A stretch of 64,000 nucleotides of DNA from Pseudooceanicola sp. (lineage in GTDB: Bacteria; Pseudomonadota; Alphaproteobacteria; Rhodobacterales; Rhodobacteraceae): the NCBI RefSeq assembly GCF_029213205.1, contig NZ_JARGNH010000020.1:1-64000 (forward strand), given 5' to 3'. Shown here piece after piece: positions 1 through 64,000 of this stretch (the stretch's first letter is position 1; every line of letters begins with the position of its first letter). The notes under the pieces were generated by a model. It saw nothing but the letters and a program-made list of their open reading frames with translations, was not told where the DNA came from and did no database searches. Made by a program: the position numbers and the translations under genes.

Positions 1-2
1 CC

Positions 3-332
3 TTGGCGAGAAAATTCTACTTATGCAGCCCCCTACTTTCGGGGGGGATTACCCGCGGCACCTATCCTGGTCCCAGGTTTTCAGGGTATTTAGGCACCGT
101 AACGCGCGCGCGGGGTGAGGTCTTAGGCAATACGGATTTACCGGTAGTCACAACGCGGGCGAACTGGCGGTGCGGCGCGCGGACCCGCAAGGGCACTCCA
201 TGCCGGGCAAGGGCGATGCCGGGCAAGACGCGGTGCAGGTTTCACGGAGGGCTATCGACCGGCCCCAAGACCCGCGAAGGCCGCGAACGCATAGCCGAGG
301 CGCAGCGGCGGCGCTGGGCGACCAAGAAATGA
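3..332 (+). CDS. HGG-STG domain small zinc-finger-like protein
   Basis: The C-terminal half carries the block CGARTRKGTPCRA, then TRCRFHGGLSTGPKT and REGRERI. This is the signature of short alphaproteobacterial HGGxSTG proteins that are often found in phage-derived and island DNA. The three cysteines and the histidine (C-x10-C, then C-x2-H) could bind a metal; that is inference. Biochemical function is unknown. The only in-frame start is a TTG at the window edge with no visible ribosome binding site, and the first 50 or so residues do not resemble the family. The true start may therefore lie further in or outside the window. A broken second copy lies near 1131-1337. Confidence 0.6.
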   Translation: MARKFYLCSPLLSGGITRGTYPGPRFSGYLGTVTRARGEVLGNTDLPVVTTRANWRCGARTRKGTPCRARAMPGKTRCRFHGGLSTGPKTREGRERIAEAQRRRWATKK

Positions 333-421
333 AGGGTTTAGGTGCAGACCGAATTGTCGATAAACCCGAATGGCGAAGGCGCGGCACTTGGAACTTCAGA
401 AATAACGACTTCAGAGGAAAC

Positions 422-895
422 CTACTTCTGGACCTGAAGAAAAAGCGGGGAGTCATCTTCAAGGCCGTAAATTGCCTTCATATCATCCCAAGACGCAATA
501 TTTGGCAATTTGCCGGGGAGGTCAGAAATCTGAATATCGATTCCAGATTTCTGAACTGCATCTGAAATTTTGGTAACTTTTGTTTCGAGAGAGGCGAGTT
601 GACCGGTCTGCTCAGCACTTTGGACCATCAGCTGAGATAGCTGACCTTGCAGGCGGTCAACAGCTTTTGTCGTGCCATCAAGCGACCTGCCGATACGGTT
701 GGAGTTAGCTTCAAGTGCAGAACTAAGCCGGTTGAGCGAACCATCTAGTCCCGAAAGGGTATTCTCGGTACTCGAAGTGTTTGCACGTACGACGTAATCA
801 GCGACGTAGAACGAAATTACCCCTGCCGAGGCGGAAGTCAAAATGAACGATATGGCCACGCGAAGCGCCCAAATTTTCCAAGACAACTCACTCAT
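422..895 (-). CDS. Membrane-anchored coiled-coil protein, function unknown
   Basis: A 157-residue protein that I do not recognise as a named family. Residues about 8-33 form one hydrophobic segment (WALRVAISFILTSASAGVIS). Residues 45-115 are rich in leucine, serine, asparagine and glutamine in a heptad-like pattern (LDGSLNRLSSALEANSNRIG), as expected of a coiled coil. The C-terminal 40 residues are acidic. It probably sits in the inner membrane with the coiled coil outside the bilayer. The ATG is preceded by AAGGAG about 11 bases upstream. It lies alone on the minus strand between two HGG-STG copies in an accessory stretch. Confidence 0.6.
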   Translation of the reverse strand: MSELSWKIWALRVAISFILTSASAGVISFYVADYVVRANTSSTENTLSGLDGSLNRLSSALEANSNRIGRSLDGTTKAVDRLQGQLSQLMVQSAEQTGQLASLETKVTKISDAVQKSGIDIQISDLPGKLPNIASWDDMKAIYGLEDDSPLFLQVQK

Positions 896-1130
896 TTATG
901 CCACACTCCTTGGACGGGTTCCTTCTTCTTGCAGTTTCCTTAATGCATTGTCAAAGAGGCGCGCGCTGTCATGCTCATGAAGAGACCCTTTGGCTAGCTA
1001 ACCGCCGTGGGCGATTTTTCCCGGGGCAGGAAATCTCCGAGACGCGTCAACGGTGCAACCGACCGGCCAAGCAAAATCCCGCAGCAACCGTTGACCTTCG
1101 TGAATATGCCCCCGACCGGATATTGCGGGC

Positions 1131-1337
1131 GCGGGGCATGTCTGGGGTCTTGACGCGTGCATGCGAAAGGAAACGCCATGCCGCGTAACGGCGATGCCCA
1201 GCAAGACCCGATGCAGGTTTCACGGCGGACTATAGACCGGCCCTAAGACCCGCGCAGGCCGAGAACGCATAGCCGAGGCGCAACGGCGGCGCTGGGCGCG
1301 ATGGCGGGCAGGACACAAGCGACCTGACAAAACCTGA
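1131..1337 (+). pseudogene. Decayed copy of the HGG-STG gene
   Basis: Read in the frame whose codons start at positions divisible by three, this stretch gives RKETPCRVTAM, KTRCRFHGGL, a stop (TAG at 1233-1235), TGPKTRAGRERI and AEAQRRRW. It aligns residue for residue with the protein encoded at 3-332. The stop falls exactly where the intact copy has the serine of STG, and there is no in-frame start upstream. The DNA from about 1160 to 1300 is closely similar to 185-325, so this is a degraded duplication. The surrounding non-coding DNA (896-1130 and 1338-1596) shows no other gene that I can support. Confidence 0.7.
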
Positions 1338-1596
1338 TACGCTGCTACGTCGCCACATCACTCGGACCAGTAGCACCCCTTGGGGGGCAGGTATCGTTCC
1401 AAATGCTTTCACCGGACTGCAACCGACTGCCCCGGCATTGGCGCGCGTGCGCGATTCAGACATTTAGAGAAAGAACGTTGGCCCTAACACACCGTTCACC
1501 CATGCACTTCACGGTTTCCAAGCGCAAATGAGATGGCGGGCATTTTGGCGGGCAAGACTCAGCATCTGCAAATTTATTCAATGATTTCAAAGGTAG

Positions 1597-1611
1597 GTGG
1601 CGGAGACGATG
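1597..1611. repeat. attL-like core, displaced 3' end of tRNA-Ser
   Basis: GTGGCGGAGACGATG is identical to 13697-13711, the CCA end plus acceptor and part of the T-arm of the tRNA-Ser gene read on the opposite strand. It lies 155 bp upstream of the integrase start. Identity stops at 1611 on the element side. Confidence 0.8.
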
Positions 1612-1741
1612 TCCGTATAACCATCGTTTTTCTGGGTTTGCCGAAGTTCGTCAGGGTACGGGATAGCCAAATAAAAACAGCTTGTTAAATCCATACCTGT
1701 CCATTGATGTTCACACGGGTTCACGTTAAACCACGAAATAG

Positions 1742-1762
1742 TGTGGGAACAAATGTGGGAAC
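1742..1762. promoter_or_regulatory. Presumed integrase arm-type sites, left end
   Basis: Two direct copies of TGTGGGAAC start at 1742 and 1754, just before the integrase start. The same pair with the same 12-bp spacing occurs at 13622-13642 near the other end. Repeats in both flanks of an integrase attachment site are typical of arm-type binding sites. Binding itself is inferred. Confidence 0.55.
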
Positions 1763-1766
1763 GATC

Positions 1767-2942
1767 ATGGCTCTCAGCGCTCAAAAGGTTAAGGTAGCCC
1801 AACCTGGACGGCATGGTGATGGGCGTGGTCTCTTCCTGTATGTAAAACCCTCCGGTGCGCGCTCCTGGGTGCTGCGCTATCAGTTGCAGGGCCGCCGCCG
1901 CGATTTAGGTCTTGGGCCTTATCCAGAAGTAAGCCTTGCCATGGCTCGTGAGCGTGCAGCAGACGCGCGGAGGCTGATTGTTGAAGGCAAAGACCCTATA
2001 GCCAAGAAGCGACAGGCCAAGCCAAAGACTTTCAAAGAGGCTGCTCTCGAATTGATCGAAAGAAAACGCCCAGGTTGGAAAAATGCCAAACACGCGGCTC
2101 AATGGACTGCGACTCTCGAAGCCTACGTTTTCCCGAAAATAGGACAGGTGCAGGTCGCCAAGATCGAAACTGCCGACGTGATCGGCGCACTAACCCCGAT
2201 TTGGTCGAAGAAGCCCGAAACCGCGAACCGTGTACGCCAACGTATCGAAGCCGTGATCGATTACGCCTCAGCTCTCGGTGTGCGCTCTGGAGACAATCCG
2301 GCTCGGTGGCGAGGGCATTTAGACCACCTTTTGCCCAAGCCGACGAAAGTTCGGGCAGTCAAGCATCACCCAGCGCTCGCTCACAGGGAAATTGCCACCT
2401 TTCTGCAAGAGCTTTCGAGGCGTAGCGGTGTTGCGGCCCGGGCGCTTCGCTTCACAGTTCTTACAGCCGCGCGCTCTGGTGAGACACGCGGTCTCAAGTG
2501 GGACGAAATAGATCTGGAGAACCGAATCTGGACAATCCCCGGCGACCGCATGAAGGCAGGGAAAGAACATCGTGTCCCGTTGAGCGCCGACGCCATCGCT
2601 TGCCTCGGTCCGCGCCGAGGCGACGACACGCTTGCGTTCGAGAGCGAAACCAAACCCGGCAAACCCATTTCAGATATGAGCATGACAGCCGTGTTGCGCC
2701 GCATGGGTCGTAACAAGATCACGGTTCACGGCTTTCGGTCCACATTTCGTGATTGGGCCGGTGAAACCACTGGCTTTCCGCGTGAGGTAATCGAAGCTGC
2801 ACTGGCGCATGGAATAAAGGACAAAGCGGAAGCCGCTTATGCACGCTCAGACCTCTTTGATAAGCGGCGCGATCTTATGGATGCCTGGTCGAGGGTGGCT
2901 TGCCAGCGTGAGGCTGGGGCAAATGCCGTCGTGCTGGCTTAA
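1767..2942 (+). CDS. int: P4-type tyrosine recombinase integrase
   Basis: A site-specific integrase that would insert and excise the element at tRNA-Ser. The N-terminus (KVAQPGRHGDGRGLFLYV) is the arm-binding DUF4102 type domain. A SAM-like core-binding domain follows (about residues 100-190), then the catalytic domain. Catalytic residues visible are Arg in TAARSGETRGLKW, the box HGFRSTFRDW (His-x-x-Arg), a second His in ALAHGIKDKAEAAY, and the nucleophile Tyr in AYARSDLFDKRR. The ATG at 1767 (391 residues) gives the usual family N-terminus; the open frame extends to 1704 through the arm-site repeats. It lies directly inside attL, as expected for the enzyme of this element. Confidence 0.9.
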   Translation: MALSAQKVKVAQPGRHGDGRGLFLYVKPSGARSWVLRYQLQGRRRDLGLGPYPEVSLAMARERAADARRLIVEGKDPIAKKRQAKPKTFKEAALELIERKRPGWKNAKHAAQWTATLEAYVFPKIGQVQVAKIETADVIGALTPIWSKKPETANRVRQRIEAVIDYASALGVRSGDNPARWRGHLDHLLPKPTKVRAVKHHPALAHREIATFLQELSRRSGVAARALRFTVLTAARSGETRGLKWDEIDLENRIWTIPGDRMKAGKEHRVPLSADAIACLGPRRGDDTLAFESETKPGKPISDMSMTAVLRRMGRNKITVHGFRSTFRDWAGETTGFPREVIEAALAHGIKDKAEAAYARSDLFDKRRDLMDAWSRVACQREAGANAVVLA

Positions 2943-3049
2943 ACAAGTGTTGTGGATGATGTGCGCTTGCATCGATATCTGATGGCGCGTTGCGGTCCGT
3001 TTCGAAACACAGTTGCCGTAACTCACTGGTCAATGCAAAGAATCTTGCC

Positions 3050-3084
3050 CAACAAAAGGAAACGCAGGCCGTAGCCTGCGTTTC
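3050..3084 (-). terminator. Rho-independent terminator ending the tracrRNA
   Basis: On the minus strand GAAACGCAGGC pairs perfectly with GCCTGCGTTTC across a 4-base loop, followed by CTTTTGTT. It probably doubles as the last tracrRNA hairpin. A plus-strand role for the integrase transcript is less likely, as no T-run follows on that side. Confidence 0.75.
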
Positions 3085-3143
3085 AATGTGGTGCAATCGA
3101 ATGCTTGTTAACGGCTCGACCGCGAATTTTGAACAGGTGTACC
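3052..3143 (-). ncRNA. tracrRNA candidate of the II-C CRISPR system
   Basis: Plus-strand bases 3112-3136 match the CRISPR repeat (reverse-complement orientation) in 24 of 25 positions, including 19 identical bases at 3118-3136. Read on the minus strand this is an anti-repeat. It is followed by a short GCA...TGC stem (about 3093-3104), a perfect 11-bp hairpin (3059-3069 with 3074-3084, loop of 4) and a T-rich tail. That order (anti-repeat, nexus-like stem, terminator hairpin) is the tracrRNA layout. It is transcribed away from cas9, in the same direction as the presumed crRNAs. The 5' end is not fixed, because I see no convincing promoter between 3144 and 3246. Confidence 0.8.
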
Positions 3144-3246
3144 TTCGCATGGAAGTTTGCTCCCTTCAATGAAAATTTGAGTTGAGATGAGAAATTTTGA
3201 ATGCAATCCTCTCTTGTATTGACATAATTTCTTGCGGAGCTGAGTC

Positions 3247-6200
3247 GTGCGTCTTGGATTGGATATTGGAACGAATTCGATTGGTTGGTGGCTCTATGCG
3301 GCAAATAATGGCGAAATCACGGAGGTCGTAGACGGTGGTGTGCGGATATTTTCCGATGGTCGCGACCCGAAGTCCAAGGCTTCGCTTGCCGTAGATCGCC
3401 GTGCCGCCCGCGCGCAACGCCGCCGTCGCGACAGGTTTCTACGCCGCAAAACCGCGTTGATGAGGCGTATGGCCGAGGTAGGGCTGATGCCCAATGACCC
3501 GGAGGAAGCCAACGCACTGGAACACCTCGATCCTTACAGGTTGAGGGCTGAAGGGTTGGATCTGGAATTGCCGTTGACCCATCTCGGGAGGGCCCTGTTT
3601 CATCTGAACCAGCGGCGCGGTTTCAAATCCAATCGCAAGACAGACCGTGGCGACAATGAAAGCGGCAAGATAAAGGATGCCACCGCACGGTTGGATCAGA
3701 TGATGATGATCAAACATGCGCGAACCTATGGCGAATTTCTGCATATGCGCCGCGCTGCTGCCCCTGACCCAAAACAGGTGCCGCCTGTTCGCACCCGTCT
3801 GTCAGTTGCGCGGCGTGATAATGCCGAAAAAGAGGAATCAGGCTATGATTTTTATCCTGACCGTCGCCATCTGGCGGAAGAGTTCGCCAAGCTATGGGCC
3901 TCTCAAGCCAGGTTTCACGCAAGTTTGACCGATGAGCTGCGCGACGAAATCCAGCTGATCATATTTCATCAACGGCCTTTGAAAGCACCGGCAGTCGGGC
4001 TGTGCCTGTTCACCGATGAAAGGCGCATCCCGTCGGCGCATCCCCTGAATCAGCGTCGCATTCTGGTAGAAAGCGTCAACGCGTTGCGGGTTGCTGAAAG
4101 AGGCGCACCCTCACGCGGGTTGTTGAAGGAAGAGCGGGACAAGATCGTCCATGCGTTGGACAACAAGAAGCATACAAAATCTCTGGCGGGGATGACACTG
4201 AAGCTCAAGGCATTGGGCAAGGTAATCGGCTTGCGGCCTGAACAGTCCTTTACGCTGGAGACTGCCAACCGCGATGCTATCGCCTGTGACCCTGTCCGCG
4301 CCAGTCTGTCGCATCCTGATCGCTTTGGGCCACGTTGGTCTGGGCTGGCTCCAGCGGCGCAATGGCAGGTAATCGAGCGCATTCGAGCGGTGCAAAGTGA
4401 GGCGGAGCATCACGCGCTGGTCGATTGGCTGATGGCGACCCATGGGCTGGACCGTGATCATGCAGACGGGGTTGCACATGCGCCTTTGCCTGACGGCTAC
4501 GGGCGACTGGGAATTACGGCAACCACCCGCATACTTGCTGCGCTGGAAGAGGAAGTGGTCCCTTATAGCGAGGCTGTTGCACGCTGTGGTTGGCGTCACT
4601 CGGATGACCGGACAGGCGAGGTGTTGGACGCACTGCCTTATTATGGAAAGATTCTGGAGCGGCATGTGATTCCGGGGACATACGATGAAAAGGACGGTGA
4701 CATTACCCGCTATGGCCGCATCACCAACCCCACGGTGCATATCGGCCTGAACCAACTGCGGCGTTTGGTGAACCGAATAATATGTGTTTACGGAAAACCC
4801 GATGAAATTGTTGTCGAGCTCGCCCGTGATCTGAAACTATCAGAGGACCAAAAGCGCGAGGTCCAAAGCACGATCAGGAAAAACACCGACGCCGCGATCA
4901 AGCGAGGCGAAAAGCTGGAGGAAATGGGCGTCCGCAATACGGGCGCAAATCGAATGATACTTCGCCTCTGGGAAGACTTGAACGAGGATGCGATGGCGCG
5001 GAATTGCCCTTATTCCGGCCAGCGGATCTGTGCCTCAATGCTATTTGACGGCTCTTGCGACGTGGATCACATCCTGCCTTATTCGCGCACCCTTGACGAT
5101 GGGTTTTCCAATCGCACGCTGTGTTTGAAGGAATATAATCGGCAAAAGACGAACAAAACCCCGTGGGAGGCGTGGGGTGATACACCCCAATGGCCCGCAA
5201 TTGAAGCCAATCTGAAAAACCTGCCTGCAAACAAGGCTTGGCGCTTTGCTCCTGACGCGATGGAACGGTTCGAGGGAGAGAACGAGTTTTCGGCCCGCGC
5301 GCTCAAGGATACCCAATATCTGTCCCGCATCGCCCGCGCCTATCTGGACGCGCTTTATGACGGACAGGATGGCAAAAACCACGTTTGGGTTGTGCCCGGG
5401 CGCCTGACGGAAATGCTGCGCCGCCATTGGGGTCTGAACGGCATCGAGGCACTCACAGATCACAATGCTGCCACCGTCAAGGCCAAGAATCGTAGCGATC
5501 ATCGTCACCATGCCATTGACGCCGCTGTTATTGCCGCGACTGACCGGTCTCTAGTCAAGCGGATCGCGGATATGGCTAAACGGGACGAGTTGGGTGGGGT
5601 CGAACAGGTGGCGCGCTCTGTTCTGCCGCCCTGGGACGGATTTCGTGCGGACATCGCCAAACAAGTGGCGCGTATTATCGTCAGCCACCGGGCGGATCAT
5701 GGGCGCATTGATCCAACCCTACGCAAATCTGGCAGGGACAGCACTAGCGGCCAGTTGCACAATGATACCGCTTATGGGCTTGCAGGTGGCGATCTTGTGG
5801 TCACCCGGAAACCACTGACCTCTATCAAGCCAAATGAAATTGACCCCACCGCGGGGGGCGCGACTATTCGGGATGCCGATTTACGCCGTCACCTCAAGCG
5901 GGTTACACGTGGATTGGATGGAAAAGCATTTGAGCAAGCCATAGTCGGTTTCGCGAATGCACCCAAATTGCCGGATCAATCGGACAATCCTTACTACCGA
6001 ATCCGTCGCGTGCGGTTGGAGGACACCCTGCAAAAGTCCGCGCGCGTGGATATTTCCGACACATCTGGAAAGCCGTTCAAAGCCTATAAAGGCGACAGCA
6101 ACCATTGCTACGAGATATGGCGTCTTCCGGATGGAAAGATAAAGCCACCGGTCGTCACTACTTTCGAGGCGCATCAGCTGGGGGTTGAGAGAAAGCCACA

Positions 6201-6489
6201 CCCTGCCGCCAAACGCCTCATGCGCTTATTCAAGCGGGACATGGTGGCGCTGGAACGGGATGGCGAGACGACTATTGGCTATATTCAGAAGCTCGACTTA
6301 GCGCACGGTCTCTTCATCGCCCCTCATACTGAGGCGAATGCCGATGCCAGGAGCCGAGATAAAACAGACTCATTCAAATTGCTCCAGATGGGTGCGGGGA
6401 CACTAGAAAAATCTCGTGTTCGCCGAGTTTTTGTCGATGAAATAGGTGGAGTAAAGGACCCGGGGCCAGGCCAATTTTCTCGAAACTAG
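3247..6489 (+). CDS. cas9: Cas9, type II-C RNA-guided DNA endonuclease
   Basis: 1080 residues, close to the compact Neisseria Cas9. RuvC-I is LGLDIGTNSIGW with Asp6. The arginine-rich bridge helix spans about 44-75 (DRRAARAQRRRRDRF). RuvC-II is EIVVELARD with Glu524. The HNH domain has DVDHILPYSRTLDD with His608 and Asn631. RuvC-III is HRHHAIDAAVIAATD with His755 and Asp758. Both nuclease sites look intact. The C-terminal part (about 780-1080) holds the PAM-interacting region by family analogy. The start is GTG at 3247 with GGAG eight bases upstream. With tracrRNA and crRNA it would cut invading DNA. The absence of csn2 or cas4 makes the locus II-C. Cas1 follows after a 65-base gap. Confidence 0.97.
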   Translation: MRLGLDIGTNSIGWWLYAANNGEITEVVDGGVRIFSDGRDPKSKASLAVDRRAARAQRRRRDRFLRRKTALMRRMAEVGLMPNDPEEANALEHLDPYRLRAEGLDLELPLTHLGRALFHLNQRRGFKSNRKTDRGDNESGKIKDATARLDQMMMIKHARTYGEFLHMRRAAAPDPKQVPPVRTRLSVARRDNAEKEESGYDFYPDRRHLAEEFAKLWASQARFHASLTDELRDEIQLIIFHQRPLKAPAVGLCLFTDERRIPSAHPLNQRRILVESVNALRVAERGAPSRGLLKEERDKIVHALDNKKHTKSLAGMTLKLKALGKVIGLRPEQSFTLETANRDAIACDPVRASLSHPDRFGPRWSGLAPAAQWQVIERIRAVQSEAEHHALVDWLMATHGLDRDHADGVAHAPLPDGYGRLGITATTRILAALEEEVVPYSEAVARCGWRHSDDRTGEVLDALPYYGKILERHVIPGTYDEKDGDITRYGRITNPTVHIGLNQLRRLVNRIICVYGKPDEIVVELARDLKLSEDQKREVQSTIRKNTDAAIKRGEKLEEMGVRNTGANRMILRLWEDLNEDAMARNCPYSGQRICASMLFDGSCDVDHILPYSRTLDDGFSNRTLCLKEYNRQKTNKTPWEAWGDTPQWPAIEANLKNLPANKAWRFAPDAMERFEGENEFSARALKDTQYLSRIARAYLDALYDGQDGKNHVWVVPGRLTEMLRRHWGLNGIEALTDHNAATVKAKNRSDHRHHAIDAAVIAATDRSLVKRIADMAKRDELGGVEQVARSVLPPWDGFRADIAKQVARIIVSHRADHGRIDPTLRKSGRDSTSGQLHNDTAYGLAGGDLVVTRKPLTSIKPNEIDPTAGGATIRDADLRRHLKRVTRGLDGKAFEQAIVGFANAPKLPDQSDNPYYRIRRVRLEDTLQKSARVDISDTSGKPFKAYKGDSNHCYEIWRLPDGKIKPPVVTTFEAHQLGVERKPHPAAKRLMRLFKRDMVALERDGETTIGYIQKLDLAHGLFIAPHTEANADARSRDKTDSFKLLQMGAGTLEKSRVRRVFVDEIGGVKDPGPGQFSRN

Positions 6490-6554
6490 GATATACTCGA
6501 ATTCTTGGCAAAAATGGAATCTTGACGTTTCGAGTTTTTATTGGAGGCAATGTA

Positions 6555-7466
6555 TTGGATCAGATTATTGATATTGCAACTGATGGCCGACACTTGTCAC
6601 TTGACCGGGGATTCTTGAAGGTTTCAGAAGGCGGCAGCGAGGTTGGCCGCACTCCGCTGGACCAAATTGCAGGTGTGATTGTTCATGCCCATGGAACGAC
6701 TTGGTCAACATCGTTGTTGACCGAATTGGCCGATAGAGGCGCGCCGGTGGTACTATGTGCCGCGAACCATGCGCCAAAATCGGTTCTGATGCCGCTGGAC
6801 GGTCATCATGCCCAAGGCGCACGTATGCGTGCTCAGTGGCAAGCAAAAGCACCGCTGGTCAAGCAGGCCTGGAAACATGTGGTGATTGCCAAGATCCAAA
6901 TGCAGGCCGCCGCACTAGCGGCGAATGGCGAATCGTCAGCGCCGCTGAGCATGTTCGCCCGCAAGGTCACCTCCGGAGATGGCAACAACATAGAAGCGCA
7001 GGCCGCGCGCTATTATTGGCCGCGCATGATGGGGCCGGACTTTCGCCGCGATACCGGAGCAGATGCGGAAAACGCGCTACTGAACTACGGCTATACCGTG
7101 CTACGCGCCGCCACAGCTCGCGCTGTTGTCGGTGCCGGGTTGCATCCTACCATTGGCATTTTCCACTCCAATCGGGGCAACGCATTTGCCCTGGCCGATG
7201 ATTTGATGGAACCGTTCCGCCCCTTGGTCGACTGCGCTGTGCGCAGCATTGTTGAACGTTCTGGGGCCAAATTGGATACCGAAGCGAAACAAGCCTTGGC
7301 ACGTCTCATCGCCATTGACCTGCCATTGGGTGAAGGAGTGACACCTGTTTCTGTTGCTCTGACAAAACTGGCGACTTCGTTGGGGCAGAGCTTTGAAACC
7401 GGCAAACTGGCTTTGGCTCTTCCTAATCCCCCCGATTCCTTGACGCTGGCGAGGCTTGGGGCGTGA
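6555..7466 (+). CDS. cas1: Cas1, CRISPR integrase subunit
   Basis: Inserts new spacers together with Cas2. I chose the TTG at 6555 because GGAGG lies 7-11 bases upstream and because the resulting N-terminus (DQIIDIATDGRHLSLDRGF) matches type II Cas1 proteins, giving 303 residues. The frame is open back to 6522. Metal-binding residues expected of Cas1 are visible: Glu in GNNIEAQAARYYW, His in GLHPTIGIFHSN and the acidic pair in ALADDLMEPFRP. The C-terminal part is all-helical as in the family. It overlaps cas2 by four bases, so the two are translationally coupled. Confidence 0.95.
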   Translation: MDQIIDIATDGRHLSLDRGFLKVSEGGSEVGRTPLDQIAGVIVHAHGTTWSTSLLTELADRGAPVVLCAANHAPKSVLMPLDGHHAQGARMRAQWQAKAPLVKQAWKHVVIAKIQMQAAALAANGESSAPLSMFARKVTSGDGNNIEAQAARYYWPRMMGPDFRRDTGADAENALLNYGYTVLRAATARAVVGAGLHPTIGIFHSNRGNAFALADDLMEPFRPLVDCAVRSIVERSGAKLDTEAKQALARLIAIDLPLGEGVTPVSVALTKLATSLGQSFETGKLALALPNPPDSLTLARLGA

Positions 7467-7807
7467 ACGCGCCTGTAACATATTTGTCGGGGTATCGTCT
7501 GATGTGGATTCTCGTGATGTTCGATTTACCCACCGATACTAAGCAGCAGCGCAAAGAAGCGGGAGCATTTCGCAACTTTCTGCTGGATGATGGCTTCGAG
7601 CGCAGCCAATTCTCAGTCTACGCGCGATTTGTCAACGGCAAGGAGGCTTTTGCCACTCGTGTCACTCGAATCGAACGACATCTGCCGTCATCTGGCGACA
7701 TACAAATCCTGAACTTCACGGACCGGCAGTACCGAGATGTCGTACATTTCTCGGATCAAGGCCGAAGAAATGCCAGGGAAAACCCTCAGCAACTGGTGAT
7801 GTTTTGA
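7463..7807 (+). CDS. cas2: Cas2, CRISPR adaptation subunit
   Basis: A small ferredoxin-fold protein forming the adaptation complex with Cas1. The core is MWILVMFDLPTDTKQQRKEA with the conserved FDLP and its Asp, followed by FERSQFSVYARF, the usual Cas2 strand. The GTG at 7463 overlaps the cas1 stop, giving 114 residues; type II Cas2 proteins often start near YLSGYR or at the internal ATG (7502), so the first 6-13 residues may be extra. The array begins 73 bp after the stop. Confidence 0.93.
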   Translation: MNAPVTYLSGYRLMWILVMFDLPTDTKQQRKEAGAFRNFLLDDGFERSQFSVYARFVNGKEAFATRVTRIERHLPSSGDIQILNFTDRQYRDVVHFSDQGRRNARENPQQLVMF

Positions 7808-7880
7808 TGCGATTCGGGTGGAAAGGCTTCAATAGGACACAGAAAATTCCCTTTTCTTACAGGGCTTTATCTGATGATCG
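7808..7880. promoter_or_regulatory. Probable CRISPR leader between cas2 and the array
   Basis: 73 bp of relatively AT-rich sequence (for example AGAAAATTCCCTTTTCTT) abuts the first repeat, which is perfect. The damaged terminal repeat is at the opposite end, which is usually leader-distal, so adaptation probably occurs on this side. Presumed crRNA transcription runs toward this leader, so it is an integration leader rather than a promoter. This is inference. Confidence 0.45.
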
Positions 7881-9495
7881 ATTGTAGCTGTTCAAAATTC
7901 GCGGTCCAGCCGCAACAACACGCGCTCTGCGGCGATTCTGTGGTATTGTAGCTGTTCAAAATTCGCGGTCCAGCCGCAACTTGGAAGACCCGGAAGGCTT
8001 CAAGCGGTGGATTGTAGCTGTTCAAAATTCGCGGTCCAGCCGCAACAGTGTTGGGGATTGGTCGGCGCGCGATGCGATTGTAGCTGTTCAAAATTCGCGG
8101 TCCAGCCGCAACATAGATTATTACGACTTGTATGTTCGCATTATTGTAGCTGTTCAAAATTCGCGGTCCAGCCGCAACGGCGTCACCATGGAAATGGTCA
8201 CTTCTGGCATTGTAGCTGTTCAAAATTCGCGGTCCAGCCGCAACGGCTGAGCGGCCGGGCCCATTCCACCAACAATTGTAGCTGTTCAAAATTCGCGGTC
8301 CAGCCGCAACAGAGTATCCGATCAACTGTGCGAATTGCTCATTGTAGCTGTTCAAAATTCGCGGTCCAGCCGCAACATCGCGTCAGCCGCAATGCCCTGC
8401 GCCTCTATTGTAGCTGTTCAAAATTCGCGGTCCAGCCGCAACGCACCCAAAGAACATAGAGCGGCACCATGTATTGTAGCTGTTCAAAATTCGCGGTCCA
8501 GCCGCAACGGAGCGCGCAACATTTGACGACGGCACCAAATTGTAGCTGTTCAAAATTCGCGGTCCAGCCGCAACTGAGCGGTTTTCTCTGAGCCACGCGC
8601 CGACATTGTAGCTGTTCAAAATTCGCGGTCCAGCCGCAACATCTCAGGACGCCCTTGGTAATCCGTTTTATTGTAGCTGTTCAAAATTCGCGGTCCAGCC
8701 GCAACCGATCACGTCCAGCACACAAGAGGCGCTGAATTGTAGCTGTTCAAAATTCGCGGTCCAGCCGCAACAGCTTGGCCTGCGCAATGACCGAAAGGTG
8801 GATTGTAGCTGTTCAAAATTCGCGGTCCAGCCGCAACTGGCGAACAATTCATCAACTGTGGCACCTCATTGTAGCTGTTCAAAATTCGCGGTCCAGCCGC
8901 AACCCAAGGCCAAGTTGATTGGTCTTTGGAGCGATTGTAGCTGTTCAAAATTCGCGGTCCAGCCGCAACTCCGGGAAACCTCGCTTGATGATAGCGAGCA
9001 TTGTAGCTGTTCAAAATTCGCGGTCCAGCCGCAACTGGCGAACAATTCATCAACTGTGGCACCTCATTGTAGCTGTTCAAAATTCGCGGTCCAGCCGCAA
9101 CTCGGGGCGCCATACTTGCATGAAACGCGGGATTGTAGCTGTTCAAAATTCGCGGTCCAGCCGCAACTGCACAACCAGCTTGGCACCCGCCACCCCATTG
9201 TAGCTGTTCAAAATTCGCGGTCCAGCCGCAACGATCTTCAAGCATTCTTCATGCGTCGCGTATTGTAGCTGTTCAAAATTCGCGGTCCAGCCGCAACCAA
9301 ACGTGCCAGCGAAGTAGTGCGGTCTGATTGTAGCTGTTCAAAATTCGCGGTCCAGCCGCAACCGCACACAGTTCCCGTTCCGGTCGGGATAAAATTGTAG
9401 CTGTTCAAAATTCGCGGTCCAGCCGCAACACAACGCCGCGTTGCAGCTGTCTGGTTGTCATTGTAGCTGTTCAAAATTCGCGGTCCAGCCGTAAA
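7881..9495 (-). CRISPR. Type II-C CRISPR array, 25 repeats and 24 spacers
   Basis: The 36-bp repeat starts ATTGTAGCTGTTC and ends CCAGCCGCAAC on the plus strand. The first copy is 7881-7916. The last, 9460-9495, ends GTAAA instead of GCAAC. Most spacers are 30 bp, with one of 28 (spacer 1), several of 29 and one of 31 (spacer 23). Spacers 15 (8838-8867) and 18 (9036-9065) are identical. Strand is given as minus because the tracrRNA anti-repeat is on the minus strand and because the minus-strand repeat starts GTTGCGGC and ends GCTACAAT. The TACAAT is -10-like, as in Neisseria II-C repeats. Short open frames across the array are artefacts of the repeat. Confidence 0.97.
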
Positions 9496-9688
9496 TGGGT
9501 GATGATTGTCGGTGACAATTAGCGATTTGATGTTGGTTGCTGAGATCCCCCAGGGGACTTGATATCTAGGGAAAACAGCATTTTTTGAGGTGATTTGAAA
9601 ATTACGTGGCAGGTCCGAATGCTAACAACTTGAACCTAACAGAGGTGATCGTCATGTTTGTGTTAAGAACATTTCAGAGGCGCAAGAT

Positions 9689-10909
9689 ATGGCATCATTC
9701 AGCGGTTTTATTCGGAAGTCTCCCTCGGCTCGCCTTCGGTGTTTCCTTGAGGTCAGGGGTGTTGATGTGCCCGAGGCCTTCGATTGGACAAGTGAAGGTC
9801 GCGGTACGGCGTTGGTACGGTCCATCGAAGAGTTGTTGGAGGAATTACCCGACCGCCAGCTGGACGTTATTAAGGCGGAGTTGGAGCTGCTGGCCAGCCT
9901 TTCCGACGACAACGGCATGACTGGCGCGGTGCAGGTTTGCGCGGGTCAAGGAATTGATCTGGAAGGGCTGGAGGGCGTGCAAGACGTGCTTTTGATGTTG
10001 GCCGCCCAGCATCCACGGATGATCGACCGGGTGAATGTCCAGGCCTCGCTGATGAGGCGGCACGGCGGCAAGCAATGGGCGCGGTTTCAGTTTCCGGATG
10101 ACGGTAAGCCGTGGGTCCTTGATCAGCAAAGCGCCCGTGAAGGGTTTCTCAAAGATACCGTCGAAATTCTCGATTTGCCCGATCATCGAAAGCGAGAGGC
10201 TGATTGGTATCAGTCCATCCGCATTCATCCTGTGACAGGTGAAGAAACCAAGCTGACCCAGGCCACGTTTTACATCGAGGAACACGCCCACAGCGAACTG
10301 GCCTTTGGCGAAGAAAGCCTTGAGCGGCAGACCGTACAAAAAGTTCTAGAGCTCGGTGTAGCCTGCGACCCGAGCGAGCGCATCGTCGAGATTTGCGCCA
10401 AGGGTGGCAAAAAGTTGCGCGACAAATACCTCCAATCCTTTTCTGAGAATTTCGCGCCGGAGTCCAAGGCACCTGTCGAAATCCCCCGCCGTGACGTGCT
10501 GCTGGACACATTGCGCCAAGCGTCGGAGTTCGTGACTGAACCGGCAGATGGGATAGAAAGGGTGGAGGTTTCGTCTCTGTCCTTCCGGTCTTCTGATGGC
10601 GGTTTTGTGCGGGTCGAAAAGCGGGCCGAAGACGAGACGCTTTATCAGTTTCTGGAGCGGCGGTTCGGCGCGGCGTCACCCTTGCGCGCTGGTGGTTGGC
10701 AGATATTGGCAGCGACCCTGCGCATCATCTTGGCGGCCACCGGGGCCAAATCATCTCGCACATTGACTGTCACGTTGAGCGCGCCGAATACCACGACTCT
10801 GCCGAACAAAACCGAGACGGACCGGCAATTTGTCTTCGATCTGTTGGAGCGCTGGCAGCTGCTTGCCCCGCCGCCGACTTGTGCCGATTTATTCGAGGTC
10901 ATTGAGTGA
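9689..10909 (+). CDS. Unrecognised 406-residue protein, first of a coupled pair
   Basis: I do not recognise the family. The protein is soluble, with no signal peptide or membrane segment. Residues about 40-75 are helical and acidic (RSIEELLEELPDRQ, VIKAELELLASL). The middle part (about 110-260) has mixed sheet and helix character with many charged residues. The C-terminus (about 330-406) is hydrophobic helix then acidic helix. I see no nuclease, ATPase or methylase motif. The start ATG at 9689 has only a weak AGAGG upstream. Its stop overlaps the next gene by four bases, so the two products are likely made together. It lies directly behind the CRISPR array inside the tRNA-Ser element. Confidence 0.75.
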   Translation: MASFSGFIRKSPSARLRCFLEVRGVDVPEAFDWTSEGRGTALVRSIEELLEELPDRQLDVIKAELELLASLSDDNGMTGAVQVCAGQGIDLEGLEGVQDVLLMLAAQHPRMIDRVNVQASLMRRHGGKQWARFQFPDDGKPWVLDQQSAREGFLKDTVEILDLPDHRKREADWYQSIRIHPVTGEETKLTQATFYIEEHAHSELAFGEESLERQTVQKVLELGVACDPSERIVEICAKGGKKLRDKYLQSFSENFAPESKAPVEIPRRDVLLDTLRQASEFVTEPADGIERVEVSSLSFRSSDGGFVRVEKRAEDETLYQFLERRFGAASPLRAGGWQILAATLRIILAATGAKSSRTLTVTLSAPNTTTLPNKTETDRQFVFDLLERWQLLAPPPTCADLFEVIE

Positions 10910-11724
10910 AACCGCTTTCGCTGCTCTGCGAAATCATCGCTCAGGGCGGCAGGGCATCCGCCGCGTTCTACCATGACAACCTCTTCTTTGAGGCGCTGCT
11001 GCGTTACGGGTACCTGCGAGAGTCTGGGGTTGTGGCGTCGGTGGTATGCAGCGAATGCGACACAGGGCATTCTGCGCCTGTGGTGGTCGAGAATGGGCGC
11101 TATGGCTACTATTGCCCGGACCTTGGCTTTTCCCCTTTGGATCGAGCATGCCTTCGAGCCGTCCTACCCGATTTGCCTCGGCTAATCGAACGATTGAGCG
11201 AGGCTCTGGATTGCAAACGCCGCAAGGCGTCAACCATTTATGGTCAGACTCGGCGCATCGGGGCGGTTGAAGCCGATGGACATGCGATCACGCTCTATTT
11301 CCATCCGCGTCTGCAAGGCGAAGACGACGCGCGTGATCTGGACCGCGCGCTGAGCCTCGAGGTCAGGTCGCCCTGGAGATTGATCGTGACGGCAATTGGA
11401 ACCTTGCGGCTTGAAGCGGCGGAGGCGGTACGTCTTGATGATTTGGCCGAGCTGGACGTTGAGACGGGAGTCTTGCGTATCCTTGCGCAACCTGCCGATC
11501 TGCTGGGCATTCCGTGCAAGAACAAGGGCGGGCGGCCAAGCGATTACGGCCCAATCTTGGCGACGATCATTTCCAGCAGGATTCAATCCGGCGAGGCGCT
11601 TGTTGGCATTAACGCCGAGGCCAAGGCGATTCGAGCGGAATTCAAAGCAGGCTACCCCGACATTCCGGTTCCTTCTCTTTCAACGGTAAAGCGGCATCTT
11701 CTAAAATCGCAGGGTGGGTCATAA
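10906..11724 (+). CDS. Unrecognised 272-residue protein with a partial zinc ribbon
   Basis: Starts with GTG inside the stop of the preceding gene (GTGA overlap). Residues 48-70 hold CSECDTGH and YYCPDLGF, a CxxC plus a further Cys and nearby His that could form a small metal site. The central region (about 85-200) is unassigned. The C-terminal part begins with KNKGGRPSDYGP, a pattern common just before DNA-binding or helical tails, and ends with PSLSTVKRHL, which resembles a recognition helix. A nucleic-acid-binding partner of the 406-residue protein is a reasonable guess but nothing more. A perfect 10-bp inverted repeat starts directly after the stop codon. Confidence 0.75.
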   Translation: MKPLSLLCEIIAQGGRASAAFYHDNLFFEALLRYGYLRESGVVASVVCSECDTGHSAPVVVENGRYGYYCPDLGFSPLDRACLRAVLPDLPRLIERLSEALDCKRRKASTIYGQTRRIGAVEADGHAITLYFHPRLQGEDDARDLDRALSLEVRSPWRLIVTAIGTLRLEAAEAVRLDDLAELDVETGVLRILAQPADLLGIPCKNKGGRPSDYGPILATIISSRIQSGEALVGINAEAKAIRAEFKAGYPDIPVPSLSTVKRHLLKSQGGS

Positions 11725-11725
11725 C

Positions 11726-11756
11726 TGGTTCAAAACCTTAGCTGTATTTTGAACCA
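11726..11756. promoter_or_regulatory. Perfect inverted repeat before the HTH gene
   Basis: TGGTTCAAAA (11726-11735) and TTTTGAACCA (11747-11756) are perfect arms around an 11-base loop, starting two bases after a stop codon and 50 bp before the small HTH gene. No T-run follows, so an operator for the nearby excisionase-like protein is at least as likely as a terminator. Confidence 0.45.
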
Positions 11757-11805
11757 TCATTCATCCGGCATCGTCCGCTCATGCTCGAACACAGGAGAAT
11801 GAGCC

Positions 11806-12021
11806 ATGACGAATACACCGGAATTGATCGCCCAAGCTGCGCAGATCCTTGCGGTTTCCCCGAACGAGGCCGCGCGCCTGTGCAGCATCGGACGCACCAC
11901 TCTCTACGCTGCGTTGTCGTCGGGGGAGTTGACCAGCATCAAGATTGGCACGCGCCGCCTGATCATGTTGGAGGCGCTGCACGACTGGCTGAAGCGCAAC
12001 GAAACCCCGGCGGGCGAGTGA
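11806..12021 (+). CDS. Excisionase-family small HTH DNA-binding protein
   Basis: 71 residues. Residues about 17-55 (SPNEAARLCSIGRTTLY, then KIGTRRLI and LHDWLKR) match the MerR/excisionase winged-helix domain of AlpA and Xis-like proteins. The leader AGGAGAATGAGCC gives a ribosome binding site at good distance. Such proteins act as recombination directionality factors or as transcriptional regulators of mobile elements. Here it could control excision by either recombinase of the element, or the inverted repeat just upstream. Seven bases separate it from the next gene, so the two are co-transcribed. Confidence 0.8.
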   Translation: MTNTPELIAQAAQILAVSPNEAARLCSIGRTTLYAALSSGELTSIKIGTRRLIMLEALHDWLKRNETPAGE

Positions 12022-12028
12022 GGCGCAG

Positions 12029-12442
12029 ATGCCGAAGCAAGCGCGCCTGAACGGGATCAAGGGGTTCCGTTGCTACACGATAGATGAGGCGGCGGAGGTA
12101 TCCGGCGTCTCTCCTCGAACTATCCGCAATTGGGCGGCTGACGGGCTTCACGTCATGGACGCGACCCGGCCATCTTTGATCCGGGGTGACGATCTGCGCA
12201 AACACATCAAATCCAAACGTGACAGCCGGTCGGTGAAGACCCGGATCGATACATTCTATTGCGTGCGTTGCCGGGATGAGCGGCAAGCGGCGGAGAGGCT
12301 AGCAGATTGCGACATCAAGAGCGGGCGCGCCAAGCTGACTGCCCTCTGCGAGGTATGCGGAACTGTCGTTTCAAAGCCGGTGGCCGTGGCGCGAATCCCT
12401 GAAATCGTCCGGACCCTGGACCTCAAAATTACGCGGCTATAG
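12029..12442 (+). CDS. HTH and zinc-ribbon protein of the mobile element
   Basis: 137 residues. An N-terminal MerR-like helix-turn-helix (about 16-50: YTIDEAAEVSGVSPRTIRNW) is followed by a Cys4 zinc ribbon with CVRC at 78-81 and CEVC at 107-110. The middle segment RPSLIRGDDLRKHI is the usual wing of the HTH domain. It is probably a sequence-specific DNA-binding protein in the same transcript as the 71-residue HTH protein and possibly the recombinase at 12548. The specific role (regulation or directionality) is not known. Confidence 0.75.
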   Translation: MPKQARLNGIKGFRCYTIDEAAEVSGVSPRTIRNWAADGLHVMDATRPSLIRGDDLRKHIKSKRDSRSVKTRIDTFYCVRCRDERQAAERLADCDIKSGRAKLTALCEVCGTVVSKPVAVARIPEIVRTLDLKITRL

Positions 12443-12547
12443 CGAACATTAAGGTGGTGGACAGTGGCCCCCTTGTTTTTCCGCTTCCGGCCAGGCCCGG
12501 TCGGAAGCCGATCTATCCCTGCAATGATCGCCTGAAAGGAGGCCGGA

Positions 12548-13588
12548 ATGACCAAGCGACCGAATGAGAAAAATGAGCGCCTCAAGCGGCGATTTCTGGA
12601 GTATCGCAAATACGCGCGGCAACTCTCCGACAAGTCCCTCGACCGTGAACTCGCTTCGCTGGAGCGCTTCGATGTTTGGAACGGGCGCAAGGATTTCGGC
12701 AAGTTCCACATCGAATGGGCCATGGGGTTCCGAACTCACCTGGAACAGGCCAAGAGCGCGAGCGGCAAGCCTTTGGGCAAGTCTACCACCCGCGCCATTC
12801 TGGCAACCCTGCGCGAGTTCACATTGTGGCTTTCTCAGCAAGACGGTTTTCGCAGTCGGATCAGGGCAGCAGACGCGGACTATTTCAACTTGTCCCGCCG
12901 CGACGAGGCGGAGGCACGCGCCGCCCCAACCCGACCGGCCCCCAGCGTGAAGCAGGCGAAGCGGGCGCTGGCGATGATGCCCGCGACCACGCCACGCGAG
13001 ATGCGCGACAAGGCGGTCTTTGCGCTGTTGTGTCTGACGGGCATCCGTGTGGGCGCTTTGATCTCCTTGCGGATTAAGCACGTCAATTTGGATGAGAAAT
13101 CCGTGACGCAGAATCCGCGCGAGGTGGCAACCAAATTTGGTAAGAGCATCGACACCTTCTTTGCCCAAGGCTTCCCAGAGGCCGAAGCCGCTTTGGTGGC
13201 TTGGATGGCGCATCTCGACGACGAAGCGCTCTATGGCCCGGACGATCCGCTGTTTCCAGCGACAGCCATCGCGCCGCAATCCAACACCGGCTTCTCAGCC
13301 GAGGGCTTCGAGCGCCGCCCTTGGAAAAGTACCGAGCCCGTGCGCAAGATCGTTAACACCGCCTTTGCCGCCGCAAATCTGGATGCCTTTGGCCCGCACG
13401 CCTTTCGCCATATGTTGGCGCGTCATGCGGCCAAGAACTGCACCTCGGTCGCCGAACTGGTCGCCACCTCACAGAACCTCGGCCATACCGACGTGCTGAC
13501 GACGCTGCGCAGCTACGGCCAGATTAGTCGCGAGCGCCAACGGGCGCTGATCACCGGCGAGTCAGATAGTGATGTTTTGGAGGATTAA
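12548..13588 (+). CDS. Tyrosine recombinase, second in the element
   Basis: 346 residues of the phage integrase superfamily. The core-binding domain spans about 10-110. The catalytic domain has Arg in LLCLTGIRVGALISL, the His-x-x-Arg box in GPHAFRHMLARH, a second His in NLGHTDVLTTL and the nucleophile Tyr in LRSYGQIS. AAAGGAGG lies directly upstream of the ATG, so expression may be strong. It is unlike the P4-type integrase at 1767, lacking the N-terminal arm domain. It ends about 110 bp before the tRNA-Ser gene. It may move the 9689-13588 cassette, or assist excision of the whole element. Confidence 0.88.
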   Translation: MTKRPNEKNERLKRRFLEYRKYARQLSDKSLDRELASLERFDVWNGRKDFGKFHIEWAMGFRTHLEQAKSASGKPLGKSTTRAILATLREFTLWLSQQDGFRSRIRAADADYFNLSRRDEAEARAAPTRPAPSVKQAKRALAMMPATTPREMRDKAVFALLCLTGIRVGALISLRIKHVNLDEKSVTQNPREVATKFGKSIDTFFAQGFPEAEAALVAWMAHLDDEALYGPDDPLFPATAIAPQSNTGFSAEGFERRPWKSTEPVRKIVNTAFAAANLDAFGPHAFRHMLARHAAKNCTSVAELVATSQNLGHTDVLTTLRSYGQISRERQRALITGESDSDVLED

Positions 13589-13621
13589 GGCGAAGCGCCA
13601 AGCAATCAAAGGCGCGCCAAG

Positions 13622-13642
13622 TGTGGGAATGGATGTGGGAAC
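13622..13642. promoter_or_regulatory. Presumed integrase arm-type sites, right end
   Basis: TGTGGGAAT at 13622 and TGTGGGAAC at 13634 repeat the sequence and 12-bp spacing seen at 1742-1762, in the same orientation, 55 bp from the attR core. In a circular form these sites would flank the joined core. Confidence 0.55.
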
Positions 13643-13696
13643 GCCTCCGGCGCCGTCCGAGTTTTTCCTTTTAATTCAAGGCTTTGATTGGGGTAA

Positions 13697-13711
13697 GTGG
13701 CGGAGACGATG
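13697..13711. repeat. attR-like core within the tRNA-Ser 3' end
   Basis: The second copy of the 15-bp core, identical to 1597-1611. It covers the CCA, the discriminator base, the acceptor strand and the first bases of the T-arm of the tRNA-Ser gene on the minus strand, so integration restored an intact tRNA. Confidence 0.8.
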
Positions 13712-13787
13712 GGATTCGAACCCACGAGACCCTTCCGGGCCTACTCCCTTAGCAGGGGAGCGCCTTCGACCACTCGGCCACGTCTCC
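13698..13787 (-). tRNA. tRNA-Ser (anticodon GCT)
   Basis: The minus strand begins GGAGACGTGGCCGAG and ends CGTCTCCGCCA. The 7-bp acceptor stem is GGAGACG with CGTCTCC, and CCA is encoded. The anticodon arm is CTCCC, loop CTGCTAA, GGGAG, with GCT read from 13751-13753. A long variable arm follows, as in all tRNA-Ser, then the T-arm with GTTCGAATC. It reads serine codons AGC and AGU. It is the integration site of the adjacent CRISPR element. Confidence 0.97.
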
Positions 13788-13891
13788 GCTGGCCGGTGTA
13801 TCGGGCGGGTGAATTGGAAACAAGACGAATCTTCGGGTTTTCGTCCGGGAACCGGCTGCAGGGGCGCAGGGATGTGCGCTCTGCCTGCCCC

Positions 13892-14911
13892 TAGGTGTTT
13901 GATCCCACGGTTTAATGGTGCGAGCCTTTCGAGGGACTGGAAGGAAGCACTATGGGACAGATACGTCACGGAAGCGCCACGACCATGTACGCCGTCAGAT
14001 CTGCAATATAGCGATCGCAAGCTTCGGCCGCGGCGTTGAGCCGGGAACTGGGGATCAACCCGAAGACGGTCGCCAAGTGGCGCAAGCGGGAAACGCTGGA
14101 AGACCGCAAAACCGGGCCGAAGGAGCCGAGAACCACCGTGCTGAGCGAGGCCGAGGAGGCGATGATTGTCGGGTTCCGGCAGCACACCCTCCTGCCGCTG
14201 GACGATTGCCTCTACGCGCTGCAGCCGTCCATCCGGCACCTTACGCGGTCGGCGTTGCACAGGTGCCTGTAGCGGCATGGCATCTCTCGCTTGCCGAACG
14301 TGGACGGCGACAAGCCGAAGCGCCAGACGTTCAAACGCTATCCGATTGGGTTCTTCCACATCGACATCGCTGAGGGGCAGACTGCGGAGGGCAAGCTCTA
14401 TCTCTTCGTCGGGATCGACCGCACCAGCAAGTTCGCGGTCGCCCAACTCGTCGAAAAGGCTGACAGGCGCACGGCGTGGGAGTTCCTGCAGCACCTGCTC
14501 GAAGCCGTGCCCTACCAGGTCCACACCATTCTCACGGATAATGGCATTCAGTTCGCCGAGCAGCCGCGAAACCGAAACAGCATCTATTCCCGACCGATGC
14601 GCTTCGACATGATCTGTGAAGCAAACGGGATTGAGCATCGGCTGACAAAACCCAACCACCCCTGGACCAACGGCCAGGTCGAGCGGATGAACCGCACGAT
14701 CAAAGACGCGACCGTCAGGCGATATCACTACGACAGCCACGACCAGCTGCGCACCCACCTCGCCGACTTCCTGGCTGCCTACAACTTCGCGCGCAGGCTC
14801 AAGACCCTTAGCGGGCTGACGCCGTACGAATACATCTGCAAAATCTGGACTTCAGAGCCAGAACGAACCATCCTCAACCCGATCCACCAGATGCCGGGAC
14901 TGAACACCTAA
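13892..14911 (+). mobile_element. IS481-family insertion sequence, inactive
   Basis: The right end, read inward, starts TTAGGTGTTCAGTCCCGG; the left end starts TAGGTGTTTGATCCCACGG. The outermost 8-9 bases are inverted, with clear decay inside the left end. The single transposase gene is broken by two stops. I see no certain target duplication. It separates the tRNA-Ser gene from a small membrane-protein gene whose stop codon lies in the IS end. Confidence 0.75.
13952..14911 (+). pseudogene. IS481-family transposase, two in-frame stops
   Basis: One frame reads MGQIRHGSATT, stop (TAG 14009-14011), then SRELGINPKTVAKWRKRETL, a helix-turn-helix, a second stop (TAG 14270-14272), and the integrase core with FFHIDIAE, LFVGIDRTSKF, TILTDNGIQF, EANGIEHRLTKPNHPW and NGQVERMNRTIKDA. 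The DDE residues (Asp in HIDIAE, Asp in TDNG and Glu in QVERMN) are still present. The C-terminus (GGL or SGLTPYEYI, PIHQMPGLNT) matches the family to its end. The second stop replaces a glutamine expected in HRCLQRHG. No functional transposase is expected without readthrough. Confidence 0.88.
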
Positions 14912-15321
14912 GCATTGCTTTCAGATCCTGGGTGCCTGCCAATGTGTTTCCAAGCCACAACGGATATGGCCGCCCAAACGCCTGTGCGCAGGATCATTGC
15001 CCCAACTGTGCGCATCTCGTATGCACCGCCTTGCGCAATGTGCAGCCCAAGGGCCAGCATCACCACAAATGAGGCCGCGAGAATACCAATTGAAATCCAA
15101 ACCGCAGGGCTGTGCCGTAGAAACAACCCGATCCCGGCGACGATATAGGCGAACCCCGCTAAAAAATTGAACCATAGTACGAAGGGCACCGCATTTCCGA
15201 CCGCTGCACGAGCGTCTTCCGATCCGAAAAGCGCCCGGCCGCCGGACATTACTGTTAACATTCCGAAAACGATTGCCACTCCAACCGCAATCAACAGGCT
15301 GTTTTTTCGATTGGTACTCAT
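14908..15321 (-). CDS. Four-helix membrane protein, function unknown
   Basis: 137 residues from the ATG at 15321, chosen because AAAGGAG lies eight bases upstream; the frame is open further. Four hydrophobic segments are visible: about 9-30 (LLIAVGVAIVFGMLTV), 48-70 (FVLWFNFLAGFAYIVAGIGL), 77-97 (VWISIGILAASFVVML) and 107-125. I do not recognise a named family. The stop codon (TAG) is supplied by the last bases of the neighbouring IS481 element. The natural C-terminus may therefore have been slightly longer or different before that insertion. Confidence 0.7.
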   Translation of the reverse strand: MSTNRKNSLLIAVGVAIVFGMLTVMSGGRALFGSEDARAAVGNAVPFVLWFNFLAGFAYIVAGIGLFLRHSPAVWISIGILAASFVVMLALGLHIAQGGAYEMRTVGAMILRTGVWAAISVVAWKHIGRHPGSESNA

Positions 15322-15364
15322 TTGTTTTCTCCTTTGCTTTTCCGCGTCCAGAATTGGCTGTGTC

Positions 15365-17266
15365 TTATTTTTGAAACACATATGTCCCGGGTGCACCGGT
15401 TATGGCCGTATACCCCGCTTTTGGTGCGCCCATTGCAGGTGGCATTGTCAGTGCGCCTGATCTGCTGTCCAGCCAAGCGACCCAAGCCTCCCACCACGAT
15501 CCGTCCTGCTTATCGGTCTCTGCGACCCATGACTGCGGATCGAGATAGCGATCCATCTTGTTCTTTGTCCGGACCCTGTAGGATCTGTGCGGATGGCCGG
15601 GGTCGCTAACAATGCCCGCGTTGTGGCCCCCGCTGGTCAGCGCAAAGGTCACGTCGGTATCGGTCAACGCCCCGATTTTGAAGACGGAGGGCCAAGGGGC
15701 GACATGATCTTTTTCGGTCCCGACCGCAAAAATCGGGGCGCGGATGTCTGACAATGAAACGGGACGGCCGCCGACCTTGAAGTGCCCCTCGGCCAGATCG
15801 TTGTTAAGGTAGAGCTTTCGCAGATATTCGGAATGCATGGCATAAGGCATGCGCGTGCCATCCGCGTTCCAGGCCATGAGGTCGTTCTCAAACGGTTGCT
15901 CGCCCTTCAGATAATTTTGTGTCACGCGAGACCAGAGCAGGTCGTTTGAGCGAAGCATCTGGAACGCTCCGGCCATCTGGGTGGTGTCGAGATAGCCTTG
16001 TTTCCACATAACGCTGTCCAGGAAGGAAAGCTGGCTCTCATTGATGAAAAGCTGCAATTCGCCGGGTTCGGTGAAATCGACCTGACTGGCCAGTAGAGAC
16101 AATGATGCGAATGGGTCATCTTTGCCTCGGGCAATCGCGGCAGCCGCAATTGCCAACAGGGTCCCGCCCAGGCAATAGCCGGTCGCGTGGATTTTCTGGC
16201 CCGGAATGATCGCCTTGATCGCGTCGAGCGCAGCCATCACGCCCAGTTGGCGATAGTCCTCCATGGTCAGGTCACGATCGCTTGCGTCGGGATTCTTCCA
16301 CGAAATCATGAAGACGCTGTACCCCTGACCCACGAGATACTTCACCAGAGAGTTCTGCGGGGAGAGGTCGAGGATGTAGTATTTCATGATCCAGGCCGGG
16401 ACGATCAGGATCGGCTCGGGGTGTACGGTCTCCGTGAGCGGGGCATACTGGATGAGTTCGATCAACCGATTGCGATAAACGACCTCGCCTTTCGTCACCG
16501 CGACGTCCCGCCCCGGCTGGAAATCCTCAGCGCCTTCGGGGGATGCGTCAGTCATCATCCGCCGCATGTCTGTTGCTAAATTCTGCGCACCTCGAACCAG
16601 GTTCAGGCCGCGGTCTTTGCGGGTTTGTTTCTGTATCTCGGGGTTGGTGGCCAGGAAATTGGACGGCGAGACCGTATCAAGAAGCTGTCTCACCAGGAAT
16701 TGCAGTTGGCGTTCGTGCTCGGCCGTGACACCCGGAACGCCGGTGACCGCATTGTGCCACCACTGCTGCTGAAGCAGGAACCCCTGATAAATCGTGTTGA
16801 ATGGCGGCAACTGCCAAGCGTCACCGCTGAACCGATCATCCTGTGGCAGGGGCTCAATGCAAGGTTCGGTCTTATCGGTCAACTTGGTATGGGTGATCGC
16901 AAACCGGGCGTGCCGGCGGGCCTTGTCGACTGCCTTTTCGGTGAGTTGCAAGTGTTTGCCCGGCGCGGCGACAATATGTGTGGCCCAGTCGAACCAAGCG
17001 CCCATCACTGCAGCTGGCGACAACCCATGTGTGAAACGGGCAATGGACGCATTCGCGGCATGATTGAGGGTTTCATGTACGATAGACATCGCACCAGCAT
17101 CTTCCGGGGCCCGTGGCAAAGCCGCTGCCTTCATATCCCGGTCATCGGGTTCACGTGCAGGGGGCAGAGGTTGGTCCACTCCGCGACGCCCCCCCACTGT
17201 GCCAGACTCATTTTTGGCATCCCCCCTGCGCGGCGACACCATTGTCTCCTTGCCCGCGTTCTCCAT
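15365..17266 (-). CDS. phaC: Poly(3-hydroxyalkanoate) synthase, class I type
   Basis: Polymerises hydroxyacyl-CoA into storage polyester. The ATG at 17266 (633 residues) has AAGGAGG upstream; the frame is open to 17344. The N-terminal PhaC domain (about 95-270, with PFNTIYQGFLLQQQWW) precedes an alpha/beta hydrolase fold. The lipase-like box GYCLGG carries the nucleophile Cys365; the partner Asp lies near VGTEKDHVAPW and the His in SGGHNAGIV. The first 75 residues are low-complexity and charged. The gene is divergent from a TetR-controlled exporter operon, with a 20-bp palindrome 90 bp upstream, so the same regulator may act here. No phaP, phaZ or phaA lies next to it. Confidence 0.9.
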   Translation of the reverse strand: MENAGKETMVSPRRGDAKNESGTVGGRRGVDQPLPPAREPDDRDMKAAALPRAPEDAGAMSIVHETLNHAANASIARFTHGLSPAAVMGAWFDWATHIVAAPGKHLQLTEKAVDKARRHARFAITHTKLTDKTEPCIEPLPQDDRFSGDAWQLPPFNTIYQGFLLQQQWWHNAVTGVPGVTAEHERQLQFLVRQLLDTVSPSNFLATNPEIQKQTRKDRGLNLVRGAQNLATDMRRMMTDASPEGAEDFQPGRDVAVTKGEVVYRNRLIELIQYAPLTETVHPEPILIVPAWIMKYYILDLSPQNSLVKYLVGQGYSVFMISWKNPDASDRDLTMEDYRQLGVMAALDAIKAIIPGQKIHATGYCLGGTLLAIAAAAIARGKDDPFASLSLLASQVDFTEPGELQLFINESQLSFLDSVMWKQGYLDTTQMAGAFQMLRSNDLLWSRVTQNYLKGEQPFENDLMAWNADGTRMPYAMHSEYLRKLYLNNDLAEGHFKVGGRPVSLSDIRAPIFAVGTEKDHVAPWPSVFKIGALTDTDVTFALTSGGHNAGIVSDPGHPHRSYRVRTKNKMDRYLDPQSWVAETDKQDGSWWEAWVAWLDSRSGALTMPPAMGAPKAGYTAITGAPGTYVFQK

Positions 17267-17355
17267 GAAACTGGCCTCCTTAGCCTGCATCGAGACGGTT
17301 TTGGCAAAGACTGAAGCCCGAACCGCACATTGTGACAGAATCATCTGGCTAGAAA

Positions 17356-17375
17356 GATAGTAATCAGTTACTATC
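17356..17375. promoter_or_regulatory. 20-bp perfect palindrome, probable TetR operator
   Basis: GATAGTAA, spacer TCAG, TTACTATC lies between the divergent phaC (start 17266) and the operon starting at 17441 whose second gene encodes a TetR-family repressor. Length, symmetry and position fit a TetR-type operator controlling one or both directions. Confidence 0.65.
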
Positions 17376-17440
17376 CAAAAGCAAGCGGCGCTGAAATGTG
17401 AAGCGGAAGTTCACCTAACAGCAACCAAAGGAGACCCATC

Positions 17441-17851
17441 ATGTTCACCGGCGAGTCCGATATCTCAGCGGGTCTCTTGTTCCTCACATTGTTCATGCTC
17501 TATGGTTTTTTTCTGATTTATGGGCGCGATTTTTCTCTCGAAAAAAAGCCGTGGATCGCGGGCCATGGTGTTGGAACGCACTTCGAATCGCGACTGTCCC
17601 ATGCGCACGGCAATCTGTTTGCGCTGCTCAACATCGGGGTTGGTTTGGTGCTGTCGCGAATGTCGTTGCCCTCAGCCGCAACCTACTGGATTTCCGGGCT
17701 GGCACTGGCGGGCATGTTCATGCCGCTGGGGATTCTCGCTGAGGTGCTGTTTGGCGCGTCATCAATCGTTGTCATCGGCAGCGGATTGTCGATGAGTCTA
17801 GCCATGGGACAGCTCACTTTCGCGGTTTGGCAATTGGAGAAGAATTCATGA
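17441..17851 (+). CDS. Small integral membrane protein of the TetR operon
   Basis: 136 residues with four predicted membrane segments: about 10-30 (GLLFLTLFMLYGFFLIYG), 58-78, 83-105 (YWISGLALAGMFMPLGIL) and 108-130. Between the first two lies a polar loop with HGVGTHFESRLSHAHGN, with several histidines. I do not recognise the family. AAAGGAG precedes the ATG. Its stop overlaps the tetR start (ATGA), so it is the first gene of a five-gene exporter operon and may be the sensor or an accessory membrane subunit. That role is inference. Confidence 0.75.
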   Translation: MFTGESDISAGLLFLTLFMLYGFFLIYGRDFSLEKKPWIAGHGVGTHFESRLSHAHGNLFALLNIGVGLVLSRMSLPSAATYWISGLALAGMFMPLGILAEVLFGASSIVVIGSGLSMSLAMGQLTFAVWQLEKNS

Positions 17852-18492
17852 ACGCAGGTCCGCAGCCAAGGAAACTTCCTGCAGATGAACGGCGGAACGT
17901 CACGGTCACAGCCGTTGTCGAACTTGCGGCCACGACGAACCCCGCCGAAATCACGACAGCCGCAATCGCAAAGCATATGAACCTGACCCAAGGTGCGCTG
18001 TTTCGCCATTTCCCCAACAAGGAGGCCATCTGGCAAGCCGTAATGAAATGGGTGGCCGAACGTCTCATGGCGCGGATCGAAAAGGCGGCTGAAGGGATCG
18101 GTTCGTCGCTGGAGTCGCTACAGGCGATGTTTCTTGCCCATGTCTCCTTTGTTGCAGAGCATCCCGGCGCGCCACGGATGCTCTTTGGTGAATTGCAGGG
18201 AGCAAACACAACACCGGCAAAACGACTCGCAAGCCAGATGATGAAACAATACGCGGCGCGGGTCGTCCACCTTATCGAAGCCGGAAAAGCGCAGGGCGAA
18301 CTACATCCCGAATTGGATAACGAAGCCGCTGCGACGTTGTTTATCGGCACGATTCAGGGGCTTGTTATGCAGTCCCTGATCGCTGGGGACATGGAGCGGA
18401 TGTGCGCCGACGCACCGCGCGTTTTCGCGATCTACCGGCGCGGCATCGCTTCGACGCAGGTCGCGAAACATGCCACAGAAGGAATTTCCTAG
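17848..18492 (+). CDS. TetR/AcrR-family transcriptional regulator
   Basis: 214 residues from the ATG at 17848, chosen for GGAGAAG upstream and overlap with the preceding stop. The N-terminal helix-turn-helix spans about 15-60 (ITTAAIAKHMNLTQGALFRHFPNKEAIWQAV), the classic TetR signature. The C-terminal ligand-binding half resembles the AcrR/YbiH group that controls HlyD-ABC exporters. It most likely represses its own operon by binding the palindrome at 17356-17375, and may also act on the divergent phaC. The inducer is unknown. Confidence 0.9.
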   Translation: MNAGPQPRKLPADERRNVTVTAVVELAATTNPAEITTAAIAKHMNLTQGALFRHFPNKEAIWQAVMKWVAERLMARIEKAAEGIGSSLESLQAMFLAHVSFVAEHPGAPRMLFGELQGANTTPAKRLASQMMKQYAARVVHLIEAGKAQGELHPELDNEAAATLFIGTIQGLVMQSLIAGDMERMCADAPRVFAIYRRGIASTQVAKHATEGIS

Positions 18493-18494
18493 TC

Positions 18495-19550
18495 ATGTCA
18501 CGAAAACTGTCCATAGCTCTTGTCCTGGCGGTGCTTGCTGCGTTTCTGGGCTACGCCGCTTGGAAGGTGCTTCTGGCCCCGAACGACCTGCCTCCCGACG
18601 GCTTCGCACGCGGCAATGGCCGGATCGAAGCGGATCTGATCGACATCTCGACGCGACTGACCGGCCGTGTCGCTGAGATCTCCGTGCGCGAGGGCGATCT
18701 GGTGCAATCCGGTAATCTGCTGGCGACCATGGATACGAACGAGTTGGAGGCACAGCGGATGCGCGCGCAAGCCGCCGTGGCGAGCGCTGAAGCGGCCGTC
18801 GCGGTCGCCGTTGCAGGCGTGACCCAGGCCGAGGCGAAGCTGGCGTTGTCCCAGAGCGAGTCGGCCCGGGCCGAAACGCTGAGCGCACGCGGTGTTGTCT
18901 CCGGCGAAGAGCTGGACATAAAGCGCACCGAGGCGCAACTGTCGGAGGCGGGTCTTGCCGCGGCGCGTGCGGGCGTTGTTGCGAAACAACGCGGCGTTGA
19001 TGCGGAAAACGCCGCCCTTCGCGAGATCGAGGCGCGGATCGCCGATAGCGCGCTTTACGCGCCTGCCGCCGGGCGTGTTCTTTACCGGCTGGCGCAGCCG
19101 GGAGAGGTTCTCGGCAGCGGCGGAAAGGTGCTGACCCTGGTCAGCCTTGGCGAGGTCTATATGGAGTTCTTTTTGCCCGCCAGCGCCGCGCCGCGAGTTC
19201 GGTTGGGCGACGAGGCGCGCATCGTCGTCGACATCATGCCGGATGTTTCGATCCCTGCCGTGGTCAGCTTTGTCGCGCCGCAGGCGCAGTTTACGCCAAA
19301 ACAGGTTGAAACCATCGAAGAGCGCGAAAGTTTGATGTTTCGTATTCGCGTGCGCATCCCGTCCGAAATGGTTTCGGCGCGGCTCACTCAGGTCAAGACC
19401 GGGGTGCGTGGCATTGCCTGGGTGCGGCTGGCGGGATCGGATGGCGAGGTCATGGACTGGCCAGAGGGTTTGACACCTCCTGTTGCGACCGAATTGCCGG
19501 CTTCGCTCGACGGGACCGGATCAGGTGAAGGGGATGCGGCCTCGCAATGA
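18495..19550 (+). CDS. HlyD-family membrane fusion protein (YhiI/YbhG-like)
   Basis: 351 residues from the ATG at 18495, two bases after tetR. An N-terminal membrane anchor (about 5-24, IALVLAVLAAFLGYAAWKVL) is followed by a biotinyl-lipoyl-like domain (RIEADLIDISTRLTGRVAEI), an alanine-rich coiled-coil hairpin (about 90-180) and a beta barrel (about 210-300). It would bridge the inner-membrane ABC exporter encoded next to an outer-membrane channel, which is not encoded here. The start of the ATPase gene overlaps its stop (ATGA). Confidence 0.9.
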   Translation: MSRKLSIALVLAVLAAFLGYAAWKVLLAPNDLPPDGFARGNGRIEADLIDISTRLTGRVAEISVREGDLVQSGNLLATMDTNELEAQRMRAQAAVASAEAAVAVAVAGVTQAEAKLALSQSESARAETLSARGVVSGEELDIKRTEAQLSEAGLAAARAGVVAKQRGVDAENAALREIEARIADSALYAPAAGRVLYRLAQPGEVLGSGGKVLTLVSLGEVYMEFFLPASAAPRVRLGDEARIVVDIMPDVSIPAVVSFVAPQAQFTPKQVETIEERESLMFRIRVRIPSEMVSARLTQVKTGVRGIAWVRLAGSDGEVMDWPEGLTPPVATELPASLDGTGSGEGDAASQ

Positions 19551-22327
19551 CCGACCGCGCTGACATTCCCGACACCAAAAACCCGCCGGTGGCGCAGCTG
19601 GATCAGGTAAGTCACAGCTATGGCAAGGTTCTTGCCTTAAACAAGGTCACACTGGATTTGCCTGCTGGGCAGATGATCGGGCTGATCGGACCGGACGGTG
19701 TCGGCAAGTCGACGTTGATGGCCCTGGTCGCCGGGGCCAAGAAGCTGCAGACCGGGCAGGTCCAGACGCTTGGGGGCGACATGACCTCTGCGCGTCACCG
19801 GGCCAATGCCGGGCGGCGGATCGCCTTCATGCCGCAGGGGTTGGGGCGCAATCTTTACCACGATCTCAGCCTGCACGAGAATCTGGACTTCTTTGGCAAG
19901 CTCTTTGGGCTGAACCGGGCAGAGCGTGCGGCGCGCATCCTGCGCCTGACCCGCGCCACCGGTCTTGCCGCGTTCATGGACCGGCCCGCAGGCAAGCTGT
20001 CGGGGGGGATGAAGCAAAAATTGGGGCTTTGCGCCGCTCTGATCCATGACCCGGATTTCCTGCTTCTGGACGAACCCACAACCGGGGTTGATCCGCTGTC
20101 GCGGCGTCAGTTCTGGGATTTGATCGACGCGATCCGCGCCGATCGGCCCGAGATGAGCGTGCTGGTGTCCACCGCCTATATGGAAGAGGCCGCGCGCTTC
20201 GGCCATCTGGTGGCGATGGAGGGCGGGCGCGTGTTGGCCGAAGGCAGCCCCGCCGATCTTATGGAGCGGACCGGAAAGACAACGGTGGAAGCGGCCTATG
20301 TGGCGCTGTTGGGTGGTGACAGCGCCGATACGCAAGCGCCCGAAAGACCCGTGGCCAAGGCCGAATTCAAGTCCGGACCACCCGCCATTCGTGCCGAAAG
20401 CCTGACCAAGCGGTTTGGCGATTTCACCGCCGTCGATGCGGTCAGCTTCGAGATCGCGCGCGGCGAGATCTTCGGCTTTCTGGGCTCGAACGGCTGCGGC
20501 AAGACAACGACGATGAAAATGCTGACCGGGCTGACACCTGCAACCGATGGTGAGGCGTGGATCTTTGGCAAGGCAGTCGATGCGCAGAACCTCGACGCGC
20601 GCCGCCGGGTCGGTTTCATGTCGCAATCCTTCTCCCTCTATGGCGAGTTGACGGTGCGGGAAAACCTGTTGCTGCATGCGCGCTTGTTTCATCTGGGTCA
20701 CAGGTTGACGACTGAACGGATGGCGGAACTGGTGCCGCGCTTTGGCCTTGAGCCCTATCTCGATCAGGGCGCCGCGTCGCTGCCGCTTGGGGTCCGCCAG
20801 CGCCTGTCACTGGCGGTCGCGGTGATCCAGGCGCCCGACATCCTGATTCTGGATGAGCCGACCTCGGGTGTCGATCCGCAGGCGCGCGATGCGTTTTGGG
20901 ATATGTTGCTGGAACTGGCGCGGCGTGATGGGGTGACGATCTTTATTTCGACGCATTTCATGGACGAAGGCATGCGTTGCGACCGAATTTCGCTGATGCA
21001 TGCCGGCAAGGTGCTGGTTTCGGATGAGCCAAAGGCGTTGATTGCGGCACGTGGGGTTGAGACGCTTGAAGACGCCTTCATCGCCTATATGACCGACGCC
21101 GCGCCACCAGAGGTGCCGACGGACGAAGGCCTCCTGACTGGCACTGACGCATCCGAGGCGGACACAGATGCGCCACGCTTCAGCCTGCAAAGGCTTCTGG
21201 CCTTCACCTCGCGAGAGGCAATGCAGGTGCGCCGTGATCCGGTACGACTGGTGTTTTCTTTTGTCGGCAGCGCACTGCTGTTGCTCATTATGTCCTTCGG
21301 CATCTCACAAGAGGTCCGCAACATCCCCTTCGCGGCATTCGATCTGGACCGCAGTCCCGAAAGCCGGGCCTACCTATCGGGGTTTGAGGACTCGGCCTGG
21401 TTCCTGCAAGCGCCCCCGATTTCCACCGCCGACGAACTGGAACGCAGGATGGCGAGCGGTGAGTTGGCGTTGGCGTTGCAAATCCCGCCGGGCTTCGGCA
21501 AATCCGTGCGCCGCGGGGAACCCCCCGAAATCGCAGGATTGATCGACGGATCTGACACAAATCGCGCAGGCACAGTGGAAAGCTATGTTGAAGGCGCCCA
21601 TGCGCATGTTCTGTCTGTCGGCGCGACATCGGCATTGGCTCTGGCCGATCTGGCGACACCGAGTGCTGCGAATGCGGCCGCCCCCGCGCAGCTGATCCCG
21701 CGTTTCCATTACAACCCGGCCATGGAGAGCTTGCCTGCCATCGGCCCGTCGATCCCTCCGCTTTTGTTGTTGCTGTTCCCGGCGATCCTGATGGCGGTCA
21801 GCGTCGCGCGGGAGAAAGAGATTGGCACCATCACCAATTTCTACGTCACCCCCACCAGCCGCGCCGAATTCCTGATCGGCAAACAACTGGTCTATATTGC
21901 CATAACGCTGTTGAATTTCGTGATCCTGACGGCGCTGGTGGTCACGGTCTTGGGCGTGCCACTCAAGGGTGATCCGGTGGCGCTGGTGTTGGGCGCCTTG
22001 CTCTATGCGGTGGCGGCAACCGGCTATGGGCTTGTCGTGTCGATGCTGACGAAAACACAGGTCACAGCCGTTTTTGCAGCGGCAATCCTGTCGGTTATGC
22101 CAACGCTGCAATTCTCGGGTATGATCACGCCTGTGTCGTCGCTGGAAGGTGCCGCGCGGATCATGGGCACGTTCTGGCCGACCACTTGGTATATGGGGAT
22201 CAGCGTCGGCACCTTCACCAAGGGGCTGGGCCTGTCCGAGCTTTCCAGCCACCTGCTACGTCTGGCCGCCTTCGGGCCGGTCCTGACCTTGCTGGCGGTG
22301 CTGGCCCTGCGCAAGCAGGAGCGCTGA
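19547..22327 (+). CDS. rbbA: ABC exporter, fused double ATPase and permease (RbbA/YhiH-like)
   Basis: 926 residues. First ATPase (about 15-260): Walker A GPDGVGKST, signature LSGGMKQKLGL, Walker B LLLDEPTTGVDP. Second ATPase (about 280-520): Walker A GSNGCGKTTT, degenerate signature LPLGVRQRLSL, Walker B LILDEPTSGVDP. The rest (about 550-926) is an ABC-2 type permease with one N-terminal membrane helix (VRLVFSFVGSALLLLIM), a large periplasmic domain and five C-terminal helices. Length and layout match RbbA/YhiH, found with YhiI-like and YhhJ-like partners as here. Substrate is unknown; drugs or lipophilic compounds are plausible. Confidence 0.92.
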   Translation: MTDRADIPDTKNPPVAQLDQVSHSYGKVLALNKVTLDLPAGQMIGLIGPDGVGKSTLMALVAGAKKLQTGQVQTLGGDMTSARHRANAGRRIAFMPQGLGRNLYHDLSLHENLDFFGKLFGLNRAERAARILRLTRATGLAAFMDRPAGKLSGGMKQKLGLCAALIHDPDFLLLDEPTTGVDPLSRRQFWDLIDAIRADRPEMSVLVSTAYMEEAARFGHLVAMEGGRVLAEGSPADLMERTGKTTVEAAYVALLGGDSADTQAPERPVAKAEFKSGPPAIRAESLTKRFGDFTAVDAVSFEIARGEIFGFLGSNGCGKTTTMKMLTGLTPATDGEAWIFGKAVDAQNLDARRRVGFMSQSFSLYGELTVRENLLLHARLFHLGHRLTTERMAELVPRFGLEPYLDQGAASLPLGVRQRLSLAVAVIQAPDILILDEPTSGVDPQARDAFWDMLLELARRDGVTIFISTHFMDEGMRCDRISLMHAGKVLVSDEPKALIAARGVETLEDAFIAYMTDAAPPEVPTDEGLLTGTDASEADTDAPRFSLQRLLAFTSREAMQVRRDPVRLVFSFVGSALLLLIMSFGISQEVRNIPFAAFDLDRSPESRAYLSGFEDSAWFLQAPPISTADELERRMASGELALALQIPPGFGKSVRRGEPPEIAGLIDGSDTNRAGTVESYVEGAHAHVLSVGATSALALADLATPSAANAAAPAQLIPRFHYNPAMESLPAIGPSIPPLLLLLFPAILMAVSVAREKEIGTITNFYVTPTSRAEFLIGKQLVYIAITLLNFVILTALVVTVLGVPLKGDPVALVLGALLYAVAATGYGLVVSMLTKTQVTAVFAAAILSVMPTLQFSGMITPVSSLEGAARIMGTFWPTTWYMGISVGTFTKGLGLSELSSHLLRLAAFGPVLTLLAVLALRKQER

Positions 22328-22329
22328 TC

Positions 22330-23454
22330 ATGCGGCAGCTGACAAACATCTTCTGGCTTGCTGGCAAGGAACTGAAAAGCGTTCTTGGTGACCCGGTCAT
22401 GGTCATTTTGATCCTGTGGTCCTTTGTTGTCGCTGTCATGCTTGAAGCAAGCGGTGCTGGCGACACGGTCTATAACGCCGCGATTGCCATTCTTGACGAA
22501 GACAACTCTGCGCTGACCCGGCAACTGACTGACGCTCTTGGCCCACCATGGTTCCAGCCACCAGTGATGATTGCGCCCGATCAGATGGCCACGGAAATGG
22601 ATGCCGGGCGGATCATGTTTGTGCTCAGCTTTCCACCGGGGTTTGAGGCCGATGTGATCGCGGGTCTTGCACCCGCCGTCCAGCTTGATGTGGATGCAAC
22701 GGCGGTCAGCCAGGCGCAGCTTGGCAGCGATTACATCGCCAATATCCTGACCTCTGAAACGCGCGCCTTTCTGTCGGGCAGCCCCGATGCGCCCGAGCCT
22801 GCCCTGCGGCTGGAACTGCGTCGCGCCTTCAACCCGAACGGCAACCCGGTTTGGTTCAAGGCCATGTCTTCGCTGCTGAACCAGCTTTCGCTGCTGACCA
22901 TCGCCCTGACCGGCGCTGCAATGCTGCGCGAGCGCGAGCAAGGCACCATCGAACATCTGATGGTGATGCCGCTGACGCCACTTGAAATCGCGCTCTCAAA
23001 AGTGCTGGCCAATGTTGTCGTGATTCTGGCAGCCTTCACGCTTTCGCTGATCTTTGTCGTCCAAGAGTTGTTGCAGGTTCCGGTCGCGGGATCGGTGCCG
23101 CTGCTCTTGGCCGGAACAGCGGTCTACCTGGCGGCGGCGGCGGCTATCGGCATGTTCCTGGGCACGATGGCGCGTAGCATGGCCCAGTTCGCGCTGTTGG
23201 TCATCATGGTCATCATTCCAATCATCATGCTGTCAGGCGGCATGGGGGCGATCGAAAGTCAGCCTGATATCGTGCAGCGTCTGACCATGGCGCTCCCGTC
23301 CCGGCATTTCCTGGCGTTCGCCAAGGCGGTTGTGTTTCGTGGAGCCGGGACCGGCGCAGTTTGGTTCGAACTATCGCTGATGGCAGGATTGGGGATAGCG
23401 TTTTTCGTGGCAAGCCTTGCGCTGTTCCGCCGCTCGATGAGCCTGTCTGGCTGA
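22330..23454 (+). CDS. yhhJ: ABC-2 type exporter permease (YhhJ-like)
   Basis: 374 residues from the ATG at 22330, two bases after the rbbA-like stop; the length equals that of YhhJ. One membrane helix at about 18-38 (VMVILILWSFVVAVML), a periplasmic domain (about 40-175), then five to six helices (LSLLTIALTGAAML, VVVILAAFTLSLIFVV, LLLAGTAVYLAAAAAIGMFL, FALLVIMVIIPIIMLSGGM). It would pair with the permease half of the fused ATPase to form the transport channel. It is the last gene of the TetR-controlled operon. Confidence 0.9.
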   Translation: MRQLTNIFWLAGKELKSVLGDPVMVILILWSFVVAVMLEASGAGDTVYNAAIAILDEDNSALTRQLTDALGPPWFQPPVMIAPDQMATEMDAGRIMFVLSFPPGFEADVIAGLAPAVQLDVDATAVSQAQLGSDYIANILTSETRAFLSGSPDAPEPALRLELRRAFNPNGNPVWFKAMSSLLNQLSLLTIALTGAAMLREREQGTIEHLMVMPLTPLEIALSKVLANVVVILAAFTLSLIFVVQELLQVPVAGSVPLLLAGTAVYLAAAAAIGMFLGTMARSMAQFALLVIMVIIPIIMLSGGMGAIESQPDIVQRLTMALPSRHFLAFAKAVVFRGAGTGAVWFELSLMAGLGIAFFVASLALFRRSMSLSG

Positions 23455-23476
23455 TCCCGTGGGTGGGCTGGGTAAT

Positions 23477-23757
23477 GCGCGAAGACGGGACCTGGAGTCG
23501 GTAGCGGCGTACATCGGCACGGCGATATCGCAGCATTTCAGCCGGACCGGCCCGTCAGATCTAGCCGAGTAAAGCTGACCGCGCGGAAAACCAATGTGCT
23601 GGCCCTGAGTGCAAGGGGGCTGCGCAATTCCGAGGTCGCGGCAAGTCTGAACCTGGCCGATACGACAGTGGCAAGCTTCATCAAGTCGATGTACCGCAAG
23701 CTCGGAATTTCCTCTCCGCCAGAGGCATCGTGGCACGCCACCCGGATGTGGTCAGAT
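23477..23757 (+). pseudogene. LuxR-type regulator remnant, frameshifted
   Basis: A first frame reads RRDLESVAAYIGTAISQHFS and ends near 23568. After a shift, a second frame reads KLTARKTNVLALSARGLRN, then VAASLNLADTTVASFIKSMY and RKLGIS. The second part is a GerE/LuxR recognition-helix domain. There is no start, the frames do not join, and the sequence after ASWHATR is unrelated. It is therefore the damaged tail of a LuxR-family gene, apparently cut off by the IS3 remnant that follows. Confidence 0.65.
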
Positions 23758-23906
23758 ACCTCGATCCCGCCGGGTTCGAAACGCGACTGGAAACTGAGCT
23801 TCCCGGCATTTTGCGATGTCTGTTTCTCTGTGCAACTGATGCGGGAGAGGTGGCTCGGTTGATCTGAACAGGTTCCGGGCGTTTTCCAAGTGGTTTTCCG
23901 CCTCGG

Positions 23907-23990
23907 CTACACCGCCACCGCTTCGGGCATCGGCGGGTTGAAGTCAGCCTGATCGGGCGTCCGGCCGTCAACCTTCTTGTCCTTTAGAGG
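23907..23990 (-). pseudogene. C-terminal fragment of an IS3-family transposase
   Basis: The minus strand reads KKVDGRTPDQADFNPPMPEA followed by VAV and a stop. This resembles the DGRTPDQAYFNLP tail of IS3-family OrfB transposases. Nothing upstream continues the catalytic domain. It marks an insertion scar between the LuxR remnant and macA; 23758-24088 holds no other recognisable gene. Confidence 0.55.
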
Positions 23991-24088
23991 GAAGACTGAC
24001 GCCACGTAAGGCGGCGGAAACGCCGCGCACGAACGTATAGAATTATTATTCGCAATTCTCACGGTTTCCGCCCGAAAGGCCTCAATTC

Positions 24089-25252
24089 ATGAAAACAATA
24101 CGCATCGTGATTCTGCTCGTCTTGGTGTCGGCGGCGGTGGGGGGCTGGTTCTATTTCGCCCAGAACGAAGCCGAGGCCCCGCCGACGACGGCTGTTGTCA
24201 GACTTGGCACAGTTGAAGAGACGGTGCTGGCGTCGGGCACGATGGAGGCCAAGCAATTGGTCAGCGTTGGCGCACGGGTCTCGGGGCAGATCGAAACACT
24301 GGCGGTCGCCCTTGGCGACGAGGTCGAGAAGGGTGACCTGATTGCGCTGATCGACAGTCAGGACCAAGAGAATGCCGTGCTGACGGCGAAGGCGAACCTG
24401 GCCAATATAAAGGCCCAGATCGCCGCCAAGAATGCCGGTCTGGTCAAGGCCAAACGGGCGCTGGACCGGCAGATCAAGCTGACCACCTCGGATTACGGCT
24501 CGAAAGAGGATCTTGAGGCAGCGCAGGCCGAAGTTGATGTCTACAAGGCCGAGCTTGACGCGCTGGCCGCACAGCAGGAAAGCGTTGAGGTCACCGTCTC
24601 AACCGCGCAAATCGCGCTTGAACGGACCAAGATCACCGCGCCGATTTCCGGCACGGTTGTGGCGATCGTCAATGACGAGGGCCAGACCGTGAACGCCTCG
24701 CAAAGCGCGCCGACAATCGTCAAGCTTGCCGATTTGGACAGTATGGTGGTGAAGGCGGAAATATCCGAGGCCGACGTGGTGCATGTGAAACCCGAGCAGC
24801 AAGTGTTCTTTACCATCTTGGGCGAACCGGATCACAAATTCTCTGCCACTGTGCGCGCTGTCGAGCCTGCGCCTTCGGCAATTGAGACCAGCGACACCAT
24901 CTCAACCGATGTGGCGATCTATTACAATGGGTTGCTGGAGGTAGCCAATCCAGACCATCTGCTGCGCATCGGCATGACGACTGAGGTCTCGATCATTCTG
25001 GACAAGGCGGAAAACGTGTTGACTGTGCCGTCCTCGGCGCTGACCAAAGACGCTGATGGCTACACCGTCAAACTGTATGATGCCACGAACGGCACAACGA
25101 CGACTGTGCCAGTCGAGGTCGGGCTGAACAACAAGATCAGGGCCGAGATCACATCGGGGCTGAGTGAGGGCGACGAGGTTGTTACCGGCACCGCCGTCGT
25201 GGCCCCCAATGCGTCACAGAGCAATACCCGCACGCCTCAGGTGAGGCTGTGA
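24089..25252 (+). CDS. macA: MacA-like periplasmic adaptor of an ABC exporter
   Basis: 387 residues. N-terminal membrane anchor (about 5-22, IVILLVLVSAAVGGWFYF). A lipoyl half-motif (VARVSGQIETLAV in GARVSGQIE) precedes a helical hairpin (about 90-165, with NAVLTAKANLANIKAQIAAK); then come the second lipoyl half (ITAPISGTVVAI), a beta barrel and a membrane-proximal domain. This is the MacA layout: it links MacB to a TolC-like channel. AAAGG precedes the ATG. A 6-bp inverted repeat (AGAATT/AATTCT, 24039-24059) lies upstream as a possible operator. It overlaps macB by four bases. Confidence 0.9.
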   Translation: MKTIRIVILLVLVSAAVGGWFYFAQNEAEAPPTTAVVRLGTVEETVLASGTMEAKQLVSVGARVSGQIETLAVALGDEVEKGDLIALIDSQDQENAVLTAKANLANIKAQIAAKNAGLVKAKRALDRQIKLTTSDYGSKEDLEAAQAEVDVYKAELDALAAQQESVEVTVSTAQIALERTKITAPISGTVVAIVNDEGQTVNASQSAPTIVKLADLDSMVVKAEISEADVVHVKPEQQVFFTILGEPDHKFSATVRAVEPAPSAIETSDTISTDVAIYYNGLLEVANPDHLLRIGMTTEVSIILDKAENVLTVPSSALTKDADGYTVKLYDATNGTTTTVPVEVGLNNKIRAEITSGLSEGDEVVTGTAVVAPNASQSNTRTPQVRL

Positions 25253-27201
25253 CGGTGGGTGAACCCCTGATTTCCGCGCGCGGGATCTCGCGCAGCTTCC
25301 AGGCCGGCGATGAAACCATCACCGTCCTGCGCGATGTTGATGTTGACATCTGGCCGGGCGAGATGGTGGCGATCATCGGGGCTTCGGGCTCGGGCAAATC
25401 AACGCTGATGAACATCCTCGGCTGCCTCGACCGCGCCAGTTCGGGCAGCTACAGCTTTGCCGGTCAGGATGTGAGCGAACTCAGCCCCGATCAGCTTGCC
25501 CAACTACGGCGCGAGCATTTCGGCTTCATCTTCCAGCGCTACCAACTTCTGCCCGACCTCGACGCGGTGGGCAATGTCGAGGTGCCCGCGATCTATGCCG
25601 GACAGGGCCGCGCGGCCCGGCACAAACGCGCCTCCGACCTGCTGGGCCAGCTTGGCCTGGCCACCCGGCTGGACCACCGCCCTGGCGAGCTTTCGGGCGG
25701 CCAACAACAACGGGTCTCAGTCGCGCGCGCATTGATGAACGGCGGCGAAGTGATCCTGGCGGATGAGCCGACAGGGGCGCTTGATACAAAAAGCTCCCGA
25801 GAAATGATCGACCTGCTGTTGGAGCTGAACGGCAAGGGCCACACCATCGTCATGGTCACCCATGACCCGGAGGTCGCGCAGCATGCCCATCGCACGATCG
25901 AGATCAGTGACGGGCGGATCATCTCGGATACAAAGACCGCCGCCAAGGATGTGACCGAAACCAATCGGCTGGAGCGCGCGCCCCGCAAAGCGGGCACAGG
26001 GGCTGCGCTTTTGCGACTGCGCGAGGCGTTTGAAATGTCGCTCAAGGCGCTTTTGGCGCATCGGGTGCGTTCGGTTCTGACGATGCTGGGGATCATCATC
26101 GGCATCGCCTCGGTGGTGCTGGTGGTCGCGTTGGGAACCGGCACCAAGGAAAAGGTGCTCGACAGCATTTCATCGCTTGGGACCAGCACGATCACCGTGC
26201 GCTCAGGCACAGGGTTCGGCGCGCGCGATGCGGCCAAGGTGGAAACGCTGATGCCTTCGGATGCGGATGCGCTGGCGCTGCAACCCTATGCCGACAGCGC
26301 CTCGCCCTCGGTCGCGACCAAACGCAACGTTGTCTATCGCGGTACCGCCTCGGATGCGTCGATCAACGGGGTGGGCGGGGATTATTTCCAGGTCCACAAT
26401 TACATCACTGTGACCGGCAGCACCTTCGCCTCCGACGATGTTGTCGACCGTAGCCAAGTCGCGGTGATCGACGAGGATACGCGCGACACCTTTTTTGACG
26501 CGGGCGATGACCCGGTGGGCAAGGTTTTGCTGCTGGGCGGCGTGCCGGTGCGGGTGATCGGCGTGGTGCGGTCGAGCGGGGCAAGTTTCGGGCCGGAATC
26601 ACTGAATGTATGGGTGCCCTATACCACGGTGATGACGCGGATTTCGGGGCAGAATTTCCTTGATAGCGTCGAGGTGCGGGTAAGCGATGATTACGACACC
26701 TCGCTTGCCGAGGCAGAGATCAACGCCTTGCTGACCACTCGCCACGGCACCAAGGATTTCTTCCTGATCAACTCCGACACGATCCGCGATACGATGACCT
26801 CGACCACCGAAACACTGACCCTGCTGGTGGCGATGATCGCTGTGATCTCGCTGATTGTCGGCGGGATCGGGGTGATGAATATCATGCTGGTCTCGGTGAC
26901 CGAGCGCACGAAAGAGATCGGCGTGCGCATCGCGATCGGCGCGCGTCGTTCGGATATCGTCGCGCAGTTCCTGATCGAGGCGGTGCTGGTTTGTCTGACC
27001 GGCGGCGTGCTGGGGATCGCCGGCGCGCTGATCGGCGGGCAGATGGTGGGGTATTTTTCGACCGATGTGCAGTTGAGCTTCTCGGTCACGGCGATCGTGG
27101 TGGCCTTTTTGTCCGCGACCCTGATCGGGATCACCTTCGGCTACCTACCCGCGCGTGCGGCGGCCAGGCTCGACCCGGTGGTGGCGCTCAACCACGCCTG
27201 A
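25249..27201 (+). CDS. macB: MacB-like ABC exporter, ATPase and permease
   Basis: 650 residues starting with GTG inside the macA stop. ATPase domain (about 5-235): Walker A GASGSGKST, signature LSGGQQQRVSVARAL, Walker B VILADEPTGALD. Then one membrane helix (SVLTMLGIIIGIASVVLVVAL, about 275-295), a large periplasmic domain (about 300-520) and three C-terminal helices (LLVAMIAVISLIVGGIGVMN; VCLTGGVLGIAGALIGG; and the last near FSVTAIVVAFLSATLIG). This is the MacB fold, working with MacA and an outer-membrane channel to move macrolides, peptides or toxins by mechanotransmission. No channel gene adjoins. Confidence 0.92.
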   Translation: MTVGEPLISARGISRSFQAGDETITVLRDVDVDIWPGEMVAIIGASGSGKSTLMNILGCLDRASSGSYSFAGQDVSELSPDQLAQLRREHFGFIFQRYQLLPDLDAVGNVEVPAIYAGQGRAARHKRASDLLGQLGLATRLDHRPGELSGGQQQRVSVARALMNGGEVILADEPTGALDTKSSREMIDLLLELNGKGHTIVMVTHDPEVAQHAHRTIEISDGRIISDTKTAAKDVTETNRLERAPRKAGTGAALLRLREAFEMSLKALLAHRVRSVLTMLGIIIGIASVVLVVALGTGTKEKVLDSISSLGTSTITVRSGTGFGARDAAKVETLMPSDADALALQPYADSASPSVATKRNVVYRGTASDASINGVGGDYFQVHNYITVTGSTFASDDVVDRSQVAVIDEDTRDTFFDAGDDPVGKVLLLGGVPVRVIGVVRSSGASFGPESLNVWVPYTTVMTRISGQNFLDSVEVRVSDDYDTSLAEAEINALLTTRHGTKDFFLINSDTIRDTMTSTTETLTLLVAMIAVISLIVGGIGVMNIMLVSVTERTKEIGVRIAIGARRSDIVAQFLIEAVLVCLTGGVLGIAGALIGGQMVGYFSTDVQLSFSVTAIVVAFLSATLIGITFGYLPARAAARLDPVVALNHA

Positions 27202-27567
27202 GTGACATCGGGTGCTGAGACACGCTTTGGGCAAACGTCGTTCTCGCCGATGTCAAAAAATCTGAGGGGGCCCATTTCTAACAGGGTGCTGAAACTTCCC
27301 TTATCAGGAAGGCTGTCCCCACATCAGGGCTGTTTCGCCTGATCGCGCTGTCCTTTGGCGGCTCGATATATGCCCTGTGGGCCGTCTCTCCGCGTCATGC
27401 GGCACGCAACCGGGGTGGTCTGGCGAGGTGGTTGGCGGCCATTGTCAGAATGAACCGCGCCCCCCCTCGTCTCATCCGTCCCGCGCATCCTCAGCCCCGT
27501 CGGTGCGGCCCAAAGGGTGACTCATGTTCTCAAAGCCCTGTCGAGGCAGGGCTCGTTCAGCAACCTG
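27202..27567. other. Intergenic gap between macB and lysE-like gene
   Basis: 366 bp with convergent genes on both sides. I find no coding frame that resembles a protein. A CCCTGTCGAGGCAGGG-like inverted repeat lies near 27537-27552, close to the 3' end of the lysE-like gene, and could help termination; no T-run supports it clearly. Confidence 0.5.
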
Positions 27568-28200
27568 TTAGGCGCGTTCGGTGAATGCCAACCGCAATGC
27601 CAATGCCGCAAAGATCGCGGCGCTGGTGCGTCCCAGCCAGCGCGCCGCGCCCGCCGATTGCAGCAGTCGGCGCCCGGTCCCGGCGGCAAAGGCCCCGGCC
27701 AGCCCGTTGATGAGAAACCCGCCGGTGGCCAGCATCAGCGCGAAGGTCAGGAATTGCGCCAACACCTGGCCCCGGGCCGGATCGACGAATTGCGGCACAA
27801 AGGCCAGCACGAACAGGATCACCTTGGGATTGCTCAGATTGACCAGTAGCCCATCACGGAACGCATGTCGGGCCGCCCCCGCCTCACCGCTCAGCCCCGG
27901 TGCCCGCGCCCGCCAGGACGCCACTGCCAACCACAGCAGGTAACCGATGCCGACCCAGCGGATCACGTCAAACAGCCCCGGATGCGCCGCCACCAGCGCG
28001 CCAAGGCCAAGCCCGGCCAGAAGCCCGTGGAAGAACGCGCCCAGCGCAACGCCGCCGCTGGCCGCCCAGCCCGCCCCGCTGCCCCGGCGCAGCCCCTGGC
28101 CGACGCAAAACATCATATCCGCCCCCGGCGTCAGGTTCAGCGCCAGACCGGCGGGCAGAAAGGCCAGCAGAACGATCGGATCGACAGGCCACATGGTCAC
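27568..28200 (-). CDS. LysE/RhtB-family amino-acid exporter
   Basis: 210 residues, the usual size of the family, with six hydrophobic segments. The N-terminus holds AGLALNLTPGADMMFCVGQG, the LysE/RhtB signature (NLTPGP-like). Later LLVNLSNPKVILFVLAFVPQF is the second conserved block. It sits in the inner membrane and would export an amino acid or homoserine-lactone-like compound; the substrate cannot be told from sequence. The uracil-DNA glycosylase gene ends 35 bp upstream in the same direction, so both may share a transcript. Confidence 0.88.
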   Translation of the reverse strand: MTMWPVDPIVLLAFLPAGLALNLTPGADMMFCVGQGLRRGSGAGWAASGGVALGAFFHGLLAGLGLGALVAAHPGLFDVIRWVGIGYLLWLAVASWRARAPGLSGEAGAARHAFRDGLLVNLSNPKVILFVLAFVPQFVDPARGQVLAQFLTFALMLATGGFLINGLAGAFAAGTGRRLLQSAGAARWLGRTSAAIFAALALRLAFTERA

Positions 28201-28235
28201 ACCTCAGAAACAGGGGGCGGGAACCGGCAGCCATC

Positions 28236-29042
28236 TCATCCGGCCAGCCGCGCCTTGATCGCCAGCAGATCGGCCCAGGCCTCGTGCTTGGCCTGCGGCA
28301 TGCGCAGCAGATAGGCCGGATGCACCATCGGCAGGGCGGGACGGCCAAAGGCCTCGGTCCAGTGACCGCGCAGCTTCAGGATGCCGCGCTGGCCGAGCCC
28401 GGCCATGCAGGGGATATTGCCCATCAGCACCACCAGATCGGGATTTGCCAGGGCCACATGGCGCTCGACAAATGGCACCATCATCGCAATTTCCGCCGGG
28501 TCCGGATCGCGGTTCTGCGGTGGCCGCCAGGGCAGTACGTTGGTGATATAGACCGCCCGCGCCGGGTCCTCGGCGGTGCGGTCAAGCCCGATCGCCGCCA
28601 GCATCCGGTCCAGCAATTTCCCGGCCTGCCCGACAAAGGGTCGCCCGACCCGGTCCTCGTCGCGACCCGGCGCCTCACCAAGGATCATCACCCTTGCCCG
28701 CGGGTCGCCATCGGCAAACACCAGATGCCGCGCGCCGCGCTTCAACTCGCAGTGCTCATAGGCTGCCAGCGCCGCCTGCAACCCCACCAGATCACCCGCC
28801 GCGCCCGCCGCCGCCCGGGCCAGCGCCACCGCATCGACCTCGGCCGCCGCCGTGGCGGGGCCAGAGATGGCAGCCGGGCGCGCCGCCGCCGCAGCCGGAG
28901 TCGCCACCGTGGCCGCCGCTGCCGCCACCTTGGCCAGCTCGAACCGGTTCACCGGCGCGTCACCGATCGCCTCGGTCGCGCCCAGTTCCACCTGCCAGTC
29001 CAGCAGCGCCTTTGCCTGATGCCAATCCAATGCCGATTCCAT
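28236..29042 (-). CDS. Uracil-DNA glycosylase, family 4-like
   Basis: 268 residues. Removes uracil from DNA for base excision repair. Catalytic motif 1 is VMILGEAPGRDEDRVGRPF, followed by GQAGKLLDRML, TNVLPWRPPQNRDP and the leucine-loop motif MVHPAYLLR. Residues about 38-85 are alanine-rich and of low complexity, a linker common in alphaproteobacterial members. Only two cysteines are evident in the conserved core (EHCELK and NIPCMAG) rather than the four that hold the iron-sulfur cluster of typical family 4 enzymes. Cluster binding is therefore uncertain. Confidence 0.85.
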   Translation of the reverse strand: MESALDWHQAKALLDWQVELGATEAIGDAPVNRFELAKVAAAAATVATPAAAAARPAAISGPATAAAEVDAVALARAAAGAAGDLVGLQAALAAYEHCELKRGARHLVFADGDPRARVMILGEAPGRDEDRVGRPFVGQAGKLLDRMLAAIGLDRTAEDPARAVYITNVLPWRPPQNRDPDPAEIAMMVPFVERHVALANPDLVVLMGNIPCMAGLGQRGILKLRGHWTEAFGRPALPMVHPAYLLRMPQAKHEAWADLLAIKARLAG

Positions 29043-29273
29043 AGCGCCACCCTAGCCTGCCGCAGCACCCGCGCAAAGCCGCCGCGCAGACCGCCCCCAT
29101 AGTCCGTAGCCCGCCGCGCCGCTTCCTCTGGTCAAAAATATCCCGGGGGAGTCGCGGCCCCCGGGCCGTGACGGGGGCCGCGCCCCCAAAACCACCAGCC
29201 AAAACAACGCACCGCTTGTCGGAGGCGCCGCCGCTTCCTATAAGCCCAGACGGAACAGACCGGAGCGCGGGAC

Positions 29274-30221
29274 ATGGCCTTCACGCAGGACCACCTTCTG
29301 GGGATCGAGCCGCTGAGCCCGGTCGAGATCACCACCTTGCTGGATCTCGCCGACGATTACGTCGCCCTGAACCGCTCGCCCGACAAACATGGCGAGGCGC
29401 TGCGCGGTCTCACCCAGATCAATATGTTCTTTGAAAACTCGACCCGCACCCAGGCCAGTTTCGAACTCGCCGGGCGGCGTCTGGGCGCCGATGTGATGAA
29501 TATGGCGATGCAGACCTCGTCGGTGAAAAAGGGCGAAACCCTGATCGACACCGCGCTGACCCTGAACGCGATGCGCCCCGATCTGCTGGTGGTGCGCCAC
29601 CCGCAATCCGGCGCCGTCGATCTGCTGGCGCAAAAGGTCAATTGCGCGGTGCTGAACGCCGGCGATGGCCGCCACGAACACCCCACCCAGGCGCTGCTCG
29701 ACGCGCTGACGATCCGGCGCGCCAAGGGTCGGTTGCACCGCCTTTCCATCGCCATCTGCGGCGACATCGCCCATTCCCGCGTCGCCCGCTCCAATCTGAT
29801 CCTGCTCGGCAAGATGGAGAACCGGATCCGGCTGATCGGCCCGCCGACCCTGATGCCCGCCGCCATCGGCGACTTCGGCTGCGAGGTCTTTGAAGACATG
29901 GAGGCGGGGCTGAAGGACGTCGATGTGGTGATGATGCTGCGCCTGCAGAAGGAACGGATGGATGGCGGCTTCATCCCGTCCGAGCGCGAGTATTACCACC
30001 GCTACGGGCTCGATGCCGAAAAGCTGGCCCATGCCAAGCCTGACGCCATCGTCATGCATCCCGGCCCGATGAATCGCGGGGTCGAGATCGACGGCAGCAT
30101 CGCCGATGACATCAACCGCTCGGTGATCCAGGAACAGGTCGAGATGGGCGTCGCGGTGCGGATGGCGGCGATGGACCTGCTGGCGCGGAACCTGCGCAAA
30201 CAGCGGGCGGCAGTGGCATGA
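29274..30221 (+). CDS. pyrB: Aspartate carbamoyltransferase catalytic subunit
   Basis: 315 residues. Catalyses the committed step of pyrimidine synthesis, carbamoyl phosphate plus aspartate to carbamoyl aspartate, in the cytoplasm. The carbamoyl-phosphate site is [19 protein letters not shown]; further conserved blocks are [24 protein letters not shown] and [11 protein letters not shown]. It overlaps the next gene by four bases (ATGA), beginning a tightly packed operon of five genes to 33231. No pyrI regulatory gene is present; the dihydroorotase-like protein three genes downstream may be its partner. Confidence 0.95.
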
Positions 30222-30766
30222 GCGCTGAAGTCACCCATCAGGCGCGCGGCGATGGCTGGGACGGGATCCTCGATCCCGGCGAGGTCATTCAATGGCAGGG
30301 GCGCCCCGATCCGGCGGTGAAATTCCAGCTGAGCCATATCGTCACGGTGGTCTTTGGCCTGCTGTTTTCCGGCTTTGCCCTGTTCTGGATGATCACCGCC
30401 GCCCGATCCGGGGATCTCTTCTGGATGTTCGGCCTGATCCATTTCAGCGTCGGGCTGAGCATCCTGATCGGGCCGATCTATGGCCCCTCCTGGCGGCGGC
30501 GGCATACCTGGTACACGCTCACCGACCGGCGCGCCTTTATCGCCACCGACATTCCGTTTCGCGGCCGCAAGCTGACCGCCTATCCGATCGCCGGTGATAC
30601 GGTGATCAGCATCGAAGAGGCCGACGATTTCTCGACCGTGCATTTCGCCCATGAAATGAAATCGCGAAAGAACGGCAGCACCCGCCACGATATTGGCTTT
30701 GAGCGCATCCCCGACGGGCGCGATGTCTATGCCAGGCTGCGGGCGATCCGGGCGGCGGCGGCATGA
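30218..30766 (+). CDS. Membrane protein with PH-like tail, function unknown
   Basis: 182 residues with two membrane helices (about 38-60, [20 protein letters not shown], and 68-86) followed by a beta-rich cytoplasmic part that starts [21 protein letters not shown]. That arrangement, a helical pair then a strand-rich domain beginning with a YxLTxxR motif, resembles bacterial PH-like (DUF304-type) membrane proteins. No function can be assigned. It is translationally coupled to pyrB before it and to the 187-residue gene after it, so it is made together with the pyrimidine enzymes. Confidence 0.75.
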
Positions 30767-31326
30767 GCGCGGCCATCCGGATCCCGGCGGGTGGCGGCGA
30801 TGATCTGCATGTGTTCGCCCTGGCGCTGGAGGGGGACCGCGCGGCCGGGTTCATCGCCCGCCCGCAGGACAGCAATGGCGCCGGTTGGCCGCTGAAAGTG
30901 GCGCTGGCGGCCGATCACCTGAATCCCGAGGGGATCGAGGATTTTGAGGCCGCCGATCTGGTCGGGGTCGGACTCGCACACTACCTCAGCGACGGGCTCG
31001 GCGCTGATGCCGCCAGGCTTGCCGGGGACAGTGACCGGCTCGACGCGCAGACCGGCCATATCGTGATCTTGCGCCCCGCCGCCTTTGACGGGATCGCGCA
31101 GACGCTGAAGGCCCGGGCGCCGCTGACCCATCTCGGCAGCTATGCCATGGCCGCGCCGACCCGCACCATGGAGCGACTGCGCAGCCGCTCTGCCGATGGG
31201 GGGCTTTCCGGCGGTGCGGCCCCGGCGCCGACATTGCCCTCGCGACGCTGGGCCAGGCTGGTGGTGCTGGCCGCCGCGCTTCTGGTCCTCGGCCTTCTGA
31301 TCCTTGCCACCGGAGGTTTCCGTTGA
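30763..31326 (+). CDS. Tail-anchored protein in the pyrB operon, function unknown
   Basis: 187 residues. The soluble N-terminal part (about 1-150) has no motif that I recognise. The C-terminus is one hydrophobic helix (LVVLAAALLVLGLLILATGGF), so it is probably anchored in the inner membrane by its tail with the rest in the cytoplasm. It overlaps its neighbours by four bases on each side. Its position between pyrB and the dihydroorotase-like gene suggests co-expression but says nothing about activity. Confidence 0.7.
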   Translation: MSAAIRIPAGGGDDLHVFALALEGDRAAGFIARPQDSNGAGWPLKVALAADHLNPEGIEDFEAADLVGVGLAHYLSDGLGADAARLAGDSDRLDAQTGHIVILRPAAFDGIAQTLKARAPLTHLGSYAMAAPTRTMERLRSRSADGGLSGGAAPAPTLPSRRWARLVVLAAALLVLGLLILATGGFR

Positions 31327-32633
31327 CCCTGCTTTTCCGCAATGCCCGCCTGATCGACCCCGAGGCCGGAACCGACAGCCAGGGCGACCTGCTGATCCGC
31401 GACGGGGTGATTGCTGCCCGGGGCGAGACCGGCGAATATGACACGCACGCCGCTGACAGGGTGATCGACTGCGCTGGCAAATGCCTGGCGCCCGGTTTGG
31501 TCGATATCGGCGTCAAGGTGTGCGAGCCGGGTGAACGCCACAAGGAAAGCTTTCGTTCTGCCGGGCGGGCAGCGGCGGCGGGCGGGGTTACCACCATCAT
31601 CACCCGGCCCGACACGCTGCCCGCCATCGACACCCCGGAAATCCTGGAATTCGTCGCCCGCCGGGCGCGCGAGGCGACCCAGGTCAGGGTGTTGCCGATG
31701 GCGGCGTTGACCAAGGGCCGCGAGGGCCGCGAGATGACCGAGATCGGCTTCCTGCTCGATGCCGGGGCGGTGGCCTTTACCGATTGCGACCGGGTGGTCG
31801 CCGACACCAAGGTGTTCGGTCGCGCCCTGACCTATGCCCGCTCGCTCGGGGCGCTGGTGATCGCCCATGTGCAGGACCCGGGCCTGTCCAGAGGCGCCTC
31901 CGCCACCAGCGGCAAGTTCGCCTCGCTGCGCGGCTTGCCCGCGGTGTCGTCGATGGCCGAACGGATGGCGCTGGATCGCGACATCGCCATGGTCGAGATG
32001 ACCGGGGCGCGTTACCACGCCGATCAGATCACCACCGCCCGCGCCCTGCCGGCGCTGGAACGGGCCAAAGCCAACGGGCTGGATGTCACCGCCGGGGTGT
32101 CGATCCACCACCTGACGCTGAACGAAATCGACGTTGCCAATTACCGCACCTTCTTCAAGGTCAAGCCGCCGCTGCGGTCTGAGGATGACCGGATGGCGGT
32201 GGTCGCCGCCGTCGCCTCGGGCCTGATCGACGTGATCTCCTCGATGCACACGCCGCAGGATGAAGAAAGCAAGCGCCTGCCGTTTGAGGAGGCGGCCTCG
32301 GGCGCGGTGGCGCTGGAAACCCTGCTGCCCGCCGCCCTGCGCCTCTATCATGCCGGGGCGATGGATCTGCCAACCCTGATCCGGGCGATGACCCTGAACC
32401 CGGCCCGCCGCCTGAACCTGCCGCAAGGCCGCCTGGCCATTGGCGCGCCCGCCGATCTGGTGCTGTTCGACGCGGACGCGCCGTTTGTGCTGGACCGCGC
32501 CAAGCTGCGCTCGAAATCCAAGAACACGCCGTTTGACGAGGCCCGCCTGCAAGGCAAGGTGCTGGGCAGCTGGGTCGGCGGCACCCGGATTTTTGATGCC
32601 AATGTGGTGGAAAGCGAGACCCGCGATGCCTGA
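31323..32633 (+). CDS. pyrC: Dihydroorotase-like protein lacking the HxH metal motif
   Basis: 436 residues of the amidohydrolase fold: N-terminal LIDPEAGTDSQGDLLIRDGVI and C-terminal NPARRLNLPQGRLAIGAPADLVLFD are typical of dihydroorotase. However, the metal-binding Asp-x-His-x-His-x-Arg-x-Pro-Gly is replaced by DIGVKVCEPGERHKESF, and the late Asp-His-Ala-Pro by MHTPQDEESK. The protein may therefore be the non-catalytic, aspartate-carbamoyltransferase-associated type (PyrX-like) known from some bacteria, with a true dihydroorotase elsewhere. It starts inside the preceding stop and overlaps plsY by eight bases. Confidence 0.85.
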   Translation: MTLLFRNARLIDPEAGTDSQGDLLIRDGVIAARGETGEYDTHAADRVIDCAGKCLAPGLVDIGVKVCEPGERHKESFRSAGRAAAAGGVTTIITRPDTLPAIDTPEILEFVARRAREATQVRVLPMAALTKGREGREMTEIGFLLDAGAVAFTDCDRVVADTKVFGRALTYARSLGALVIAHVQDPGLSRGASATSGKFASLRGLPAVSSMAERMALDRDIAMVEMTGARYHADQITTARALPALERAKANGLDVTAGVSIHHLTLNEIDVANYRTFFKVKPPLRSEDDRMAVVAAVASGLIDVISSMHTPQDEESKRLPFEEAASGAVALETLLPAALRLYHAGAMDLPTLIRAMTLNPARRLNLPQGRLAIGAPADLVLFDADAPFVLDRAKLRSKSKNTPFDEARLQGKVLGSWVGGTRIFDANVVESETRDA

Positions 32634-33231
32634 TATCACCCTGACCACCAGCGGCCTTATCCTCTGGGCCATCACCGGGTATCTGCTCGGCTCGATCCCC
32701 TTTGGGGTGCTGCTGACCCGGGCGCTGGGGCTTGGTGATCTGCGCCAGATCGGATCGGGCAATATCGGCGCCACCAATGTGCTGCGCACCGGCAACAAGG
32801 GCGCGGCAGCAACGACGCTGCTGCTCGACGGGGCCAAGGGCGCGGCGGCGGTGCTGCTGGGCCGGGCACTGGCGGGCGAAGACGCGGCGCAACTGGCCGG
32901 GCTGATGGCCTTTGTCGGCCATTGCATCCCGGTCTGGCTGCGGTTTCGTGGCGGCAAGGGGGTGGCGACCTTCCTCGGCATCCTGCTGGCGCTGGCCTGG
33001 CCGGTCGGGTTGACCTGCTGCGCCGTCTGGCTGCTGACTGCGGTGCTGAGTCGGATATCGTCGCTGTCGGCCCTGATCGCGGCAGCGAGCTCGTCAATCT
33101 GGATGGTCGGCTTCGGTTATGGCGAGGGGTTTTTCCTGAGCGTCGCCCTGACCCTGCTGGTGTTCCTGCGCCACGCTGGCAACATCCGGCGCCTACGTGC
33201 CGGAACTGAGCCGAAGATCGGGCAGAAATAG
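32626..33231 (+). CDS. plsY: Acyl-phosphate glycerol-3-phosphate acyltransferase
   Basis: 201 residues, five or more membrane helices. Transfers the acyl group from acyl phosphate to glycerol 3-phosphate, the first step of phospholipid synthesis in the inner membrane. Conserved loops are GSIPFGVLLTR, IGSGNIGATNVLRTGNKG and GHCIPVWLRFRGGKGVAT, the three PlsY motifs. The ATG at 32626 starts eight bases before the upstream stop; this makes it the last gene of the pyrB operon. It converges with gshA, with only 15 bp between the stops. Confidence 0.93.
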   Translation: MPDITLTTSGLILWAITGYLLGSIPFGVLLTRALGLGDLRQIGSGNIGATNVLRTGNKGAAATTLLLDGAKGAAAVLLGRALAGEDAAQLAGLMAFVGHCIPVWLRFRGGKGVATFLGILLALAWPVGLTCCAVWLLTAVLSRISSLSALIAAASSSIWMVGFGYGEGFFLSVALTLLVFLRHAGNIRRLRAGTEPKIGQK

Positions 33232-33246
33232 CGCCTGCCCGACGTT

Positions 33247-34617
33247 TCAGTAGGAATATTCGCCGTAAATCCGGCTCACATCGCCGCCCCAGTCGCCGTT
33301 GTATTTTTCGAGCAACTCATCGGCAGGCACCTGGCCGGTTTCGATGCTTTCCTTCAGCGCGTTCAGGAAATGGGTCTCGTCCGGCACCAGCCCACCGGCG
33401 CCGGGGATCGCCCGCGCCTTGAGCCCGGCCTCGGAGATCGCCACCAGCTCGCGCGCCAGATCGTGCATGTCGATCTTGCCGACCTTGGCCTGCAAGCCCT
33501 GCTCGGACGCCGCCACCCGCAGCGCATCGCGGGTTTGTGCATCCCAGCCCTTGGCCAGCTCCCAGGCCGCATCCAGCGATGACTGGTCATACATCAATCC
33601 GACCCAGAAGGCCGGCAAGGCACAGAGCCGCCGCCAGGGGCCGCCATCGGCGCCGCGCATCTCGATATATTGCTTCATCCGCGCTTCGGGGAACACCGTG
33701 GTCAGGTGATCGGCCCAATCCGACAGGGTCGGCATTTCGCCGGGCAGAGCGGGCAGTTCGCCACGCAGGAAATCCCGGAAAGATTGCCCGAGCGCGTCAA
33801 TATAGCGCCCGTCGCGGTAGACAAAATACATTGGCACATCCAGGACGTACTGAACCCAGGCCTCAAACCCAAAGCCGTCCTCGAACGCAAAGGGCAGCAT
33901 CCCGGTGCGGGCCGCGTCGAGATCGCGCCAGACCCGGCTGCGATAGCTTTTCAGCCCGTTCGGCTTGCCCTCGGTAAAGGGCGAATTGGCAAACAACGCC
34001 GTGGCGACCGGCTGCAACGCCAGCGCCACCCGCATCTTTTGCACCATATCGGCCTCGGATCCGAAATCGAGGTTCACCTGAACCGTGCAGGTCCGCCGCA
34101 TCATCGTGGTGCCAAGGGTGCCAACCTTTTGCATATAGGCATCCATCAGCTTGTAACGGCCCTTGGGCATCAAGGGCATCTCGTCATGGGTCCAGATCGG
34201 GGCGGAACCAAGGCCGATAAAGCCGACGCCGGCCGCATCGGCGATGTCCTCGACCTCGCGCAGATGCTCGTTCACCTCGTCACAGGTCTGGTGGATGTTC
34301 TCCAGCGGCGCGCCCGACAGCTCAAGCTGACCGCCCGGTTCCAGGCTGACATTGGCGCCATCCTTGGTCAGGCCGATCAGATTGCCGCCCTCTTCGACCG
34401 GAGACCAGCCGTGGCGGTCGCGCAACCCTTCCAGCACCGCCTTGACCGAGCGCGGCCCGTCATAGGGGATCGGCTTCAGGCTGTCTTTGCAATAGCCGAA
34501 CTTTTCATGCTCGGTGCCGATCCGCCATTCGGCCTTCGGCTTGCAGCCTTCGGCCAGGTATTCGGCCAGTTGTTCGTGCCGCTCAATCGGCCCGCCGCCG
34601 GATTGGGGGATGGACAT
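33247..34617 (-). CDS. gshA: Glutamate-cysteine ligase, plant/alphaproteobacterial type
   Basis: 456 residues. Joins glutamate and cysteine, the first step of glutathione synthesis. Motifs: EWRIGTEHEKFGY, GGNLIGLTKDGANVSLEPGG, GQLELSGAPL, MMRRTCTVQVNLDFGSE and YIEMRGADGGPWRRL, which belong to the GCS2-like class found in plants and alphaproteobacteria. Length matches the class. It is monocistronic or first on the minus strand here; the next minus-strand gene ends 67 bp upstream of its start. Confidence 0.95.
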   Translation of the reverse strand: MSIPQSGGGPIERHEQLAEYLAEGCKPKAEWRIGTEHEKFGYCKDSLKPIPYDGPRSVKAVLEGLRDRHGWSPVEEGGNLIGLTKDGANVSLEPGGQLELSGAPLENIHQTCDEVNEHLREVEDIADAAGVGFIGLGSAPIWTHDEMPLMPKGRYKLMDAYMQKVGTLGTTMMRRTCTVQVNLDFGSEADMVQKMRVALALQPVATALFANSPFTEGKPNGLKSYRSRVWRDLDAARTGMLPFAFEDGFGFEAWVQYVLDVPMYFVYRDGRYIDALGQSFRDFLRGELPALPGEMPTLSDWADHLTTVFPEARMKQYIEMRGADGGPWRRLCALPAFWVGLMYDQSSLDAAWELAKGWDAQTRDALRVAASEQGLQAKVGKIDMHDLARELVAISEAGLKARAIPGAGGLVPDETHFLNALKESIETGQVPADELLEKYNGDWGGDVSRIYGEYSY

Positions 34618-34683
34618 GGGGCGGTGCCTCCGAGGACTGTTCGCGTTTTGGAGGTTCAGAAGTGCCGGGCTTAGCCGGGAGTG

Positions 34684-35196
34684 TCAATGCAGGCGCAGCG
34701 CAGGTTTCTCCCAGATCACAATCGGGTGACGGTCGACCGCATGCAGCGCCGCCAGCATTGTGCGGGTGTCAAAGGCCGGCAGCGCGGTGAACGCATCGAA
34801 CAGCGCCTCGACGCCTTCGGCGGTGGCCGGGATCTCCAACGCGGCGCGGCCGGGCTGACGCAACCGCCAGATCAGCGGGTCATAGCCGCGGTCCAGGGTG
34901 ATCTCGACGATCTCGCTCAGCGCCACGACACCGCCGTTCCAGGGGCCGAAATACGCAATCTGGCCCTCGTCCACCTGCACCACACCGGGGCCGTTGTGGC
35001 CGATGCGAAACCGCCCGCGTTGCACCCCGGCGGCGATCAGGCCCAGCCCGGCCAGGGCAAACAGCCAGCCCAGCCAGATCAGGATGCCCAAGGCCGCCAG
35101 CGCGATCCAGAGGCCAAAGGCCAGAATCGCCACGCCGATCAGCGCCTCGCGCCAGCGACGCGCGGCCAGGGCCACTTCGGGACGCATGAAGCTCAT
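34684..35196 (-). CDS. Membrane protein with PH-like tail near gshA
   Basis: 170 residues with a paired hydrophobic region at about 18-60 (LIGVAILAFGLWIALAALGIL, WLGWLFALAGLGLIAAG) and a beta-rich C-terminal half (VVQVDEGQIAYFGPWNGGVV). I do not recognise a named family. Its start ATG overlaps the stop of the small frame upstream (ATGA), and that frame in turn touches the rsmE stop. The order rsmE, small frame, this gene looks like one transcriptional unit. Confidence 0.7.
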   Translation of the reverse strand: MSFMRPEVALAARRWREALIGVAILAFGLWIALAALGILIWLGWLFALAGLGLIAAGVQRGRFRIGHNGPGVVQVDEGQIAYFGPWNGGVVALSEIVEITLDRGYDPLIWRLRQPGRAALEIPATAEGVEALFDAFTALPAFDTRTMLAALHAVDRHPIVIWEKPALRLH

Positions 35197-35404
35197 CGAC
35201 AGGTCTCCACGGCTGGATCAAACCGCGTCAAGGTGTAGTCGCCGACGCGGCGAAAGCCAATGGCGATACCGGCGCGCGCCACCGCATCGCTGGCAACAAC
35301 ATCCCCTCACGGCGCCGATTCGACCGCTCGAACATCGCGATATCGGCATCGGCGGACAGCAACCGAAGCCCGGCAGGCAGTTCCGCCGCCGTAACCGGCT
35401 GCAT
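35193..35404 (-). pseudogene. Small frameshifted gene between rsmE and a membrane gene
   Basis: The first frame starts at ATG 35404, one base overlapping the rsmE stop, and reads MQPVTAAELPAGLRLLSADA and AMFERSNRRREG. The second frame continues SDAVARAGIAIGFRRVGDYT, LTRFDPAVETCR and ends in an ATGA overlap with the next gene. The two frames meet near 35305, where the second is closed upstream by TGA. Start and stop couplings at both ends imply that one gene of about 69 residues existed and suffered a one- or two-base indel, or that the assembly has an error here. Family unknown. Confidence 0.5.
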
Positions 35405-36153
35405 CACCAATCTCCCAGCGCCGATTGCCACAGGGTCAGCGCCGCCACCGCCGCCGTGTCGGCGCGCAGGATGCGCGGGCCAAGCCGCACCGCGACCGCC
35501 TGCGGCATTGCCGCCAGGCGGCGGCGCTCGGCCTCTGAAAACCCGCCTTCCGGGCCGATCAGGATCGCCCAGGGGGCGCCGCGCGCCATCCCGGCGAAAG
35601 GGGTCTCATCCGAACCGCCCTGCCGCGCCAGCGCCTCGTCACAGAACATCAACTGTCGCGCGGCCGGCCAGCCGTCCAGCAGCCGCTCCAGCCGCTCCAG
35701 CTCGGCCACCTCGGGCACGAAGGTGGCGCCGCTTTGCTCAGCCGCCTCGACCGCATGCGTCTGCAGCCGGTCACGCCGGATCCGTTCGGAATTGGTATAG
35801 GTGCTCTGCACCGGCAGGATCCGCCGGGCGCCCAGTTCCACCGCCTTTTCGACAATGAAATCGGTGCGCGCCTTCTTGATCGGCGCAAAGATCAGCCAGA
35901 GATCCGGCGGAATTTTCAGCGCCGCGGTCCGTTCCAGACAGATCAGCGCGCCGCCGCGTTTTCCAGCCTGCGCCACTTGCGCCAGCCATTCACCGTCGCG
36001 GCCATTGAACAACGCCACCGCGTCGCCGCCGTTCAGCCGCATCACCGCGAACAGATAATGCGCCTGATCCCGATCCAGAGGAACGGTTTGCGCCGCCCCC
36101 AACGGGTGGTCTACATGAAGGCGAACGCGCGGGGACAATCGGGCAGTATTCAT
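35404..36153 (-). CDS. rsmE: 16S rRNA m3U1498 methyltransferase
   Basis: 249 residues from the ATG at 36153; the frame is open far upstream through ubiA, but homology begins at MNTARLSPRVRLHVDHPL. It methylates N3 of U1498 of 16S rRNA. An N-terminal PUA-like domain (about 1-75, with DQAHYLFAVMRLNGGD) precedes a SPOUT domain with LIFAPIKKARTDFIVEKAVELG, RILPVQSTYT, AILIGPEGGFSEAE and the knot sequence RLGPRILRADTA. It is divergent from ubiA, with 12 bp between the starts, so the promoters overlap the coding ends. Confidence 0.93.
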   Translation of the reverse strand: MNTARLSPRVRLHVDHPLGAAQTVPLDRDQAHYLFAVMRLNGGDAVALFNGRDGEWLAQVAQAGKRGGALICLERTAALKIPPDLWLIFAPIKKARTDFIVEKAVELGARRILPVQSTYTNSERIRRDRLQTHAVEAAEQSGATFVPEVAELERLERLLDGWPAARQLMFCDEALARQGGSDETPFAGMARGAPWAILIGPEGGFSEAERRRLAAMPQAVAVRLGPRILRADTAAVAALTLWQSALGDW

Positions 36154-36165
36154 GGGGCACAATCT

Positions 36166-37128
36166 ATGACGCAAGCGGATCGCACACCAGAGGGACAAGT
36201 CGCCGATGCCGTCACCGGCAATTGGGTCGATCGCCGTGCCCCGGCCTGGACCCGGCCCTATCTGCGGCTGTCGCGCGCCGATCGCCCGATTGGCACCTGG
36301 CTGCTGCTGCTGCCCTGCTGGTGGGGCCTGCTGCTGGCGATGCTGGCGGATGGGCAAGCGCGCTGGGAAGACGCCTGGATTGGGCTCGGCTGCGCCGTCG
36401 GGGCCTGGCTGATGCGTGGCGCCGGCTGCACCTGGAACGACATCACCGACCGCGATATCGACGGCGCGGTGGAACGCACAAGGTCGCGGCCGATCCCGTC
36501 CGGCGCGGTTTCGACGCGGCAGGCGCTGCTGTGGATGGCGCTGCAGGCGCTGCTCGCCTGCGCCATCCTGCTGACCTTTCACCGCACCGCCATCGCGCTG
36601 GGGGTGCTGTCGCTGCTGCCGGTGGCGATTTACCCCTTTGCCAAGCGCTTCACCTGGTGGCCACAGATCTTCCTGGGGCTGGCGTTCAACTGGGGCGCGC
36701 TGCTGGCCTGGGCGGCCCATGCCGGGTCGCTGTCCTGGCCACCTGTCGTGCTCTATCTCGGCGGCATCGCCTGGACGCTGTTCTATGACACCATCTATGC
36801 CCATCAGGACCGCGAGGACGACGCGCTGATCGGGGTGAAATCCACCGCCCGGCTGTTCGGCACCGACACGCCGAAATGGCTGCGCCGGTTCCTGGTCGCC
36901 ACCGTGGCGCTGATCGGGCTGGCGACGCTGGGCGCCGTGATCGGGCGCGACAACCCGCTGTCGCTGCTGGTGGCGCTGGCCGGGCCCTGGGCCTTTGGCT
37001 GGCATCTGACCTGGCAATTGCGGGCGCTAGACCTCGACGACAACGACAAGCTGCTGATGCTGTTTCGCGCCAATCGCGATGCCGGGCTGCTGCTTGTGCC
37101 GTTTTTCGCCTGTTCACTTTTGCTTTGA
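36166..37128 (+). CDS. ubiA: 4-hydroxybenzoate polyprenyltransferase
   Basis: 320 residues. Attaches the polyprenyl tail to 4-hydroxybenzoate in ubiquinone synthesis, in the inner membrane. The two Asp-rich prenyl-diphosphate motifs are NDITDRDIDGAVERTRSRP and YAHQDREDDALIGVKSTA. Eight or nine membrane helices follow the UbiA pattern, for example WLLLLPCWWGLLLAML. The ATG at 36166 gives the usual N-terminus with YLRLSRADRPIGTWLLLLP. An OmpA-family gene follows on the same strand after 64 bp. Confidence 0.93.
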   Translation: MTQADRTPEGQVADAVTGNWVDRRAPAWTRPYLRLSRADRPIGTWLLLLPCWWGLLLAMLADGQARWEDAWIGLGCAVGAWLMRGAGCTWNDITDRDIDGAVERTRSRPIPSGAVSTRQALLWMALQALLACAILLTFHRTAIALGVLSLLPVAIYPFAKRFTWWPQIFLGLAFNWGALLAWAAHAGSLSWPPVVLYLGGIAWTLFYDTIYAHQDREDDALIGVKSTARLFGTDTPKWLRRFLVATVALIGLATLGAVIGRDNPLSLLVALAGPWAFGWHLTWQLRALDLDDNDKLLMLFRANRDAGLLLVPFFACSLLL

Positions 37129-37192
37129 TTGCAGAACCCGGCGCCCCGGTTTAATCGTGAGCCTCCCAAGGACCAGCTGGATCACGTCGCCC

Positions 37193-39145
37193 ATGCGCCT
37201 GTCTTCGATCGCCATCCTCGCCGCCGCCTTCGTCATCGCCGCCGTCTCCAGCCTGGTGGCTGCGGGCTTCGCGGTCAGCACCGTCGAGGCCAAGACCGAA
37301 ACCGATGTCCGGATGGCGCTCGACACCAACGGCCTGACCTGGGCCGAGGTGCAATCCGACGGGCTGCGCCTGCACCTGACCGGCATCGCCCCGTCCGAAG
37401 CGGTGCGGTTCCGCGCGATTTCGGTCGCCGGTGCGGTGATCGACGCCAGCCGGGTGATCGACGGCATGCAGGTCAAACCCAGCGAAGACCTGGCCCCGCC
37501 CCGGTTTTCTGTCGAGATTCTGCGCAATGAGACGACGCTGTCGCTGATCGGACTGATCCCCACCGCCACCGACCGGGCCGGATTCGTCGCAGCGCTGAAC
37601 AAGATCGACGGGGTCGAAGACGTCGCCGATCTGCTGGACGTCGCCAGCCACCCGATGCCCGAAGGCTGGAAACCGGCGATTGATTATGCGCTGAAGGCGC
37701 TGGCGATCGTGCCGCGCTCCAAGATCTCGGTCGAGGCGGGCAAGGTGTCGATCACCGCGATGTCCGACAGCGCCGAGGCGCGCAAGCGGATGGAAACCCA
37801 GCTGAAACAACGCGCGCCCAAGGGTCTGCTGCTGACCCTGGCGATTTCGGCGCCGCGCCCGGTGATCGCGCCCTTTACCCTGCGCTTTCTGATCGAGGAC
37901 GGCAGCGCCCGCTTTGACGCCTGCTCGGCCGATACGGAAAAGGGCCGCGAGGCGATCCTGAACGCCGCCCGCGCCGCTGGTTTGCAGGGCGAGGCACGCT
38001 GCACCATCGGCCTCGGCGTGCCATCGACGGACTGGAGCCAGGCCGCCGAGATGGCGATCACCGCTCTGGCCAAGCTCGGCAGCGGGTCTGTCACCTTTGC
38101 GGATGCCGATATCACCCTGATCGCCGCCGAAGGCACCGCCCAGGGCCGGTTCGACGATGTGGTCGGGGCGCTGGAAAATGACCTGCCCGATGTCTTTGCC
38201 CTGCATGCGGTGCTGCCCGAAGCCCCCGCCGTCGAGGCCGAGGGCCCGCCGGATTTCACCGCCACGCTCAGCCCCGAGGGGCTGGTGCAACTGCGCGGAC
38301 GGCTAAACGACGAGCTGACCCGAAAGGCGACCGAAAGCTATGCCAAGGCCCGGTTCGGCGCCGCGCATCTGCACAATTCCGCCCGGCTTGACGGCAATCT
38401 GCCCGCCGATTGGCCGCTGCGGGTGCTGACCGCGCTTGAGGCGCTGTCGAAACTCTCCAACGGCGCGGTGATCGTCACCCCCGATAATGTCAGCGTATCC
38501 GGCAACACCGGCCAGGAAAGCGCCAGCGACGAGATCACCGGATTGCTGTCAAAGAGGCTGGGCAATTCCGAAGATTTCACCGTCAATGTCACCTATCTGG
38601 AAAAACTCGACCCGGAGGCCGCCAGGCCCGAGCCCGAGGCCTGCCTGGCCGAGCTGGAGGCGATCCAGAAGGTGCGCAAGATCAGCTTTGAGCCGGGCTC
38701 GGCCAAGGTGGATTCGCAATCCTTGGCCACCATGAACGACATTGCCGAAACCCTGAAACTCTGCGGGCCGATCCGCATGGAAATCGGTGGCCACACCGAC
38801 AGCCAGGGCCGCGAAACGATGAACCAGCAGCTGAGCCAGGCCCGCGCCCAGGCCGTGTTGAACGAATTGCGCAACCGCCGGATCCTGACCGCCAGCTACA
38901 CCGCCAAGGGCTATGGCGAAACCGCGCCGATTGCCTCGAACAAGACCGAAGAAGGCCGCGAGGAAAACCGCCGCATCGAATTCAAGCTTCTGACCTTCGA
39001 CAGCACGGAAGAGGAAACAACGCTTGAAAGCATCGCCGCTTCTGCGCAACAAGACAGCGCGTCCGACACGCCGTCGGACACAGCAGAGGCCGAAACCGCA
39101 ACGGATTTGCCTTCTGACGGCAGCGAAGGATCAGGCGATGAATAG
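37193..39145 (+). CDS. OmpA-family envelope protein with BON-like repeats
   Basis: 650 residues from the ATG at 37193. An N-terminal hydrophobic segment (LSSIAILAAAFVIAAVSSLV) anchors or exports it. Residues about 60-470 contain BON-like modules (for example TDRAGFVAALNKIDGVEDV). The C-terminal OmpA domain (about 515-640) reads ISFEPGSAKVDSQSLATMND, GGHTDSQGRETMNQQLSQ and NRRIEFKL. The OmpA domain binds peptidoglycan (the Asp and Arg of HTDSQGR and NRRIEF are typical). The tail after 620 is acidic and low in complexity. It overlaps the next small gene by eight bases. Confidence 0.85.
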   Translation: MRLSSIAILAAAFVIAAVSSLVAAGFAVSTVEAKTETDVRMALDTNGLTWAEVQSDGLRLHLTGIAPSEAVRFRAISVAGAVIDASRVIDGMQVKPSEDLAPPRFSVEILRNETTLSLIGLIPTATDRAGFVAALNKIDGVEDVADLLDVASHPMPEGWKPAIDYALKALAIVPRSKISVEAGKVSITAMSDSAEARKRMETQLKQRAPKGLLLTLAISAPRPVIAPFTLRFLIEDGSARFDACSADTEKGREAILNAARAAGLQGEARCTIGLGVPSTDWSQAAEMAITALAKLGSGSVTFADADITLIAAEGTAQGRFDDVVGALENDLPDVFALHAVLPEAPAVEAEGPPDFTATLSPEGLVQLRGRLNDELTRKATESYAKARFGAAHLHNSARLDGNLPADWPLRVLTALEALSKLSNGAVIVTPDNVSVSGNTGQESASDEITGLLSKRLGNSEDFTVNVTYLEKLDPEAARPEPEACLAELEAIQKVRKISFEPGSAKVDSQSLATMNDIAETLKLCGPIRMEIGGHTDSQGRETMNQQLSQARAQAVLNELRNRRILTASYTAKGYGETAPIASNKTEEGREENRRIEFKLLTFDSTEEETTLESIAASAQQDSASDTPSDTAEAETATDLPSDGSEGSGDE

Positions 39146-39467
39146 AACCGAGTTCATCCTCGTAACCGCGATCATCCTGTTCACAGCCTTTTGCCTGGGC
39201 TGGTTCGCCTATTGGCTGATCCATCGCTTCACCCGGGTCTCAAAGGCCGACATGGGCGAGCTTGAGAAGATGGCCAAGGAATTGCACGAGGCCGAGGAAA
39301 CCCGCGACGAGGCCGTCACCTATCTGCAGCAGCGCGAGGCCGAGTTGACCAATCAACTGAGCCAGAGCGAAGCCGAATTGCGCGCCGCGATGGACGGGCT
39401 GCGCGAGGCCCGGCACGAGGCCGAAGAGCTGCGCGCCTATATCGAACGGGCGCACGCGGCAGGCTGA
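39138..39467 (+). CDS. Small membrane protein with coiled coil
   Basis: 109 residues. One membrane helix at about 5-27 (FILVTAIILFTAFCLGWFAYWL) is followed by a charged helix with a heptad pattern up to residue 105 (ELEKMAKELHEAEETRDEAV, REAELTNQLSQSEAELRAAM). It probably sits in the inner membrane with the coiled coil in the cytoplasm. The start lies inside the end of the OmpA-family gene, so the two are co-translated and may work together at the envelope. Family known only as conserved in Rhodobacteraceae, as far as I recall. Confidence 0.75.
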   Translation: MNRTEFILVTAIILFTAFCLGWFAYWLIHRFTRVSKADMGELEKMAKELHEAEETRDEAVTYLQQREAELTNQLSQSEAELRAAMDGLREARHEAEELRAYIERAHAAG

Positions 39468-39515
39468 TCGCATCGGCGCTGCGGCTTCGCGCGCGGATGT
39501 AAGATGTAGGATGTA

Positions 39516-39800
39516 TCAGAAGAAATACCCGATGACCCGCCCCGCCACCTCGATAAAGGCATGCGGGATCGCCATCACCACCTGCGGCAGGGTCTCAAAC
39601 ACAAGGACCCAGGCCGAGGTCAGATCGCGCGGCCATCCGCCATGCAGGCCAACCACGACCCAGCCGATCAGGAACAGGCCGAACCCGGCCACAATCAGCG
39701 CCACCAGTGGAAACCGCCGGTCGAGCATCGCTGAAATCAGGGAAGGAATGGCCAGGCAAAGCAGCCCTGCGCCGACCGCCAGATTCAGATCAACATCCAT
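39516..39800 (-). CDS. Small hydrophobic membrane protein, function unknown
   Basis: 94 residues from the ATG at 39800 (the frame is open to 39839). Three hydrophobic segments: about 5-25 (LNLAVGAGLLCLAIPSLISAM), 30-50 (FPLVALIVAGFGLFLIGWVVV) and 65-92. No family that I recognise. It follows pyk on the minus strand after about 54 bp and may be read from the same transcript. Confidence 0.6.
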   Translation of the reverse strand: MDVDLNLAVGAGLLCLAIPSLISAMLDRRFPLVALIVAGFGLFLIGWVVVGLHGGWPRDLTSAWVLVFETLPQVVMAIPHAFIEVAGRVIGYFF

Positions 39801-39853
39801 AGTCGCCCGCCCGCTGCCGATGGCGCGGCAGATCGACACCGCAGGGCAGTATC

Positions 39854-41299
39854 TTAGCCCGGATCGGTGGCATAGATCAAACGCTCCTGACAGGGGGCGA
39901 CGCGCAGGATGTTGGTGGTTCCGGCAACGTTGAACGGCACTCCGGCGGTCACCACGATCTGATCCGCTTCGGTCGCAAACCCGCCGAGGCGGGCCGCCCG
40001 TGCGGCGCTGACCACCGCCTGTTTGAAGCGCTCAAGCTCGCCGGTCATCACGCAATTGGTGCCCCAGCTCAGCGCCAGCCGCCGCGCGGTGCCGCGTTTC
40101 GAGGTCATCGCGATCACCGGCACCCGGGGCCGTTCCCGCGCCACCCTGAGGGCGGTGGTGCCGCTTTCGGTGAAACAGCAGATCACCTTGATATCCGTGG
40201 TCTCGGCGATTTCGCGCGCCGCCGCGACGATGCCATCGGCCACCGAGCCACGGATGCTTTTGCGACTGGCCTCGATGACCTCGCGGTAATGCGGATCGGC
40301 CTCGACCGATTGCGCGACACTGTCCATCATCTGCACCGCTTCGATCGGATAGGCGCCGGCGGCGCTTTCTGCCGACAGCATCACCGCATCGGTGCCCTCA
40401 TAGATCGCGGCGGCCACATCCGAGACCTCGGCGCGGGTCGGCATCGGACTTTCGATCATGCTTTCCAGCATCTGGGTCGCCACGATCACCGGCTTGGCAG
40501 CATTGCGGCACTTGTGCACCAGATCCTTTTGGATCGGTGGCACCGCATGCACCGGCAGTTCGACGCCCAGATCGCCACGCGCCACCATGATCCCGTCGGA
40601 CACTTTCAGGATCGCGTCGAACGCCTTGACCGCCGCCGGTTTTTCGATCTTTGACAGGATCGCGGCCCGGCCATCGGCCAGTTTGCGCGCTTCTTTGACA
40701 TCTGCGGGGCGCTGCACAAAGCTGAGCGCCAGCCAGTCCACCCCCAGCTGACAGACGAATTCCAGATCGGCGCGGTCCTTGTCCGACAGCGCCGCCAGGT
40801 TCAGCACCGCATCGGGCACATTCACCCCCTTACGGTTGGAAATCGTGCCGCCGATCATCACTTCGCAATCGGCGAAATCAGCGCCGCAGGTCAGCACCTT
40901 GAGACGGATCTTGCCGTCATTGACCAACAGCCCCTGCCCCGGTTCCAATGCCTCGAAAATCTCCGGATGCGGCAGGTTGGCGCGGGTCGCATCACCCTCG
41001 GCCGGATCAAGGTCAAAGCGAAATTTTGCCCCGACGACCAGTTCTTCCTCGCCCTTGGCAAAGGTGCCGACCCGCAGTTTCGGGCCCTGAAGATCAGCCA
41101 GAATGGCGATCGGGCTATCAAGATCGGCCTCGATCTTGCGGATGATCCTATGGCGTTCGCGAATCTCGTCATGGCTGCCATGGCTCATGTTCAGGCGAAA
41201 CACATCGGCCCCGGCCTGGTGCAGCGCGCGAATGGTGTCGTAATCGTTGGACGCGGGCCCGAGGGTCGCGACGATCTTGGTGTTACGAAGGCGTCTCAT
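39854..41299 (-). CDS. pyk: Pyruvate kinase
   Basis: 481 residues from the ATG at 41299. Converts phosphoenolpyruvate and ADP to pyruvate and ATP at the end of glycolysis. Motifs: RLRNTKIVATLGPASN at the N-terminus, NMSHGSHDEIRERH, LADLQGPKLRVGTF, the active-site stretch ILSKIEKPAAV and MVARGDLGVELP with the catalytic Lys and metal ligands, and TDAVMLSAESAAGAYP. The C-terminal allosteric domain (about 350-470) is complete. It is divergent from the N-formylglutamate amidohydrolase gene. Confidence 0.95.
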   Translation of the reverse strand: MRRLRNTKIVATLGPASNDYDTIRALHQAGADVFRLNMSHGSHDEIRERHRIIRKIEADLDSPIAILADLQGPKLRVGTFAKGEEELVVGAKFRFDLDPAEGDATRANLPHPEIFEALEPGQGLLVNDGKIRLKVLTCGADFADCEVMIGGTISNRKGVNVPDAVLNLAALSDKDRADLEFVCQLGVDWLALSFVQRPADVKEARKLADGRAAILSKIEKPAAVKAFDAILKVSDGIMVARGDLGVELPVHAVPPIQKDLVHKCRNAAKPVIVATQMLESMIESPMPTRAEVSDVAAAIYEGTDAVMLSAESAAGAYPIEAVQMMDSVAQSVEADPHYREVIEASRKSIRGSVADGIVAAAREIAETTDIKVICCFTESGTTALRVARERPRVPVIAMTSKRGTARRLALSWGTNCVMTGELERFKQAVVSAARAARLGGFATEADQIVVTAGVPFNVAGTTNILRVAPCQERLIYATDPG

Positions 41300-41402
41300 G
41301 TCTCTCCGATCCCTGCCCTTGTGCCGCCTCTTGTGCCGACACTTTCGGCGCAGTATTGCGCTTTTCCGATAGCGCAACAACCGCGCCAACCCCGGGCGAC
41401 GT

Positions 41403-42155
41403 ATGGAAAGCACAATGACCTACCAACCGTTTCAGATTTTGGGCAAAGATCGGAAATCGCGCTGGCTGGTGATCTGCGACCACGCCGCCAACACCGTGCC
41501 CGATTTCGTGAATGCCGGAGATCTGGGCCTGCCAGCCGAGGATATGGCGCGCCACATCGCCTATGACCCCGGCGCCGCCGGAGTCAGCGAGGCGCTGGCC
41601 GAGGTGCTGGATGGCCCGGCGATCCTGTCGAATTTCTCGCGCCTGGTGATTGATCCGAACCGGGGCGAGGACGATCCGACCCTGCTGATGAAGCTCTACG
41701 ACGGCTCGGTCATTCCGGCCAACCGCCATGCCGGACCGGCGGACCTCGAACAGCGATTGGCGGCCTGTTACCGCCCCTATCACGATGCCATCGCCGAACT
41801 GGCGGCGCGGCAGGCAGAGACGGTGATCGTTTCGCTGCATTCCTTCACCCGGCAATTGCGTGGCCGCGCGCCGCGCCCCTGGCAGATCGGCGTGCTCTAT
41901 GGCCCGGACGAGCGGCTGGCGCAGCCGTTGCTGGCTCGCTTGCGGCGCGAACCTGACCTCTGCGTTGGCGAGAATGAGCCCTACGACGGCCATTTCCCCG
42001 GCGATACCATCGAACGCCACGCGCAAATCCCCGGCCGTCCCAATGTGCTGATCGAGCTGCGCAACGATCTGATCGAAACCCCGAGCCAGCAGCGCGCCTG
42101 GGCCGAACGGTTGGCGTCCTTGCTGACCGCCGCGCTGGCCGAGTCCGAGCTGTAA
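41403..42155 (+). CDS. N-formylglutamate amidohydrolase
   Basis: 250 residues (the ATG at 41415 would give 246). It belongs to the FGase family, which hydrolyses N-formylglutamate, the last step of one histidine degradation route, or related N-acyl amino acids. Motifs: LVICDHAANTVPDF, HIAYDPGAAGVSEAL, NFSRLVIDPNRGEDDPTL, IVSLHSFTRQL, YDGHFPGDTIERHA and VLIELRNDLIETP. No other hut genes are nearby. It is divergent from pyk, with about 100 bp between the starts. Confidence 0.88.
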   Translation: MESTMTYQPFQILGKDRKSRWLVICDHAANTVPDFVNAGDLGLPAEDMARHIAYDPGAAGVSEALAEVLDGPAILSNFSRLVIDPNRGEDDPTLLMKLYDGSVIPANRHAGPADLEQRLAACYRPYHDAIAELAARQAETVIVSLHSFTRQLRGRAPRPWQIGVLYGPDERLAQPLLARLRREPDLCVGENEPYDGHFPGDTIERHAQIPGRPNVLIELRNDLIETPSQQRAWAERLASLLTAALAESEL

Positions 42156-42212
42156 CCCCTTTTCGACCGGCCTGCGCCAGCCTAGGATCACCCCGGACCG
42201 CAACGGGAGCCC

Positions 42213-42551
<339 letters not shown>

Positions 42552-42592
42552 CCCGGCGGCCCGCCTGACCCGTCGCAGGCCGGGACCACGAT

Positions 42593-43261
42593 ATGAAAAG
42601 CTGCGAGCTCCGCCTCTCCGGCACCCGCCTGCTGGCTTTCGGGTCTGGCGCCTTGTTCTGGCCTGGGCAATCGCTGCTCTGCGTCTCGGATCTCCATCTC
42701 GGCAAGTCCGAGCGCATCGCCCGGCGCGGCGGCGCGCAGCTGCCACCCTATGAGATCCGCGATACCCTGACCCGGCTTGAGGCCGCAATCGACGCGACCC
42801 GACCGGCGCAGGTGCTGTGCCTGGGCGACAGTTTCGACGATGCCGCCGCCGTCGCGGCGCTGGAGCCGGAGGCGGTGAGCTGGCTGACCCGTCTGCAGGC
42901 CGGGCGGCGCTGGTGGTGGATCGAGGGCAATCACGATCCCGGCCCGATCGGCCTCGGCGGCAGCCATCTGGCGGAGCTGACGCTTGGCCCGCTGACCTTT
43001 CGCCACATCGCCCGATCTGGCGCGCGGGCCGAGGTGTCAGGACATTATCACCCCAAGGCGACGCTGGCCGGGCGCGGTCAACGTCAGACCCGGCCTTGTT
43101 TCCTGATCGATTCCGACCGGCTGATCCTGCCCGCCTTTGGCACCTACACCGGCGGCTTGCGCAGCCGGGACCCGGCCCTCAGCACATTGATGGGCGCCGA
43201 TGCGCTGGCGGTGCTGACCGGGCCGATGCCCCGGATCATCCCGATGCCGCGCGGCGGTTGA
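42593..43261 (+). CDS. pdeM: PdeM-like calcineurin-type phosphoesterase
   Basis: 222 residues of the metallophosphatase fold. Metal ligands are visible in VSDLHLGKSERIA, LCLGDSFDD, IEGNHDPGP and VSGHYHPKA, in the expected order, and the C-terminus has LPAFGTYTGGL. This is the pattern of the ligase-associated DNA-damage-response phosphoesterase PdeM, normally found with an ATP-dependent ligase and an Lhr-like helicase. Neither is nearby in this window, so the name rests on similarity alone. Confidence 0.82.
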   Translation: MKSCELRLSGTRLLAFGSGALFWPGQSLLCVSDLHLGKSERIARRGGAQLPPYEIRDTLTRLEAAIDATRPAQVLCLGDSFDDAAAVAALEPEAVSWLTRLQAGRRWWWIEGNHDPGPIGLGGSHLAELTLGPLTFRHIARSGARAEVSGHYHPKATLAGRGQRQTRPCFLIDSDRLILPAFGTYTGGLRSRDPALSTLMGADALAVLTGPMPRIIPMPRGG

Positions 43262-43369
43262 CCAGGGTTCGCCCGGGCGAGGTCGAAATCCGCGCGCCAA
43301 CCCTGCCCGGATCGCGCCAGCAACAGGGCGGTGGCCATGGACGGTTGAACTGGTGGCGTGAGCCCGGTT

Positions 43370-44269
43370 TCAGACCGTCAGCCCCTCCGGCTCGGCCAGG
43401 CCATTGGCGCGGCAGCAGGCGGTCACGGTATTGGCCAGCAGGCAAGCAATGGTCAATGGCCCGACCCCGCCCGGCACCGGGGTGATCGCCCCGGCCACCT
43501 GCACCGCGCTGTCGAAATCGAAATCGCCAACCAGCCGGGTCTTGCCTTCGCCCTTTTCCGGCGCCGGGATCCGGTTGATGCCGACATCGATCAGGGTTGC
43601 GCCCGGTTTGATCCAATCGCCGGGCACCATCCGCGGGCGCCCCACCGCTGCGACGACGATATCGGCGCGGCGCACCACCTCGGCCAGGTTGCGGGTGCGG
43701 CTGTGAGCAATGGTCACGGTGCAGCTTTCGCCCAGCAACAATTGCGCCATCGGCTTGCCCACCAGATTGGACCGCCCGATCACCACCGCGTCGAGGCCGC
43801 TGAGATCGCCGAGCGTGTCGCGCAGCAGCATCAGACAGCCCAGCGGCGTGCAGGACACCATCGCCCGCTGGCCGCTGGCCAGCAGACCGGCATTGATCAC
43901 CGACAGCCCATCGACATCCTTGGCCGGGTCGATCCGGGCGACAATCTCGACCTCGGAGAGATGCGGCGGCACCGGGAATTGCACCAGAATGCCATGCACC
44001 GCCGGATCGGCGTTCAGCTTGTCGATCAGCGCATAGAGCGCCTCGGCGCTGACATCGGCGGGCAGCTTGTGCTCATAGCTGTTCATCCCGACCTCTTTGG
44101 TCGCGATGCCCTTGTTGCGCACATAAACCTGGCTGGCCGGATCCTCGCCGACCAGCACCACCGCCAGCCCCGGCTGCAAGCCCTGCGCGACCAGCGCCGC
44201 CACATGGGTCGCCACCTTGGCGCGTATGCCGGCCGCAAAGGCCTTGCCATCAAGAAGTGTCGCGCTCAT
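43370..44269 (-). CDS. folD: Methylenetetrahydrofolate dehydrogenase/cyclohydrolase
   Basis: 299 residues from the ATG at 44269. Bifunctional enzyme interconverting methylene-, methenyl- and formyl-tetrahydrofolate. Motifs: [19 protein letters not shown] with the catalytic Lys in the [13 protein letters not shown] stretch, [41 protein letters not shown] and [18 protein letters not shown]. It works next to formate-tetrahydrofolate ligase, encoded upstream on the same strand. Its ATG overlaps the stop of a chorismate mutase remnant (ATGA), a relic of an earlier operon. Confidence 0.95.
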
Positions 44270-44427
44270 CCGTCTACCCCGTCCTTGCCCAAGATTCGCT
44301 GTTCCCGGGCAATAAACCCGGCGATCATCGCCCGCCAGATCGCTTCGGCGATATCCGGCTCCAGCGCTGCGGCCTCGGCCCGCACCGGTCCGAAGCGGGC
44401 GCAATCTCCGCTTTGGACGGCCCCGGT
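44266..44427 (-). pseudogene. Chorismate mutase remnant between fhs and folD
   Basis: The minus strand has an open frame closed upstream by TGA at 44428-44430 and without a usable start. It reads [20 protein letters not shown], then [18 protein letters not shown] and KDGVDG before a stop that overlaps the folD ATG. This is the last two helices of an AroQ-type chorismate mutase (compare the typical VRAEAAAQGLDP and LWR..I.W.IAREE). The first helix, with the catalytic Arg, is gone. The remnant ends immediately downstream of fhs. Confidence 0.65.
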
Positions 44428-44434
44428 TCACCGA

Positions 44435-46111
44435 TCAGAACAGGCCTTCTACATATCCGGCGTCGTTTAGCATGATCGCCTCGGCCGACGGAACCCGTGG
44501 CAGGCCCGGCATGGTCATGATTTCCCCGCAGATCACCACGATGAACCCGGCCCCGGCCGCAAGGCGCACCTCGCGGATCGGCACATTATGCCCGGTCGGG
44601 GCGCCGCGCAGATTGGGATCGGTGGAAAACGAGTATTGAGTCTTGGCCATGCAGATCGGCAGATGGCCATAGCCCGCCTCTTCCCAGGTCTTCAGCTGCT
44701 CGCGGACCTTCTTGTCGGCCATCACGTCATTGGCGTGGTAGATCCGCCGGGCGATGGTTTCGATCTTTTGGAACAGCGGCATCTCGTCGGGATAGAGCGG
44801 GGCGAATTGCGACAGACCGGCATCGGCAATGGCGGCGACGCGTTTCGCCAGGTCCTCGATCCCCTCAGAGCCTTTTGCCCAGTGTTTGCACAGGATCGCC
44901 TCAGACCCCTGGCCAGCGACATAGTCCTGAACCGCCTTCACCTCGGCCTCGGTGTCGCTGACGAAATGGTTGATCGCCACCACCACCGGCACCCCGAATT
45001 GCTTGAGGTTGGCGATGTGGCGGCCAAGGTTCGGACAGCCCGCTTTCACCGCCGCGACGTTCTCGGCGCCCAGGTCGGCCTTGGCCACGCCGCCGTTCAT
45101 CTTCATCGCCCGCACCGTCGCCACGACCACCACACAATCCGGTGCCAGCCCGGCCTTGCGACATTTGATATTCATGAATTTCTCGGCGCCGAGATCGGCA
45201 CCGAACCCGGCCTCGGTCACCACGTAATCGGCGCATTTCAGCGCCGTGGTGGTGGCGGTCACCGAATTGCAGCCATGGGCGATATTGGCAAACGGGCCGC
45301 CATGCACAAAGGCCGGATTGTTTTCCAACGTCTGCACCAGGTTGGGCTGCATCGCATCCTTCAGCAGCACCGTCATCGCGCCATCGGCCTTGATGTCGCG
45401 GCAGTAGATCGCACTGCGGTCGCGGCGATAGGCGACGATGATGTCGCCCAGCCGCTTTTGCAGATCCGTCAGCGAGGTCGCCAGGCACAGGATCGCCATC
45501 ACCTCGGAGGCGACGGTGATGTCGAACCCGGTCTGCCGCGGGAAGCCGTTCGAAACCCCGCCGAGACTGGTGACGATGTCGCGCAAGGCGCGGTCGTTCA
45601 TGTCCATCACCCGGCGCCAGACCACCCGGCGTTCGTCGATCTCCAGATCGTTGCCCCAGTAGATGTGGTTGTCGATCATCGCCGACAGCAGGTTGTGGGC
45701 GCTGGTGATGGCGTGGAAATCGCCGGTGAAATGCAGGTTCATCTCTTCCATCGGGATGACCTGGGCATAGCCGCCGCCGGCGGCGCCGCCCTTCATCCCG
45801 AAACAGGGGCCGAGGCTGGCCTCGCGGATGCAGATCGCCGCCTTCTTGCCGATCGCGTTCAGCCCGTCACCCAGACCCACGGTGGTGGTGGTCTTGCCCT
45901 CGCCCGCGGGCGTCGGGTTGATCGCGGTGACCAGGATCAGCTTGCCATTGGCGCGATCCTTCAAGCTTTCAATGAAGTCCTGTCCGACCTTGGCCTTGTC
46001 ATGCCCGTAAGGCACCAGATGTTCGGACGGAATACCCAGCTTGGCCCCGATTTCCTGAATCGGTTTCTTGCTGGCGGCTCGGGCGATTTCGATGTCGGAT
46101 TTAAAGGTCAT
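44435..46111 (-). CDS. fhs: Formate-tetrahydrofolate ligase
   Basis: 558 residues. ATP-driven joining of formate to tetrahydrofolate to give 10-formyl-tetrahydrofolate. The P-loop is [18 protein letters not shown]; further blocks are [39 protein letters not shown] in [22 protein letters not shown] and [19 protein letters not shown]. It feeds the FolD steps encoded downstream. The 163 bp upstream (46112-46274) can form a short GGTTTC/GAAACC hairpin on the minus strand; I could not match it to a riboswitch consensus. Confidence 0.96.
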
Positions 46112-46274
46112 GGATCAGGGCCTTTGCGGCATGAGATATCGTAGATTCCTCATAACGTTGGATGCAGGGGCGATGCGCGGCGTTTCCGACATATTCGCCA
46201 TCGATTTCGCCTTTAGCGGTTTCACATCGGAAACCCGAGGCTCCCAAAGGGGGAAACCCGTTGCCTGACCGGGA

Positions 46275-46880
46275 TCAGCCATTGTGAGAGCGCCGATCGG
46301 CAAGCCCCGCCCAGGGCCGTTGATCCGGGATGAACAGGCTGAGGTGGTCGCCCAGGGTCAGTCGGCCCTCACGTTCGACCCAGGCGGTGACCCCGCGCAG
46401 CCCCTCGGCCGCCGGTTTGAAGGCCTTGCCAAATCCCGGGCGCGCCGCCTCGATCACCTTGGCGGGCAAGGTGCAGGGGCGGTTTTCCATATCCACGGTC
46501 AGGGTGCAGCCCGCTGGCGCCTGCAATCGCGACGATGGCGGCAGATGGGTGAAATCCGGCAATCCGCGCAGCACCATGGTGGCGCCGAGCCAGGCCGGAT
46601 CGAGGGTTTCCAGCCCCATCTTCGCGGCGATCTGCCCCAGTTCTTCCTCCGCCAGGATCGAGATCTGCCGGGTATTGCGAATTTCGGTGTTGCGCGGATA
46701 GAGGTCGAGCACCCGGCTGCACGAGGGCCGGGTCAGCCCGCCATGCGCCTCGCCCTCGGGCCCGGCATAGGTGACCTCCAGAGCCCGTGACGGATCGGAG
46801 TCAAGCTTGGCAGCACGATCGCTGACGTGACCAAGCCAGACGATTTCGCCGCTGAGGTCGGTCTTCATCAATGCGGGCAT
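46275..46880 (-). CDS. MOSC domain protein
   Basis: 201 residues from the ATG at 46880, chosen because GGAGG lies just upstream; the frame is open to 46901. The MOSC fold is recognised from YAGPEGEAHGGLTRPSCSRV, with the conserved Cys in PSCSR, then RNTRQISILAEEELGQI, LGATMVLRGLPDFTHLPPSS and GDHLSLF. MOSC proteins carry or transfer sulfur for the molybdenum cofactor. Small free-standing members like this are of undefined substrate. It is alone between fhs and a methyltransferase gene on the same strand. Confidence 0.85.
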   Translation of the reverse strand: MPALMKTDLSGEIVWLGHVSDRAAKLDSDPSRALEVTYAGPEGEAHGGLTRPSCSRVLDLYPRNTEIRNTRQISILAEEELGQIAAKMGLETLDPAWLGATMVLRGLPDFTHLPPSSRLQAPAGCTLTVDMENRPCTLPAKVIEAARPGFGKAFKPAAEGLRGVTAWVEREGRLTLGDHLSLFIPDQRPWAGLADRRSHNG

Positions 46881-46922
46881 CTGCGCCTCCGGTCCGATCA
46901 CGGTGCCAGTCAGCAGCAGGCG

Positions 46923-47699
46923 TCAGGTGATGTCCAGCGTGAAAAACAGCCGCCGGAACGGAAACAGAACCTGCCCCGAGGCATCCCGTGGATAGGCCTG
47001 GTCCATCACCGCATCATAGAGCGTTTCGATCTGCGCGGTTTCCTCCGGATCGAGCCGGTCGAGGATCGGGCGGGCAAAGGTCGACGAGGTGAAGTGGCGC
47101 ACCGGATGGCCCGCTTCGGCGGCGGGCAGGATCTGGTAATATTCAGTTTCCCAGATGTCGCTGCGGCCCAGCGGCGCCAGTAGGTGGTGGTATTCAGTCG
47201 GGTCCAACACCCCGGGGATGCTGTCGGGATCGATCCGACCGGGAAAGTGTTCGGCGACCAGATCGAGCCAGATACGATGCGACGGCGCCCGGTTCTGATG
47301 CGGCACCTGCACCGCCAGCATGCCACCGGCGGCGACGCGGCTGGCCAGCTGCGCCAGCAGGCGCGGATGATCCGGCAGCCAATGCAGCGCGGCGTTGGAA
47401 TAGATCAGCGCGGCGGGCGGCTCTGGCCTCCATTCGGTGATATCGGCCTGGGTCAGGGCGCTGTAGGCGCCGGTATCCCGCGCCTTGTCCAGCATCGCCG
47501 GTGAGGCATCGACGCCAAGAATCCGCCGGTCCGGAAACCGGGTGGCCAGCAGCGGCCCGACCACGCCGGTGCCACAGCCGAGATCACAGATGTCGCCCGC
47601 AGGCAGCCACCCGACTCGGGCCAGCAGATCAAGCGCCGGGCGCAGGCGCAGCCCGGCAAAGCGGCTGTAACTCTCCGGGTTCCAATCCGATACGCTCAT
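46923..47699 (-). CDS. tam: Trans-aconitate 2-methyltransferase-like enzyme
   Basis: 258 residues from the ATG at 47699 (frame open to 47789). A class I SAM methyltransferase: motif I DICDLGCGTGVVGPLLATRF, motif II RRILGVDASPAML, then ALIYSNAALHWLPDHPRLLA and the C-terminal block VLFPFRRLFF. SNAALHWL is characteristic of Tam proteins, which methylate trans-aconitate and relieve inhibition of aconitase. The N-terminus DWNPESYSRFAGLRLRPALD also matches. A close relative acting on another acid cannot be excluded. Confidence 0.82.
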   Translation of the reverse strand: MSVSDWNPESYSRFAGLRLRPALDLLARVGWLPAGDICDLGCGTGVVGPLLATRFPDRRILGVDASPAMLDKARDTGAYSALTQADITEWRPEPPAALIYSNAALHWLPDHPRLLAQLASRVAAGGMLAVQVPHQNRAPSHRIWLDLVAEHFPGRIDPDSIPGVLDPTEYHHLLAPLGRSDIWETEYYQILPAAEAGHPVRHFTSSTFARPILDRLDPEETAQIETLYDAVMDQAYPRDASGQVLFPFRRLFFTLDIT

Positions 47700-47790
47700 C
47701 GCGCGGCCCTCATCATTTGTGGCGGCTTTTGTATGCAAACGTATGCAGAACCCGAGCCACCTGGCAATGACAAAGGGTAAGGGCCGCAAA

Positions 47791-47818
47791 AGGAAAGGGC
47801 CGGAAAATCCGGCCCCTT
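47791..47818 (-). terminator. Rho-independent terminator after ftsH
   Basis: On the minus strand GGGCCGGA pairs with TCCGGCCC around a short loop (47797-47804 with 47808-47815), followed by TTTCCTTTT. It lies 16 bp past the ftsH stop and closes the tol-pal-ftsH direction. Confidence 0.75.
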
Positions 47819-47833
47819 CGCATCACGTCCACC

Positions 47834-49750
47834 TCAGGCGGTGGGTTCCGGCTCCATCCCGCCGTCAGACTTCGGCCGGGGCTTGGTCTTGGGGATCGCG
47901 GTCACCGAGGGTGCCGAACCGGTGTCATTGCTGTCGTCGGGCTTGACGTCGGAATGCGGCGGCTCACCGTTGAAGACCCGTTTGATCTCTTCCCCGGTCA
48001 GGGTTTCGTATTCCAGCAGGCCTTCGGCCAGACGTTCCCATTCCACCTTTTTGTCGGTCAGGATCTTGAAGGCCCAATCATAGGCCTCGTCGATCATCCG
48101 CTTGACCTCTTCCTCGATCAGCTCCTTGGTGTGGGCCGAAACCGAAAAGCCACCAGCGCCATTGCCCATATAGCCTTCATGGGCCTGTTCGTAATCGACA
48201 TTGCCGACCTTGTCGGACATGCCCCAGCGCAACACCATCGCACGGGCCAGACCGGTGGCTTGCTGGATATCGCCCGCCGGACCGTTCGAAACCTCGTCCG
48301 CGCCATATTTCAGCACCTCGGCGGCCTTGCCCGCCATCGTCATCGCAAGTTTTTGCTCGCATTCGGACTTGTGCCAGTTCAGCCGGTCGATTTCCGGCAG
48401 CGACACCACCATGCCCAGCGCGCCACCGCGCGGGATGATCGTCGCCTTGTAGACGGGATCGCATTTCGGCAGTTCCATACCGACCACCGCGTGCCCGGCC
48501 TCGTGATAGGCCGTCTTTTCCTTTTGATCGGCGGTCAGAACCATCGAGCGCCGTTCGGCCCCCATCATCACCTTGTCCTTGGCGTTTTCGAAATCGACCA
48601 TCGTCAGGAACCGGCGGCCGACCCGGGCCGCCATCAGCGCCGCCTCGTTCACCAGGTTGGCCAGATCGGCGCCCGAGAAACCAGGCGTGCCACGGGCGAT
48701 GATCCGCAGATCGACATCCGGGCCCAGCGGAGTCTTGCGGGCATGGACATTCAGGATCTTCTCACGGCCCTTGATGTCGGGATTGGGCACGTTGACGGTC
48801 CGGTCAAACCGGCCCGGGCGCAACAGCGCCGGGTCGAGCACGTCGCGACGGTTGGTGGCGGCCAGGATGATCACCCCCTCATTCGCCTCGAACCCGTCCA
48901 TTTCGACCAGCAATTGGTTCAGCGTCTGTTCGCGTTCGTCATTGCCGCCGCCATAACCGGCGCCACGATGGCGACCGACCGCGTCGATCTCGTCGATAAA
49001 GACGATACAGGGCGCGTTTTTCTTGGCCTGTTCGAACATGTCGCGGACACGGGATGCCCCGACACCGACAAACATTTCGACAAAGTCCGAACCGGAAATC
49101 GTGAAGAACGGCACCCCGGCCTCGCCAGCAATGGCGCGGGCCAGCAGCGTCTTACCGGTGCCCGGAGGGCCAACCAGCAGCGCGCCGGTGGGAATCTTGC
49201 CGCCCAGGCGGCTGAATTTCTGCGGATTGCGCAGGAATTCAACGATTTCCTCAAGCTCTTCCTTGGCCTCGTCGATGCCAGCGACATCGTCAAAGGTGAC
49301 CCGGCCCTGCTTTTCGGTCAGCAGCTTGGCCCGGGATTTGCCGAAGCCCATCGCCCCGCCTTTGCCGCCACCTTGCATCCGGTTCATGAAATAGACCCAG
49401 ACCCCGATCAGCAGCAGGATCGGCAACAGCGACACCAGGAACGACTGAAAGCCGGATTCCTGCTGGCTCTTGGCGGTGACCGGCACGCCCTTTTCAAGCA
49501 GAACGTTGGTGAGTTCTGCGTCGTCCGGCTTGATCGTTACGTAGTCTTTGCCGTCAGTGCCGCGAAACCGAACCTGTTCGCCGTCAATGGTGACCGAGGC
49601 CACATTGCCGTCATTCACCGACTCGATGAATTGCGAATAAGCGATCTCTCGGCTCTGCAGCGTGTTGCCGGATCCGCTGAACAAATTGAACAACGCCACG
49701 ATCAACAGCAGCAGCACGACCCAAAAGGCGATGTTTCTTGCAGTGCCCAA
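47834..49750 (-). CDS. ftsH: ATP-dependent zinc metalloprotease FtsH
   Basis: 638 residues. Membrane-bound AAA+ protease that degrades misfolded membrane proteins and some regulators. Two membrane helices (about 8-26 [18 protein letters not shown] and 102-122) flank a periplasmic domain. The AAA domain holds [33 protein letters not shown] and the second region of homology [12 protein letters not shown]. The zinc site HEAGH is at 416-420 ([15 protein letters not shown]). The glycine-rich linker and acidic, proline-rich tail are usual in Rhodobacteraceae. tilS lies upstream on the same strand after 80 bp. Confidence 0.97.
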
Positions 49751-49830
49751 GGAAGCCTCTCCCTAAATGCGCGATGCCCTGCGCCTAACACAGGGCCGGT
49801 AGACATTAAATATGTTTTGCGGCGCCGGGT

Positions 49831-51114
49831 TCAATGCGTCAGGAAAGATGCATGGAACGCTTCGCCGGTTCGGGTCAGCTCGGCGGTCCAGCCATTGGCC
49901 CGTCCGGCCAGCGGCGCAGCGATCAATTCGGACCCGCGCCAGACGGCTGGCGAGGCGATCAAAGTCACCCGTGGCATACCAGTGTCGCGCCAGTCGGGGC
50001 ATTGGGCAAGCCCGATCTCGCCCAAAGCGCGGATCTCTGCCCCCGTCACCTCTGCTTCTGGCACCTCTGGGCCCCGCAGCCGCCAGCGCCCGTCCCAGAT
50101 CTGATTGGGGCGGCAGGTCAGACCGGCCACCGCATTGGCTTCGCGGGTCAACCGGGCGGTGCCGTCAGTGACGCGGGCCAGACAACCATTCAAAGCCATG
50201 CCGGTACCGCCCTGCAACGATTCAATCAGCAGGCGCAGCGCCCGGCGGCGTGGCGGATGCACCGATCCGGTCAGCCAGCGAATCGCCGCCACCAGCAGTC
50301 GGCGCAGGATCTCCGGCCGCAGGCGCAGCAGATCGGCACGGGCGATGACCACGTCGCCCCCCTCGATCCGCACCGCGGCACGGGCTTCGACAAAGCCATA
50401 CCAGTTCAGGGTTTCAACCACCGCCGCCTGATTATCGGCCACGGTGCAGAGCGTCGGCACGCTGAGTCCCAGCGGCTCCAGCAGCGCCAGCGCCCGGCGC
50501 ACCCGGACCCGCTCGAAACTCTGGTCGTCATTGCTGGGATCGTCGATCCAGCCCACCCCGCGCCGCTGCAATCCGGCGCGCAGATCGGCGCGGCGCAGAC
50601 CCAGCATCGGGCGCAGGAACTGCACCCCGTCGTAGGTCCGGCGCGCCGACATCCCCGCCAGCCCGTCGGCGCCCGAGGCCCGGGCCAGCCGCATCAGCAG
50701 GGTTTCCGCCTGATCGTCGGCGGTGTGACCCAAAGCCACCCCGCCCAGACCCTTGCCACGCGCCCAGCTGGCCAGCAGATCATAGCGCGCCGTTCGGGCT
50801 GCCGCTTGCAGGTTGCCCTGCCGGTCCCAGCCGTGCCAGCGCAGAATGTCATGGCTGTGGCCCATCGCGCCCGCCTGCCGCGCCACCGTCTCGGCCTCGG
50901 CCGCCGCCTCGGGGCGCAGGCCATGATCGACGGTCGCCACATGCAGCGCCATCCCGGCGTCTTTGGCAAAATCGCTGAGCAGGCAGAGCAGCGCCATCGA
51001 ATCGCTGCCCCCGGACACGGCAACCCCGAGGGCCGCGGGCGGCGTCGGCAGGAACAGCCCTGCCACCACTTCTTTCATCAATCGATCAGCCGTCAAACCA
51101 ATGTCCGCGTTCAC
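49831..51114 (-). CDS. tilS: tRNA(Ile)-lysidine synthetase
   Basis: 427 residues. Converts cytidine 34 of the CAU-anticodon tRNA-Ile to lysidine so that it reads AUA. The N-terminal PP-loop is VAVSGGSDSMALLCLL; later LGHTADDQAETLLMRLARASG is the second conserved block. The start is GTG at 51114, overlapping the cpoB stop by four bases, so the gene is coupled to the Tol-Pal operon. The C-terminal region (about 220-427) is less conserved, as usual for the alphaproteobacterial enzyme. Confidence 0.93.
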   Translation of the reverse strand: MNADIGLTADRLMKEVVAGLFLPTPPAALGVAVSGGSDSMALLCLLSDFAKDAGMALHVATVDHGLRPEAAAEAETVARQAGAMGHSHDILRWHGWDRQGNLQAAARTARYDLLASWARGKGLGGVALGHTADDQAETLLMRLARASGADGLAGMSARRTYDGVQFLRPMLGLRRADLRAGLQRRGVGWIDDPSNDDQSFERVRVRRALALLEPLGLSVPTLCTVADNQAAVVETLNWYGFVEARAAVRIEGGDVVIARADLLRLRPEILRRLLVAAIRWLTGSVHPPRRRALRLLIESLQGGTGMALNGCLARVTDGTARLTREANAVAGLTCRPNQIWDGRWRLRGPEVPEAEVTGAEIRALGEIGLAQCPDWRDTGMPRVTLIASPAVWRGSELIAAPLAGRANGWTAELTRTGEAFHASFLTH

Positions 51115-51941
51115 GGGCAGGACCGGGCCCGCATTTCAGTTTCGGCCTTGGCGACAAATGGCGAGGCCGGAAAGCGCACGCCGATTTCGCGCAGGGTCAC
51201 ACAGGCCTCGTCGACCTGTTCAAGTGCCGCCAGCATCCGGCCCAGACCATAGAGCGCCTCGGGCGCCTCCGGCCCGTCCGGTGACCCGGAGAACGCATTC
51301 AGATAAGAACGCGCCGACTGACTGATCTCGCCCAGCCCTTCCAGCGCCTTGCCGCGCCCGATTTCAGCCTTCGCCTCAAGCGGTGAGCCGGGGTAACTGG
51401 TCAGGAAGGTGGCAAAGAGGTCGCGTGCCGTGGCGTAATCCTTGCCCTCAAGCGCCGCCTCGGCGCGATTGAAATCCGCCTCTTCGCTGACCGCGAGTTC
51501 GGTTTCGGGACTGGTCGAGGGGGTCGCCGGTTTCGCCACCACCGGCATGTCGCCACCACCCAGGGTCGGGGTGTCGCCAAGTTTGGAGAGGTCGCCGCCC
51601 TCAAGCTCGACCAGCCGGAATTCCAGGTCGCCAATCCGGTTGGTGCCATCGCTGACCACCCGGTCGATGCGAAAGCTCAGCTCTTCGGTCTGTTTGGTCA
51701 GCCGTTGGGTTTCCGCCTCGATCGCATCCAGCCGCTGCAACGCCGATCCGCCCAGGCCCAAGCCCCCCGCGCCGCCGGTGGTGGACAATTCGCGCTTCAG
51801 CTTCTTGATTTCGACATAGAGCACCGTCAGTTCCTGACGGATATCGGCCAGGGTTTCCTCACGCGACTGCGCCGCCGCCCCGCCAGTGAAGGCGGGGCCG
51901 AGGGTCAGGCATAGGATCAGAGCAATCACTCGCATCGGCAT
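51111..51941 (-). CDS. cpoB: Tol-Pal associated periplasmic protein CpoB (YbgF)
   Basis: 276 residues from the ATG at 51941. A signal peptide (MRVIALILCLTLGPAFTGGAAAQ) is followed by a coiled coil (about 25-100, with LADIRQELTVLYVEIKKLKR) and a glycine/proline-rich linker. Three TPR-like repeats follow in the C-terminal half (DFNRAEAALEGKDYATARDL, AKAEIGRGKALEGLGEISQS, ALYGLGRMLAALEQVDEACV). CpoB coordinates Tol-Pal action with peptidoglycan synthesis at division. It lies between pal and tilS on the minus strand, as in most alphaproteobacteria. Confidence 0.92.
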   Translation of the reverse strand: MPMRVIALILCLTLGPAFTGGAAAQSREETLADIRQELTVLYVEIKKLKRELSTTGGAGGLGLGGSALQRLDAIEAETQRLTKQTEELSFRIDRVVSDGTNRIGDLEFRLVELEGGDLSKLGDTPTLGGGDMPVVAKPATPSTSPETELAVSEEADFNRAEAALEGKDYATARDLFATFLTSYPGSPLEAKAEIGRGKALEGLGEISQSARSYLNAFSGSPDGPEAPEALYGLGRMLAALEQVDEACVTLREIGVRFPASPFVAKAETEMRARSCP

Positions 51942-52001
51942 AGGTCCTGTCTGGCGGGGCGCCAATCTGCGTCGCAATCTGGCGCCCAGGCGGTCAACTG
52001 G

Positions 52002-52517
52002 TCAACTGGTCAGGCCATCTGCGGCAATGACGGTGACCGCGCGCCGGTTCTTGGCATAGCAGCCCTCTTGCGAGCAGATTTCAATCGGCCGCTCCTTGCC
52101 ATAACTCACCGTTTTCAGCCGCGCGCCAGCGACGCCTTTCGACACCAGGTATTCGCGCACCGCATTGGCGCGGCGGGCGCCCAGCGCCAGGTTGTATTCG
52201 CGAGTGCCCTGTTCGTCGGCATGGCCTTCGATAATGGCGTTGTAATCGCTGTTGGTCATCAGCCAGCTGGATTGCCCGTCCAGCACGCTGCGCCCTTCAG
52301 GGGTCAGGGTCGATTGATCGACCTCGAACAGCACCCGGTCACCGATACTCTGCTGGAAAAAGGCAGGCGAAGCCGGATCGTTCGGGCTGCCCGGCACCAC
52401 CGCGCCGTTGCGCCCGTTCAGGTCGGTCACATTGTCATTGTCAAAGCGACCGGCGTTGCTGCAGGCCGAAAGGCTGATCGCCGCGATCAGCAGGATCGCG
52501 CGGGGTAGCATGCTCAT
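52002..52517 (-). CDS. pal: Peptidoglycan-associated lipoprotein
   Basis: 171 residues. The lipobox LSAC at about 16-19 (AISLSACSNAG) directs lipidation and outer-membrane anchoring. The OmpA-like domain spans about 60-165: RVLFEVDQSTLTPEGRSVLD, IIEGHADEQGTREYNLALG, ARRANAVREYL and YAKNRRAVTVI, with the Asp and Arg that bind diaminopimelate of peptidoglycan. Pal is pulled by TolB and TolA to constrict the outer membrane at division. It sits between tolB and cpoB. Confidence 0.95.
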   Translation of the reverse strand: MSMLPRAILLIAAISLSACSNAGRFDNDNVTDLNGRNGAVVPGSPNDPASPAFFQQSIGDRVLFEVDQSTLTPEGRSVLDGQSSWLMTNSDYNAIIEGHADEQGTREYNLALGARRANAVREYLVSKGVAGARLKTVSYGKERPIEICSQEGCYAKNRRAVTVIAADGLTS

Positions 52518-52595
52518 TTTGTTCCTCGTGCCTCGTTTTATTTGTTTCTTTTAATTTACCACAGGGCCGCTGTGAAAGGAAACGCGGCGTCAGGG

Positions 52596-53915
52596 CTAGT
52601 TCTGCAGCGGCGACCACGCCGGATCCGACGCCCCGCCATTGGTGCGCACCGGTTTCAGGTTACGCCCGGTGATGTCGACGGAATAGAGCGAGGCCGCGCC
52701 ATTGGCGCCCTGGGTTTCCCGGGTGAACATGATCACCCGGCCATTCGGGCTCCAGGTCGGGCCCTCGTCCAGGAACGAGGCGGTCAACAGCCGCTCCTCG
52801 GACCCATCGGTGCGCATCACCCCGATGTGGAAGCGGCCCTTGCTCTGCTTGGTAAAGGCGATGAGATCACCGCGCGGCGACCAGACCGGGGTGCCATAGC
52901 GGCCCTGGCCAAACGAGATCCGGCGCGCCTCGCCGCCACTGGTCGGCATGATATACAATTGCGGGGTGCCGGAGCGGTCGCTTTCAAACACGATCTGACG
53001 GCCATCCGGCGAAAAGCTGGGGGCGGTTTCGATGGCCGGGGTCGAGGTCAGCCGCCGCGACTGACCGTTGGCGCTGTTCATCAGATAGAGGTCAGAATTG
53101 CCGCCCTGCTCCATCGAATAGACCACGGTCTGGCCATCCGGGCCGAAGCGCGGCGAAAACGCCATATTGCCGCCCGGCGTCGGCAGCGCGCGCTTGCCGA
53201 CACTGGCCACGTCGAGCACATAGATCCGCGGGCTGCCGGTTTCATAGCTGGTATACAGCACCCGGTCGCCGGTCGGTGAGAACCGCGGCGCCAGCACGAT
53301 CGAGGAACTGTCGGTCAGATATTGCACATTGGCGCCATCGTAATCCATGATCGCCAACCGCTTGCGGCGGTCGTCCTTGGGTCCGGTCTCTCCGACAAAA
53401 ACCACCCGGCTGTCGAAATAACCGCCCTCGCCAGTGATCCGCGCATAGACCGCATCGGCCACCTTATGCGCCATCCGCCGCCAGCCGGCCTCGGTCCCGG
53501 TGAATTGCAGCCCGGTGCCAAGCTCCTGCCCGGCGAACACGTCATAGAGGCGGAATTTCACCGTCAGCCGACCCTTGGCGTCCAGCGACACCGCGCCGGT
53601 GACCAGCGCCTGGGCGTTGATCGCCTTCCAGTCGGGATATTGCACCGGCGCCGAAAAGCTGGTGACCTGCGAGATATAGGCCGAGGCTGGCAGTTCACGA
53701 AACAGACCGGTGCCGGTCAGATCCTCGGACACCACCCGCGACAATTGCTCGGCCAGCTTGGCCGCCGCCGGGTTTTCCGGCACGAAATCGGGCACCGCAA
53801 ACGGCAGGGGTTCGATCACCCCTTCGGTGATTTCGATCCGCAGCGGCTGCGACAGGGCCGCAACCGGGGTGAGGAAAGCGAAGGCCGCGAGGGCGAGTCT
53901 GATCAGATGTCTCAT
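52596..53915 (-). CDS. tolB: Tol-Pal periplasmic protein TolB
   Basis: 439 residues. Signal peptide ([20 protein letters not shown]) is followed by the N-terminal domain that contacts TolA (about 25-165) and a six-bladed beta propeller that binds Pal. The propeller repeats are easily seen: [78 protein letters not shown] and [19 protein letters not shown]. The start overlaps the tolA stop by four bases. Confidence 0.96.
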
Positions 53916-55048
53916 TTGATCCGCATCTTCTCCGGGTTGAATGTCATTTCAATATCACGCCACTGCTCATATTTCTCGCGCGGCAACTCATATCCGCGGG
54001 TACCACAGCGAATGATCGCCCGCCGCGCCGCCTCGAACGCCTGCCGTGCCGCCGCGTCGCTGCCGCCGGATGACGACAGCATCCGGATCGAGCCGGATTG
54101 CGGACGCCCATCTTCGGCCATTGCGACCGAAACCACCACCGTCACCCTGAGCGCATCCGAAGACAGTGACCCGGTGTTCCAGCAGGTCGACACCGCCACC
54201 CGTAGCGCGTCCTTTTCGCCACCGGTCAGCGGCGGACCAGTCGGCGCGGCGCGGTCGCCGCTCTCATTTCCACTGTCGCCGCCGGTCAGCGCCTTTTCCA
54301 GCGCCGCGTTGATTGCCGTGTCGGCCCCCGGCTTGGCGGCAGGCGTATCCGCCGGTTTCGGCGTCTCCGCCTGTTGCGCGGCCGCCTCACGCACTGGCGG
54401 ACGCGCCTTGGGGCGCACCGAGGTTGTCGGCGCCAGGGATTTGTCCTTTTCCGCCTCGGTCACGATCTCGGTGGTCGCGGCCTCGGGGGCGGTCGCCTCC
54501 TGCTCTTCGCGCTTATCCTCGGCGGCAGCGTCTTTCTGCGCCGGTTCGCGCACCTGATCATCGACCTTCACATCCGGTTCCGGGCGCAGCACCGGGCGCG
54601 GCGCGACTCGCGGCACGTCACGCGGCGCCGGTTCCGGGCGCGGCTCTGGCCGCAGGGCGGCGATATCCTCGCTCGGCGGTTCGATCACCGGCGCGGTGTC
54701 GGTTACCTCCTGCGGCTGCGGCGGGATCGGCTCTGGCTTGACCGGCACCGGATCGGGCCTGGCCGCCTCGCTTACCTCGGGGGGGGCGCTGTCGGGCTGG
54801 GCATCACGCGGGGTGCTGACCTCGGGCGGCGCCGTATCATCCGAAGCGGGCGGGGTCGGTTCTGCGACATCCGTGGCGGCACCCGGCGGATCCTGCGCCG
54901 CCATCAGCGCCGCGAATTCCTGCTCGGACACCATCGCCACCTCGGTCACCGCCACCTGCGGCGCAGGCGGCACGGCGATCGAACCGACCAATAGCCAGCC
55001 GATCAGCCCGGCGTGGGCGGTCCCGGATATGACATGCCCGAAATGCAA
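53912..55048 (-). CDS. tolA: TolA-like energy-transducing envelope protein
   Basis: 378 residues. One N-terminal membrane helix ([20 protein letters not shown]) is followed by a long proline-, glutamate- and arginine-rich spacer (about 55-260, with [20 protein letters not shown]) and a C-terminal domain (about 280-378, [20 protein letters not shown]). The domain plan matches TolA, which links TolQR energy to TolB and Pal; the spacer is a proline-rich type rather than the alanine-rich helix of E. coli. Position between tolB and tolR supports the name. Confidence 0.9.
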
Positions 55049-55057
55049 TTTCGCGCC

Positions 55058-55552
55058 TTAATTCCCGGACCGGGTGGCGTCGCTGCCATCCATCGCCGGG
55101 CCTCCGTTGTCAGTCACCAGACCGATATTGGTAAAACCGCCGCGATTGAGCGCCCCCATCACCGTGGCCACCTGGGCATAGGGCACCGCGCCATCAGCGC
55201 GCAGGAACACCCGGTCAGAAGTCCGCTCCGCTGCAATCGCCCGCAGTTTGCCGATCAGCTCGTCACCGCGCACGGCGGTGGTTTGCAGCATGATCTGGCC
55301 ATCAGCGGTGATCGTCACGCTTAACGGCTCTTCTTGTTCAGAGGGCAGCGCCCGGGCGGCGGTTTTCGGCAATTCCACCGGCACCCCGACCACCATCAGC
55401 GGCGCCGCGACCATGAAGACGATCAGCAGCACCAGCATCACGTCGACAAAGGGAGTGACATTGATTTCCGCCATCGGTCGGGCCCGACCACCGCGCCTGC
55501 GGCCCCTGCGGGGGTGCCCGCCGCCGCTTTTGCCCAGAGTTGCCGCGCCCAT
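55058..55552 (-). CDS. tolR: TolR, ExbD-family proton channel subunit
   Basis: 164 residues from the ATG at 55552. After a basic, glycine-rich start comes MAEINVTPFVDVMLVLLIVFMV, the single membrane helix with the proton-path Asp in FVDVMLVLLIV, then the periplasmic domain (about 60-160, KTAARALPSEQEEPLSVTIT). It forms the TolQR motor that drives TolA. One base separates its start from the tolQ stop. Confidence 0.94.
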   Translation of the reverse strand: MGAATLGKSGGGHPRRGRRRGGRARPMAEINVTPFVDVMLVLLIVFMVAAPLMVVGVPVELPKTAARALPSEQEEPLSVTITADGQIMLQTTAVRGDELIGKLRAIAAERTSDRVFLRADGAVPYAQVATVMGALNRGGFTNIGLVTDNGGPAMDGSDATRSGN

Positions 55553-55553
55553 C

Positions 55554-56252
55554 TCAAGCCGCCTCAAGCTGACGGCTGAGGATGGTCGAAAACTCGTCGG
55601 CGAAGGCCTCATAATTGCCGACGATGCGGTCGGCATCGGTGGACAGCTTGTTATAGAAGATCACCGCCGGAATTGCGGCCAGCAGGCCCAGACCGGTGGC
55701 CAGCAGCGCCTCGGCGATGCCCGGCGCCACCACCGCGAGGCTGGTATTCTGCTGCTCGGCAATCCCGATAAAGGCATGCATGATGCCCCAGACGGTGCCG
55801 AATAGCCCGACAAACGGCGCGGTGGACCCGACCGTGGCCAACACCGGCAGACCGCGTTGCAGATCTTCGGCCTCCTTGGCGATGGCGACATCCATGCTGC
55901 GGTCGATCCGCGCCTGCGCCCCGGCGATCAGCGCCCCGTCATCGCGATGCGAGCGCCGCCATTCGGTCATGCCGCTGGCAAAGATCCGCTGTGAGCGGCC
56001 CGCCGGATCGGTGCCGATCTTGTCGTAGAGTTCATCCAGTGGCTCACCCGACCAGAAGTCGCGATCAAAGCTCTGTGCCTCGCGCCGGGCGGCGCGATAA
56101 CTGAAGATTTTTTGAAAGATGATCGACCATGACCAGAAACTGGCAAAGATCAGCAGCACCATGACGATCTTGACGACAATCGTGGCCCGCGCAAAGAGCG
56201 CCCACAAGGAGAAGTCGATCTCCTGCGCAAGGGCGAGAGTTTCTGTTTCCAT
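55554..56252 (-). CDS. tolQ: TolQ, MotA/ExbB-family proton channel subunit
   Basis: 232 residues from the ATG at 56252 (frame open to 56291). Three membrane helices: about 20-42 (ATIVVKIVMVLLIFASFWSW), 135-157 (LPVLATVGSTAPFVGLFGTV) and 170-195. The conserved GSTAPFVGLFGTVWGIMHAF and LLATGLGLLAAIPAVIFYN are the family signatures. It is the first gene of the tolQRAB-pal block; ybgC lies 135 bp upstream on the same strand. Confidence 0.95.
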   Translation of the reverse strand: METETLALAQEIDFSLWALFARATIVVKIVMVLLIFASFWSWSIIFQKIFSYRAARREAQSFDRDFWSGEPLDELYDKIGTDPAGRSQRIFASGMTEWRRSHRDDGALIAGAQARIDRSMDVAIAKEAEDLQRGLPVLATVGSTAPFVGLFGTVWGIMHAFIGIAEQQNTSLAVVAPGIAEALLATGLGLLAAIPAVIFYNKLSTDADRIVGNYEAFADEFSTILSRQLEAA

Positions 56253-56386
56253 TCTGCCTGCTCGCTGTTTTCGGCCCGCCTTAAACGGCATTTACTGGCC
56301 TGATTGCGAATGAAACTACAGGAAAGCAAGGTGAAAGGCCAACACATTGGCGCGAGGTCGCCGCGACCGCGCCGCGTGGTGGAGTT

Positions 56387-56794
56387 TCAGTGCATCAATT
56401 GGCGAATTTCCGCCGGGAGCCGGGCCGGATGACCGGTCTCGGTCAGCATCACCAGGGTCACCTGCGCTGAAAACAACCGCTCACCGCCGCGCAAGACCTC
56501 TTGCGTCAGCACCATCCGGGCGCCGGATATCGCCGCGACCTCGGTCTCGACCTGCAGTTGATCGTCGAACCGGGCGGGCGCGAGGTAATCCGCCTCGACC
56601 CGGCGCACCGCGAACACCAGCCCGTGATCGGCCTTCATCCCCGCCTGGTCGATCCCCAGCGTCCGCACCCATTCGCTGCGCGCCCGTTCGATGAATTTCA
56701 GGTAATTGGCGTAGTAGACGATCCCGGCCAGATCGGTGTCTTCGTAATAGACCCTGAGATCGAAGCGATGCCGCATCTGCCCTGCCCTCTGCAT
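56387..56794 (-). CDS. ybgC: Acyl-CoA thioesterase YbgC
   Basis: 135 residues (129 from the internal ATG six codons later). A hot-dog-fold thioesterase: VYYEDTDLAGIVYYANYLKF carries the catalytic Asp of the family, followed by ERARSEWVRTLGID. It hydrolyses short-chain acyl-CoA or acyl-ACP and is regularly the first gene of the tol-pal cluster, as here. Confidence 0.92.
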   Translation of the reverse strand: MQRAGQMRHRFDLRVYYEDTDLAGIVYYANYLKFIERARSEWVRTLGIDQAGMKADHGLVFAVRRVEADYLAPARFDDQLQVETEVAAISGARMVLTQEVLRGGERLFSAQVTLVMLTETGHPARLPAEIRQLMH

Positions 56795-56853
56795 TGCCCC
56801 CTGACGTCAGGCGCAGCGAACACCGGATCGGCACCCGCCGCAACCCCGAAGGG

Positions 56854-57960
56854 TCAGGCCACCCTGATGTGCGGCACGCCGCCCCCGTCGCCGGAGCTGT
56901 CAAACAGCGGTTTGCCATTCTTGCCCATCCGCCGCAGCAATGATCGCAGCCGATTGCCCTGCACCAGCTGTCGGGCCGGGTCGAAATCGCCGGACTCGGC
57001 CTTGCGGATCACCTTGGGCCAGGCCTCGGCGATCTGGCGGATCTGGCGCTCGCCCAGCGCCTTGCGGGTCTGTGGCCCCAGGAACAGGCTTTCGGTCAGC
57101 ATGCCTTCGGCGTCCAGAATTTGGTGCGCGTCGAGCAGGATATGGACATAGCTGATGCCCTCGGCCGGGGTGATCCGGGTGATCCCCGGCTGATCGGCCA
57201 GCGCATGCGCCGGCACCAGGATTTCACGGTGTCCGAACATCCGCTCGGCAATGATTGAACGCAGCAGGATCCGATGCTGCGGCGACACCACGATGTCGCG
57301 GCGCGGGATACCCGGGGCGATGGCGCCCGCCGCGATCCGCACCGGTCTGAGGCGCATATCCTCGGCCAGAGCGCTGCCGCTGATATGGCGCCGCCCGACC
57401 CAGCGGATCGGACAGAAGCCTGAATCGGCGGTCCAGACCCGGTCGCCCGGGGCCAGCGCCCCCGCCTGGCGCGGCCCGGCATCGGTCAACAGGTTGGTGG
57501 CAGCAGCAAAGCAGATATAAATATTATTGTATGGGACGTTACGGTCGACAACATCAATCGCGACGATCTCATACTGCTGACCCGGCGCCACATAGGCGTT
57601 GGCGACAAAGCCATCGGCACCCGGCCCGACCCCCATTTCATAGACATAGATGACAACGTCCTGCGACCCGTTGGACGGCCCGTCGACCGGCCGGATCGTA
57701 TAGGTATATTCGGGATCGATATCCGTCCCGGCCGGGGGGTTGCGCCCGTCAGGATCGCTGCTGCCCTCAAATTTCTGAACCAAATCGAATTCGTCGAATT
57801 CGCTGCCAAAGTCGGACACGGTGATGACCTCACCGGGACCAACGGTAAAGATCGTGCCCATCGACGAAGTGTTCGGGTCGTTGTAATCGCTGAATGGGTT
57901 GGCGCCGGAAATAATCGTGAACTCGGACGCATCCCAGCTTAACAAAAGATGGTCGGCCAT
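56854..57960 (-). CDS. Hint-domain (hedgehog/intein-like) protein
   Basis: 368 residues. The C-terminal part (about 150-300) is a Hint domain of the type common in Rhodobacteraceae: CFAAATNLLTDAGPRQAGAL, GDRVWTADSGFCPIRWVGRR, IVVSPQHRILLR and HILLDAHQILDAEGMLTESL. Residues about 1-145 form a beta-rich region with acidic, calcium-binding-like patches (NPFSDYNDPNTSSMG, SSDPDGRNPP). Such proteins are often secreted or surface-linked; no signal peptide is evident, which fits type I export. A broken partial copy of its first 30 codons lies upstream (58174-58265). Confidence 0.82.
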   Translation of the reverse strand: MADHLLLSWDASEFTIISGANPFSDYNDPNTSSMGTIFTVGPGEVITVSDFGSEFDEFDLVQKFEGSSDPDGRNPPAGTDIDPEYTYTIRPVDGPSNGSQDVVIYVYEMGVGPGADGFVANAYVAPGQQYEIVAIDVVDRNVPYNNIYICFAAATNLLTDAGPRQAGALAPGDRVWTADSGFCPIRWVGRRHISGSALAEDMRLRPVRIAAGAIAPGIPRRDIVVSPQHRILLRSIIAERMFGHREILVPAHALADQPGITRITPAEGISYVHILLDAHQILDAEGMLTESLFLGPQTRKALGERQIRQIAEAWPKVIRKAESGDFDPARQLVQGNRLRSLLRRMGKNGKPLFDSSGDGGGVPHIRVA

Positions 57961-58476
57961 GCCTGCCTACTATTAAAAATGGCCCGGAATGCGGGCCTCT
58001 AATCAAATCAATTTGATTAAAATCACTTCACGGGAAAAACGTAAAGAAAATTCTCGCTTAAGTTGTGCAAGCAACCGTGCCGCCATATATTTTATTGGAG
58101 TAAGAACCGCCTGTTGGGGCGCGCCCCGGTCAGGCGACCCGCGCGGACAGGCGCAGCGCGGGTGACGGATCAATTATTCGGGTCGTTGTAATCGCTGAAC
58201 GGATTGGCGCCTGAGTTGATCGCAAACTCAGGCGCATCCCAATTTTACAAAAGAGGGTCGACCATTACTGTTTGGCATTAAAAACCGCCCGTAACGCAGA
58301 TCTCTAATCAACCACTTTTCATAAAATCACAACGAGAGAAAGCCGTAAAGGCTTTTCACGCTTAAGTTGCGCGCAAGGCCCTGGCGCCATTTGATTTCAC
58401 GAAGGTAAAAGCGGCCTGTTGCGGCGCGATCTGGTCAGGCGACCCGCGCAGACAGGCGCAGCGCGTGTGACGGATC
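57866..58476. repeat. 305-bp degenerate tandem duplication
   Basis: Unit 1 (about 57866-58171) and unit 2 (about 58171-58476) align with a constant offset of 305 bp. Each carries the first 30 codons of the Hint gene, its upstream region, and the stretch CAGGCGACCCGCGC..GACAGGCGCAGCGCG. That stretch in unit 2 is the 3' end of the adjacent 205-residue gene. Divergence of perhaps a quarter of positions, judged by eye, shows that the duplication is old. Confidence 0.75.
58174..58265 (-). pseudogene. Broken partial copy of the Hint gene start
   Basis: From the ATG at 58265 the minus strand reads MVDPLL, stop, NWDAPEFAINSGANPFSDYN and DPNN then stop. The intact gene has MADHLLLSWDASEFTIISGA and NPFSDYNDPN. 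It is part of the 305-bp tandem duplication and cannot encode a working protein. Confidence 0.75.
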
Positions 58477-59052
58477 GGCGCTGGCCGACGGCAGGATTGG
58501 ATCATAGGCCGCCGCCAGCAGCGAAGCGATTTCCGGGCGCAGCACCGCGTCGCCCCCGGCCTCGGGCCGCACCAGGGGCGATTGCGCGGCAAAGGCCTCT
58601 GGCCCCCAGGTCAGCAGCGCCTTGACTGCCTGTTCCAGCCCCAATTCGGCGGCAGGTTGCAACGCCATCGCCCCGGCCATCCGCAGGAACACGAAAGCGG
58701 CCTTGATGCCGCCATCCTGATCAAAGCGAAACAACCGGTATTGCAGCGCATTGGCATCCTCAAGCCGCCCGACCAGGCGGTCGCGGTCCGGGATCATCCG
58801 ATCGAGATTGTCGATCCCGGCCAGGTCTCGCCAGTCGCGCATGAAAAACAGCATCAGATTGGCGCCAAGCTCGGGATCGGTTTCAGCCATTTTGTGGCCG
58901 GCGGCAAACACGCTCGCCTCGATCGCCGCCTTCAGCACCTCCAGGCTGTCGTTTTCGACCCCGAACACCACCGGCACGATCGGCCGCGACCAGCGGGCAA
59001 AGCGATAGCCCGCAGGACCGGTGAACAGGGCGGTGACGGCATCAGGAGTCAT
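58435..59052 (-). CDS. Conserved protein near ruvB, function unknown
   Basis: 205 residues from the ATG at 59052 (MTPDAVTALFTGPAGYRF); the frame is open to 59175 but the upstream part overlaps another small coding frame. The protein is soluble and mixed alpha/beta, with WSRPIVPVVFGVENDSLEVL, KAAIEASVFAAGHKMAETDP and NLMLFFMRDWRDLAGIDNL. I do not recognise a named family. It is the last of the ruvCAB-direction genes before the Hint gene. A copy of its last 14 codons is repeated in the downstream tandem duplication. Confidence 0.7.
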   Translation of the reverse strand: MTPDAVTALFTGPAGYRFARWSRPIVPVVFGVENDSLEVLKAAIEASVFAAGHKMAETDPELGANLMLFFMRDWRDLAGIDNLDRMIPDRDRLVGRLEDANALQYRLFRFDQDGGIKAAFVFLRMAGAMALQPAAELGLEQAVKALLTWGPEAFAAQSPLVRPEAGGDAVLRPEIASLLAAAYDPILPSASADPSHALRLSARVA

Positions 59053-59171
59053 CGTCGGCCCCCAGATAGCGACCTCTCTTGGGGTCGAACGCGGCGTCCA
59101 GATCCCGCGCCGCGCGATAGATCGCATGGCCCCCCTGCAGCGCGGGCCTGCGGCAGCGTCCGCGCGCTCAT
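59042..59171 (-). pseudogene. Tiny frame after ruvB, split by a six-G run
   Basis: ATG 59171 overlaps the ruvB stop (ATGA) and starts [14 protein letters not shown]. After the GGGGGG run a different frame reads HAIYRAARDLDAAFDPKRGR and YLGADDDS, whose stop lies just inside the next gene. Removing one G would join both into a 43-residue product coupled at both ends. It is either a homopolymer sequencing error or a recent frameshift. Family unknown. Confidence 0.4.
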
Positions 59172-60196
59172 TCAAACAGATCCGACGACGCGCGCGGCGG
59201 CGTCAGGCCCAGATGGCGCCAGCCCTTTTGCGCCAGCATCCGGCCACGCGGGGTGCGCTGGATCAGCGCCTGTTGCAACAGGAACGGCTCGATCACCTCT
59301 TCCAGCGCGTCGCGGCTTTCGCTCAGCGCCGCCGACAGGGTTTCGATCCCCACCGGGCCGCCGCCATATTCCTCGCCGATCAGCCGCAGGTAGCGCCGGT
59401 CGCCGGAATCGAGCCCCAGGTGATCGACCCCGAGCCGAGTCAGCGCGCTGTCGGCCAGGTCGCGGCTGATCTTGCCATCGTTTTCGACCATGGCAAAATC
59501 CGCGACCCGGCGCAGCAGCCGCCCGGCAATGCGCGGGGTGCCACGCGCCCGGCGGGCGATTTCCAGCGCCCCCTGATCATCGGTCGGCGCGCCCATCAGC
59601 CGGGCGTTGCGGACGACGATATTGTGCAATTCCTCGATCGTGTAGAATTGCAGCCGCACCGGAATGCCGAAGCGGTCGCGCAGCGGCGTTGTCAGCAGCC
59701 CCATCCGGGTGGTGGCACCGACCAGGGTGAAGGGCTGCAATTCGATGCGCACGGTGCGCGCGGCGGGGCCTTCGCCGATCACCAAATCCAGCTCGAAATC
59801 CTCAAGTGCCGGATAGAGCACCTCTTCGACCACCGGGTTAAGCCGATGGATTTCGTCGATGAACAGCACATCGCGCGCCTCAAGATTGGTCAGGATCGCG
59901 GCGAGGTCACCGGCCTTGGCCAACACCGGTCCGCTGGTCATGCGGAAATTCACCCCCAGCTCGCGCGCCATGATCTGCGCCAGCGTGGTCTTGCCGAGGC
60001 CGGGAGGACCGTGAAACAGGGTGTGATCCATCGCCTCGCCACGTTTGCGGGCGGCATCCAGGAACACCCGCAGATTCGCCCGCGCCTCGGCCTGGCCAAC
60101 AAAATCGGCCAGCACCTGCGGGCGCAGGGCGCGGGTATCGGCGGCCTCATCCTCGGGCAGGCTTTCCGGGCGCAGGGTGGGGTCCGATGCGGTCAA
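59168..60196 (-). CDS. ruvB: Holliday junction branch-migration helicase RuvB
   Basis: 342 residues. Hexameric AAA+ motor that, with RuvA, drives branch migration during recombination repair. Walker [21 protein letters not shown], Walker [21 protein letters not shown], sensor 1 [20 protein letters not shown] and the winged-helix tail with DLALDSGDR-like [20 protein letters not shown] and [19 protein letters not shown]. It is third in the ruvC-ruvA-ruvB order on the minus strand, with a 69-bp gap from ruvA. Confidence 0.97.
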
Positions 60197-60265
60197 CGGC
60201 AGCGCCCCGGCGAGTCAGGCGCGACCGGGCGGAACATCAGGCTGCGGCGGGGCGGGATCATCGGT

Positions 60266-60943
60266 TCAGTCCTTGGGGGCCAGCAGGCGCAAAGCGGCGC
60301 GGATCAGATCGGCGGTGTCGGCATCGGCGGTCTGCCCGCCAGCCTCGGCCACCGCGCTGGCGGCGTCGCCCGGGGCATAGCCCAGGTTGGTCAGCGCCGA
60401 CAAGGCTTCGGATTGGGCCGCAGCGGATTGCGGTGGCGGCGACTTGGCGGCGGGGCTGGGGCGCGGGGCGCTTTCGACCACCTCGAAATCGCCGTCCGCG
60501 GCGACCTGAGCCGGGCCGACCCGACCGCCCATCGCCATCACGCCGGGCGCCTTGTCCTTCAGCTCGATCACCACCCGCTGCGCGGTTTTCGGGCCAATCC
60601 CGCGCGCCGCCTTGACCGCGTTCCAGTCACCCAGCGCAATCGCTCGGCCGACGCCCTCGGGCCCCAGCGTGCCGAGAATGGCGAGCGACGCCTTGGCCCC
60701 GACCCCCTGCACCGACATCAGCAGCCGGTGCCATTCCTTTTCCACCAATGTCGGAAAGCCGAACAGTTGCAGCAGATCGTCGCGCACCAGAAGATCGGTA
60801 TAGAGCGCCACCGCCTCGCCCGGGCCCGGCAGCCCGGCCAGCACCCGGTCCGAGCAATAGACAAGATAGCCCACCCCGCGCACGTCGATCAGCACATGAT
60901 CGTCGCCGCGATAATCAATCCGTCCCGAGAGTTTTCCGATCAC
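60266..60943 (-). CDS. ruvA: Holliday junction DNA-binding protein RuvA
   Basis: 225 residues. Tetrameric junction binder that loads RuvB. N-terminal OB fold [20 protein letters not shown], two helix-hairpin-helix motifs ([20 protein letters not shown] and [20 protein letters not shown]), an alanine- and proline-rich linker (about 150-170) and the C-terminal domain that contacts RuvB ([20 protein letters not shown]). Its ATG overlaps the ruvC stop by four bases. Confidence 0.96.
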
Positions 60944-61452
60944 CTGCGCGCTCCAGCCACTTTCACCGCCCGTGCCAGCGCGCTGGCGCTGCCCAGATGC
61001 TGAGCATGACAGATTGCGATGGCCAATGCATCCGCCGCATCCGGCCCGGCCAGTTCGACACCGGGCAATTGCAGCCGCACCATATGCATCACCTGCTGTT
61101 TCTGCGCATGGCCGACCCCGACCACGGTTTTCTTGATGGTGTTGGGGGCATATTCGCCCACCGTCAGCCCCGCCGCGGCGGGCACCAGCAGGGCAATGCC
61201 GCGCGCCTGGCCCAATTTCAGGGTGCCGGCGCCATCGCGGTTCACGAACACCTGCTCGACCGCGGCCGCCTCGGGGCGGAATTCCTCGACCACAGCGCTC
61301 AATTGCCGAAACAGCGACAGCAGCCGTTCGGCGAGCGTGTCGCCAAGGCCCTGACAGACCCCGTTGCCGAGGTGTGACAACCGGCTGCCGTCAACGCGAA
61401 TCACGCCCCAGCCCAGGTTGCGCAACCCGGGATCGATCCCCAAAACCCGCAT
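60940..61452 (-). CDS. ruvC: Holliday junction resolvase RuvC
   Basis: 170 residues. Dimeric endonuclease that cuts Holliday junctions. Catalytic acidic residues: Asp7 in [15 protein letters not shown], Glu in [12 protein letters not shown] and the C-terminal pair in [16 protein letters not shown]. It is the first gene of the ruvCAB unit; upstream lies a 329-bp intergenic region shared with a divergent DUF1127 gene. Confidence 0.96.
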
Positions 61453-61781
61453 TCAGCGTCCCCTTCTGCCCGGCCTTCGCGGCTTTGTGAACATTTTAGC
61501 ACGAAACAAGAACACCCGCCAAGACCAAAGGCAGCGGCTCTGGCGAGGGCAGAATGCGACAGATGCTGTTTCCGACACGACATCGGTGGCGAAAACCGTC
61601 ATTTCACAGGCTGAAGGCGACACTGAGTGTGGCGATTTTTGGACGTGTTTTCACCGCGTTACGCCGCATTTGACCTATGCGTTTTGTGCATGTGATCCAT
61701 GCATTTTTCGCTGCTTGTCAGTTACCGACAAGGCGCTTAGCTGGCGGACATCTGAGACACGCGAACAAAAGGATTTGCGAC
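61453..61781. other. Intergenic region between ruvC and DUF1127 gene
   Basis: 329 bp between divergent genes. It must hold both promoters. A 6-bp inverted repeat (CTTGTC/GACAAG, about 61714-61732) and a GCATG/CATGC repeat (about 61688-61702) followed by ATTTTT are the only structures that I see. No coding frame is convincing. Confidence 0.4.
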
Positions 61782-61988
61782 ATGGCTGCACTTTTCATTC
61801 CGGGCTCGCAAGCTGAGTCCGCCGTCCTCTTCGGCCGCATCGGCCGCGCCATCACCAACCTGCTGGCCATTCTGGCCGATTGGAACGACGCACGGGTGAC
61901 GCGCAACTCGCTGTCCCGGCTCACCGACCGCGAGCTGGACGATATCGGCCTCTGCCGGGGCGATATCGACGACGTCACCACCCGCTAA
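61782..61988 (+). CDS. DUF1127 small protein
   Basis: 68 residues from the ATG at 61782, preceded by AAAGGA. The C-terminal half holds the DUF1127 (YjiS-like) motif: LSRLTDRELDDIGLCRGDID. Members are small basic or amphipathic proteins; some alphaproteobacterial ones affect phosphate uptake, RNA turnover or stress responses, but nothing here shows which. It is monocistronic and ends in a strong terminator at 62044-62074. Confidence 0.88.
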   Translation: MAALFIPGSQAESAVLFGRIGRAITNLLAILADWNDARVTRNSLSRLTDRELDDIGLCRGDIDDVTTR

Positions 61989-62043
61989 GCGTTGCCCGCC
62001 CAGACGGATGCCGGGGCCGAGGTCAAAGCCGAGATAGACATGC

Positions 62044-62074
62044 AAAAACCGCGCCCGGTTGAGGCGCGGTTTTT
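62044..62074. terminator. Bidirectional Rho-independent terminator
   Basis: AAAAACCGCGCC (62044-62055) pairs perfectly with GGCGCGGTTTTT (62063-62074) over a 7-base loop, giving a T-run on either strand. It ends the DUF1127 gene and also serves the convergent gene at 62129-62479. Confidence 0.9.
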
Positions 62075-62128
62075 CATTTGCGACGGTGGAATTTTTCCGA
62101 CGGAGCCAACCGCCCCAGTCGGCCAGGC

Positions 62129-62479
62129 TCAGCCAAAGAACGGCGCGATGAAATCGGAAAGCAGTCGGGTCAGCGGGTCGATCTTCATGATCGTGGCGCC
62201 GATCTGGTTGATCGTCTCGCCATCGCCCAGGGCGGCGATCCGGGCATTGTAACCGGCCTCGCCGATCTTGATCAGCAGAAAGGTCTTGTAGCCGATGACG
62301 CTGGCCACCAACGCCAGGAGGAATTTCAACGGCAGCCGCTTGCGCAGCGCCGGGCGGTCCGGCTGCATCTCGATCAACCCATCCTTGCGGACACGCGGGT
62401 GATAGCCGCCTTCCATCGCCTTGGCCTTGCGGGTGATGTTGCGCACCCGATCCTGGAATTTCATTGCTGACGTGCTCAT
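62129..62479 (-). CDS. Small single-helix membrane protein, function unknown
   Basis: 116 residues. A basic N-terminal region (RVRNITRKAKAMEGGYHPRV) with the sequence KDGLIEMQPDRPALRKRLP precedes one membrane helix (about 52-72, FLLALVASVIGYKTFLLIKI); the rest is probably periplasmic. It resembles small conserved Rhodobacteraceae membrane proteins without assigned function. It converges on the DUF1127 terminator. Confidence 0.7.
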   Translation of the reverse strand: MSTSAMKFQDRVRNITRKAKAMEGGYHPRVRKDGLIEMQPDRPALRKRLPLKFLLALVASVIGYKTFLLIKIGEAGYNARIAALGDGETINQIGATIMKIDPLTRLLSDFIAPFFG

Positions 62480-62576
62480 GGCCCTGCCTCAAAACATCAA
62501 ATTGACCTGTTCGCAGGCAAGGTAACGCCAAAATCGGGCAATTTCGTGGCCTCGGGTCGGAAACCCGGCGCGCTGT

Positions 62577-63449
62577 TCAGCCCGGCTTGCGCAGGGTCAG
62601 GGTCGACCAGTCGCCAATTTCCTCGTGATGCACCGGCTCCAGCCCCGTGGCCTGATAGGCCGCCGAAACCTCATCCGCCTGATCGTTCAGCAGGCCGGAC
62701 AGGATCACATGGCCGCCCGGGGCCAGATGCGCCGCCATATCCCCGGCCAGGGCCAGCAGCGGCGCCTTGAGGATATTGGCGAGGATAATGTCATAGGGTG
62801 CCCCGGCGCGGATATCGCCATGGTCGAACCCGGTCGCCTCAACACAATGCACCCGCCCGGCCATGTCATTGGCGGCCAGATTGGCCAGCGCCACCTCGAC
62901 CGCGACCGGGTCGATGTCGCTGGCCAGCGGCGTCACCGGCCAGACCCGCGCCGCCGCCATCGCCAGCACCGCAGTGCCACAACCGATATCGGCCACCGCC
63001 GCCGGGGTGACCCCCGTCCCGGCCAACCGATCCAGCGCCCGCAGACAGCCCTGGGTGGTGCCGTGGTGGCCGGTGCCAAAGGCCATCGCCGCCTCGATCA
63101 GCAGCGGCACCGCATCGGCGGGCATCTTGTCGGCGTCGTGGCTGCCGTAAAGGAAAAACCGCCCGGCAATCACCGGTGCCAATTCCCGTTTCACATGCGC
63201 CACCCAATCGGTTTCCGGCAATTCGGAAATGGCGAAATCCCGGGCGTCGTGGATGCGGGCCAGCAGCGCCAGCCCGGCGGTGTCGGGCTTTTCGGTGAAA
63301 TAGGCGCCGACCTCCCAGAGGCCGGAGCCATCCTCGATCTCGAACACCCCGATGCCGGTCGGCTCGGGCGTCAGCGTTTCAAGCGCCTCGCCCAGGGCCT
63401 CGGCCGGGGCTTTGCCTGTCAGGGTGGTCAGGGCGGTAAAGGTGGTCAT
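62577..63449 (-). CDS. prmA: Ribosomal protein L11 methyltransferase
   Basis: 290 residues from the ATG at 63449 (frame open to 63539). It trimethylates ribosomal protein L11. N-terminal substrate-recognition domain (about 1-95), then FGTGHHGTTQGCLRALDRLA, SAM motif I ADIGCGTAVLAMAAARVWP, DIDPVAVEVALANLAAN and the NILKAPLLALAGDMAAHL block that is the PrmA signature. The gene lies 28 bp downstream of a MATE exporter gene on the same strand. Confidence 0.93.
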   Translation of the reverse strand: MTTFTALTTLTGKAPAEALGEALETLTPEPTGIGVFEIEDGSGLWEVGAYFTEKPDTAGLALLARIHDARDFAISELPETDWVAHVKRELAPVIAGRFFLYGSHDADKMPADAVPLLIEAAMAFGTGHHGTTQGCLRALDRLAGTGVTPAAVADIGCGTAVLAMAAARVWPVTPLASDIDPVAVEVALANLAANDMAGRVHCVEATGFDHGDIRAGAPYDIILANILKAPLLALAGDMAAHLAPGGHVILSGLLNDQADEVSAAYQATGLEPVHHEEIGDWSTLTLRKPG

Positions 63450-63477
63450 CGCGGCGCTCCTTGCAGTCGGACCGCGC

Positions 63478-64000
63478 TTAGGCCTGCGGTTCGGGCGCGT
63501 CAAGCGTGGCCGCAGCGCGATCGCGCAGCGACCGGACATAGCACCAGCCCAGCCAGGCCCCGACGGACCCGACGATTATCGCCGCCGCCGCCTGCCCCAG
63601 CACCACGCCGGTGGCGCCAAAAAACCCGCCCAGCCAGATTGCCAGCGGCCAGGTCGCCAGCCCGTCGCGCAGCCAATTGGTCAGCGTCGCCATCAGCGGC
63701 CGCCCCAGGTTGTTGAACGCAGCATTGGCGACGAACAATGCCCCGGTAAAGATCAGCGCCGGCGGCACGAAATGGGTAAAGGCCCACATCACCTCGGCCC
63801 CGGCATCGCTGAGGCCAAAGCCCCGGGTCAGCGCATCGGTCAGCAGCAACAGCAATACCCAGGCGGTAAGGGTATAACCGACGCAATATTTCAGCGCGTC
63901 CTTATAGGCCTGCGCCACCCGGTCCAGCCGCCCGCCACCGAAATTCTGCCCCAGAATGCCGCCAATCGCCCCGGAGAGCGCAAAGATGCCACCAAAGATC
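63478..64000 (-). CDS. MATE-family efflux transporter, C-terminal part
   Basis: The gene starts outside the window; about 174 C-terminal residues are visible. Near the edge the frame reads ALSGAIGGILGQNFGGGRLD, then VAQAYKDALKYCVGYTLTAW, PALIFTGALFVANAAFNNLG, RPLMATLTNWLRDGLATWPL and ATGVVLGQAAAAIIVGSVGA. The GQNFGGGR turn and the FNNLGRP loop are typical of MATE exporters, which use sodium or proton gradients to expel cationic drugs. Four or five membrane helices are present here. Confidence 0.85.
   Translation of the reverse strand, partial: IFGGIFALSGAIGGILGQNFGGGRLDRVAQAYKDALKYCVGYTLTAWVLLLLLTDALTRGFGLSDAGAEVMWAFTHFVPPALIFTGALFVANAAFNNLGRPLMATLTNWLRDGLATWPLAIWLGGFFGATGVVLGQAAAAIIVGSVGAWLGWCYVRSLRDRAAATLDAPEPQA

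Follow-up and report, generated by a model that had tools for sequence, protein, structure and literature searches.

A tRNA-Ser(GCT) island with two recombinases

An island lies between positions 1597 and 13711 of the window, the whole 64-kb stretch of DNA that was analysed (Table 1). Its limits are marked by the core GTGGCGGAGACGATG, of which the window holds exactly two copies, the second overlapping the 3' end of tRNA-Ser(GCT). When up to two mismatches were allowed, the same two matches alone were returned (shuffle mean 0.33). Since two such loose matches also arose in 6 of 100 shuffles, the evidence for the core rests on its exact identity and on its co-variation across other elements. 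The paired TGTGGGAA repeats inside both ends were not reached in any of 100 shuffles. As expected of a tRNA island, direct repeats, one of them the 3' end of the tRNA, enclose a tyrosine integrase, here two tyrosine recombinases; such repeats also bound 12 further delimited elements, the right core of one of these (L074) lying outside any recognised tRNA. In relatives, the same kind of distal core is followed by TCCGTAT or a similar sequence. The GC content of the element is 55.9%, versus 64.0% in the remaining window to the right of the tRNA. An IS3-type remnant adjoins the tRNA, and the end of a multicopy element is found at the start of the contig.

Table 1. Features of the island and its target gene, in window coordinates
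Feature	Position	Strand	Evidence or remark
Distal attachment core	1597..1611	+	Exact 15-bp repeat, identical to tRNA-Ser(GCT) 3' end
Left pair of arm-type repeats TGTGGGAAC, spaced 12 bp	1742..1763	+	Kept upstream of integrase in relatives
P4-type tyrosine integrase	1768..2942	+	Pfam PF13356, PF22022, PF00589; ORF open from TTG 1704
tracrRNA candidate	3050..3145	-	Predicted anti-repeat 3112-3136, then hairpin
cas9, 1080 aa	3247..6489	+	TIGR01865, 540.7 bits
cas1 (type II)	6522..7466	+	TIGR03639, 236 bits
cas2	7463..7807	+	TIGR01573; PADLOC Cas2_II
CRISPR array	7881..9495	.	25 36-bp repeats, 24 spacers
o406, conserved carrier gene	9689..10909	+	Sole match PHROG 37634 (unknown function)
o272, conserved carrier gene	10906..11724	+	Cys-rich stretch, then helices at C-terminus
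xis71, excisionase-like HTH protein	11806..12021	+	TIGR01764, 43.7 bits; PF12728
hth137, HTH/MerR-like protein	12029..12442	+	PF12728, DUF5679
xer346, second tyrosine recombinase, without arm-binding domain	12548..13588	+	PF00589; best NCBIfam model XerC, below cutoff
Right pair of arm-type repeats	13622..13643	+	
Proximal attachment core, within tRNA gene 3' end	13697..13711	+	Exact 15-bp repeat
tRNA-Ser(GCT), target gene, intact	13698..13787	-	ARAGORN; Rfam tRNA 13701-13787

The integrase at the left end has the domains Arm-DNA-bind_3, Phage_int_M and Phage_integrase. Judged by comparison with its relative in L033, the ATG directly after the arm repeats is probably a better start than the upstream TTG. 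The recombinase that adjoins the tRNA, xer346, is not of the P4 type. Of the remaining tRNA-side genes, o406 was aligned with full-length homologues (alignment A2, 21 rows) and o272 with its own set (alignment A3, 26 rows). No family was matched by o272 in family-model searches including Pfam and NCBIfam; its structure model has a pLDDT of 88.7.

The CRISPR-Cas locus has the gene content of type II-C, with cas9, cas1 and cas2 but neither csn2 nor cas4, and no additional gene is present from position 3247 to the array. Its 36-bp repeats and the predicted tracrRNA, with anti-repeat and hairpin, also conform to this type; the candidate stretch folds into a strong minus-strand hairpin (-33.9 kcal/mol, z -4.07). 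The spacers are 28-31 bp long, one of them occurs twice, and the last repeat has two mismatches. The crRNA strand is probably the minus strand.

The initial annotation had described identical cores with the second at the tRNA 3' end, paired repeats inside both ends, a P4-type integrase just inside the left core and a type II-C locus with 24 spacers between them. This description agrees with our results, with the tracrRNA as a candidate. However, the annotation overlooked the second, non-P4-type recombinase at the tRNA end and the tRNA-side genes at 9689-12442.

Sister elements and their cargo

We searched 84,980 genomes, one per species, for the xer346 recombinase and found 45 loci, mostly in Rhodobacteraceae. 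A tRNA-Ser or tRNA-Arg gene lies within about 150 bp of xer346 at 33 of these loci, and 26 of the 45, some of them cut at contig ends, have matches to all of o406, o272, xis71, hth137 and xer346. Homologues of xer346 with 78-81% identity occur in Kordiimonas, Pseudovibrio and Ponticaulis, which belong to orders other than Rhodobacterales. The hosts of the sister elements are mostly marine bacteria.

An element was counted as delimited when it had the whole module and was bounded on both sides by identical cores of 14 bp or more. Thirteen elements, including that of the window, were delimited in this way. Their cores (14-18 bp) represent nine distinct sequences, and each end has one or more exact arm repeats on its inner side. 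The elements measure 10.3-18.9 kb (median 11.7 kb). They vary in one slot, between the integrase and o406. A recognisable defence system occupies this slot in 10 of the 13: type III restriction-modification (R-M) in L033, L185 and L213, type I R-M in L191, L230, L233 and L235, IIG-like R-M in L232, whose integrase is interrupted by a stop codon, and type II-C CRISPR in the window element and L074. In the part of the ORFs that was scanned, no whole defence system was recognised in the other three; their slots contain a type I methyltransferase fragment (L231), RTX, sulfotransferase and phosphotransferase-like genes (L236), or an IS66 remnant and an acyltransferase (L198). One slot of one carrier thus holds both adaptive systems with spacer memory (CRISPR) and innate ones (R-M).

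The same integrase with different cargo, for which the initial annotation had proposed a search, occurs in sister elements, where the other cargo takes the place of the CRISPR locus. Because these mostly carry other defence systems in the slot, the CRISPR locus is cargo of a mostly defence-carrying carrier. The proposal that it is island cargo was sound with respect to the ends, the integrase and the tRNA-side module, which recur with other cargo, but missed the two-recombinase anatomy; its further suggestion, that the locus may move or disappear as a unit, is a prediction. The type II-C loci of the window and L074 lie in opposite orientations, and a Cas9 tree rejects their sisterhood (p 0.011); tree and orientation together show that the carrier acquired the CRISPR locus two or more times, or that the locus was exchanged. 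The sequences themselves show the anatomy, the matching cores, the carrier genes in common and the exchange of cargo.

The two recombinases are associated beyond the delimited elements. Integrase orthologues (at least 76% identity; next best 53%) were present in 5 of 295 genomes of the taxonomic family, and all five also hold xer346 at 70% or more, a level reached in 11 of the 295 genomes (12 if a half-length match is included; for 11, hypergeometric 2.6e-8). The two genes are on separate contigs in G257 and G310, and in G257 the integrase-side core, of tRNA-Ser(GCT) type, disagrees with the xer346-side tRNA-Ser(GGA). L234 and L237 contain both recombinases and a type I R-M system, but their right ends are away from a tRNA, and the search for matching cores gave none. 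Among 27 genomes picked for holding xer346, an integrase orthologue (E <= 1e-120) was detected in 12; xer346 is often found without the integrase, perhaps as a remnant.

Mobility and alternative explanations

We consider it very probable that 1597-13711 is an integrated copy of a compact family with two tyrosine recombinases, which targets the 3' ends of tRNA-Ser and tRNA-Arg genes and whose cargo, usually a single defence system, sits at a constant position flanked by integrase and o406. It is unlikely that the CRISPR locus is instead fixed in the chromosome, its recombinases being relics and its mobility lost. The IS3-type remnant and the multicopy end would fit such a locus, as would the fact that the case for mobility is drawn from sequence, but both recombinase genes are open, and the cores and arm pairs at the two ends are intact. 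Moreover, the tRNA-Ser(GCT) locus was obtained from 20 of 21 same-genus genomes, and none of the 20 matched the element within 1.5 kb beyond the tRNA, where the 3' flanks are variable. Only the 50-base multicopy end of window positions 1-1596 matched the 21 genus-mates, in two genomes. The initial annotation had held that related CRISPR loci elsewhere, with no integrase, would speak against an island. Such loci do occur in other genera, as in G125, G126 and G216, where Cas9 is 78-79% identical and the carrier genes had no match in the 14-20 kb examined. We take this to mean that cargo and carrier have had different histories, rather than that a carrier is absent.

That a P4-type integrase with a CRISPR island and a separate o406-xer346 island were stacked by successive insertions at one tRNA is very improbable. 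Both parts share order, direction and one matching core pair in 13 elements of several genera and targets, and the window has no third core between them, although tRNA 3' flanks are hot spots and xer346, with or without o406, adjoins tRNAs lacking the P4-type integrase (15 of the 27 genomes). A phage satellite or defective prophage is also improbable. The P4-like integrase, the narrow size range, the single IMG/VR contig bearing the module and the PHROG match of o406 are consistent with it, but no capsid, packaging or helper-hijacking gene was recognised among the element proteins with Pfam and PHROG, and xer346 matched none of 50,697 phage records at E <= 1e-20.

It is possible, though we hold this only tentatively, that only one of the two recombinases, be it the P4-type integrase or xer346, moves the element, with the second serving as a regulator or simply being carried along. 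A P4-type integrase alone suffices in many islands, and xer346 persists beside tRNAs without it. On the other hand, the two are co-inherited in delimited elements, and R167, H284, R287, H313 and Y323 of xer346, which we take to be the catalytic residues of the family, are invariant in nine sequences. GInts have several integrases and require all of them (PMC5385486).

Returning to the two-recombinase family, we propose, with somewhat more confidence than doubt, that it is an undescribed, dedicated shuttle for single defence systems. The shuttle would split a co-directional block upon integration, and R-M (type I, III or IIG-like) and type II-C CRISPR would replace one another in its slot. Recombination between the two cores would release a circle in which o406, o272, xis, hth, xer346, the attachment site with its flanking arm repeats and the integrase form one co-directional block, with the defence cassette occupying the rest. 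The P4-type integrase may bind the arm repeats, strand exchange may involve xer346, and xis71/hth137 may set the direction; insertion at a tRNA 3' end would then divide the block at the attachment site. Spread is presumed to be aided by another element or phage because no transfer genes were recognised: a Pfam scan of nine element proteins, with small ORFs such as those of <60 aa outside its range, gave neither relaxase nor type IV secretion genes. If this proposal is true, CRISPR and restriction systems spread by the same vehicle among these bacteria. Because the ends of this compact vehicle are defined, its cargo slot is fixed and its target genes are known, the exchange of defence systems among distant bacteria can be addressed by census and at the bench. 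The genes o406 and o272 travel with the carrier and may encode new factors for recombination or transfer.

Relation to known islands

P4-like satellites and tycheposons are small elements at tRNA or other RNA genes, with an integrase and variable, often defensive cargo. No satellite packaging genes were recognised in the present element, and homology with these groups was compared at the level of the integrase family. No description of the family was found in full-text literature, with most subscription journals and preprints outside its coverage.

The I55-type islands of Pseudomonas, transduced by jumbo phage (PMC12595487), are likewise small, non-conjugative, adjacent to an RNA gene and flanked by direct repeats, with a tyrosine integrase and mostly with recognisable phage defence systems. 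They differ in their tmRNA site, single integrase (intY), core genes (alpA, RadC, YqaJ-type) and larger, highly varied cargo (from below 20 to above 70 kb), whereas the present element combines two recombinases with an o406-o272 module and a single slot, at tRNA-Ser/Arg sites. GInt islands (ginABCD; PMC5385486) share several tyrosine recombinases, a small regulator-like protein and varied cargo. Their three integrases form one operon at one end, unlike the two at opposite ends here, which sets the present element apart from GInts; the circular form is a feature of GInts, and for the present element it is proposed by inference.

CampyICE1 (PMC8743540) likewise combines a type II-C Cas9 with an integrated element that has an integrase and a XerC-type recombinase by a tRNA. 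However, it is conjugative, 70-129 kb long and carries a degenerate system (cas9 only); the present element measures about 12 kb, has no recognised conjugation genes and contains complete cas9-cas1-cas2 with an array. Vibrionaceae also have CRISPR-Cas systems, including type II-B, on islands at tRNA loci (PMC6360697), one of which has an R-M system and three integrases as neighbours. These islands are 25-30 kb in size, and their CRISPR subtypes and integrases are different from those described here.

Anatomy and family of the element

The 15-bp cores proposed in the initial annotation stand: within the window they have only these two matches, also with two mismatches allowed, and the target tRNA-Ser(GCT) gene is intact. 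The left half comprises, in order, the core, an arm pair (paired repeats just inside the end), a P4-type integrase, a tracrRNA candidate, cas9, cas1, cas2 and the array. These parts had been described before, but the right half had been overlooked except for its arm pair and core. It consists of o406 and o272 (uncharacterised carrier genes), xis71 (excisionase-like HTH), hth137 (HTH/MerR-like), the second tyrosine recombinase xer346, the arm pair and the core. What the present analysis chiefly adds is this tRNA-adjacent recombinase and the module that precedes it. The tracrRNA candidate lies on the minus strand, as the crRNAs may do; every other part reads along the plus strand.

Two related elements, L033 (G022) and L074 (G234; also listed as L189, Litorivita pollutaquae), have their integrase, module and arm repeats in common with the window. 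Their cores match within each element and differ from that of the window (TGGCGGAGACGAAG and AGTGGCGGACTGGGGA). Nine aligned xer346 sequences, used as the query against 84,980 species represented by a single genome each, detected 45 xer346 loci. tRNA-Ser (GCT, TGA, CGA or GGA) or tRNA-Arg(ACG) lies just past xer346 in 33 of the 45, and 26 have matches to all five module genes. For 8 loci, the stretch added for the missing left end comes from a contig of the same length as that of the locus, which places integrase and xer346 on one contig. In 13 module-bearing elements the cores at the two ends are identical, with lengths of 14 to 18 bp; the elements measure 10.3 to 18.9 kb (median 11.7) and are those in the window, L033, L074, L185, L191, L198, L213, L230, L231, L232, L233, L235 and L236. 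Left out were L209 (matching 14-bp cores, 8.7 kb) and L175 (11-bp core), both without o406, the incomplete L181 and L206, and L234 and L237, which have the element genes and in which no matching cores were found.

Cargo and its history

In the slot between integrase and o406, the window and L074 have type II-C CRISPR; L033, L185 and L213 have type III R-M; L191, L230 (=L178), L233 (=L200) and L235 (=L211) have type I R-M; and L232 (=L184) has an IIG-like fused enzyme. L178, L200 and L211 each stop within one R-M gene, identified from a partial reading. No whole defence system was recognised in the listed ORFs scanned of L231 (3 of 8), L236 (4 of 10) and L198 (2 of 5). Outside the 13, type I R-M was also found in L205 (=L234) and L176 (=L237), type III R-M in L181 and a TPR protein in L206. 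In a control scan of 10 flank ORFs no R-M was recognised, and there was one partial match to mads_3. CRISPR on islands is already known; what is unusual is the dual-recombinase anatomy with a slot holding one defence system in most members.

Cas9 was detected at E <= 1e-100 in 19 of 295 family genomes. Arm repeats and close copies of the module are absent from all 18 other Cas9 loci retrieved (L145-L162); distant homologues of hth and xer (30% and 41%) occur in L150 and a P4-type integrase (44%) in L149. We read this as cargo and carrier having had different histories. The window Cas9 clusters with five Cas9s from such loci (support 99/97), away from that of L074, and a window-L074 group was rejected in the tree test (p-AU 0.011). 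Since this sisterhood is rejected and the two CRISPR cassettes are oppositely oriented relative to the carrier, the CRISPR locus was captured twice, or exchanged. Cas9 genes also adjoin distant hth-xer pairs in L068 (33% identical) and L150 (71%), and the wider recombinase group may therefore bear type II CRISPR more often.

Recombination, targets and spread

The arm repeats overlap the stretch directly preceding the integrase start, and the right arm pair lies ~34 bp past the xer346 stop. Core-by-core recombination would bring xer346 and the integrase together across the attachment site, co-directional with xis and hth. We infer that both recombinases may act jointly and that integrase expression may switch between circle and chromosome; in ICEKp1 the integrase promoter is reported to be state-dependent (PMC13023037). 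An hth137 homologue adjoins 17 of 18 recombinases of ~40% identity, which makes hth-xer an older pair. The xer346 tree (38 sequences; 32 rows with a named target) requires at least 17 target changes, so the family changes its tRNA target often. In two genomes a pair of copies sits at two different tRNAs (L179 and L180 in Bpl_10; L194 and L216 in 2-1044).

No relaxase, secretion or capsid genes were recognised among the element proteins scanned. For xer346, phage records gave no match at E <= 1e-20, IMG/VR one contig and plasmids one close match (87%), broken by a frame change. Kordiimonas, Pseudovibrio and Ponticaulis have xer346 homologues 78-81% identical, so it crosses order boundaries; part of these records are metagenome assemblies. 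The nearest model for transfer is provided by the I55 islands, which jumbo phages transfer (PMC12595487).

Surroundings and minor features

Coordinates of the element and of minor features
Feature	Location	Remark
Element	window 1597-13711	
Repeat of ~54 bases, contig start	window 1-54	shared with other contigs; 9 further matches in genome, two at contig starts
145-bp duplication	window 176-320, 1154-1298	85% identical; inside one ORF
Duplicated array spacer	window 8833-8867, 9031-9065	three units apart
xer346 start region	window 12450-13157	708-bp copy elsewhere in genome
708-bp copy	G000:C42:128366-128956 (L079 13370-14029)	91% DNA identity; 98% over 196 aa
IS3-type transposase remnant	window 13915-14911	adjoins 5' side of tRNA-Ser(GCT)
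ThsA-like gene (PADLOC STALD)	L200 2698-3726	Pseudovibrio element; between type I R-M genes
cas9 remnant	L141 6011-6808 (G008:C1)	same-genus genome; only residues 1-260 of a related cas9 kept
Cas9 beside distant hth-xer	L068 (G305:C18); L150 (G028:C61)	

A single arm-repeat-like 9-mer lies ~3 kb from the cas9 remnant. The 708-bp copy is in frame with a transporter-permease-like ORF. We take the ORF with the 145-bp duplication to be of the HGG-motif kind. In several same-genus genomes, ychF-like genes occupy the place of the IS3-type remnant.
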